From a virus: a stretch of 23,199 bases of DNA. Positions 1 to 23,199 of the stretch are shown here, piece after piece. Within the stretch, counting starts at the first letter, position 1. The number at the start of each line of letters is the position of its first letter. The notes under the pieces were generated by a model that saw only the letters and a program-made list of their open reading frames with translations, searched no databases and was not told where the DNA came from. Where the stretch lies: the IMG/VR virus record IMGVR_UViG_3300009000_000043, positions 1 to 23,199 of that record. One strand, 5' to 3'. The translations under genes were made by a program, and so were the position numbers.

Positions 1-681
1 AGATTCGGCTGTGATGAAACCAACTTTTACGGTTGGTGTAGTTGAATATTTGGAAACAACATGATTTTGAGTATCAACACGAACAAAATGACCTTTATGA
101 TAGATAATGCCATCTTGAACTGTCGCTAGAGTTCCGTATCCAGTTGAATTGCCAAATGCTCCGCCAATAGTATTAGCTGCGACAATAAAGCTATTATCCG
201 ATTTATTTCGGAAAATAAGAGATTCGTTGTCTGCAAAAGTTTTAGTTGTGCCGTTAGTGCCTGAATTAGTATAAGAAACGAATACGGTAAAGAAGTTTGG
301 ATCTGCTGTTTCAGAACCATCAGCAACTGCGATCAGGTCTGCCGTTACACCTGTTATCGAGCCAGTGACGGTTGCATTAGCAACAACACCGCTAGTAGTA
401 AAGTCAGAAAGGATAATAGAGCGAGTATTCGCATCCTTATCTCTGAGTTTAACATAATTAAGTTTATTATCAATATTAAGACCACAACCAGTAATTACTG
501 TTCCATCAACGACAACCTCATCAGCGAATCTTTCGATTTGATTTTGAAGAATCGTTTGAAGCTGAGTCAACTCTCTTGCTTGAACAGCATATCCTGGACG
601 AAAAAGAACTCTATGAAAATTCTTATTTTCATTAAAGTCGTCAAAATATGGACTTTGATTCAGATTTGTTTCTAACGGCAT
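1..681 (-). CDS. DUF4815-type virion protein, N-terminal part (3' end outside window)
   Basis: The frame is open from an ATG at 681 to the left edge, giving 227 codons with no stop, so the C terminus is missing. It begins MPLETNLNQSPYFDDFNE and continues with RPGYAVQARELTQLQ (about residues 28-42). This N terminus is characteristic of the DUF4815 proteins found beside gp8 in marine T4-like phages; the assignment is from memory. The rest is rich in Thr, Asn and Gly and looks like a beta-structured tail or baseplate appendage. AAGGATT upstream of the ATG is a good ribosome site. The gp8 stop lies 10 bases upstream, so it is the next gene in the wedge operon. The role is probably a baseplate-attached structural or host-contact protein; this is inference. 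Confidence 0.8.
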   Translation of the reverse strand, partial: MPLETNLNQSPYFDDFNENKNFHRVLFRPGYAVQARELTQLQTILQNQIERFADEVVVDGTVITGCGLNIDNKLNYVKLRDKDANTRSIILSDFTTSGVVANATVTGSITGVTADLIAVADGSETADPNFFTVFVSYTNSGTNGTTKTFADNESLIFRNKSDNSFIVAANTIGGAFGNSTGYGTLATVQDGIIYHKGHFVRVDTQNHVVSKYSTTPTVKVGFITAES

Positions 682-691
682 TTTTTAATCC

Positions 692-2467
692 TTAAAAGTC
701 TAAAATAATTTTGATGTCTTCAACCTGTTCGACATCTTTAGTAACTTTTCTAATATTTTCAGTATAGATAAACTCACCAGAATAAGTATTGGCTTCTGGA
801 CCTTGAATATCAGCAACTGTTGCAACAATTGTTTCATTACCACGTTTTAGCAATTCATCATCTTTGGTAAATGGAACATAGTTGCTATAACTTTCTACAT
901 TATTTAGATATACATTATAGAACGATGAATCTCTTAAACCAGAATCATCTTCTTTAATAAAATACACGGTTCCGTTTGCGCCATAAATTGCATTGTTCAT
1001 TGCTTGATTTTCAAGCGTCACGGAACTCAATGATGTGATAAATTCTAATGTACCAAGAGCTGCACGTAATCTCATTCTTTCATTGGTAATAACATCACCA
1101 ACTTCTAATGGATTTTGTGGCACGTCATTTTCCATTTCGTTATAAGAAACAAGTAAGCGTGTCCCTAAACGAAGTGTGCTTGGCGAGTTAGAAGTATTTG
1201 CAATGGCTTGAGTTTGAATCTCATTATTTGAATTAACTTTAAGAACAGGATCTTTTAAAATAGAAATTGTTCTGAAGTCAGTATTCGATGGAATGTATCC
1301 TTTACCGTCAACTGAAACGCCTTCAGTTCCTTGGATCTGAACATTTAAAATAATTTTATCTCCGCCCAATTCACGAATGGCATCTTTACCATGTCCGCCT
1401 GCTGGAGAAATAATTACGTTTGCAGTTGCGCCTGTGCCATATAAAGTGTTTGCTGTGATAAATGCTTCTGCTCTAGTATAGTAACGACCAGTATCAATTA
1501 CTGTAACATTTGAGATGGCGCCAGTATTTGTATTTACACGACTGTATGCTAATGCTCCAATGCCATCTCCACGAATTGCTACCGTTGGAGAAATAACAAC
1601 ACGTGAGTCTGTATTAGCGATTGTCGTAAATGCCGAATTAACAGTAAGTGTTCTTGTCGACCCTGAATAGTTTATAATTCTACGAAGCTGACCAGCACCT
1701 GTTCCTGAGATAATATAAACTGAAGAACCATTGTAGAAATTGTCGACAGTAGAAGGAGCTTGTCCAGCAAGAGAAAGACTTAAAGTTCTTGTTGAGCCAG
1801 CTTCTACAAACCCATTATCAAGAGAAGTGTAGTTTTGTCCAGGATTATTAACTTCAATAATTTCAATTGAACCATTTACCGAAGCATCTTGAACCGCAAC
1901 CTGTCTTGTACTTTCAGCAGAACCATCAGAAGTATCAAAAGTTTTTACAGGAATATATGAAGCTGTTACAAACTTTTCTTGATCATTTAAATTAATAGAA
2001 TACATATATTTCCATGTATATCCATCAGATGTGGTAAATGGAGTTACAGAAAATCCAGAAGGCTTAATTGTAGAAGCTCCGCCATTATTGTTATAGAGGC
2101 ATTTGTAAACGTTAAATTCGTCGGTAACAACATAGAATTGTTTGCTATATAAGTCTGTATCGATGTCACGATACATAGCATATGCTGTTCCGGAAGTCCA
2201 GTTGTATCTTGGAACTACATGAGAAACGTCAGCTGGAGTAATTTTCTTTGCGCCAATAGCGTCTTTCCAAAGCTGATAGTGTTTTTCTTGTACACTTTCA
2301 ACAGCATTCGATGGCGTCGGCTCATTAGCCCACTCAGTATTTTTACCAATTACCGCATATAAAATGTTTGAGTTTTTCGTGCTTCTTCCATCGCTTCTGG
2401 AAAGAGCTTCGATAAATGCCTTTGCGTTGGTAATTCTAAGTTCTTTGGCTGCGTATTTTGTTGCCAT
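692..2467 (-). CDS. 8: baseplate wedge protein gp8, enlarged
   Basis: This 591-residue protein carries gp8 landmarks in T4 order: VVPRYNW (84-90, T4 VIPRRDW), DGYTWKYMYSI (148-158, T4 DGYVWEYLFEI), TDFRTISILKDP (396-407, T4 FRQISIITNP) and a C terminus with GEFIYTENIRK then EDIKIILDF (T4 GEMIYMEN then EINILFTF). T4 gp8 has 334 residues. The extra length falls mainly between residues 170 and 390, a Thr/Ser/Gly-rich beta-type insertion, and around 420-560. In T4, gp8 dimers sit in the wedge with gp7, gp10 and gp6. It lies 25 bases after gp7 and has its own late promoter at 2490-2497. GAGGTAAAA precedes the ATG. The family call is firm; the insertion's role is unknown. Confidence 0.9.
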   Translation of the reverse strand: MATKYAAKELRITNAKAFIEALSRSDGRSTKNSNILYAVIGKNTEWANEPTPSNAVESVQEKHYQLWKDAIGAKKITPADVSHVVPRYNWTSGTAYAMYRDIDTDLYSKQFYVVTDEFNVYKCLYNNNGGASTIKPSGFSVTPFTTSDGYTWKYMYSINLNDQEKFVTASYIPVKTFDTSDGSAESTRQVAVQDASVNGSIEIIEVNNPGQNYTSLDNGFVEAGSTRTLSLSLAGQAPSTVDNFYNGSSVYIISGTGAGQLRRIINYSGSTRTLTVNSAFTTIANTDSRVVISPTVAIRGDGIGALAYSRVNTNTGAISNVTVIDTGRYYTRAEAFITANTLYGTGATANVIISPAGGHGKDAIRELGGDKIILNVQIQGTEGVSVDGKGYIPSNTDFRTISILKDPVLKVNSNNEIQTQAIANTSNSPSTLRLGTRLLVSYNEMENDVPQNPLEVGDVITNERMRLRAALGTLEFITSLSSVTLENQAMNNAIYGANGTVYFIKEDDSGLRDSSFYNVYLNNVESYSNYVPFTKDDELLKRGNETIVATVADIQGPEANTYSGEFIYTENIRKVTKDVEQVEDIKIILDF

Positions 2468-2489
2468 TTTTACCTCTGATTGATCACTC

Positions 2490-2497
2490 TATTTATA
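2490..2497 (-). promoter_or_regulatory. T4-type late promoter for gp8
   Basis: The minus strand reads TATAAATA, the exact T4 late-promoter -10 consensus recognised by gp55-RNA polymerase. Transcription would start about six bases downstream, near 2484. That leaves a leader of about 17 bases containing GAGGTAA in front of the gp8 ATG at 2467. The element overlaps the 3' end of the gp7-like gene. Confidence 0.7.
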
Positions 2498-5400
2498 CGA
2501 TGTCTGAGACATAATAATAAACATTGGCGTTTCTTATTGTTGATCCTGTAAATGTAGAAACCGTACCAACGTTCGAAGAAGTTGATGTCGAATAGACATT
2601 GCCCAAGAATACAATATCATTATTTGATATTATATATCCAGCTTTTCTAAAGTCATTTTCATTCTTATATTTAAAGATTCTTTCATTTGCCAAGATTTCT
2701 CCAGTAGCAAAGCGAATTGCTGTTCTTAAAGTTTCACGACTTCCTTCATATGATATAATAATATCATTACCACGTTTTTCAAGAACCTCTGCTCTTACAT
2801 TTGAATCTTCGCCATAAATAAAATCGCCCACAGAAATATTAGTTTTCTCAAACGTATTAGCTTGAAGATGAACAACATCTTGTTTGATGGCGATTGTTTC
2901 TGTGCCTTTAAATGCAGTCATATCTGTATACTGTATTGTATTACCAACCCACGTATTTCCGACATAAATGTTATTTAAGTTTGCACTTGCGGTAGAAACG
3001 AACTGCCCATTCGAAGCGACTTTCAATACGATTTTCTGATCAGTAGTAGAAATAATCTCAACGATTGCCGCTGTATTTGCTCCGCCATCGCTTATTGTTT
3101 TACCAACAGCAATGAAGTCTGAGAAGCCATCACGCATTGTTGGAGTTATCGTTGCACCAGAACCAGAAGCTGTATCAACAGTAATAGTTGGCGCAGACTT
3201 ATATCCTTTGCCTTGATTTGTAATTACGATTTGATTTATGCCGCCAGCCACATTGGTTAAAATATATCCGTTTGCAGATTCTTCTTGACCTACATCGCTG
3301 AAGATAAGCGTTTCATTATTTGCGTATCCACTGCCACGTGTTGCCGCTGTTACTGATCCGCCTTCAACACGAAGCATATGAGTGTTAGCGAATATTAATT
3401 GAGAATAATCGTCGAAGTGTTCAATATTTAATGTCACAGGACTTGTTGCGCCTGTAACGCTCGTTACAATACCATAAGCGTTTGATGAAAGCCCAGTAAG
3501 AGTATCTCCAACAGAAATTGTAGCAGAGTTAGCAACAACCACCGATGAATTTACAATAGCAGGTCTTGAAACGTAAACGAAGTCATCATCAGCACCACGA
3601 ACATAGAACGTAAGCATTTCTCTGTCTGGTGTTTCAAGTTTGAACATTTCTGTGTTAGCAAGTTTGAAATCTTTAATCTTAATTCTGCGGCTGGTTGCAA
3701 AATCAATGTTTGCTGTATTAGCAGATGGTCTTCTTTTCTTTTTAATAGTAGAAATAGAAGAAGTCGTATTCGCTTCACTTTGTGATTGATATAATCCAAA
3801 AAGATTTTGCCCAGCAGGATGAATAAGTTTAGTGACAATATCTCTATAGCGAGCAATAGAAACTGGAACTTTAATTTGATAAGAATATTCTTGATAGAAG
3901 TTATTGTCTTGTATATACCCACGCTTAGAAGAAACGTGACTTCTTGTTGTGGTGTAATATCCAGCCGAGTTAGCAACGCCAGCCAAAGCAATTCTTGCCG
4001 TTGCCTGCGAAGAATTATCTCTTCCAGATTCTTTTAGTCTTACTAATTCATTATCAACATATGAGAAACCAGAATCATACATTCTTACACTGGTTATAGC
4101 ACCATTGGCTCCAATCGCAGTTGTGATGTTCGAGTTGTTTCCAAGGATACCTTCATCTGTTATAGAAACAATTTTGGCAGTTCCTGTCCCAACCTGAGTC
4201 TCTTGCGCTGCACTATCAAAGAAGTTGATCGTTACATATCCATCGCTTAAGAGATATTCAATATTTTCTGGAGAACGTTGCCTTTCGTCTTGCCAAACAC
4301 GAAGTGTAATTTCATATGTTCCATTAGCGTGACCAATGAACCCACTCGCTTGTTTAACATCCCCAGAGGCAGCTGTATTTGCTTGAATGATACGATCGTT
4401 TTCATCTGGTGCGGTGATACTACTGTTTCCTGTTTGCCAGTTTACGTCATCTGATTGAACGACCATATAAACTTCGCCAATACCAAGAGCTGCAACGTTT
4501 GTGTCAATTACACGAACTCCTGGAGCCTGAGTATATCCTTCACCAGAAACGATAGAGGAAAGCTGTCCGATTGTTCCAACAGTTCCAGCGATAAAGTTTA
4601 GGCTGTCTATAAGTTTTGTGTGAATATTCTCAACAATCGTATTTGATGTGCCAAAAGCATTATTACCAATATTCGTAGCAGAACCCACTAGACGTAAACC
4701 TTCATTCTCTATAAAGGCTTTCATTGGACCAGTTGCAAAGTAATCGCTCGTGTTGGCGACATTATTTGATGTCAGCTGAATAACCTGTGTATCACGGTAT
4801 GTTCCGCCTTTACCATATGCTTCGCTTGTTAAAGCTGGGCTAAACGCCGCCGAAGTAATTAATTGAGTATCGCTGTCTATTTGTGTAATTCTTCTGCCAG
4901 TTTGACCGCCTGCTTTAATAACATCATTTACTACAAAGTCTGATGTGAAAGAAGTCCCCACCCCTGTTACTGTTGTTCCTGAAGAGGATATTGTTCCTGA
5001 TAATACAGTATTAGCAGTTGGATTATGTTCATATGTCAAACTGGTTGTAGTGACAATTTTCTTAACGACGCCAAATGCATTTGAGATGGCACCGACGATC
5101 TCATCACCCTCAGAAACTTCTGATCCAGAAATAGGAGCAATAGTCGCAACATGATATCCAGCTGTATTACTCTGAAACTCGCCGACAGAACCGACTGTGA
5201 CACCAGCTGGTGTACCAACTTTAACATCTTCAGAAGAAACGCCAAAAGTTACGCCATCAAAAAAGTTTTTATATCCATCGATTCTAAACCAAGAATCACC
5301 AGCAGTATTATCAACGATATCTAAAATAATTCCATTAGCACTTGAGTCTACACCAAAGATGCTTTGACCAACAGTAATTTCTGCCGTGTTAGCAATATTA

Positions 5401-6518
5401 ATAATTGCATTGGCATTATCATGATAATCTGCCGCACGTGTAATTTCTTCCGCTGGCTCTTTAAATCCAAATCGTGGTGCACCAATAATTGTATTGGCAA
5501 AAATATTCATCTTTAAATTGCCAGAAGAATGAGCGATCACAGGTGCAGTTTGACCAAAAATTGTATTAGATGTAAATATTTCTTGATTTAATGTAATTGC
5601 AAAAGTGTCTACAATATCGTCACGACGAATAATAAAAGAAGCATCTACAAGACCATCTGTTTCATCAATTTGAATAGTAGAACCGAAATCATTTACTGAT
5701 GCTTGATACCCAGAACCACCATCAACCAATGTGAAGACGACAATACCATTTAAATCTTCAATTTCTACAACAACAGCTTTACCTAAATCTCCACGAACAT
5801 CAGAAAGTATATCCACTATATCTCCAGGGCGATATTCTGCACCAGAAGATACAATTGTGATATTTGAAATGCCAGCATCGATTGGAAATGTAAATCCAGT
5901 TATATTTGGATCTTCAAATTTTAAATAAACCGATTCGCCATCAGCAAAGGTTGCGTTAATATTGGAAACCAATATTTGCATTAAATCACGACCACGAACG
6001 GTCTTACGTTGAATATCCTCTATCAACGCTTCTGCACCCGAATCAATGCCACGAATGGTTTTACCAATAAAGTTATAGATTCTTGGATCGTATTGAGATA
6101 CAAGATAACGCTCTACACGCCAATCGCCTGAAGATGCTTTTAAAATTTGTTCTGCTGGATAAAATACTTCTACATCTTCATTATAAAGTGCACGGAATAA
6201 TAATCTGTAAGATTCAATTGTGCCCTTTGATTGATAAAGATCACGAATGTTTTTAGCAAGTATTCTCTTATTTGCTAAAACTTCATTGGGAATTGATGGA
6301 AGGATTGTTCTGCGAAAATATTCTAGATACTCATCAAGCGTTGTATCAACGTCTTTATATTCTTGTAAATGTCGAAGTGTGTATTCTGCTTTACCAGTTT
6401 GCTCCATGTATTCATAATATGCCTTCATGAAGGCGACGATATTTGGAGCCTCGTCTTTATAAAATTCTGGTAGCTGATTTTCAATCAGCGCAGAAACCTT
6501 TTCATTTAATTCCGACAT
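2493..6518 (-). CDS. 7: baseplate wedge protein gp7-like, with repeated beta modules
   Basis: This 1341-residue protein lies where T4 has gene 7, between 6 and 8. Residues 10-120 (FMKAYYEYMEQ, LYQSKGTIESYRLLFRALYNEDVEVF) match the part of T4 gp7 reading FYSTKGIEASYKFLFKVLYNEEVEIE. RGRDLMQ (175-181) and VTKLIHPAG (895-903) match T4 KGKDLLQ and IRFVHPVG. In T4 these sit in the last third of a 1032-residue protein, so the T4 N-terminal region is absent. Between and after the conserved blocks are degenerate repeats of the types VGxxIxGxxSxAxGxV and GxGYxxxPxxxV. gp7 joins gp10, gp8, gp6 and gp53 in the wedge. It starts in a TAATG overlap with the gp6 stop. The gp7 call rests on position plus these motifs. 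Confidence 0.75.
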   Translation of the reverse strand: MSELNEKVSALIENQLPEFYKDEAPNIVAFMKAYYEYMEQTGKAEYTLRHLQEYKDVDTTLDEYLEYFRRTILPSIPNEVLANKRILAKNIRDLYQSKGTIESYRLLFRALYNEDVEVFYPAEQILKASSGDWRVERYLVSQYDPRIYNFIGKTIRGIDSGAEALIEDIQRKTVRGRDLMQILVSNINATFADGESVYLKFEDPNITGFTFPIDAGISNITIVSSGAEYRPGDIVDILSDVRGDLGKAVVVEIEDLNGIVVFTLVDGGSGYQASVNDFGSTIQIDETDGLVDASFIIRRDDIVDTFAITLNQEIFTSNTIFGQTAPVIAHSSGNLKMNIFANTIIGAPRFGFKEPAEEITRAADYHDNANAIINIANTAEITVGQSIFGVDSSANGIILDIVDNTAGDSWFRIDGYKNFFDGVTFGVSSEDVKVGTPAGVTVGSVGEFQSNTAGYHVATIAPISGSEVSEGDEIVGAISNAFGVVKKIVTTTSLTYEHNPTANTVLSGTISSSGTTVTGVGTSFTSDFVVNDVIKAGGQTGRRITQIDSDTQLITSAAFSPALTSEAYGKGGTYRDTQVIQLTSNNVANTSDYFATGPMKAFIENEGLRLVGSATNIGNNAFGTSNTIVENIHTKLIDSLNFIAGTVGTIGQLSSIVSGEGYTQAPGVRVIDTNVAALGIGEVYMVVQSDDVNWQTGNSSITAPDENDRIIQANTAASGDVKQASGFIGHANGTYEITLRVWQDERQRSPENIEYLLSDGYVTINFFDSAAQETQVGTGTAKIVSITDEGILGNNSNITTAIGANGAITSVRMYDSGFSYVDNELVRLKESGRDNSSQATARIALAGVANSAGYYTTTRSHVSSKRGYIQDNNFYQEYSYQIKVPVSIARYRDIVTKLIHPAGQNLFGLYQSQSEANTTSSISTIKKKRRPSANTANIDFATSRRIKIKDFKLANTEMFKLETPDREMLTFYVRGADDDFVYVSRPAIVNSSVVVANSATISVGDTLTGLSSNAYGIVTSVTGATSPVTLNIEHFDDYSQLIFANTHMLRVEGGSVTAATRGSGYANNETLIFSDVGQEESANGYILTNVAGGINQIVITNQGKGYKSAPTITVDTASGSGATITPTMRDGFSDFIAVGKTISDGGANTAAIVEIISTTDQKIVLKVASNGQFVSTASANLNNIYVGNTWVGNTIQYTDMTAFKGTETIAIKQDVVHLQANTFEKTNISVGDFIYGEDSNVRAEVLEKRGNDIIISYEGSRETLRTAIRFATGEILANERIFKYKNENDFRKAGYIISNNDIVFLGNVYSTSTSSNVGTVSTFTGSTIRNANVYYYVSDIV

Positions 6519-8281
6519 TATACGTTCTCGCCAATAGCATTTACAACAATATCATTGGATTCTATTAATAATATTTGCTGACGAACTGGCGTAACGTCTA
6601 ACAATTCTGGGATTGCATCTACTTTAATTTCTGTTCCTGTAAATGCCGTTGGCGCAAAGTTTTCAATCTCAACTTTACCTGTTACATAATTAATTGTTCC
6701 CGCATTCACAACAACATTCACCTTCGTTTTATCTTGCGTATATCTGTATATATTAACGTTCCCCAAACTGTCATCGTCAAGGAAGCAAGTAAAGCCAGAA
6801 TATGTAAATTGCGTAGAATCGAGTGTTCCCTTTTCAATTGGATTTCTAAATTCTAATGCAACCTTTTGAGTAGTTGTGATCGAAGGCGAAAATCTTTTAG
6901 ACATTTTAATTGAAACTGTATTATTCAATATAGAAGGGTCTAAGTTATCCAAAGATCTAAGCAATCTTGAATATCTTAATTTCTTCCCAAAACGACCCAA
7001 AGAATCTGTTGAATAATTTGTAACAGCAGTTTTAACTAATGCTTCCAATGATTTTTGTGTAAGCGTGGTTGTCGTCAAATCATAATTTACATTTACAGTA
7101 GGAACAATGAAGAGATATTCAGCATCAACAAAAACTGGATCAATAGAAAGAGGTGTTCTATCTACAATCGACGCTCTAATTTGATTCTTTCTACTAATCG
7201 TCAAAAATCTTTCGCCGAATGGTTTAGCTGCAATATAAACTTTACCGAATACTGGACTATCAGCATCTTCGCCACCAAAAGCAACAACGGATTCTAAATC
7301 AGAATTTTCTTGTGTAATAATATTGATATAATCGTTTTTTGTAACCAAACGATTTTGCGCTTCGAAGTTTTTAGGAGCATTAAATTTAACTGAGTCAATG
7401 GTTTCTTGAGCACGTCCGCCACGAGCAGCTGTATTTAAACTCAAAGAAACTGAAGTATATGCTTCTGTAACACCAAGACTATCAACAGAAAATGTATTGG
7501 CGCCATTTGTCACAGTTCCATTACAAATGCGATAGTCTACGATTACAATATTTCCATCAACAAGCGCCTTACCCAAAACACCATCACCAAATGTCAATTC
7601 ATATTTTCTATCGTTTGTTTCATTTAGATAAAAAACAGGTGAAGTGCTTTTAACAGAAGTCACATTCGTGGCTTTTGTAAATACTGTATTTGATGTATCC
7701 GCTGAAGATGTTTGTACACGAACTTTAATGCTTCTTGTATCAACGCCAGCATTCGGAATGATATAGCGAACTGGATCGTTAGAACTAACTGTAAAGCGAT
7801 GCGTAAGCGGCTCGCCTTCAGTAATGTCAATGTTTTTGATATATGTGTCTCTTACGTTCTCAACACTATATGCTTGATCGGTAACATATGTGTATGCTAT
7901 ATCATCGATCGTTGTGGTAAATGTCGCACCTTCTGGAATCGTAAAACGTGGAACGTCTGTATTGACACCAGTAAACGTAAGTTGAACATTAGCTGTAGCA
8001 CCACGAGAAGAAATGGGAGTATATCCTAATTCTTTGGCACGAGATACAACGCTATCACGCTGTTGCGCTGTGTCCAAAAACATTTCGTTGCCAATCATAT
8101 TAAGATAATAAGCATTATAATGAGTATTATAAGCCATTAAATCCAAGAGAGTTGCCATAGCAGAACCTTCAAAGTCATAATCTTTAAACTGTGTTTGACT
8201 TCTTAGGAATGTTTTAAGATTACTGCGAATATCAGCAAAATCTAATTCTGTGACTTGAAGATAAGTATTAGCTTGTGCCAT
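6518..8281 (-). CDS. 6: baseplate wedge protein gp6 (baseplate J family)
   Basis: The 587-residue product starts MAQANTYLQVTELDF and continues with FEGSAMATLLDLMAYNTHYNAY (37-59) and DTAQQRDSVVSRAKELGY (70-87). This is the signature N terminus of gp6/baseplate J proteins. T4 gp6 has 660 residues and forms the dimer ring that closes around the hub and drives sheath contraction. The C-terminal half (KNDYINIITQE, KLRYSRLLRSLDNLD) is the part usually conserved in gpJ-like proteins. The start codon overlaps the gp25 stop by one base (TAATG), and the gene ends in the same kind of overlap with gp7, which suggests coupled translation of 25-6-7. Confidence 0.95.
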   Translation of the reverse strand: MAQANTYLQVTELDFADIRSNLKTFLRSQTQFKDYDFEGSAMATLLDLMAYNTHYNAYYLNMIGNEMFLDTAQQRDSVVSRAKELGYTPISSRGATANVQLTFTGVNTDVPRFTIPEGATFTTTIDDIAYTYVTDQAYSVENVRDTYIKNIDITEGEPLTHRFTVSSNDPVRYIIPNAGVDTRSIKVRVQTSSADTSNTVFTKATNVTSVKSTSPVFYLNETNDRKYELTFGDGVLGKALVDGNIVIVDYRICNGTVTNGANTFSVDSLGVTEAYTSVSLSLNTAARGGRAQETIDSVKFNAPKNFEAQNRLVTKNDYINIITQENSDLESVVAFGGEDADSPVFGKVYIAAKPFGERFLTISRKNQIRASIVDRTPLSIDPVFVDAEYLFIVPTVNVNYDLTTTTLTQKSLEALVKTAVTNYSTDSLGRFGKKLRYSRLLRSLDNLDPSILNNTVSIKMSKRFSPSITTTQKVALEFRNPIEKGTLDSTQFTYSGFTCFLDDDSLGNVNIYRYTQDKTKVNVVVNAGTINYVTGKVEIENFAPTAFTGTEIKVDAIPELLDVTPVRQQILLIESNDIVVNAIGENV

Positions 8282-8691
8282 TAGCGGACTCTCTCTAGAA
8301 TTACATCAAGAACTACTGGTTCAGGGTCATTGATTACATAAAAAGCGAGAGAAAGTGTTAAAGCATTTAAATCGTCTCTTTGTTCAGCGATTACTTCAAT
8401 TACTTCTGCTCTTGGCTCATAGTTATAGATGACTTCTCTTACAGCGTTTTCAAGTTTTTGTTTTGTAGCTGGTGTAAAAAGTTCGAATAACATTGCACGA
8501 ACATTACACCCAATATTCGGTTGAAATGGTCTTTCGTAAAAATTTGTAAGGACGAGCGACTTAACTGATTGCCTTACAGCATTACGATTAGTCTTTCTGG
8601 ATAACTTTCCAGTGACTGGATGTGGTATGAAAGCAAGATCGATGTCGCTATAATACTCAACATTTCTTCTTGCTTCTTTTGATAATGCCAT
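8281..8691 (-). CDS. 25: baseplate wedge protein gp25 (gpW/gp25 family)
   Basis: The 136-residue length is close to T4 gp25 (132). Motifs include DIDLAFIPHPVTGKL (16-30), AVRQSVKSLVLTNFYERPF with PNIGCNVRAMLFELF (38-72), and a C-terminal NALTLSLAFYVI strand. These are typical of gp25, which resembles lysozyme by name only and nucleates sheath polymerisation with gp6 and gp53 in the wedge core. AGGT lies six bases before the ATG. A variant late promoter lies just upstream at 8711-8718. The gene leads the tightly overlapping 25-6-7 set. Confidence 0.95.
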   Translation of the reverse strand: MALSKEARRNVEYYSDIDLAFIPHPVTGKLSRKTNRNAVRQSVKSLVLTNFYERPFQPNIGCNVRAMLFELFTPATKQKLENAVREVIYNYEPRAEVIEVIAEQRDDLNALTLSLAFYVINDPEPVVLDVILERVR

Positions 8692-8710
8692 TTCTATACC
8701 TGTTTATGCT

Positions 8711-8718
8711 TATTTATT
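8711..8718 (-). promoter_or_regulatory. variant late promoter before gp25
   Basis: The minus strand reads AATAAATA, one base from TATAAATA. The predicted start near 8705 would leave about 14 bases before the gp25 ATG, including AGGT. It overlaps the stop codon region of the histone-like gene. The single mismatch and high AT content make this uncertain. Confidence 0.35.
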
Positions 8719-8887
8719 AAGCGTTTTTTGATTCTTGAATCTCTTTTCTACGATCTTTACAGAGTTTAGAGATTTCAGCCAAAGCCTTTCTAGCTCTTGT
8801 TCCAGCGGATTTATTACCACCTTCAAACTTTTCGCTCTCTGTAATATATGTTTCAAAAAGATTTATTAAATTATCATGATTATTCAT
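8717..8887 (-). CDS. Hc1-like histone H1 mini-protein
   Basis: A 56-residue reading frame, MNNHDNLINLFETYITESEK then FEGGNKSAGTRARKALAEIS, LCKDRRKEIQESKNA. The core GNKSAGTRARKALxEI followed by a basic helix is the hallmark of the bacterial histone H1-like Hc1 family, as in GNKAAGQRARK proteins of Bacteroidetes and Chlamydia, and of small relatives in marine phages. The assignment is from memory. It is highly charged and likely all-helical, so it may bind DNA or RNA. AAGGA lies about eight bases before the ATG, and an exact late promoter lies 62 bases upstream. That makes it a late gene between gp5 and gp25, where T4 has nothing similar. Packaging with the genome or host nucleoid binding are both possible; neither is shown. 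Confidence 0.75.
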   Translation of the reverse strand: MNNHDNLINLFETYITESEKFEGGNKSAGTRARKALAEISKLCKDRRKEIQESKNA

Positions 8888-8926
8888 AATTTTTTCCTTG
8901 ACTAATAATTAAAATTTCAGTAAAAT

Positions 8927-8939
8927 AGACTTGTAGTCT
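8927..8939 (-). other. small hairpin in gp5-histone spacer
   Basis: AGACT-TGT-AGTCT is a perfect 5-bp inverted repeat with a 3-base loop. On the minus strand it is followed by ATTTTA. It lies just after the predicted late start (near 8943). It could protect the 5' end of the histone transcript or act as a weak terminator for gp5 read-through. The short stem makes either role tentative. Confidence 0.3.
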
Positions 8940-8948
8940 TTAACGGAC

Positions 8949-8956
8949 TATTTATA
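8949..8956 (-). promoter_or_regulatory. T4-type late promoter for the histone-like gene
   Basis: The minus strand reads TATAAATA exactly, in the noncoding gap right after the gp5 stop. Its predicted start near 8943 gives a leader of about 56 bases ahead of the histone-like ATG at 8887. Its location in a true intergenic spacer makes chance occurrence less likely than for copies inside genes. Confidence 0.7.
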
Positions 8957-8962
8957 ACAGAA

Positions 8963-9892
8963 TTACTTGGTTGGTGGTTTAGTATCTGTTCCACCACCAG
9001 CATCATTACCGTCATTTTGCCCATGCGTATGATTTACAAGGGATATTCCATCAGCGACCACATCGCCTGTTACATATGTTTGTAATCCACTTTGATATGT
9101 TAAATTTGCTACATTAGCTGTTTCAGTTTTCGAACCAGCGATTGTACGAGTTTCGTTTCCGCCAACTACCCAAGAAACATTGCCATCAACATAAACTTCT
9201 AAATCCCCTGTAATGTGCACTTTATCATTTCCAGTAACACTTCTCCATCCATTACTATGATGTGTTACAACATCGCCATTAGCATGGACTTCAACAAAGG
9301 TTCCCGATCTGTGCTTGATATGAATACGCTCATGGAGGGGAGTATCGTCTATCTCAATGAGATGTCCGCTCTCTGACTCATAAACGTGATTATATGGATA
9401 TTGAGCAGCATATGGATCAGCTGGTTCTTTAATAGTTGAATTGACATTTTTTGAAAAGATCTCTGAATTTCTAGCACGACTATTCACATCGCTTTCGTTA
9501 GTGTATCTTGGATAAATGCTTTTAGTACTATCGTCCGTTCTTGGATTTGGGTCATTAAAGCCAACATTTGGAGTACCAAATGAAGACGGAGCGCCAGCCA
9601 TCGTTCCTATAATGACTGGCTCTTGCGCCTGTTCTCCGTCTAGGAAGAATCCGACAACCCACGTTCCCTCAACAATTCCTGTCGGACTCCTGCCGACACC
9701 ACTGATCGCTGCCGAAGTGATGTCTTGCATTGGAGTCGCCCAAGGCAAACTTTCAGTCGGTATCTGTGCTTTATCATCGGTGTGCCAACCGTAACATCTG
9801 ACACGAACCCTTCCGAGTCGTATCGGGTCATTACGGTCTTCAACAACTCCAATGAACCAAACAAAGTTATTCTTCCCAATAAAGTTGCGCAT
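8963..9892 (-). CDS. 5: baseplate hub/spike protein gp5 without lysozyme domain
   Basis: This 309-residue protein has the gp5 N-terminal OB domain (about 8-100: FVWFIGVVEDRNDPIRLGRV, WHTDDK, LPWATPM, VGFFLDGEQAQEPVIIGTM). A linker strand region follows (175-217: SGHLIEIDDTP, RIHIKHRSGTFVEV). Then come at least five VxGxxxxx octads (219-258), the repeat that builds the T4 gp5 triple beta-helix. The end carries H288-T-H290, a spike-tip-like HxH. T4 gp5 has 575 residues with lysozyme at about 174-340. Here residues 100-175 are only a Pro/Asn/Ser-rich linker with no lysozyme motifs. It should trimerise as the membrane-piercing needle under gp27. It starts in a TAATG overlap with the upstream small gene. 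Confidence 0.92.
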   Translation of the reverse strand: MRNFIGKNNFVWFIGVVEDRNDPIRLGRVRVRCYGWHTDDKAQIPTESLPWATPMQDITSAAISGVGRSPTGIVEGTWVVGFFLDGEQAQEPVIIGTMAGAPSSFGTPNVGFNDPNPRTDDSTKSIYPRYTNESDVNSRARNSEIFSKNVNSTIKEPADPYAAQYPYNHVYESESGHLIEIDDTPLHERIHIKHRSGTFVEVHANGDVVTHHSNGWRSVTGNDKVHITGDLEVYVDGNVSWVVGGNETRTIAGSKTETANVANLTYQSGLQTYVTGDVVADGISLVNHTHGQNDGNDAGGGTDTKPPTK

Positions 9893-10077
9893 TACTCATC
9901 TTCACAGACACATTCGCCGCCACCACATACTTCACAAACAACCGCATCTGAAACGATTTCTTGTAAAACTTGTGGGGTTTCTTCTACAATTTCCTCAACC
10001 TCTTGAACTGGCTCAGGAATTTTCTTTTCTGGTTCTACGATTTCTTGTAGAAATTTTTGTTTCTTTGGTAAAGGCAT
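9892..10077 (-). CDS. small acidic CxxC protein, unknown
   Basis: A 61-residue product. Residues 1-10 are basic (MPLPKKQKF), the middle is rich in Glu, Pro and Val, and the end is CEVCGGGECVCEDE, with Cys at 48, 51, 56 and 58. Four closely spaced Cys could bind a metal or form disulfides. I do not recognise a family. The gene is credible because it has AAAGGGA before the ATG and one-base TAATG overlaps with both the kinase upstream and gp5 downstream. The position next to the spike gene suggests a virion-assembly or spike-associated role; this is inference only. Confidence 0.65.
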   Translation of the reverse strand: MPLPKKQKFLQEIVEPEKKIPEPVQEVEEIVEETPQVLQEIVSDAVVCEVCGGGECVCEDE

Positions 10078-10745
10078 TATTTGTCCCTTTCTTGTTTAAT
10101 CCATTTTTTGGCTAAGTGATTTCTTGGTTCACGATTCGCCCACTTTGAAATAGTTTTATAGGCTCGCATTGTGGCATTTTCTACATCAGATGAATCTGAA
10201 TTGTCTACGATAGTAATACCACCACGACCAAATATTGACTGAAACTTTCCAAGATTGTTTTGAACATCTTTCCACATTTTTTCAACAACACCATCAGGAA
10301 GTGATCTTGCTCTTTTATTATTTCTCGCAAGTGCAGTTTCAAGGTCAGTATTTACGAATATCATAGTGGTTTCATATCCAATATCTTCAAGCATTTTCTT
10401 TTGCCTTGAAATCTTTTCGAAGTCTTTACCTGTCCCATCAATTACTAATCCTAATCGACCAGCAATATAAAGATTCATCTGTTTACCAGTTAGTTCTTTA
10501 GATCTAACACGAATAGATTGACCTTGTTTCGAAAAGATTGTTTCTGGATCCATTTCTAAGCCAGCTTTTTTAAGAGCAGTTTCGAAGGCATTGTCAGAAT
10601 TAACAACCTTAAATCCAAGAGAAGGTAATGCAGTTTTGCCAACAACAAATGACTTACCGCTTCCTGGACCACCAGCCAAGAATACAGCTTTAAAGATCGC
10701 TGGGTCATTAACACCCTCTGTCAAGAAATCTTTAAAATTTAACAT
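10077..10745 (-). CDS. P-loop kinase (AAA_33/zeta-like) with capsid-targeting-like N terminus
   Basis: This 222-residue protein has a Walker A motif, GGPGSGKS (25-32), NSD (49-51), VIDGTGKD (101-108) and an arginine-rich lid, RNNKRARS (141-148). This is the layout of small nucleotide/polynucleotide kinases and zeta-type kinases (AAA_33 group). The substrate cannot be told from sequence. Residues 1-10, MLNFKDFLTE, resemble the capsid-targeting sequence of T4 internal proteins (MKTYQEFIAE) and end in L-T-E, which fits the LxE/IxE cleavage rule of prohead protease gp21. It may therefore be packaged in the head and injected. AGAGGAT precedes the ATG. It sits inside the hub operon between gp27 and gp5, where T4 has no kinase. 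Confidence 0.8.
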   Translation of the reverse strand: MLNFKDFLTEGVNDPAIFKAVFLAGGPGSGKSFVVGKTALPSLGFKVVNSDNAFETALKKAGLEMDPETIFSKQGQSIRVRSKELTGKQMNLYIAGRLGLVIDGTGKDFEKISRQKKMLEDIGYETTMIFVNTDLETALARNNKRARSLPDGVVEKMWKDVQNNLGKFQSIFGRGGITIVDNSDSSDVENATMRAYKTISKWANREPRNHLAKKWIKQERDK

Positions 10746-10748
10746 TCA

Positions 10749-12119
10749 TTATCCTCTTGGAACTACTTTAGATTGACTTGGTTGAATTCTGGGTTGTTTA
10801 CCTTCAACCCCAGTATCTTTAATACATTCCAAAAACGTTGTAAAGTTTTCTTCAATGTGTTTATGTCTTACTTTTGTGACTAAGTATTTTCCACTTAGAT
10901 ATTTATCTTCCTTTTTTGCGACTCCATCTATGTTAGTTGCTGGCGGAATGCTGAGATATACTATATCGCCAGCCAACACTTCAGAGTTTCCAGGAATACT
11001 TACACTTAAAACTTTATTTGATATGTGCTTAAAGAACGATCTTCTTTTAGGTTTATTTTGATATGTTTTATTAGGTATATGATTTTCTAATGCAAAAAAT
11101 ATATCAGAATCGTGCCCAGATCTTGTCGTATTTAATTCCACAATTGCTGTATCTTTTGAGGTTCCGAATACAGAATATGGTTGTAATTTGTTAAATTTTT
11201 CATAAATTTTAGAATAATCATAAATAGTCTCTGTTTTCTTTTTTCTCTGAATATCAATAGAGACCGTTTTCGTCTTATATAATCCACCCATAATATTGTC
11301 AAATAAACTAGATTCTTTCTCTACATTATAATTAATAATCTTTAATGGGTCTGTATATTCTTCTTTGGCATTATTATTACCCTCATCATAATTAGATGGA
11401 GCATAAGAAAATGTATATCTTGGTTCTTGAGAAACGATGGTGTTTAAATCTTTAAAATTAAATTTCTCAGCATCTTCCCAAAATACAAAATTAGAAACAG
11501 GTTTATCTGAAATAGATTCTCTGCACAGAAAGTCTATTGTATCGTCTATTCTCATATTTGGTATCACGAATTTCTGACGATTTTTAGTTTCTTCAATATC
11601 ATATGTTTTAGAGATTTTATATTTAAGAGTAGAACTAAGTTCGCTATACAGTGGCTCAAGTGGCTTTCGCATAAACTCTTTTGTAACACTATCAATCATT
11701 TGACTTACAAGGGTTGGCTGCGGATGTCCATATGCTCTTGAAACCTTAGAGTCTATCGTTTGATATGATTCAATCGAAACGCCAGAAAGAATATAAATTT
11801 CGTTTTTCTCGTCAACGGTTTGTCTATTGGATATTTCTGTTACACCAAACACATGAGTTTTGTATTTGGTCTTATCGTTTGGACCGCCTGTTCTGTATGA
11901 TATGATAATTAATTCGCCGCCAGTAATACCGCCGATAGCGTTTAGAGTCCCAGCAGCGTCAAATATTAAAATATCTGTTTGTAAATAATGCGAGAACATG
12001 TCTTGATAAACGCTCCACTCACGAAACAGTTTAAGCAGATCAATTTGTAATCCAGCATTTGTAACGAGTGTGAGAGTTTTTAATTCAACATCACCTGCGT
12101 TTCTATAACCCTCAGGCAT
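10749..12119 (-). CDS. 27: baseplate hub protein gp27-like
   Basis: A 456-residue protein (T4 gp27 has 391). Shared pattern with T4 gp27: an N-terminal tube-like domain with LQTDILIFDAAGTL (46-59), GGELIIISYRTG and KTHVFGVTEIS (87-97), like T4 GMLQFYDSK, GNEIIQISV and KTRIYGCKHFS. There is a middle block, NFVFWEDAEKFNFKDLN then SQEPRYTFSY (210-239), like T4 KFVFVWQDIMGVNMMDYD then NQEPYP. The C terminus has YLVTKVRHKHIEENFTTFLE, like T4 FYVDEVIHEL with THLYMF. gp27 trimers adapt the spike to the tube. It lies upstream of gp5 in the same operon, as expected for hub partners, and overlaps the gp53 stop (TAATG) with AGGAAG as ribosome site. Confidence 0.8.
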   Translation of the reverse strand: MPEGYRNAGDVELKTLTLVTNAGLQIDLLKLFREWSVYQDMFSHYLQTDILIFDAAGTLNAIGGITGGELIIISYRTGGPNDKTKYKTHVFGVTEISNRQTVDEKNEIYILSGVSIESYQTIDSKVSRAYGHPQPTLVSQMIDSVTKEFMRKPLEPLYSELSSTLKYKISKTYDIEETKNRQKFVIPNMRIDDTIDFLCRESISDKPVSNFVFWEDAEKFNFKDLNTIVSQEPRYTFSYAPSNYDEGNNNAKEEYTDPLKIINYNVEKESSLFDNIMGGLYKTKTVSIDIQRKKKTETIYDYSKIYEKFNKLQPYSVFGTSKDTAIVELNTTRSGHDSDIFFALENHIPNKTYQNKPKRRSFFKHISNKVLSVSIPGNSEVLAGDIVYLSIPPATNIDGVAKKEDKYLSGKYLVTKVRHKHIEENFTTFLECIKDTGVEGKQPRIQPSQSKVVPRG

Positions 12120-12691
12120 TATACTTCCTCAAGAATCGCTTCAACTTCTTCAAATACTTGCTCGAAATATCTTTCGTCAAGAATACGAATATTCTTTTTT
12201 AATTCGTTTTGTTCTTCTTCCCAATCATACATCGTTTGCGTTCTACGATTTGACTCAGGTAATGTATTATATGTCGTTTGATCAACAACAAACTCTTTTG
12301 CTAAAATACGTGTTCCGTCATTTAAAACAGTATCAGGAGATTTAACCCAGTAATATGCTTTTACCTGCGCTTGCGCTGCAGGAATGCTTCCATATTTTTC
12401 TCTAATGTAATTTTCAAAGTCTTGATCAAAGAGTGGCCAATCAAAACGTACATCGTGGATTTCATTAAACAATGTAATGATCCAAGCATAGTTTGAATCG
12501 CCATAGTATTTGTGAGCGATAATATCTGGTCTATCGCCGCTCTGTATTTCATAATCATAAAACAAGTTTAATATATTAGACAATGAAGGTCTGACTTTAA
12601 AACGTTTTAAAATATTAGTAAGCGTGACTTTTTGTGAGTCGTTTTTTAGGTCGTGAATAGTTGTCGGAAATGAACTAAAATAGTTTGACAT
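12119..12691 (-). CDS. 53: baseplate wedge protein gp53
   Basis: The 190-residue product is nearly the length of T4 gp53 (196). The diagnostic block is residues 51-88: GDRPDIIAHKYYGDSNYAWIITLFN, a LysM-like stretch conserved in gp53 and related wedge proteins, followed by DVRFDWPLF. The C-terminal third is charged and helical (YDWEEEQNELKKNIRILDE). In T4, gp53 clamps the wedge core of gp6, gp7 and gp25. AGGAAA lies before the ATG. Two bases separate it from the gp48-like stop upstream, and it overlaps gp27 by one base. Confidence 0.9.
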   Translation of the reverse strand: MSNYFSSFPTTIHDLKNDSQKVTLTNILKRFKVRPSLSNILNLFYDYEIQSGDRPDIIAHKYYGDSNYAWIITLFNEIHDVRFDWPLFDQDFENYIREKYGSIPAAQAQVKAYYWVKSPDTVLNDGTRILAKEFVVDQTTYNTLPESNRRTQTMYDWEEEQNELKKNIRILDERYFEQVFEEVEAILEEV

Positions 12692-12693
12692 TA

Positions 12694-13722
12694 TTATTTC
12701 CTCAATGAGCCTTTATCGAAATTATCACGAGTTTGAAGTTTTGTTTCTTGAAACTCCATGGTAAATTCTACTGATACAGGTGCTCCAGTTTGTTCAAAGA
12801 ATAGGGGTGTGCCTTCACCATTATAATTGATTGAAAGATTTTTAAGAACACAAGTTCCTATTTCATAAAGCCATGGTCTGTGTAATTCACTAAATTCAAT
12901 TTCAAATTCATCTGGATATTTAAATCCAAATTTGCCAGCTGTATAAGATGGGAGCATATGATATTTTAAACCATTTACAATTTTATCAAGAGCAATGCTT
13001 TCTTTTTGACTTTTGGCAATAAACTTATATGTGAAACTATGCGAACGAAAATCTAATCCTTGGAATACAACAGCTTGGTGTGGATTTACAGCCAGACCTA
13101 ATCTTTTAGATGCACCTGCGATAACTCCACCAGATGTTCCGCCTGCAACTAAACCCCCAGCAAGAACGCCACCAACCTTTGCTGCAGCCCCAGCTGCTAA
13201 TGCTGGACCAGCCGCAGCTCCCAGAGAAAGAGCAGCATCTGTATCTTTATTCTTAACTGCATCCGCAGCGCCACCAGCACCTTGACGTATCATATCAGCG
13301 GCTGCAGCTAGACCAGCTGAAACATCAGAAGAGTTTAGATCGCCAGCTGTTGCTGCTCCGAATGCACCAAGATTTTCGTTTTGATATTGCGGAGTGTATG
13401 CTGAGGTCAGATTTGATGGAATAGGAAGAACAACGTTTCTTACAACGTTTAGTGTTCCTTTTGAGAAAGCATTGTCACGAACACGTTCCATCACTTTAAT
13501 AATCATAAAATGTTCGTCGTCTAGATCTAATGGGAATACAAGATCTTCATAGTTTTTATCTTTATATAATTTGGCAAGAGGAGAACCTTTTTGTTTCCCT
13601 CCAAGTTTATCGCCAAGCAAAGAATTGAGTTTATTCGAAATAGACTTATTTACTGCACCAAGAGCGGCATTAATTGCTCTGCCCTTAATATTCTCGCCTA
13701 TACCTTTTAGACTAACACCCAT
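12694..13722 (-). CDS. 48: tail tube cap/baseplate protein gp48-like
   Basis: I start this at the ATG at 13722 (342 residues, MGVSLKGIGENIKG), which has AAGGA about eight bases upstream. An ATG at 13773 in the same frame would overlap the divergent gp4 gene and lacks such a site. The C-terminal half carries the tube-protein fold pattern of the gp48/gp54/gp19 group: FRSHSFTYKFIAKSQKE, FKYPDEFEIEF, IGTCVLKNLSINYNGEGTP and PVSVEFTMEFQET. T4 gp48 has 364 residues. The middle is an unusual Ala/Gly-rich stretch (about 130-205: AAAGPALAAGAAAKVGGVLA). It leads the minus-strand baseplate operon. It could instead be called gp54, but the second paralogue at 14756 fits that better. Confidence 0.75.
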   Translation of the reverse strand: MGVSLKGIGENIKGRAINAALGAVNKSISNKLNSLLGDKLGGKQKGSPLAKLYKDKNYEDLVFPLDLDDEHFMIIKVMERVRDNAFSKGTLNVVRNVVLPIPSNLTSAYTPQYQNENLGAFGAATAGDLNSSDVSAGLAAAADMIRQGAGGAADAVKNKDTDAALSLGAAAGPALAAGAAAKVGGVLAGGLVAGGTSGGVIAGASKRLGLAVNPHQAVVFQGLDFRSHSFTYKFIAKSQKESIALDKIVNGLKYHMLPSYTAGKFGFKYPDEFEIEFSELHRPWLYEIGTCVLKNLSINYNGEGTPLFFEQTGAPVSVEFTMEFQETKLQTRDNFDKGSLRK

Positions 13723-13729
13723 ATAAATA
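13722..13729 (+). promoter_or_regulatory. T4-type late promoter before gp4
   Basis: TATAAATA sits on the plus strand in the 12-base gap between the divergent gp48 and gp4 genes. With the usual spacing, transcription would begin at or within a base or two of the A of the gp4 ATG (13735). No Shine-Dalgarno sequence lies before that ATG, so a leaderless gp4 message is possible. Confidence 0.6.
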
Positions 13730-13734
13730 TCCTT

Positions 13735-14175
13735 ATGGCTTATCGTGGTAAATTTCGCCCGAAGTATCCTCAAAAATACAAAGGCGATCCAACTAACATT
13801 ATTTATAGGAGTTTGTGGGAAGCAAACTGTATGAAATACTTTGATCTGAATCCTAGTATATTATACTGGAGTTCGGAAGAGGTCATTGTACCCTACAAAT
13901 CCCCTATTGACGGTCGTTGGCATCGCTACTTCCCTGACTTTATCATTCGTGTTAAAAATAAAGATAATCAGACTGAAACTATAATGATTGAAGTCAAACC
14001 GAATAAACAGACAAAAGAACCTAAACCGCAAAAAAGAATTACTAAGAAGTATTTATACGAAGTGCAGACATGGGGTATAAATAGTGCTAAATGGAAAGCG
14101 GCAGAGGAATTTTGCGCAGATCGTAAATGGAAGTTTATGATTCTAACAGAAAAAGAACTAGGAATTAAATATTAA
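13735..14175 (+). CDS. 4: head completion nuclease gp4
   Basis: The 146-residue product is close to T4 gp4 (150). It contains GKFRPKYPQKYKGDPTNIIY (5-24), then RSLWE, WSSEEVIVPYKSPIDGRWHR (45-64), and YFPDF with IEVKP (65-89). Pro67-Asp68 followed by Glu86-Val-Lys88 is a PD-(D/E)xK nuclease core, consistent with the head-completion nuclease that prepares filled heads for tail joining. The start at 13735 is supported by alignment of the N terminus with the family, although no ribosome site precedes it. It opens the plus-strand block, ends one base into the next ORF (TAATG), and lies back to back with gp48. Confidence 0.92.
   Translation: MAYRGKFRPKYPQKYKGDPTNIIYRSLWEANCMKYFDLNPSILYWSSEEVIVPYKSPIDGRWHRYFPDFIIRVKNKDNQTETIMIEVKPNKQTKEPKPQKRITKKYLYEVQTWGINSAKWKAAEEFCADRKWKFMILTEKELGIKY
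13800..13807 (-). promoter_or_regulatory. T4-type late promoter for gp48 operon, inside gp4
   Basis: The minus strand reads TATAAATA within the 5' part of gp4. The predicted start near 13794 gives a leader of about 71 bases to the gp48 ATG at 13722, and that leader is antisense to the start of gp4. On the plus strand the same bases encode part of the conserved gp4 NIIYR motif, so a coincidence cannot be excluded. Confidence 0.5.
14076..14083 (+). promoter_or_regulatory. possible late promoter for the 14175 gene
   Basis: An exact TATAAATA inside gp4. The predicted start near 14089 lies 86 bases before the next ATG. The match is perfect but sits inside coding sequence, so the call depends on consensus and position only. 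Confidence 0.45.
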
Positions 14176-14756
14176 TGGCAACAGTTTTCGACGATCTATT
14201 GGCTAGAGGTGTTCGTGCTGGCGAAGTTCCTGCTAGAACACAGCAATCACGTGATTGGTTTCGTGATGCAGCCAAAAGAACTAGCGTAACTCCAAACAAA
14301 CTCGGAAAAGACACAAGCAGATTAGCCAATCGTGCTAGAATTGGTTCTATGTATATGTTCTTCTATGATCCAAAACATAAGAAAACATTACCCTATTACG
14401 ATAGATTCCCTCTTATTTTTAAGATTGCCAATGTTGATGGTGGATTTACAGGAATTAATCTCCATTATCTTCCGTACAAATTACGAGCAGAGTTAATGGA
14501 CGCATTATATGACTTGTCTAATAATAAGCGATATGACGAGTCTACAAAGTTAAAATTGTCTTATGATATTCTTAATTCAGCAAGCAAATATAAGATTTTT
14601 AAACCAACATTCAAAAGATATCTGAACGCCAATGTTCGTTCCAGATTTATCGAAGTTAATCCTGCCGAATGGGACATTGCTTTATTCTTACCAGTTGAAA
14701 GGTTTGAGAAAGCAACAGCTCGTAAAGTTTGGGCAGAGAGTAGGAAGATGATCTAA
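14175..14756 (+). CDS. conserved T4-like virion protein, possibly DNA end protector gp2
   Basis: This 193-residue protein contains RIGSMYMFFYDPKHKKTLPY (55-74), then DRFPLIF and INLHYLPYKLRAELMDAL (93-110). I recognise this block from marine T4-like phages, where it sits beside gp4. In T4 the neighbour of gene 4 is gene 2, whose product caps the DNA ends in the head, so gp2 is the best guess. It rests on position and partial memory of annotations, not on a motif with known function. T4 gp2 is longer (274 residues). The N terminus has many Arg and Lys, which would suit DNA contact. AGGA lies 11 bases before the ATG, and the stop overlaps the next gene (TAATG). Confidence 0.6.
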   Translation: MATVFDDLLARGVRAGEVPARTQQSRDWFRDAAKRTSVTPNKLGKDTSRLANRARIGSMYMFFYDPKHKKTLPYYDRFPLIFKIANVDGGFTGINLHYLPYKLRAELMDALYDLSNNKRYDESTKLKLSYDILNSASKYKIFKPTFKRYLNANVRSRFIEVNPAEWDIALFLPVERFEKATARKVWAESRKMI

Positions 14757-15550
14757 TGGCATTTAACATTAACGAATTCTCAGGCGAACTAGGTAAAGGT
14801 GGGGTTGCAAAGGCATCTCACTTTGAAGTTTTTATTACTGGACCATCCGACAAGAAAAAGAGTGATGCTGGCGGTGGCGGATTTATCAATAAATTAAAAG
14901 CCAAGGCAATATCATATGTTAAAGACGCTCTGTTTGGTGGAGATGGGGGAGGATCACGCTCTCTTACTGCTAGAATAGATGCGGCAGATATTCCTGGAAG
15001 AAACTTAATGACTGCTGATTATAAGCATAAAAATTATGGACCAATTATTAAACTTCCTTATGGTCAAGTCTATAGTGACGTCAATCTGTCAATTATTTGT
15101 AGCGAATCTCTCAGCGAAAAGAAGTTCTTTGAAGAATGGCAAAATCAAATTGTTGGGACAGGATATGACTATAAAGGAAATGGTCTAGAAAAGTTTAATC
15201 TTGGATATTATGACGATTACGTTGGAGTCGTTGAGATTCGTCAATATGGTATGTCTGGACAGTTGCAGGCAGTGCATAAACTAAATGGCGCATATCCTAT
15301 AAGTATTGCTCCTATCTCAATGTCATGGCAAAGTGAAGATATTGTTCGTTTAAATGTTACCATGTCATTCAGAAACTATAGAGCAGAGTTTCAAGAAGGT
15401 GGGGGAGCAGGTATTGGGTTTGGATTGTCATTTGGCAAAAATGGATTACAAGCTAGAATCACAAGTAAACTTGGAAATTTAACTATAAATAAGAACGGAG
15501 CGCAAGCGAACGTAAGAACACCATTTGGTATTCTTCGCAAGAATTTTTAA
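14756..15550 (+). CDS. 54: tail tube initiator gp54-like (gp19/gp54 tube family)
   Basis: A 264-residue protein of the contractile-tail tube fold. It has ADIPGRNLMTADYKHKNYGP (75-95), then LPYGQVYSDVNLSIICSE (99-116), FFEEWQNQI (123-131) and YPISIAPISMSWQSEDIVRLNVTM towards the end, the usual order of tube proteins such as gp19. It is longer than T4 gp19 (163) and has a Gly-rich insertion (residues 35-68) carrying a possible amphipathic segment. T4 gp54 (320) is the tube paralogue that nucleates tube growth on gp48, and the baseplate context favours gp54 over the major tube protein. AGGAAGA precedes the overlapping ATG. Fold assignment is firmer than the gp54 name. Confidence 0.7.
   Translation: MAFNINEFSGELGKGGVAKASHFEVFITGPSDKKKSDAGGGGFINKLKAKAISYVKDALFGGDGGGSRSLTARIDAADIPGRNLMTADYKHKNYGPIIKLPYGQVYSDVNLSIICSESLSEKKFFEEWQNQIVGTGYDYKGNGLEKFNLGYYDDYVGVVEIRQYGMSGQLQAVHKLNGAYPISIAPISMSWQSEDIVRLNVTMSFRNYRAEFQEGGGAGIGFGLSFGKNGLQARITSKLGNLTINKNGAQANVRTPFGILRKNF
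15484..15491 (+). promoter_or_regulatory. T4-type late promoter for gp26
   Basis: An exact TATAAATA inside the 3' end of the gp54-like gene. The predicted start near 15497 gives a leader of about 74 bases. GGAG lies nine bases before the gp26 ATG at 15571. It could drive gp26, its frameshift product, the EF-hand gene and the tape measure. Confidence 0.55.
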
Positions 15551-15570
15551 TTTGATTGGAGTATTAAATA

Positions 15571-16281
15571 ATGGCTTTACCACAAATAGCGACGCCAGAA
15601 TATACATGCATTGTACCATCGACAGGAGAAGAAATTAAATTTAGACCTTTCCTGGTAAAAGAAGAAAAGATTCTTTTGATGGCACTTGAAAGTGATGAAT
15701 TGAAAGATACGATTCTTTCTACAAAACAGATTATTTCTAATTGCGTTTTGACTGAAGGGTTTGATATTGAGTCTTTGGCAACATTTGATTATGAGTTTCT
15801 TTTTCTACAACTTCGTGCAAGATCTGTAGGAGAAGTTATCGAATTGAAGATCAGACATAGTGATAGTAACAGCGAATGTAATCATTCAACTGACGTTACT
15901 ATTAATATTGATGATATTACTTTTAATGGAGAAATGCCAGAAAGAAATATTATGATTACTGATGAAGTCGGTATTAGAATGAAACTGGTTGGGATTGATG
16001 CCGCAGCTGATGTTGATTTCAGTAAAACCGATTCTATATTTAAATTCGTTGCTTCAAACGTTGAATATATTTTTGATAAAGATGAAGTTTATTCGGACTT
16101 CACTCAAAATGAAATTGAAGAATGGATTGAAAACTTGAATCAAAAACAACTTGAGACAATTATGAATTGGTTTCAAAAATTGCCCAAGTTGACACATACT
16201 GTGAAATGGACTTGTCCAGAATGTAAGAAAAAGGATAGTATGACCTTGGAGGGACTAGACGCTTTTTTTACATCGGGCTGA
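15571..16281 (+). CDS. 26: baseplate hub assembly protein gp26 (tail chaperone short form)
   Basis: A 236-residue protein (T4 gp26 has 208). The N terminus, MALPQIATPEYTCIVPSTGE with FRPFLVKEEKILLMALE (25-40), followed by ILSNCVLTEGFDIESLATFDYEFLFLQLRA-type sequence (52-83), is typical of the T4 base plate protein family. Cys103-x-His105 and Cys215-x-x-Cys218 could bind zinc; this is inference. The 0-frame stop is TGA at 16279. Immediately before it lies a seven-T run that can shift ribosomes into an open -1 frame, giving a 294-residue product. This short/long pair upstream of the tape measure mirrors lambda G/GT. It has its own late promoter at 15484-15491. Confidence 0.85.
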   Translation: MALPQIATPEYTCIVPSTGEEIKFRPFLVKEEKILLMALESDELKDTILSTKQIISNCVLTEGFDIESLATFDYEFLFLQLRARSVGEVIELKIRHSDSNSECNHSTDVTINIDDITFNGEMPERNIMITDEVGIRMKLVGIDAAADVDFSKTDSIFKFVASNVEYIFDKDEVYSDFTQNEIEEWIENLNQKQLETIMNWFQKLPKLTHTVKWTCPECKKKDSMTLEGLDAFFTSG

Positions 16282-16289
16282 GCCACGAT
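16263..16289 (+). promoter_or_regulatory. probable -1 programmed ribosomal frameshift site
   Basis: The heptamer T TTT TTT occupies 16263-16269 in exactly the X XXY YYZ phase relative to gp26 (codons TTT at 16264 and 16267). Two bases on, ATCGGGC (16272-16278) pairs with GCC-CGAT (16282-16284 and 16286-16289, one bulged A). The gp26 stop TGA forms the three-base loop. A -1 slip joins residue 233 of gp26 to 61 more residues ending at 16454. The two-base spacer is shorter than usual unless the lower stem opens. Confidence 0.75.
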
Positions 16290-16454
16290 TCACTAGCGAA
16301 CGTGTATCAGCTTAACTTTGCTTTAATGCAACATCATAATTATTCGTTATCTGAGTTAGAAAATATGATGCCTTGGGAAAGGCAAATTTATGTGACTTTG
16401 TTAAAAAATCATTTAGAAGAAGAAGCCGAAAGGGCAAAACAAAGGAACTACTAA
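16269..16454 (+). CDS. C-terminal extension of gp26 made by frameshift (gp51-position tail chaperone)
   Basis: This -1 frame encodes 61 residues: YIGLSHDSLANVYQLNFALM, SLSELENMMPWERQIYVTLL and an acidic-to-basic helix ending KQRNY. The pattern of LANVYQL, a short loop, then MPWERxIYxxLL and a charged helix is what I recall for small genes after gp26 in marine T4-like phages and for the T part of G/GT-type tail chaperones. The frame opens only at 16239 after a TAG and has no ATG before 16320. The first in-frame ATGs (about 16326 and later) lack a ribosome site and would cut into the conserved part. Expression by frameshift is therefore the simplest reading. It would chaperone the tape measure encoded downstream. 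Confidence 0.7.
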   Translation, partial: YIGLSHDSLANVYQLNFALMQHHNYSLSELENMMPWERQIYVTLLKNHLEEEAERAKQRNY

Positions 16455-16455
16455 G

Positions 16456-16812
16456 ATGGCTGAACAAAAAGTAATGCAAGCAGATTCCATTTATGCTTAT
16501 CTCGATACAGATGGTGATGGAATCATAACAGATGAGGAAATGTCAAGAGCGAAAGAGATCGCTGAATTTGAACATAAAAGAGCTATGCAACAGAATGAAG
16601 ATGCGAAAGAAGATCAAATCCGTAAGATGGCTTGGTTTGCCTTATTCGGAATGTTATTATACCCATTTGGGATTTTCCTAACCTCAGCCTTTGGCTTAGA
16701 CAAAGCTGCACAACTTATTAGCGATATCGCTCCGACTTATTTCGTAGCCATCGCTGGTTTGGTTGCTGCATTCTTTGGCGCAAGCGCATACAGCAAAGGC
16801 AAAAAAGAGTAA
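16456..16812 (+). CDS. EF-hand protein with two membrane segments, unknown
   Basis: A 118-residue protein. Residues 17-28, DTDGDGIITDEE, form a complete canonical EF-hand loop (D17, D19, D21, I24, E28). A charged helix follows, then two hydrophobic segments (about 59-78 and 93-112, the second AIAGLVAAFFGASAYS), and a basic tail KGKKE. AAGGA precedes the ATG, and the gene starts one base after the frameshift ORF stop. It lies directly before the tape measure, roughly where T4 has genes 27-28. I do not recognise a T4 counterpart. Calcium-responsive membrane insertion during DNA entry, or a holin-like role, are both possible. The position in a tail operon favours a virion or assembly role. All functional statements are inference. 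Confidence 0.75.
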   Translation: MAEQKVMQADSIYAYLDTDGDGIITDEEMSRAKEIAEFEHKRAMQQNEDAKEDQIRKMAWFALFGMLLYPFGIFLTSAFGLDKAAQLISDIAPTYFVAIAGLVAAFFGASAYSKGKKE

Positions 16813-16817
16813 ATTAA

Positions 16818-18659
16818 ATGGCAGATTTACCAACAGTCAACGCAGTCAACGAATTAAAAGAACAAGTCACCATAGACCGTCAGGCTCTACAAAAGAGCAT
16901 GAGGGCTGGCTTGTTAAATGTTGTCAAGTCAGTTGACCGTTTGCATACAACGTTTGAGAATGCATTTAGATTACAGCAGGAAATGCTGGACTTGCAGGCT
17001 CAAGCGTTGATTGCTGCCAGAGAAAAAGAAATCGAAGACGCTAGAAAAAAAGATAAAAAAGAACCCAGTTCTGCTATGGCTGCCATGACAAAAGAATTGG
17101 GCGGATTTGGGTCGGCTCTAGCAATTGCTCTTGGTGGTTTAGTTGGTGCTGTTAAAGGGCAATTAATAGCAATTCAAGCATTTGGTAAAACGTTTACTCC
17201 ATTTGTTAAAACATTTGTTAAAACGTTTACTCCAAACAGACTTTTAGATGCTTATAAACGAATGAAAAATGGTTTGGATATACTGAAGGTGTATGCTAGT
17301 GCTGCTGGACCAGAAATTGTTGAAGCGTTAAAAGGCGGCGTTAAAAATTTTGGCCAATCCTTATTAAAATTCGTAAAGGCAGCTGACACTGGATTATTTG
17401 CAGATGTATTTAAGAGACTGAAAACTTATATAAAACCATTAATAGATGTTTTTGTTGATGCTGGTAAAACAATTAAAAGCATTTCTGCAGGTCCAGCTGA
17501 AAACCTTAAAAAATATTTTGGGATGTTTAAAGATTATTTTGGTAAATTTGGTTCGACGCTTGGAAAGATAGCTAGTGTGGTCGGTAAAATCTTTGCTCCT
17601 ATCGCTATTATTATGGTCGCAATTGATACTGTGAGAGGTATCATAGATGGATATGCTGAAGGTGGGTTTTTAGGAGCAATACAAGAAGGTATCAAAGCAT
17701 TCTTTAATTCATTAATATTCAAACCACTTGATATGTTAAAGAGCCTTATATCTTCTGTTTTGGAGTTTTTCGGCGCATCAGGTGTCGCTGAGGCATTAGA
17801 TTCATTCTCGTTCGAAGAAATATTTTCAAGTTTGATCGACAATATCTTCTCCTCTATCGAAACAGTAAAGAATATATTTTCCGCCATTTCAGAATTTATT
17901 ACCAGTAAGGTAGATGCAATTAAAAATTCATCAGCTTTCAAATTTTTCTTTGGTGATGACGACGAAAATAAAGAAGCTGAACAGGCGGCTGAGGAGTTAA
18001 ATAAAAAGAAAGAAGAAACTGATAAAAAACGTGCTGAAGCTGCTAAAGAAAAGACAGAAGATCTAAAAGAAGAAGATGCTGCCGAAAAGAAGGCTTTTGA
18101 AGAACGAAGAAAAGAGCAACTTGAGAATAAGAAAAGAAAAGAAGCTGAATATGCTGCTGCTATTGCCAAGGCGAAGGCAGAGCGTGAAGCTGCACAGGCT
18201 GCAAAAGAAGAAGCCAGTACTCCTGGACAAAAACGAGAAACATATCAAAAAGGATTAGATAAATTATTTAATGAACAGCAATTCGAGTTGTCGAGAGAAA
18301 TGTCTCTTAAAAAACAACTTATGGATATGGGAATTGATCCTGAAGGGGGAGCACTGACAACAACTGGTCTTAAGCGTGGCACAAAAGAATTTGAAGACAT
18401 GAGAAAAGCCCAGGATATCAAAGAACAGCTTGCAAGGTCACAAAGAAATCTCAATAGAATTGATAAGCAAAAAGAAGATTACAACACAAAACTCGCTAAC
18501 TTAGATACACAATCTGGCGCTACCGCTGGTGGTGGTAGTAATATCAATGTTAATGCGACAACGAATAATACATCCGCTGTAAATAAAACAACATCAATGC
18601 CAGCGAGCGCTAGTCGCCAAGGTGGCGCTCAATATAAAACTGCTGCTGGATTTGGGTAA
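16818..18659 (+). CDS. 29: tail length tape measure protein gp29-like
   Basis: The 613-residue product is close to T4 gp29 (590), so a tail of about T4 length is expected. The architecture is typical: an N-terminal helical part (1-80), hydrophobic segments near 96-120 (ALAIALGGLVGAVKGQLIAI) and 253-300 (IFAPIAIIMVAIDTVRGIID), amphipathic helices to about 380, then a long Lys/Glu/Ala coiled coil (385-475). A Gly/Asn/Thr-rich C-terminal tail follows. It lies downstream of the gp26 chaperone pair, as tape measures do. Residues near 125-145 contain a short internal duplication (TFTPFVKTFVKTFTP). The coding frame is followed by a strong terminator. Tape measures diverge quickly, so the call rests on composition, length and context. 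Confidence 0.82.
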   Translation: MADLPTVNAVNELKEQVTIDRQALQKSMRAGLLNVVKSVDRLHTTFENAFRLQQEMLDLQAQALIAAREKEIEDARKKDKKEPSSAMAAMTKELGGFGSALAIALGGLVGAVKGQLIAIQAFGKTFTPFVKTFVKTFTPNRLLDAYKRMKNGLDILKVYASAAGPEIVEALKGGVKNFGQSLLKFVKAADTGLFADVFKRLKTYIKPLIDVFVDAGKTIKSISAGPAENLKKYFGMFKDYFGKFGSTLGKIASVVGKIFAPIAIIMVAIDTVRGIIDGYAEGGFLGAIQEGIKAFFNSLIFKPLDMLKSLISSVLEFFGASGVAEALDSFSFEEIFSSLIDNIFSSIETVKNIFSAISEFITSKVDAIKNSSAFKFFFGDDDENKEAEQAAEELNKKKEETDKKRAEAAKEKTEDLKEEDAAEKKAFEERRKEQLENKKRKEAEYAAAIAKAKAEREAAQAAKEEASTPGQKRETYQKGLDKLFNEQQFELSREMSLKKQLMDMGIDPEGGALTTTGLKRGTKEFEDMRKAQDIKEQLARSQRNLNRIDKQKEDYNTKLANLDTQSGATAGGGSNINVNATTNNTSAVNKTTSMPASASRQGGAQYKTAAGFG

Positions 18660-18694
18660 AAAAATGGGGGCAAGGTTTACAAGCCTCGCCCCCA
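18657..18694 (-). terminator. intrinsic terminator after gp32
   Basis: TGGGGGC (18665-18671) pairs with GCCCCCA (18688-18694), extended past one A-C mismatch by AGG/CCT, with an eight-base loop. On the minus strand the stem is followed at once by a run of seven T (18664-18658), a classic intrinsic terminator for gp32 transcripts. In the plus direction the bases after the stem are not T-rich, so it may only weakly stop tape-measure transcripts. Confidence 0.85.
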
Positions 18695-18717
18695 CTTCCT
18701 ATTGATCAATATATTTG

Positions 18718-19632
18718 TTAGTCCTCTTCAGCAAGTTTCTCGAAGAACGATAACGAATCATCATCATCCTCATCAAAACTTTCCGAAGCTGAAGGGGCTG
18801 GCTTCGCTGCTGTTTCAGGAATAGCAGGAGCCTGCGCAACCTCTGAGGTCTCAGCTGTTGTCCTTGGTTTTTCGGGTGCGCCATCTAGTCCTAGAACACG
18901 ATTCAGACGAGTCTGCAGTTCCTCGTATGTCTTGAAGTTCTTGCGATCTAGAAACTCTTGTAGCGAATATAATCCCTCATAAACTTTTTCAAGAGATTCA
19001 TCATCACCATCAAGGAGTGCTGAAGGAGAAGCGAACTCTGATTTATCATAGTTACGATATCCTTCAACGTTACGAATCTTAAGTTTAAAGTCTGCACCTT
19101 CCCAAAAATCAAAAGGATTTAGTGGAGATTCGTCTTCAAACTCAGGATTCATTGCCTCGTTAAGTTTGTCAAAAATTTTCTTACCAAACTTATAGAGGAA
19201 TACTTTGCCTTCATTTTCTGGATTGGCAGGGTCGCTAACGACATAGATGTTAGCATAATAAGAGAGACGACGTTTCTGCTTACGAGCCTGCTCTTTACCT
19301 GCTTCAGTTCCATTATTCCATAGGATTGAGTTATACTCTCCACATGGATCTTTTTCATTGAGAGTCGTTAATGACTTCTCAATATACCAGCCTCCTGGAC
19401 CTTGAAATCCATGGTCGAAAATACGAACCCATGGTAGATCTTCACCCTTTGGCTCTGGGAGGAAGCGAATTACCGCATAACCATTACCAGCTTTGTCGAC
19501 CGATGGTTTCCACAAACGATCGTCGCCACCAGATGATTCCTGCGTTTTGTTTGAGATTTTGGTAGATTCATTCACCAATTTACTAAGCGAATTGGTTCTT
19601 GATTTCTTTAAAGCTGCAAAATCTGTTGCCAT
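18718..19632 (-). CDS. 32: single-stranded DNA-binding protein gp32
   Basis: A 304-residue protein (T4 gp32 has 301). The N-terminal basic segment KKSRTNS (9-15) matches the LAST motif used for cooperative self-assembly. The DNA-binding core includes LWKPSVDKAGNGYAVIRFLP, RRLSYYANIYVVSDPANPEN with GKVFLYKFGKKIF, and NPFDFWEGADFKLKI. The end is the acidic tail DEDDDDSLSFFEKLAEED, which recruits replication partners. The T4 zinc site (His and three Cys) is absent: the only Cys is in DPCGEYN. GGAG lies about nine bases before the ATG, and the AT-rich leader could be an autoregulatory operator as in T4; this is inference. Gene order 33-59-32 is conserved with T4. Confidence 0.96.
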   Translation of the reverse strand: MATDFAALKKSRTNSLSKLVNESTKISNKTQESSGGDDRLWKPSVDKAGNGYAVIRFLPEPKGEDLPWVRIFDHGFQGPGGWYIEKSLTTLNEKDPCGEYNSILWNNGTEAGKEQARKQKRRLSYYANIYVVSDPANPENEGKVFLYKFGKKIFDKLNEAMNPEFEDESPLNPFDFWEGADFKLKIRNVEGYRNYDKSEFASPSALLDGDDESLEKVYEGLYSLQEFLDRKNFKTYEELQTRLNRVLGLDGAPEKPRTTAETSEVAQAPAIPETAAKPAPSASESFDEDDDDSLSFFEKLAEED

Positions 19633-19681
19633 ATTTTATTCTCCGTATATATTTGTTTCGTGTAATTATTTGTCCACCAAC

Positions 19682-20278
19682 TCATGACGAAAATATATCC
19701 AGAACGATTTGTTTGTATTTCGTTCTTTCAATATTATTGTAAGTATATATGAATGGTCTATATTTGTCAAGCAAAAAGATTAGATCATTCAGCATCATGT
19801 CATCTTTTTTTGACCACGCTTTACTAAATCCAACAAGGTCGTCAAGGATGACAAGAGTATTTATACTTACTGCATGCCTCATATACATCCTATACAAAAT
19901 CGGATGTCCATCGTCAAAAGCAAATAATTGATTAAAGTTTTGCTCTCGTTCGTGAAGGAGAGACAGTTCTTCACGAAAGTTATAAGCCAAAGATTCTAAA
20001 TTCTTCAGCCATTTTTTATAGGCAATCTCAGACTTACCGTTCATAAGATCGCCTATCCATTCAGCACTTGACGTGCTAAAATTCGCAACCAAGTATTTCA
20101 CAAAATCATCACGCTTAAATCTCTTGGCTGCTTTCTCAAACGAAAACCTATCACGACGTGATTGGAACTTCGTCTCAGAAACTTTCATTTTGCCATTATA
20201 TTTGAAGAAGTCATAACCCTTACTGGAGAAATGATTCTTCACGGCAAGATATGTTTGATATGCTTCAAATCCATTCAT
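19682..20278 (-). CDS. 59: gp41 helicase loader gp59
   Basis: A 198-residue protein (T4 gp59 has 217). The N terminus matches T4: FEAYQTYLAVKNHFSSKGYDFFKYN, KVSETKFQSRRDRFSFEKAA, then LVANFSTSSAEWIGDL (T4 Y-K-LYLMIKQHM, YDVIKYN, MRVSDAAYQKRRDKYFFQKL, LVANQDAWIGDI). gp59 places helicase gp41 on gp32-coated forked DNA. Its start overlaps the gp33 stop by four bases (ATGA), and gp32 follows 49 bases downstream. The 33-59-32 neighbourhood repeats that of T4, and no catalytic motif is expected. The call is firm. Confidence 0.92.
   Translation of the reverse strand: MNGFEAYQTYLAVKNHFSSKGYDFFKYNGKMKVSETKFQSRRDRFSFEKAAKRFKRDDFVKYLVANFSTSSAEWIGDLMNGKSEIAYKKWLKNLESLAYNFREELSLLHEREQNFNQLFAFDDGHPILYRMYMRHAVSINTLVILDDLVGFSKAWSKKDDMMLNDLIFLLDKYRPFIYTYNNIERTKYKQIVLDIFSS
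19858..19865 (-). promoter_or_regulatory. possible late promoter for gp32 inside gp59
   Basis: The minus strand reads TATAAATA about 226 bases upstream of the gp32 ATG, inside gene 59. T4 gene 32 is also transcribed late from promoters within its upstream genes, so the position is sensible. Chance remains possible in AT-rich coding sequence. Confidence 0.4.
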
Positions 20279-20499
20279 AGGGGCAGTTTTGAAGTCTTTG
20301 GTAAAAAGTTTAATTCTTGTGCCTCTGTTTCCAGTTTGGCTTTAATTATTGCGCTTAGAAGTTTTGCGGCTGTTTCGATTTCCATTTCTTCACGTTCACA
20401 ATACCAAACAATCGCATCCATATATGATAATTTTTTCTGAGAAACAATTGTTTCAATTATCTCAGAAAATTTTGCTGTCGTCAATACTTCTAATGCCAT
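20275..20499 (-). CDS. 33: late transcription co-activator gp33
   Basis: A 74-residue protein. The pattern FSEIIETIVSQKKLSYMDAI (11-30), a middle acidic helix, and the end LNFLPKTSKLPL is that of gp33 in marine T4-like phages; T4 gp33 itself is longer (112). gp33 bridges host RNA polymerase beta-flap and the sliding clamp, allowing gp55-polymerase to fire TATAAATA late promoters such as those found in this window. It starts three bases after the SleB-like stop, with GGGAAGA as ribosome site, and overlaps gp59 by four bases. It is small, but the conserved ends and T4-like order make it secure. Confidence 0.88.
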   Translation of the reverse strand: MALEVLTTAKFSEIIETIVSQKKLSYMDAIVWYCEREEMEIETAAKLLSAIIKAKLETEAQELNFLPKTSKLPL

Positions 20500-20502
20500 A
20501 AA

Positions 20503-21009
20503 TTATTCTTCCCAACGATAAAAAATATGATCGTCTATTTCAGTTGTCTTAGTTTTAGTGGATGCCCAATCAGGCGAAACATAGTCCGCATGATAATGAG
20601 TTGAACCTTCAGTTATATCATAGAACTCATTATAATATAAATCTATGGAAATGTCAAGTATTTCTTTGTAATATTCAATATGTTTTTCATGAATAGTGTC
20701 TGCCTGTCCGTCGCAATACCAACTAAACTGACAACGATTCTTTACAGGAATGATATTACCTTTCCAGTTGGTATATGTTGGACCTTGCTTTACGACTGAA
20801 CAAACTGTATCGGGAAAACGTGCATCTCTTACACGATTTAATGTGACAAGACCAACAGCAATTTTACCAGCCAAAGACTGATTCCTTGCCTCAAAATAGA
20901 TGTTTTCTGCTAGACAAGATATTTCGGATTTCTCAAATTCGTTGACTTTAAAGTCATCAACATCCGAAAAGGCTGAAAGAATTTGAAATAATGCTGCTGC
21001 TTCAATCAT
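20503..21009 (-). CDS. SleB-type cell wall hydrolase (endolysin candidate)
   Basis: This 168-residue protein carries the Hydrolase_2 (SleB/CwlJ) signature: CLAENIYFEARNQSLAGKIA (32-51), VGLVTLNRVRD, FPDTVCSVVKQ, CQFSWYCDG (93-101) and THYHADYV (137-144). Glu35 or Glu40 in AENIYFEAR is the expected catalytic acid. The family cleaves peptidoglycan glycan strands. The N terminus has a short hydrophobic stretch but no clear signal peptide, so a holin or other export route would be needed. It is the only peptidoglycan hydrolase visible here and could serve lysis, entry, or both. GGAG precedes the ATG, and a sigma70-like promoter lies just upstream. It heads the SleB-33-59-32 unit. Confidence 0.88.
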   Translation of the reverse strand: MIEAAALFQILSAFSDVDDFKVNEFEKSEISCLAENIYFEARNQSLAGKIAVGLVTLNRVRDARFPDTVCSVVKQGPTYTNWKGNIIPVKNRCQFSWYCDGQADTIHEKHIEYYKEILDISIDLYYNEFYDITEGSTHYHADYVSPDWASTKTKTTEIDDHIFYRWEE

Positions 21010-21033
21010 GATTTACTCCACATTAATATTCCC

Positions 21034-21062
21034 ATTATACTAAAGATTCGCATTAAAGTAAA
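21034..21062 (-). promoter_or_regulatory. sigma70-like promoter for the SleB-33-59-32 unit
   Basis: On the minus strand TTTACT (21062-21057) and a perfect TATAAT (21039-21034) are separated by 17 bases. The predicted start is near 21027, about 18 bases before the hydrolase ATG, with GGAG in the leader. It lies in the 57-base gap between genes. It suits early expression of replication genes by unmodified host polymerase. Confidence 0.7.
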
Positions 21063-21066
21063 CACA

Positions 21067-21282
21067 TTATTCAAAGTTTTTTATGCCTATTTTACGAAGC
21101 ATCATTTGTGCAACCTTTGTGTCCATCATATCATCAAGAACTTCAGCATTGTGCAGATTTACAATTAGAATAAAGTCTTCAACATCTTGCATCGAATCAA
21201 ACATATCGTCTTTGACGTATTTCAAAGGAACATTTTTATAGGTTCCAGTAATTGCGGAAATTTCTATTTCTGATCTGTTCAT
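21067..21282 (-). CDS. hypothetical protein, 71 residues
   Basis: A small acidic protein, MNRSEIEISAITGTYKNVPL at the start, then an Asp/Met-rich stretch (DDMFDSMQDVEDFI, 25-38) and a helical end LRKIGIKNFE. There is no signal peptide, membrane segment or motif I recognise. AGGTG lies five bases before the ATG, and ten bases separate it from the membrane coiled-coil gene upstream, so it is probably co-transcribed with that gene. No function is proposed. Confidence 0.6.
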   Translation of the reverse strand: MNRSEIEISAITGTYKNVPLKYVKDDMFDSMQDVEDFILIVNLHNAEVLDDMMDTKVAQMMLRKIGIKNFE

Positions 21283-21292
21283 CTTACACCTA

Positions 21293-21661
21293 TTAGTTTG
21301 CTAGAGGATTTTTAAGAGCCTCCTCGATTTGTATTCCGATTGATTTTCTAATATCTATAAGTTCTCTCTGAGTCTCAGTTTCTAACTCATAGAGGCGACG
21401 CATCGCATCTCTCGTATCATTTAATAAAAGATTTACATCAGCGTTTACACGATTAACAGTTTCCTTTTGAACTGCTAGTTCCTGTTCGATATGTGATAGG
21501 TCTGGTGCTTCGTATGCTTCAATACGTTCTTTCATATCCATATAGTCGCCCCAAAATTCTGCGGCTCCCCATACGATACCAGCTGCAGTTGATAGTGCCA
21601 TAAGCACTGCTGCCATTTTACCGCCAGTAAATTTAATGCCACCAACTTCTACTTCTGCCAT
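21293..21661 (-). CDS. membrane-anchored coiled-coil protein, unknown
   Basis: A 122-residue protein. After a short hydrophilic start, residues 16-37 (MAAVLMALSTAAGIVWGAAEFW) form one membrane segment. Residues 45-112 are a charged heptad-like coiled coil (HIEQELAVQKETVNRVNADV and onwards). The single anchor plus long coil resembles a spanin-like or tail-attached membrane protein, but no lipobox or paired spanin gene is visible. It starts in a TGATG overlap with the stop of the Cys-repeat gene, so the two are translationally coupled and may act together. The hydrolase lies two genes downstream, which makes a lysis role possible; this is inference. Confidence 0.7.
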   Translation of the reverse strand: MAEVEVGGIKFTGGKMAAVLMALSTAAGIVWGAAEFWGDYMDMKERIEAYEAPDLSHIEQELAVQKETVNRVNADVNLLLNDTRDAMRRLYELETETQRELIDIRKSIGIQIEEALKNPLAN

Positions 21662-23199
21662 CAGTATTGACTCCTTATTAATTGTTGCATTAGACCATAA
21701 TTTTGTCTGCGCATTCTATAATGGTCTGCGTTGTTACCTATAATTTTTTGATCACCATATATTTGTGACAGAACATATATTTCATCTCTGTCTATCATTG
21801 CTGTATCATACTGTGTCAAATCGACAGCATTATTGATGCTATCAAGCATTTGTGTCTGACCCTTATACGTTGCAGACTTCTCTAAGTTATTCTTTCTAAC
21901 CTGCTCAGCCAATCGTTCAGCAAGTGATTGTTGTTTCTCTGTTGGTTCATTACTCTGCTCAGAACCTTGCTGCGGTATAATAACAACTACAACTGGACCA
22001 ACACCAGCGGCTGCATTGTTATCATTCTGTGCTTGTGACTCGGTTGCAGATGATTCGCCAGATGAGATTGATTGTGACACTAACCCACCAACCAGCCGAT
22101 CAGAAATCCCACGCCCAATACTGACAGCGTCAATTGCAGGTCGTTCTCTGCTATTCTTTTGCTCAGCTGGCTCACTACTGTTTTCAGCTTGTTCATTTTG
22201 TTTCTCCTGTGGTTCTTCATTCTTAGTTTCTTCAATAGGCTGCTCAATAATTTCTTCTTCTACCACAGTTTCTTCGAACACCTCATTAACTGTTTCCTGC
22301 TCAACGACAACAGGCTCTTCAAACGTTTCTTGTGGTTGCGACTCAATAACAGGTACTTGAACCTCTATTATATATCCGTCACAAATAGGAGAGTATTGAG
22401 GATTCATTTCGCATTGTTGTCCAAAGAACGCTTCAGCATATCCTGGACAACCATTGTCATAGAGAGCATCTAACGAGCATTGTTGATTGTAATATGCCTC
22501 TTCATATCCTGGACACCCAGTATCGTATAAAGCATCCAACGAACATTGTTGATCGTAATACGCTTCGGCATACCCTGGACAGCCATTATCATACAACGCA
22601 TTTAATGAACATTGCTGGTCATAATATGCCTCTGCATATCCAGGGCATCCTTGATCGTATAAAGCATCATACCCACATTGCTGTTGATAGTATGCTTCTT
22701 CATATCCAGGACACCCTGTATCGTAAAGGGAATCAAAGCCACACTGTTGCGTATAGTATGCCTCCGCATAACCAGTACACCCTTGGTCATATAACGGATC
22801 ATACGAACATTGTTGATTGTAATATGCCTCTGCATATCCTTCACAAGTCGGATCTGATAATGGATTGGCGGCACAGGCATCAACCTCATATACAATTTTT
22901 AGTTCTAATGGCCAAAATTCTGGACCATACCATCCTGCCCAAAACCCAGCATCATCGCCTGTTGCGGTAAGTTTAATATTACTAAGGTCAGATAAAGCAT
23001 ATGGGTCAGCGAATATCTCTGTTCCAGCAAAGTGTGTCCAATCTGTTATGGGATATCCATAATCATAATGATAATTCTCAACAACATTACCAGAAGAATC
23101 ATAAAGGTTAATGTAAATGTCTAATGGGTCTTGAGGAGACCCGAATTGAGTGTTGGCGTTATAGTTCTTTACATGCCAGTGATATGAAAATCCAAGAAC
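21661..23199 (-). CDS. Cys-rich CPGY-repeat protein, 5' end outside window
   Basis: The frame is open from the right edge to TGA at 21661, 512 visible residues without a start, so the N terminus lies beyond the window. Residues 1-113 form an aromatic, beta-looking domain (FSYHWHVKNY, DPLDIYINLYDSSGNV, GDDAGFWAGWYGPEFWPLE), lectin-like in flavour. Residues 114-267 are seven tandem 22-residue repeats, consensus LYDxGCPGYAEAYYxQQCxxDA, two Cys each. A degenerate eighth starts QYSPICDGY. Then comes a Glu/Pro/Val-rich stretch (about 281-350), a Ser/Gln/Asn-rich linker with PVVVVIIP, and a charged C-terminal domain. I recall similar NPLYDxxCPGY repeats in marine phages, with unknown role. Surface adhesion with disulfide- or metal-stabilised repeats is a guess. 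Confidence 0.85.
   Translation of the reverse strand, partial: VLGFSYHWHVKNYNANTQFGSPQDPLDIYINLYDSSGNVVENYHYDYGYPITDWTHFAGTEIFADPYALSDLSNIKLTATGDDAGFWAGWYGPEFWPLELKIVYEVDACAANPLSDPTCEGYAEAYYNQQCSYDPLYDQGCTGYAEAYYTQQCGFDSLYDTGCPGYEEAYYQQQCGYDALYDQGCPGYAEAYYDQQCSLNALYDNGCPGYAEAYYDQQCSLDALYDTGCPGYEEAYYNQQCSLDALYDNGCPGYAEAFFGQQCEMNPQYSPICDGYIIEVQVPVIESQPQETFEEPVVVEQETVNEVFEETVVEEEIIEQPIEETKNEEPQEKQNEQAENSSEPAEQKNSRERPAIDAVSIGRGISDRLVGGLVSQSISSGESSATESQAQNDNNAAAGVGPVVVVIIPQQGSEQSNEPTEKQQSLAERLAEQVRKNNLEKSATYKGQTQMLDSINNAVDLTQYDTAMIDRDEIYVLSQIYGDQKIIGNNADHYRMRRQNYGLMQQLIRSQY
22399..22860 (-). repeat. seven tandem 66-bp repeats encoding Cys-rich units
   Basis: Seven in-frame units of exactly 66 bp: 22795-22860, 22729-22794, 22663-22728, 22597-22662, 22531-22596, 22465-22530 and 22399-22464. 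Each encodes 22 residues with Cys at positions 6 and 18. The CPGY and QQC codons are the most constant. The outermost copies (first and seventh) are the most diverged, as expected for growth by unequal exchange in the centre. Confidence 0.92.

Follow-up and report, generated by a model that had tools for sequence, protein, structure and literature searches.

A short Hc1-domain protein encoded ahead of gp25 and gp6 in an uncultured clade of T4-like phages, and the predicted facing promoters in its leader

The gene located between gp5 and gp25 in the DNA studied here encodes a short protein of the Hc1 family, which is best read as a helical-hairpin DNA-architecture protein that in this lineage has moved to the head of the late baseplate operon (Table 1). 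The DNA, subsequently designated the window, is a virus record of 23,199 bases from a T4-like phage, with gp5, gp25, gp6, gp32, gp59 and gp33 all present. Elsewhere in the window, a P-loop kinase of 222 aa with matches to Pfam AAA_33 and Zeta_toxin is encoded among the baseplate hub genes (10077-10745, minus strand), and an ORF on the minus strand that is open at the contig end (21661-23199) contains many copies of a Cys-containing repeat of the GCPGYAEAYYDQQCSLDALYD type.

Table 1. Positions in the window of the Hc1 gene, its leader elements and functionally related genes.
Feature	Position	Strand	Remarks
Hc1-domain protein gene	8717..8887	-	56 aa, ATG; Pfam Hc1 E=6.8e-17, purifying selection, hairpin model
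Shine-Dalgarno AAGGA	8895..8899	-	part of conserved GTCAAGGA, whose complement contains the -35 box of the antisense promoter
T4-type late promoter octamer TATAAATA, predicted, for Hc1-gp25-gp6	8949..8956	-	exact match; 24/50 distinct leaders
Sigma-70-type promoter TTGACT-17-TAAAAT, predicted, antisense to gp5	8898..8926	+	10/12 consensus bases
gp25 baseplate wedge, next operon gene after Hc1	8281..8691	-	Pfam GPW_gp25, phrog_261
gp6 baseplate wedge	6518..8281	-	Pfam and PHROGs matches
gp5 baseplate hub OB-domain protein, upstream of Hc1	8963..9892	-	Pfam and PHROGs matches
gp33 late-transcription regulator	20275..20499	-	phrog_254 E=3.7e-21

A short Hc1 gene under purifying selection

An earlier note on this DNA had proposed a histone H1-like mini-gene at this position, and its reading of the gene itself held. 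The ORF, which starts with ATG, contains the GNKSAGTRARKALAEI motif, the AAGGA ribosome site lies 5' of the ATG at 8887, and a profile search placed the protein in Pfam family PF07432 over residues 1-55, with 61.5 bits vs. a cut-off of 23.5 (59.9 bits in a second search). No PHROGs version 4 family was matched by the protein. An ORF of this size is by itself not beyond chance, because 131 ORFs of the window reach at least 40 residues. A scan of viral contigs with the window Hc1 yielded at least 578 relatives, of which 80 were kept for analysis. Comparison of the window with 27 chosen loci gave pN values of 0.06-0.21 vs. pS values of about 0.5-0.9 for Hc1, i.e. synonymous sites are near saturation and the protein is kept; mean pN/pS in these loci was 0.21 for Hc1 and 0.36 for gp25. 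In some relatives identity of gp25 is down to about 30%, with Hc1 still at about 70-75%. The stretch AGTRARKAL is invariant across a 35-sequence alignment, and invariant basic residues are R31, R33, K34, K41, R47 and K54. One Hc1 copy per record was detected in seven of eight records searched, and none was found in the eighth, which is of HTVC008M type. The Pfam match, the conserved relatives and a pN far below pS mark the ORF as a real gene.

The expectation that the frame is conserved in relatives was borne out both by purifying selection and by the order Hc1-gp25-gp6 in the kept loci. The proposed synteny gp5-Hc1-gp25 stood on its downstream side, as gp25 is the next gene in 79 of 80 loci and the contig of the 80th ends there. 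However, it stood only in part on the upstream side, where a gp5-like stretch is present 5' of Hc1 in 64/80 loci, often with other sequence in between. The range of this arrangement was assessed in gp6-seeded samples, which partly share contigs. Hc1 directly precedes gp25 in 17 of 19 loci with a gp6 at least 52% identical to that of the window, both misses being cut off, and at 41% identity or less Hc1 was found in 0/61 loci (54 with enough sequence). With the gp6 of locus L080 as seed, Hc1 was present in 6/15 loci. With Pelagibacter phage HTVC008M as seed it was found in none of 80 loci (69 with enough sequence), and in none of six cultured T4-like relatives having gp25-gp6. From these counts, Hc1 is fixed in a single uncultured clade, outside which its occurrence is patchy; the loci are mutually related, and counts do not represent independent events.

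AlphaFold2 predicted a helical hairpin formed by residues 3-22 and 26-55 (pLDDT 96.3, pTM 0.75). Helix 2 of the model is amphipathic, its basic outer face being positioned about 140 degrees from the hydrophobic face. The net charge is modest (11 K/R, 9 D/E) and is split into about -3 for the N-terminal half and about +5 to +6 for the C-terminal half, alike in the three groups examined, phage and bacterial. Two such hairpins may pair into a four-helix dimer whose outer faces are basic. Foldseek detected no match to the model at E ≤0.001, the best VIA match (Z 7.9) was a generic hairpin, and the PDB contained no sequence relative (best E 1.2). Hairpins of this kind are widespread; the many similar folds include ribosomal and tRNA-synthetase hairpins.

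The earlier note had argued from Chlamydia, in which Hc1 compacts DNA. According to passages of two studies of chlamydial Hc1 (PMC2848022; PMC3469542), its lysine-rich C-terminus binds DNA, while the N-terminus mediates dimerization. The argument is not supported in this form, since the window protein represents the N-terminal part only: its chain of 56 residues ends just past helix 2, and the lysine-rich DNA-binding tail is absent. Likewise, it missed the cut-off of NCBIfam NF051889 (HctA) with 17 bits vs. 100 and matched profile positions 9-53 of 121 only. Hence, "histone H1-like" is a label that has passed to a half not known to bind DNA, the DNA-binding half being missing. The short protein is nevertheless the ordinary form rather than a truncation, because the bacterial relatives examined (80 kept of at least 435) are all equally short, comprising 57-62 aa in 80/80 cases. 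These relatives belong to Spirochaetes, Bacteroidetes and a few others, in agreement with the occurrence in Bacteroidetes that had been stated before.

Predicted late and sigma-70-type promoters in the Hc1 leader

As described earlier, the spacer that separates the stop codon of gp5 (8963) from the Hc1 start codon contains an exact copy of TATAAATA, which we take to be the T4-type late promoter octamer. Eight exact copies are present in the window vs. 2.44 expected, a number that is reached by one of 100 shuffles. Of 80 leaders, comprising the window and 79 loci (one locus was too short), 41 have the octamer within 140 nt upstream of Hc1. Removal of leaders at least 75% alike left 50 distinct leaders (28 dropped as alike, 2 as short), of which 24 carry the octamer and 26 have no exact copy; the chance of finding it in a 140-nt stretch on one strand is about 0.7%. 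The notion that Hc1 has its "own late promoter" was thus right about a late-type sequence in this lineage, but "own" is too strong. The gap between Hc1 and gp25 measures 25 nt and no terminator-like site was found between the two genes, and therefore the predicted late promoter would serve Hc1, gp25, gp6 and onwards. Late transcription of the T4 type needs the late sigma factor gp55 and the coactivator gp33, of which gp33 is encoded in the window, a 23-kb fragment.

A further promoter-type sequence, which was missing from the earlier reading of the leader, is located on the opposite strand. Its boxes in the window are TTGACT (8898-8903) and TAAAAT (8921-8926) on the plus strand, and the -35 box overlaps the Hc1 ribosome site; the general leader type comprises TTGAC(A/T)-16/17-TATAAT boxes on the strand opposite Hc1. 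Antisense boxes with at least 10 of 12 matching bases were detected in 60 of 79 loci vs. 60 of 18,366 random windows (0.33%), and at the same threshold sense-direction boxes were found in 0/79 loci. The antisense promoter sequence is present in 37 of the 50 distinct leaders and absent from 13. In six of nine shorter records of the window clade it represents the only match to TTGACN17-18TATAAT within 17-43 kb. Upstream of Hc1 in the other Hc1 sets it was found in 0/83, 0/80 and 0/80 loci, the last set being bacterial. When the 420 nt preceding gp25 were inspected in loci lacking Hc1, an antisense site was present in 15/74, 2/65 and 0/6 cases, at differing positions. In the Hc1 leader, the predicted late promoter and the predicted host-type sigma-70 promoter overlap and face each other, the latter pointing away from Hc1.

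The combination of TATAAATA with an antisense sigma-70 leader was also observed in front of an unrelated 712-aa ORF (L514, G031:C1:20300-23300) in a record of 133 kb, G031. Therefore, the paired-promoter architecture is not unique to Hc1. Such a leader may be a general device of the window clade.

Other candidate elements of the leader were rejected. The pattern TTAAAG-N-ATTATAC, considered as a middle-type sense promoter for Hc1, is the complement of the sigma-70 promoter. It is present once each in 16 of 30 records, with one of the 16 copies (record G007) not at Hc1, and a looser version has further copies in G031, one of which precedes the 712-aa ORF and another of which lies within a coding region. 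Translation of the antisense transcript was likewise discarded, as ORFs of at least 40 aa are sporadic and no recurring one was seen. Alternating stems had been drawn by eye as a hairpin or RNA element, but RNAalifold returned 0 pairs on 26 leaders. An Rfam scan of the window gave no match.

Gene contexts and the probable role of Hc1

A second sample was seeded with the Hc1 protein of the marine single-cell virus AG-345-O18 (80 loci kept; gene names from PHROGs). In 63 of these 80 loci Hc1 is found near DNA-metabolism genes, namely nrdAB (23), gp33/gp59 (20), gp46 (14) and uvsX (6); the remainder show radical-SAM only (6), the gp25 operon (4) or no marker (7). These counts describe the contexts rather than test them, because the markers were partly picked from the same neighbours. 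The order gp33-Hc1-gp59-gp32 is seen in 20/80 loci, some of them cut by contig ends; in the window phage gp33 overlaps gp59 with no Hc1 between them. A marine T4-like lineage (L083 and L434-L453) has Hc1 inserted between gp33 and gp59 in 20 of 20 loci. Within 120 nt upstream of Hc1, TATAAATA was found in none of the 80 AG-345-O18-seeded loci, and among S-SRM01-type loci the octamer is present upstream of Hc1 in 5/83 (two SAG viruses included). In AG-345-E15, Hc1 resides among ORFs that we read from their sequences as sugar-metabolism-like. None of the baseplate genes of the window was found near Hc1 of S-SRM01; an annotated DNA starvation/stationary phase protection protein is encoded about 3 kb from it (L082, 9247-9681). 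Bacterial Hc1 genes are free-standing, with no baseplate genes found nearby and no neighbour shared by most or all of them in Spirochaetes and Bacteroidetes.

The phage Hc1 sets did not come together in one group in a tree calculated from 59 columns, many forks of which are open. Hc1 of two Nitrospinaceae MAGs (L151, L154) grouped with the single-cell viruses AG-345-O18 and AG-345-E15 (L083, L084), for which a host link or transfer is possible. Hc1 of a contig labelled Pacearchaeota (L098) fell on a long branch inside the phage gp25-type set, and this contig is possibly a misbinned phage contig.

As its relatives reside mostly among phage DNA-replication genes, Hc1 probably handles phage DNA. 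With moderate confidence, we regard it as a dimer that binds and organizes the phage's own DNA during replication and recombination; in this lineage its action would extend to the late, packaging stage. The basic-faced hairpin would work as a dimer, which would bridge or condense phage DNA while it is replicated and recombined. In the window lineage Hc1 would head the late operon Hc1-gp25-gp6, transcribed from the TATAAATA promoter. The overlapping sigma-70 promoter points the other way, and therefore transcription by host polymerase early on would run head-on into late transcription; this polymerase would also occupy the DNA of the Hc1 ribosome site. The polymerase would be remodelled by gp33 and its partners, and the operon would switch on once the gp33-dependent late polymerase takes over. 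Against this explanation, a short-form Hc1 with tested DNA binding was not found here, the DNA-binding domain of the chlamydial protein is the missing one, and gene context is guilt by association. The modest net charge and the commonness of the hairpin fold also speak against it, as do the contexts in AG-345-E15 and S-SRM01 and the distinct leaders that lack the octamer (26/50) or the antisense promoter (13/50).

The earlier note had favoured a late protein for packaging. A protein that is made only late, and that either condenses DNA at packaging or travels in the virion, would agree with Hc1 being the first gene of a late operon, preceded by TATAAATA in 24/50 distinct leaders, and passages of a study of jumbo phages propose compaction during packaging for their PF07432 proteins (PMC12619734). 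However, this role is not general: other T4-like phages carry Hc1 near gp33-gp59-gp32, nrdAB, gp46 and uvsX, contexts that together with 0/80 TATAAATA point to earlier expression in relatives, and the window Hc1 has no lysine tail. We therefore consider this explanation unlikely. Very improbable is a function as baseplate assembly factor or small baseplate subunit. It would account for gp25 being next in 79/80 loci and for Hc1 in 17 of the 19 loci whose gp6 reaches 52% identity, both exceptions being cut off, but the family also occurs in other modules and in bacteria without gp25 or gp6 nearby, and Hc1 is absent from the cultured T4-like phages with gp25-gp6 (0/6) and from the HTVC008M-seeded loci (0/80, 69 with enough sequence). 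The 63/80 DNA-metabolism contexts and the 0/80 TATAAATA indicate that a role in the baseplate, or one in late packaging alone, does not hold generally.

Hc1 could also be an RNA- or protein-binding regulator rather than a protein of DNA architecture, e.g. a dimeric hairpin whose targets are transcripts or, next to gp33, the machinery of late transcription. It adjoins gp33 in 20/80 AG-345-O18-seeded loci, its fold is shared with ribosomal and tRNA-synthetase hairpins among many others, and chlamydial Hc1 acts on RNA as well, according to the title of a cited reference. Yet neither an Rfam match in the window nor a conserved RNA fold in the leader was detected, and the nrdAB, gp46 and uvsX contexts are not predicted by such a function, which appears rather unlikely to us. 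Finally, the Hc1 leader might, though we judge this quite unlikely, be a control point for both directions of transcription and perhaps also an origin of the oriE type. Early host polymerase would then read antisense into gp5, generating primer RNA or silencing late genes, and the overlapping late promoter would later drive Hc1 itself, which would coat new phage DNA and help to end the early, replicative phase. If true, the switch between replication and morphogenesis would contain a DNA-architecture protein in a widespread uncultured T4-like clade.

Significance and relation to known systems

We rate the locus as a known domain in a new fixed place with a new leader architecture. Searches of open-access PMC yielded no title or abstract that deals with an Hc1 gene in baseplate operons of T4-like phages. 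Should the minimal domain handle DNA in the absence of a lysine tail, the family owes its name to the wrong half of its founding protein, and a large group of aquatic phages encodes a DNA-organizing protein that matches no PHROGs version 4 family. The face-to-face late and sigma-70 promoters would provide a compact, testable model in which late operons of T4-like phages outside E. coli may stay quiet up to the remodelling of the polymerase.

With chlamydial Hc1/HctA, the window protein shares a similar N-terminal domain, said in part of PMC2848022 to mediate dimerization, and a further likeness is that the chlamydial protein is expressed late in its own life cycle; unlike it, the window protein lacks the lysine-rich C-terminal DNA-binding part. 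The short Hc1 proteins of Spirochaetes and Bacteroidetes are similar in length and have the same core and the same charge split, but differ in having no baseplate neighbours, no shared neighbours and no antisense promoter (0/80).

In T4, an early promoter that is independent of phage factors serves the origin oriE, according to passages of PMC3016281, and in the T4 annotation the oriE primer RNA complements the transcript of gene 5. Similarly, the predicted host-type promoter of the window points into gp5. Iterons are present at T4 oriE, but iteron-like repeats were not found here; a search for 12-nt iterons near gp5, covering 8650-10100 and 8000-11000, revealed no cluster of evenly spaced repeats. 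T4 repEA/repEB were rejected as positional counterparts, being inside gene 5 and on the other strand, and T4 gene 5.3 (56 aa, near gene 5) was rejected as an Hc1 relative, as it has an I-TevI-like DNA-binding domain.

PF07432 proteins of aquatic jumbo "moraphages" are already in print, with compaction suggested in passages of that report (PMC12619734). Together with the "histone H1" of Synechococcus phage S-SRM01, which is 57% identical over the whole window protein, they are phage-borne members of the same family. In contrast to S-SRM01, in which Hc1 is located downstream of lysis genes, Hc1 of the window clade is fixed before gp25 and preceded by a predicted late octamer and a predicted antisense sigma-70 promoter.

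Follow-up and report, generated by a model that had tools for sequence, protein, structure and literature searches.

Why does a gene for a small P-loop kinase lie among the baseplate genes of a marine T4-like phage, and why does its product begin with a peptide resembling those that target the internal proteins of T4 to the capsid? We addressed these questions in the window, which is the whole 23,199-nucleotide stretch of DNA analysed here (IMG/VR record IMGVR_UViG_3300009000_000043). A first-pass annotation had described the decapeptide MLNFKDFLTE directly followed by a kinase with GGPGSGKS, VIDGTG and an Arg lid, and had proposed that the enzyme is packed into the prohead, trimmed after Glu10 and delivered with the DNA. 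All of the described elements were found in one ATG-initiated reading frame: when the minus strand is read from 10745 to 10077, MLNFKDFLTE directly precedes GVNDPAIFKAVFLAGGPGSGKS, the predicted junction reads MLNFKDFLTE/GVNDPAIFK (the slash within a peptide marks a predicted or known cut), and VIDGTG corresponds to residues 101-106. The coordinates are collected in Table 1.

Table 1. Features of the kinase gene and its surroundings in the window.
Feature	Positions	Strand	Basis
Tagged P-loop kinase CDS, 222 aa	10077..10745	-	ORF list and sequence; Pfam AAA_33 and Zeta_toxin; homologous loci
Capsid-targeting-like N-terminal tag MLNFKDFLTE	10716..10745	-	T4 CTS residues 4, 7, 8 and 10 matched (PMC9026906); E10 conservation; unstructured in model
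Predicted cleavage after Glu10	10716/10715	-	LxE site at tag end
Predicted mature kinase, residues 11-222, start GVNDPAIFK	10080..10715	-	AlphaFold mean pLDDT 86.7; Foldseek P-loop kinase fold
Walker A GGPGSGKS, residues 25-32	10650..10673	-	Near-invariant in alignment A1
Asp51, candidate catalytic base	10593..10595	-	Invariant; aligns with Asp35 of T4 PNK
DGTG motif, residues 103-106, zeta-like Walker B region	10428..10439	-	Invariant; aligns with EGTG of zeta toxin 1gvn
Arg lid RNNKRAR, residues 141-147	10305..10325	-	R141, R145 and R147 invariant
Hub/tail gene upstream of kinase, same operon (phrog_350)	10749..12119	-	PHROGs 4e-65
61-aa acidic ORF downstream of kinase	9892..10077	-	1-nt overlap with kinase; without family match
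gp5-like hub/spike OB protein, same operon	8963..9892	-	Pfam Gp5_OB 2e-29
T4-type late promoter motif TATAAATA upstream of hub operon	13800..13807	-	Motif scan of window

In T4 IPIII, which starts with MKTYQEFIAE, residues 4 and 7 serve targeting and residues 8 and 10 serve processing (PMC9026906). The kinase tag matches IPIII at all four of these key residues: F4 and F7 follow the aromatic/hydrophobic rule for T4-type propeptides of 10-19 residues, and L8-T9-E10 follows the Leu/Ile-x-Glu rule for the processing site. In layout the tag agrees with those of T4 IPI, IPII, IPIII and Alt: it is short and N-terminal, positions 4 and 7 are aromatic, position 8 is Leu or Ile, and Glu occupies position 10. 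A scan of the T4 sequence also showed that FLTE is shared with the end of the propeptide of the major capsid protein gp23 (SFLTE/A), which loses 65 residues.

The close match to T4 seen at first pass also stood up when we counted a strict tag pattern, M..[FYL]..[FYWL][LIM].E, in ten sequences comprising the window and related genomes. Other ORFs with the same tag do exist: the pattern was present at 8 of 1204 called ORF starts versus none of 5869 internal Met residues, so a chance origin of the kinase tag is unlikely. As a positive control, the same pattern picked out 3 of 270 ORFs in T4, namely IPII, IPIII and gp61.1. The last of these, a 54-aa protein (L203:18966-19130, minus strand) starting with MKTFKEFIKE/D, is a strict CTS match and, judged by this start, is possibly an unrecognised T4 internal protein.

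We then examined conservation of the site in two homologue scans, the first of which comprised 56 loci and the second at least 578 matched stretches. The first-pass annotation had named homologues lacking the tag as evidence against its reading. In the pooled scans, Glu occupied P1 in 104 of 106 distinct homologous contexts, a count that may be biased upward since one of the two search patterns held E-G-[VI]-[ND]-D-P and so favoured Glu at P1 (the Walker A pattern did not). The two contexts without this Glu belong to remote relatives in bacterial bins (28-31% identity), and one of them, L223, looks cellular. P3 was Leu in 53, Ile in 31, Met in 10 and Val in 8 contexts (102 of 106 together), while P4-P9 were variable and the upstream sequence differed in both composition and length. 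In the first survey, whose patterns were taken from several parts of the protein, Glu together with Leu, Ile, Met or Val was present in 24 of 24 non-redundant sequences, including Melnitz, HTVC008M and Atu_ph07, and E10 was invariant in the 22 aligned homologues of alignment A1. The 10-residue form of the tag is not universal, because the kinase starts with MKTFAELQE/G in Melnitz and with the shorter MIPFILKE/G in HTVC008M, a genome in which several strict tags were expected and none was found.

A second branch of the kinase, about 25% identical, is represented in 237 phage records, RB43, KP15 and Aeromonas phage 65 among them. These three start with MKSFKDFVSLDE/A, MKSFKQFTESTLTE/A and MKKFSEFIKLEE/K, respectively. 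Among the members of this branch that we examined, the spacing between tag and kinase is variable, with A, K or G at P1', indicating that the tag Glu is not simply a residue of the fold. The longer tags resemble the start of T4 IPI, MKTFKEFTSTTTPVSTITE/A, and the kinase family thus parallels the T4 internal proteins in having both 10-residue and long IPI-like tags.

The window protein is a single domain. In 15 of the 106 contexts, by comparison, the kinase lay within a longer ORF (up to 1320 residues) and was still preceded by [L/I/V]xE/G, as in FESYLKE/G, YLEE/G, ALTE/G, VLEE/G and ELGE/G; Val at P3, present in several fused forms, departs from the Leu or Ile of classic gp21 sites. Such long proteins, several of them multidomain, were found in L037, L040, L043, L046 and Atu_ph07. 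In the first four, a HIGH-motif nucleotidyltransferase (CTP_transf_like) forms the N-terminal part and a strongly basic stretch comes next, to which L040 adds DUF5824. Tag-like motifs lie at apparent domain junctions of the long ORFs (FEAYLEE/A, FETFISE/E, FESYLKE/G), at 1.75 motifs per 1000 polyprotein residues against 0.27 elsewhere (6.5-fold; shuffle P<0.001 for two polyproteins). Contig G009 encodes the kinase on its own, as a tagged ORF immediately before the polyprotein gene, and the polyprotein there has no kinase. From these arrangements, we read the kinase domain as one that moves between two delivery formats and retains its cleavage site. The kinase polyprotein of Atu_ph07 is CDS 53 (AUZ94865) and lies inside a cluster, CDS 31-76, with 29 detected virion proteins.

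The tag is also carried by proteins unrelated to the kinase. Of the 29 distinct starts of DUF6267, a family encoded in the same genomes, 28 carry this 10-residue tag, and E10 is present without exception in the alignment of the family. In this family (PF19782; L021:11318-12538 and loci L120-L199), KWDG, QGD, EG and a late Lys (K386) are invariant and follow the motif order of nucleotidyltransferases/ligases. Foldseek returned no significant match for DUF6267 (best E 0.057; spurious carbonic anhydrase hits), with DNA/RNA ligases common among the weak matches, so its identity as an RNA ligase is suggestive. Small tagged ORFs lie beside the prohead protease gene in three relatives, starting with MKSYKEILQELSE (G006), MKTYKELLSE (G020) and MKRFKNLVES (G019). 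Of 25 related records, 5 encode an S77 (gp21-type) prohead protease and the remainder are mostly short fragments; the window's own protease is not visible because the window is a 23-kb fragment without the head-gene cluster. In the major capsid proteins of relatives, [LM]xE stands where the propeptide presumably ends, and in G006 FMTE is present in both the capsid protein and the kinase.

Published virion proteomes of cyanophages allowed us to compare tags with particles. In S-SM1, the strict tag was present on 1 of 191 ORFs in the 155 kb scanned, namely SSM1_190 (T4-GC190), which starts with MKKFSAFLNE/A and is homologous to the nucleotidyltransferase module of the polyproteins. The published S-SM1 proteome reports T4-GC190 in virions (PMC3037559). 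The S-SM1 virion protein GC15, for which a tag was expected, does not have one and, from where it is encoded, may be a baseplate protein. For S-CREM2, the published virion proteome gives coordinates (PMC10665884), and on these data 4 of the 5 strict-tagged proteins were detected in virions: a SAM hydrolase, gp13, an APH-like kinase and a cytidylyltransferase. Among the 139 non-structural CDSs, 4 of 15 virion-detected proteins had the strict tag versus 1 of 124 undetected ones (P=4e-4), and when all 196 CDSs including the structural ones were counted, the numbers were 4 of 41 versus 1 of 155 (P=0.007). The S-CREM2 authors caution that abundant enzymes may co-purify with virions. Two further S-CREM2 proteins are worth recording. 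The Cas9-annotated virion nuclease gp12 (L305:7704-10313) contains the tag-like PLRFASFMAE/AA, with LRFASFMAE/A at residues 17-25, and gp136 starts with MQTFSMFFSE.

Here, we need to consider that the protein might be an ordinary intracellular nucleotide or RNA kinase that is never packaged, its extension being an element of the fold or the product of drift. Such enzymes are numerous in phages, and the domain matches the folds of PNK, zeta and adenylate kinases. In addition, G11 and D14-P15, right behind the tag, are also invariant in alignment A1, and a role of Glu10-Gly11 in the kinase fold is conceivable. However, the extension is detached in the AlphaFold model, with pLDDT below 50 at residues 1-8 and averages of 80-96 in the blocks from residue 11, and it is variable among homologues save at P3 and P1. 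L223, 31% identical to the kinase, has no tag at all, indicating that the fold does not need one. Finally, the tag occurs on unrelated proteins, some of which were detected in virions of S-CREM2 and S-SM1. We regard an unpackaged kinase as unlikely, and consider it probable, from comparison of sequences, that the kinase is virion cargo, packaged and trimmed by means of its T4-type tag.

What kind of enzyme would be carried was examined with profiles and structure comparison. The kinase matched Pfam AAA_33 (8e-11) and Zeta_toxin (2e-07) above the gathering cut-off; for the latter, PF06414, it scored 31.1 bits versus a cut-off of 22.3, and L043 scored 55 bits. When aligned with zeta toxin 1gvn, GGPGSGKS, D51 and DGTG were conserved. 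The structure search against zeta and PNK families that had been suggested at first pass returned P-loop kinases including both, and the target-normalised TM scores in Foldseek were about 0.65 for adenylate kinases, 0.47 for zeta toxin and 0.67 for the bacterial PNK 4gp6, while sequence profiles favour zeta. On these profiles and the predicted model, the fold is that of a zeta/PNK-type P-loop kinase. Like T4 PNK (PseT), the protein has a P-loop, lid arginines and an equivalent of Asp35, the invariant D51. Arg38 of T4 PNK binds the acceptor and is essential. At this position the window kinase has Phe54, the aligned homologues have an aromatic residue and the neighbouring Glu55 is invariant; the chain also lacks a phosphatase domain. 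We therefore rejected a T4-type PNK on the absence of Arg38. The protein resembles the zeta toxin family PF06414, and the zeta-like kinases of polyvalent proteins (PMC5512222), in its profile match, its DGTG motif and the domain fusions found in phages, but differs in having a putative gp21-type cleavage tag in place of MuF fusion or conjugation, and no antitoxin neighbour was found. An epsilon/zeta toxin-antitoxin pair was rejected because the 61-aa ORF beside the kinase matched nothing in Pfam or PHROGs, and PADLOC gave no match that would make the kinase an anti-phage defence protein.

For the substrate, a nucleotide or RNA is our leading guess, a tentative one, and a zeta-like sugar nucleotide is the second and a clearly weaker one; the RNA ends and cell-wall precursors named at first pass are likewise no more than guesses. 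The former is mildly favoured because a HAD-type nucleotidase-like gene follows the kinase gene in Melnitz and in the RB43/KP15 branch, and because DUF6267 lies near the kinase in about 20 of 56 loci.

In a second alternative, the protein is packaged as a component of the scaffold or core and its kinase activity is irrelevant or lost. The Vibrio phages VH7D and D490 encode 480-residue homologues that keep the tag and have a degenerate P-loop (L116:1456-2901 and L117:956-2392); their genes lie in the head cluster after genes for gp24/head protein and a sigma factor. Sites of the LxE type are, moreover, present in T4 core proteins as well. On the contrary, K31, D51, D103, R141, R145 and R147 are invariant in the window and the 22-member alignment, indicating selection for catalysis, and we find a purely structural role improbable for the window protein.

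In the window, the operon runs in the order tail tube cap, gp53, phrog_350 hub protein, kinase, 61-aa ORF, gp5-like OB protein, gp25 and gp6, and the kinase gene is separated by 3 nt from the phrog_350 hub gene before it and shares 1 nt with the 61-aa ORF behind it. Motifs of the TATAAATA type were observed 8 times in the window versus 2.4 expected, a count reached in 1 of 100 shuffles. The motif just before the hub operon makes late expression of the kinase plausible, as had been proposed at first pass. The proposal had drawn this from the place of the gene in the hub operon, and here the outcome was mixed: the position downstream of the hub gene is common to the window and Melnitz, and most relatives do not have it. 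In Aeromonas phages the kinase gene adjoins the head decoration gene hoc, in Vibrio phages a degenerate kinase gene comes after the gene for head vertex protein gp24, and in other relatives the gene is downstream of gp41, beside other tagged ORFs. That the tag sends the protein to the hub of the baseplate or to the tail, as the place between the phrog_350 and gp5 genes here and the similar one in Melnitz might suggest, is very improbable given these other locations, the match of the tag to a head-protease site and the tagged non-structural proteins of S-CREM2, which are not tail proteins.

As a scheme for the cargo kinase, we suggest the following. Late in infection, translation of the hub operon would yield the kinase, and its first ten residues would act as a T4-type CTS that docks it on the prohead core. 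A gp21-type prohead protease would then cut after Glu10 (LTE/G), freeing a 212-residue P-loop kinase that may remain in the head and exit with the DNA. Relatives would make this domain as a separate tagged ORF or as a polyprotein module, with (L/I/V)xE sites that the protease also cuts. Once in the new cell, the kinase would act as a phosphotransferase ahead of phage gene expression, on a small molecule or on nucleotide or RNA. The packaging and the cut after Glu10 foreseen in the first-pass annotation are supported, by comparison, through the conserved P1 and P3, the fused forms, DUF6267 and the S-CREM2 association. Injection with the DNA and a catalytic role are suggested by analogy with Alt and the IP proteins of T4, and presence in a particle does not in itself prove injection.

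Targeting of internal proteins is known from T4; the kinase as a probable type of cargo and the putative polyprotein format in relatives would be new. The T4 cargo consists of small internal proteins and an ADP-ribosyltransferase, unlike the P-loop kinase here, and, also unlike T4, relatives of the kinase occur as a polyprotein module with internal tag-like sites. Virion enzymes of the Kyanoviridae S-CREM2 and S-SM1 are also close: an APH-like kinase, an NMNAT-like cytidylyltransferase and a SAM hydrolase carry the same tag (PMC10665884, PMC3037559). The window kinase is zeta/PNK-like, in contrast to the APH/ChoK-like kinase of cyanophage virions. The accessible passages of these two papers do not mention a targeting tag, and a literature search, mostly without subscription journals, found no paper tying the CTS to marine cargo enzymes.

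We are slightly more inclined to accept than to doubt a broader reading, in which the tag would be a general enzyme-loading code of marine T4-like phages. The code would extend to polyproteins whose modules (HIGH-motif nucleotidyltransferase, very basic domain, DUF5824 and zeta-like kinase) bear internal copies of tag and cleavage site and are cut inside the prohead by gp21, one gene thus delivering several enzymes to the next host, and the tag alone would predict injected cargo: the kinase, the ligase-like DUF6267, the NMNAT-like protein, the SAM hydrolase, the APH-like kinase and the Cas9-like nuclease. If this is true, a ten-residue motif flags, from sequence, proteins that many marine phages bring into the host, and 'hypothetical' phage genes become testable candidates for host takeover in the first minutes and for counter-defence. 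It would also give a packaging mechanism for the unexplained enzymes of cyanophage virions, and with the polyproteins the prohead protease would have a new function, the processing of multi-enzyme cargo beyond propeptide trimming.

Several minor observations were made along the way. The acidic 61-aa protein encoded behind the kinase has two LQE/IV repeats and a Cys-rich tail. In Tenacibaculum phage PTm5 (ORF-187; L115, locus 1-1505), an intein-like insertion seems to split the P-loop of the kinase homologue, with residues ending in IYVSGN before SGKGF. Elsewhere in the window, a 311-residue ORF on the minus strand (21661-22596) contains tandem repeats with Cys (DNGCPGYAEAYYDQQCSLDALY), its TTG start being uncertain, and the ORF antisense to it (22494-22970) is probably spurious. 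A 168-residue ORF, also on the minus strand (20503-21009), presumably resembles a SleB-type cell-wall hydrolase.

Follow-up and report, generated by a model that had tools for sequence, protein, structure and literature searches.

A probable -1 frameshift site that would make gp26 and gp51 a single tail assembly chaperone gene in a T4-like phage and its relatives

The 23,199-base IMG/VR record analysed here (the window), from a marine T4-like phage, carries a gene of the gp26 family followed, in the -1 frame, by a gp51-like sequence, which raises the question of how the second part is translated. For T4, PMC3004832 names both proteins, gp26 and gp51, as chaperones of hub assembly, and gives gp51 as missing from the particle. 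Tail assembly chaperones made by -1 frameshifting have been described for lambda (gpG and gpGT) and for other phages (Xu, Hendrix and Duda 2004, as cited in a passage of PMC9024508). Judging from the sequence analysis, it is very probable that gp26 and gp51 here constitute one tail assembly chaperone gene, with a 236-residue short form and a minority 294-residue form produced by a -1 frameshift, which would be aided by an upstream GGAGGG element and a stem-loop at 16275-16313. The original prediction of a -1 site giving a G/GT-like chaperone pair thus gains support, from conservation and from the -1 peptide. Vladimirov, Gautam and Davidson (Virology 566:9-15, 2022) reportedly identified the tail assembly chaperones of T4-like phages, gp26/gp51. 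As this work is cited for a short gene and a long fusion gene in some T4-like phages (a passage in PMC10885494) and for slippery poly-T runs within the short chaperone genes of T4-like phages (a passage in PMC12846349), our main claim is probably already known in outline.

Table 1. Features of the chaperone locus and its neighbours in the window
Feature	Coordinates	Strand	Evidence or remarks
Tail tube-like protein, upstream neighbour	14756-15550	+	phrog_45, E 2e-30; PF23849
gp26-like short tail assembly chaperone (TAC-N), 236 aa	15571-16281	+	PF12322 T4_baseplate, E 5e-56; phrog_150, E 2e-61; AlphaFold2 pLDDT 91
GGAGGG, Shine-Dalgarno-like candidate stimulator	16248-16253	+	9-10 nt upstream of slip site; anti-SD duplex -9.8 kcal/mol; GAG bias in relatives
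T TTT TTT slippery heptamer, candidate -1 frameshift site	16263-16269	+	In phase; T TTT TTT/C/G in 179/182 relatives; preceding codon T-ending and first Phe TTT in 108/108
gp51-like extension in -1 frame, 61 aa, C-terminal part of putative 294-aa TAC-NC	16269-16454	+	phrog_634 'baseplate hub assembly catalyst', E 9e-27; conserved from slip site on in 34-sequence alignment; predicted helical
Small 7-bp hairpin with TGA in loop, alternative fold	16272-16289	+	-6.2 kcal/mol, one bulged A; not preferred in longer context
Downstream stem-loop, 7-bp outer stem plus inner stem	16275-16313	+	Starts 5 nt past slip site; -18.1 kcal/mol, z -2.98; same register best in 33 loci
TGA stop of 0-frame product	16279-16281	+	Read from gp26 frame
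Probable tape measure protein, 613 aa	16818-18659	+	From position, length, hydrophobic segments and same-position isolate annotation; no family match

The short product matches both profiles of the T4 gp26 family, PF12322 and phrog_150, and the -1 extension matches phrog_634, the profile of the gp51 family, as well as the end of phrog_150, a 282-position profile that includes fused members (Table 1). The window therefore has both a PF12322 domain and a phrog_634 tail, the combination that marks T4-like gp26/gp51 (T4, Aes012 and PspYZU05 were compared). Sequence searches returned no credible relatives among solved structures; the best PDB fold match for the AlphaFold2 model of the short form was the HK97 tail assembly chaperone (2ob9), a weak similarity with Foldseek probability of 0.82-0.85, a non-significant E-value of 0.5-0.75 and a TM-score of 0.54 on the target. 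No second copy of gp26 or gp51 was found in the record, a result that carries little weight for a 23-kb fragment.

The genes follow the order tail tube (by family match), chaperone, a 118-residue protein and a 613-residue protein. The last of these found no match in family or phage-record searches; it is probably the tape measure protein, since the gene at the same position is annotated as tape measure or similar in Cr30 and phiM12, and its own relatives occupy the same place in the relatives' loci. The intervening 118-residue protein (16456-16812) has two hydrophobic segments and a weakly matching EF-hand-like N-terminus (E 0.0045), and a conserved counterpart immediately follows the gp51 part in many relatives and in Methylophilales phage Melnitz.

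Read from the ATG at 15571, the gp26 frame reaches its end as ...GGA CTA GAC GCT TTT TTT ACA TCG GGC TGA, in which the T7 run is divided as T TTT TTT, in the exact X XXY YYZ phase of a slippery heptamer and four codons before the stop, in agreement with the original prediction. After a slip of one base back, the reading would become TAC ATC GGG CTG AGC CAC GAT ... up to a stop at 16452-16454, which adds 61 residues (YIGLSHDSLANVYQLNF...KQRNY). The predicted products accordingly measure 236 residues without the shift and 233+61 = 294 residues with it; these lengths, the open -1 frame of 61 residues and the junction LDAFFYIGLSH had all been predicted, and translation finds them correct. The -1 frame opens at 16239 and its first ATG, GTG or TTG is the GTG at 16302, which lies inside the conserved part, as had been claimed, so a separate gp51 start in the window was rejected. 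Since T7 runs are strongly under-represented in the window (4 observed vs about 26 expected from shuffles), the one at the slip site stands out, and among the 17 Phe-Phe pairs in the window's main ORFs only this pair is encoded by an in-phase T TTT TTT/C; the decisive argument against chance is the conservation described next.

The arrangement was compared in 183 sequences from IMG/VR and from annotated isolates, both parts being readable in 182. Every one of these 182 has its gp51 part in the -1 frame, and 179 have an in-phase T TTT TTC, T TTT TTT or T TTT TTG before it. The heptamer is found in phages of SAR11, cyanobacteria, Vibrio, Aeromonas, Caulobacter, rhizobia and Stenotrophomonas. Among the sources are S-PM2, P-SSM2, S-CAM4, DSL-LC03, Pelagibacter phage Mosig, Methylophilales phage Melnitz, Caulobacter Cr30, Sinorhizobium phiM9 and phiM12, Rhizobium RHph_N34, Agrobacterium OLIVR5, Vibrio phi-ST2 and D482, Aeromonas PX29, Citrobacter Ci1 and Stenotrophomonas Marzo. 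The canonical heptamer is missing from Dickeya PP35 and Klebsiella Magnus, both of the Ackermannviridae, and from Vibrio K474. In these exceptions (L089, L098 and L100, the Ackermannviridae-like relatives) the gp51 homologue is still in the -1 frame, and Magnus (L100) has neither the heptamer nor a nearby start codon. In an alignment of 34 sequences, conservation of the -1 extension sets in at the slip site, ahead of the first possible start, with 60% mean column identity; for S-PM2 the predicted junction peptide reads ...LQSFFR, then ISMFYNNLENYYR. The proposal that gp51 is a frameshift extension of gp26 is thereby strengthened, since the heptamer and the -1 frame are kept, and since relatives lacking a start codon still share the -1 peptide from the slip site on.

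The best surviving alternative is that gp51 is a separate small protein, translated by termination and re-initiation (translational coupling) at a start that overlaps the gp26 stop or lies just after it. Public records do annotate gp51 independently, as a CDS that adjoins gp26 or overlaps it, and TAATG or TGATG overlaps are present in Vibrio, Stenotrophomonas, Caulobacter and rhizobial phages. For a closer comparison we used 108 representatives of less than 85% identity, picked among heptamer-bearing loci, a condition that removes only the three exceptions, and looked for possible starts in the open -1 frame, both upstream and in the first 24 nt past the slip site. An in-frame ATG was found in 54 of them and only GTG or TTG in 16, whereas 38, the window among them, have no start, so that frameshifting is the only evident route in these 38. 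The position of the supposed start alternates between Met and Leu among relatives (ISMxH, IALxH, IGLxH) and the Met there therefore looks like an ordinary residue. Besides, the conservation of the -1 peptide begins upstream of any possible start, and coupling leaves unexplained the T at synonymous positions described below. We thus regard re-initiation as an improbable explanation of gp51; because of the nearby in-frame ATG, a free gp51 may also be made in the 54 phages concerned, and coupled re-initiation may add to expression in those with TAATG or TGATG overlaps, but it cannot serve in the window phage.

According to a second alternative, the T run is a by-product of a conserved Phe-Phe pair in a phage of high AT content, and the -1 ORF has either decayed or arisen by chance. 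The Phe-Phe pair is indeed invariant and TTT is the preferred Phe codon, yet the first Phe is TTT in 108/108 representatives vs 67% usage elsewhere (log10P about -24). The codon before the pair ends in T in 108/108, whatever residue it encodes (S, D, N, A or G), with a log10P of about -28 when the expectation is set by the codon use of the gene concerned. In three rhizobial-type phages Leu, encoded as TTG, stands in place of the second Phe, and the heptamer stays slippery. The T-ending preceding codon, the invariant TTT and the slippery Leu TTG together argue for selection on the nucleotides and not only on Phe-Phe. A chance or decayed frame is further at odds with the strong match of the -1 ORF to phrog_634 and with its column identity among relatives, so that this explanation is hardly tenable. 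A sequencing or assembly indel that split one in-frame gene can be set aside with similar assurance, for although homopolymer runs are error-prone, 179 loci, drawn from isolate genomes and independent metagenomes, share the frame break at this very position, and many relatives have T TTT TTC rather than a T7 run.

Frameshifting at the heptamer, the reading we prefer, is accompanied by two candidate stimulators. The original prediction had missed the GGAGGG upstream of the slip site. Its Glu codon is GAG in 53 of 75 relatives vs 25% elsewhere in the same genes, and the mean anti-SD duplex energy in relatives is -6.8, a stronger pairing than the -4.8 of synonymous randomisation; by these sequence measures, codon choice is biased toward keeping a GGAGGG-like element. 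Downstream, the hairpin originally predicted, with the TGA stop in its loop, does exist but is outcompeted by the larger stem-loop, which is the preferred structure when 16270-16330 is folded (Table 1). The same helix register is the best one in 33 loci; with it 71% of cells are paired, vs 23-41% when it is slid, and covariation is moderate. The stimulatory hairpin is therefore probably this larger stem. The TGA-loop hairpin of the original prediction was rejected as the conserved stimulator, since other relatives use other, longer stems. Relatives of the S-PM2 type have a 15-bp stem (88% paired, one compensatory pair), and those of the P-SSM2 type a 12-bp stem (92% paired) without covariation, which is uninformative as the pairs hardly vary. 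When all representatives are taken together, their downstream 60 nt give more stable folds than shuffled sequences do (mean z -1.25, vs -0.47 for a control stretch). The stem-loops do not form one universally conserved structure, and their covariation is modest. In the E. coli dnaX gene the frameshift signal consists of a Shine-Dalgarno-like element about 10 nt upstream, a slippery heptamer and a stem-loop 5-6 nt downstream. The window has the same three-part layout; on the other hand, the dnaX heptamer is A AAA AAG, the gene is cellular and the shift there makes the shorter product.

What has been observed is the sequence, its phase and conservation, the codon bias and the register of the structure; the occurrence and rate of slippage and the chaperone role are inferred. 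Most ribosomes would stop at the TGA and release the short form. In a minority of cases, anti-SD pairing to GGAGGG together with the stem-loop would hold the ribosome, which would slip back by one base with two Phe-tRNAs on U UUU UUU, where TTT TTT re-pairs as TTT TTT, and would read on to 16454 to give the long form with its predicted helical gp51 tail. By analogy with lambda G/GT, both forms may coat the tape measure protein, and tube subunits may be recruited through the tail that the long form carries. The locus resembles that of lambda gpG/gpGT in having a short form and a -1 long form, a position between the tail tube-like and probable tape measure genes and a slip near the end of the first ORF. 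It differs in that no sequence-family link was found between the two, in the 118-residue gene that lies between chaperone and probable tape measure, and in its U UUU UUY heptamer with an upstream SD-like element and a stem-loop. Phage Adele (Vandenendeviridae/Andersonviridae), as presented in a passage of PMC12846349, likewise shifts to the -1 frame at a poly-T motif where the short chaperone gene ends, and its downstream ORF is misannotated as a gene of its own, but the motif is GTTTTT and the phage belongs to another lineage.

T4 itself was originally said to have separate genes 26 and 51, which is true but incomplete. In T4 gp51 (249 aa) a single frame carries matches to both PF12322 (4e-52) and phrog_634 (1e-23), the protein being an in-frame fusion of a gp26-like domain and the gp51 tail, and gp26 (208 aa), which matches PF12322 alone, is its short paralogue over that domain. 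The two genes lie head to head (L090:4303-5729), and Aes012 and PspYZU05 show the same pattern. The T4 group thus makes its short and long forms from two genes, with no slippage needed, whereas the window has homologous domains in one gene and would rely on slippage. Whether the slip was lost in T4 or never present is not settled by the tree, which is unrooted and has long branches. The gp26 gene of PspYZU05 still ends in GAA TTT TTT AAA, which may be what is left of a former slip site. We somewhat favour the broader view that, T4 group apart, 'gp51' is in most T4-like phages a frameshift tail of gp26 rather than a stand-alone gene. Its signal would have three parts as in dnaX (an SD-like GGAGG at -10, U UUU UUY and a clade-specific stem-loop) and would work in cyanobacterial and SAR11 hosts as well as in Vibrio and rhizobia, the T4 group having instead a short paralogue and an in-frame fusion. 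Slippage and gene duplication with fusion would then offer a natural comparison of two solutions for a two-form chaperone.

None of the annotated isolate regions viewed contains a joined gp26-gp51 CDS; the records give gp51 as a separate gene or miss it. On the present reading, a joined CDS would be needed in hundreds of records of cyanophages and of Vibrio and rhizobial phages. In the cyanophage records S-CAM4 (L081) and DSL-LC03 (L082) no gene is annotated over the gp51 part, the ACG-2014d records list none under that part either, and other records start gp51 at differing codons. At the far end of the window (21661-23199) we also noted a cysteine-rich protein with many tandem repeats of the type YDxGCPGYAEAYYDQQCSLDAL, which runs off the end of the contig.
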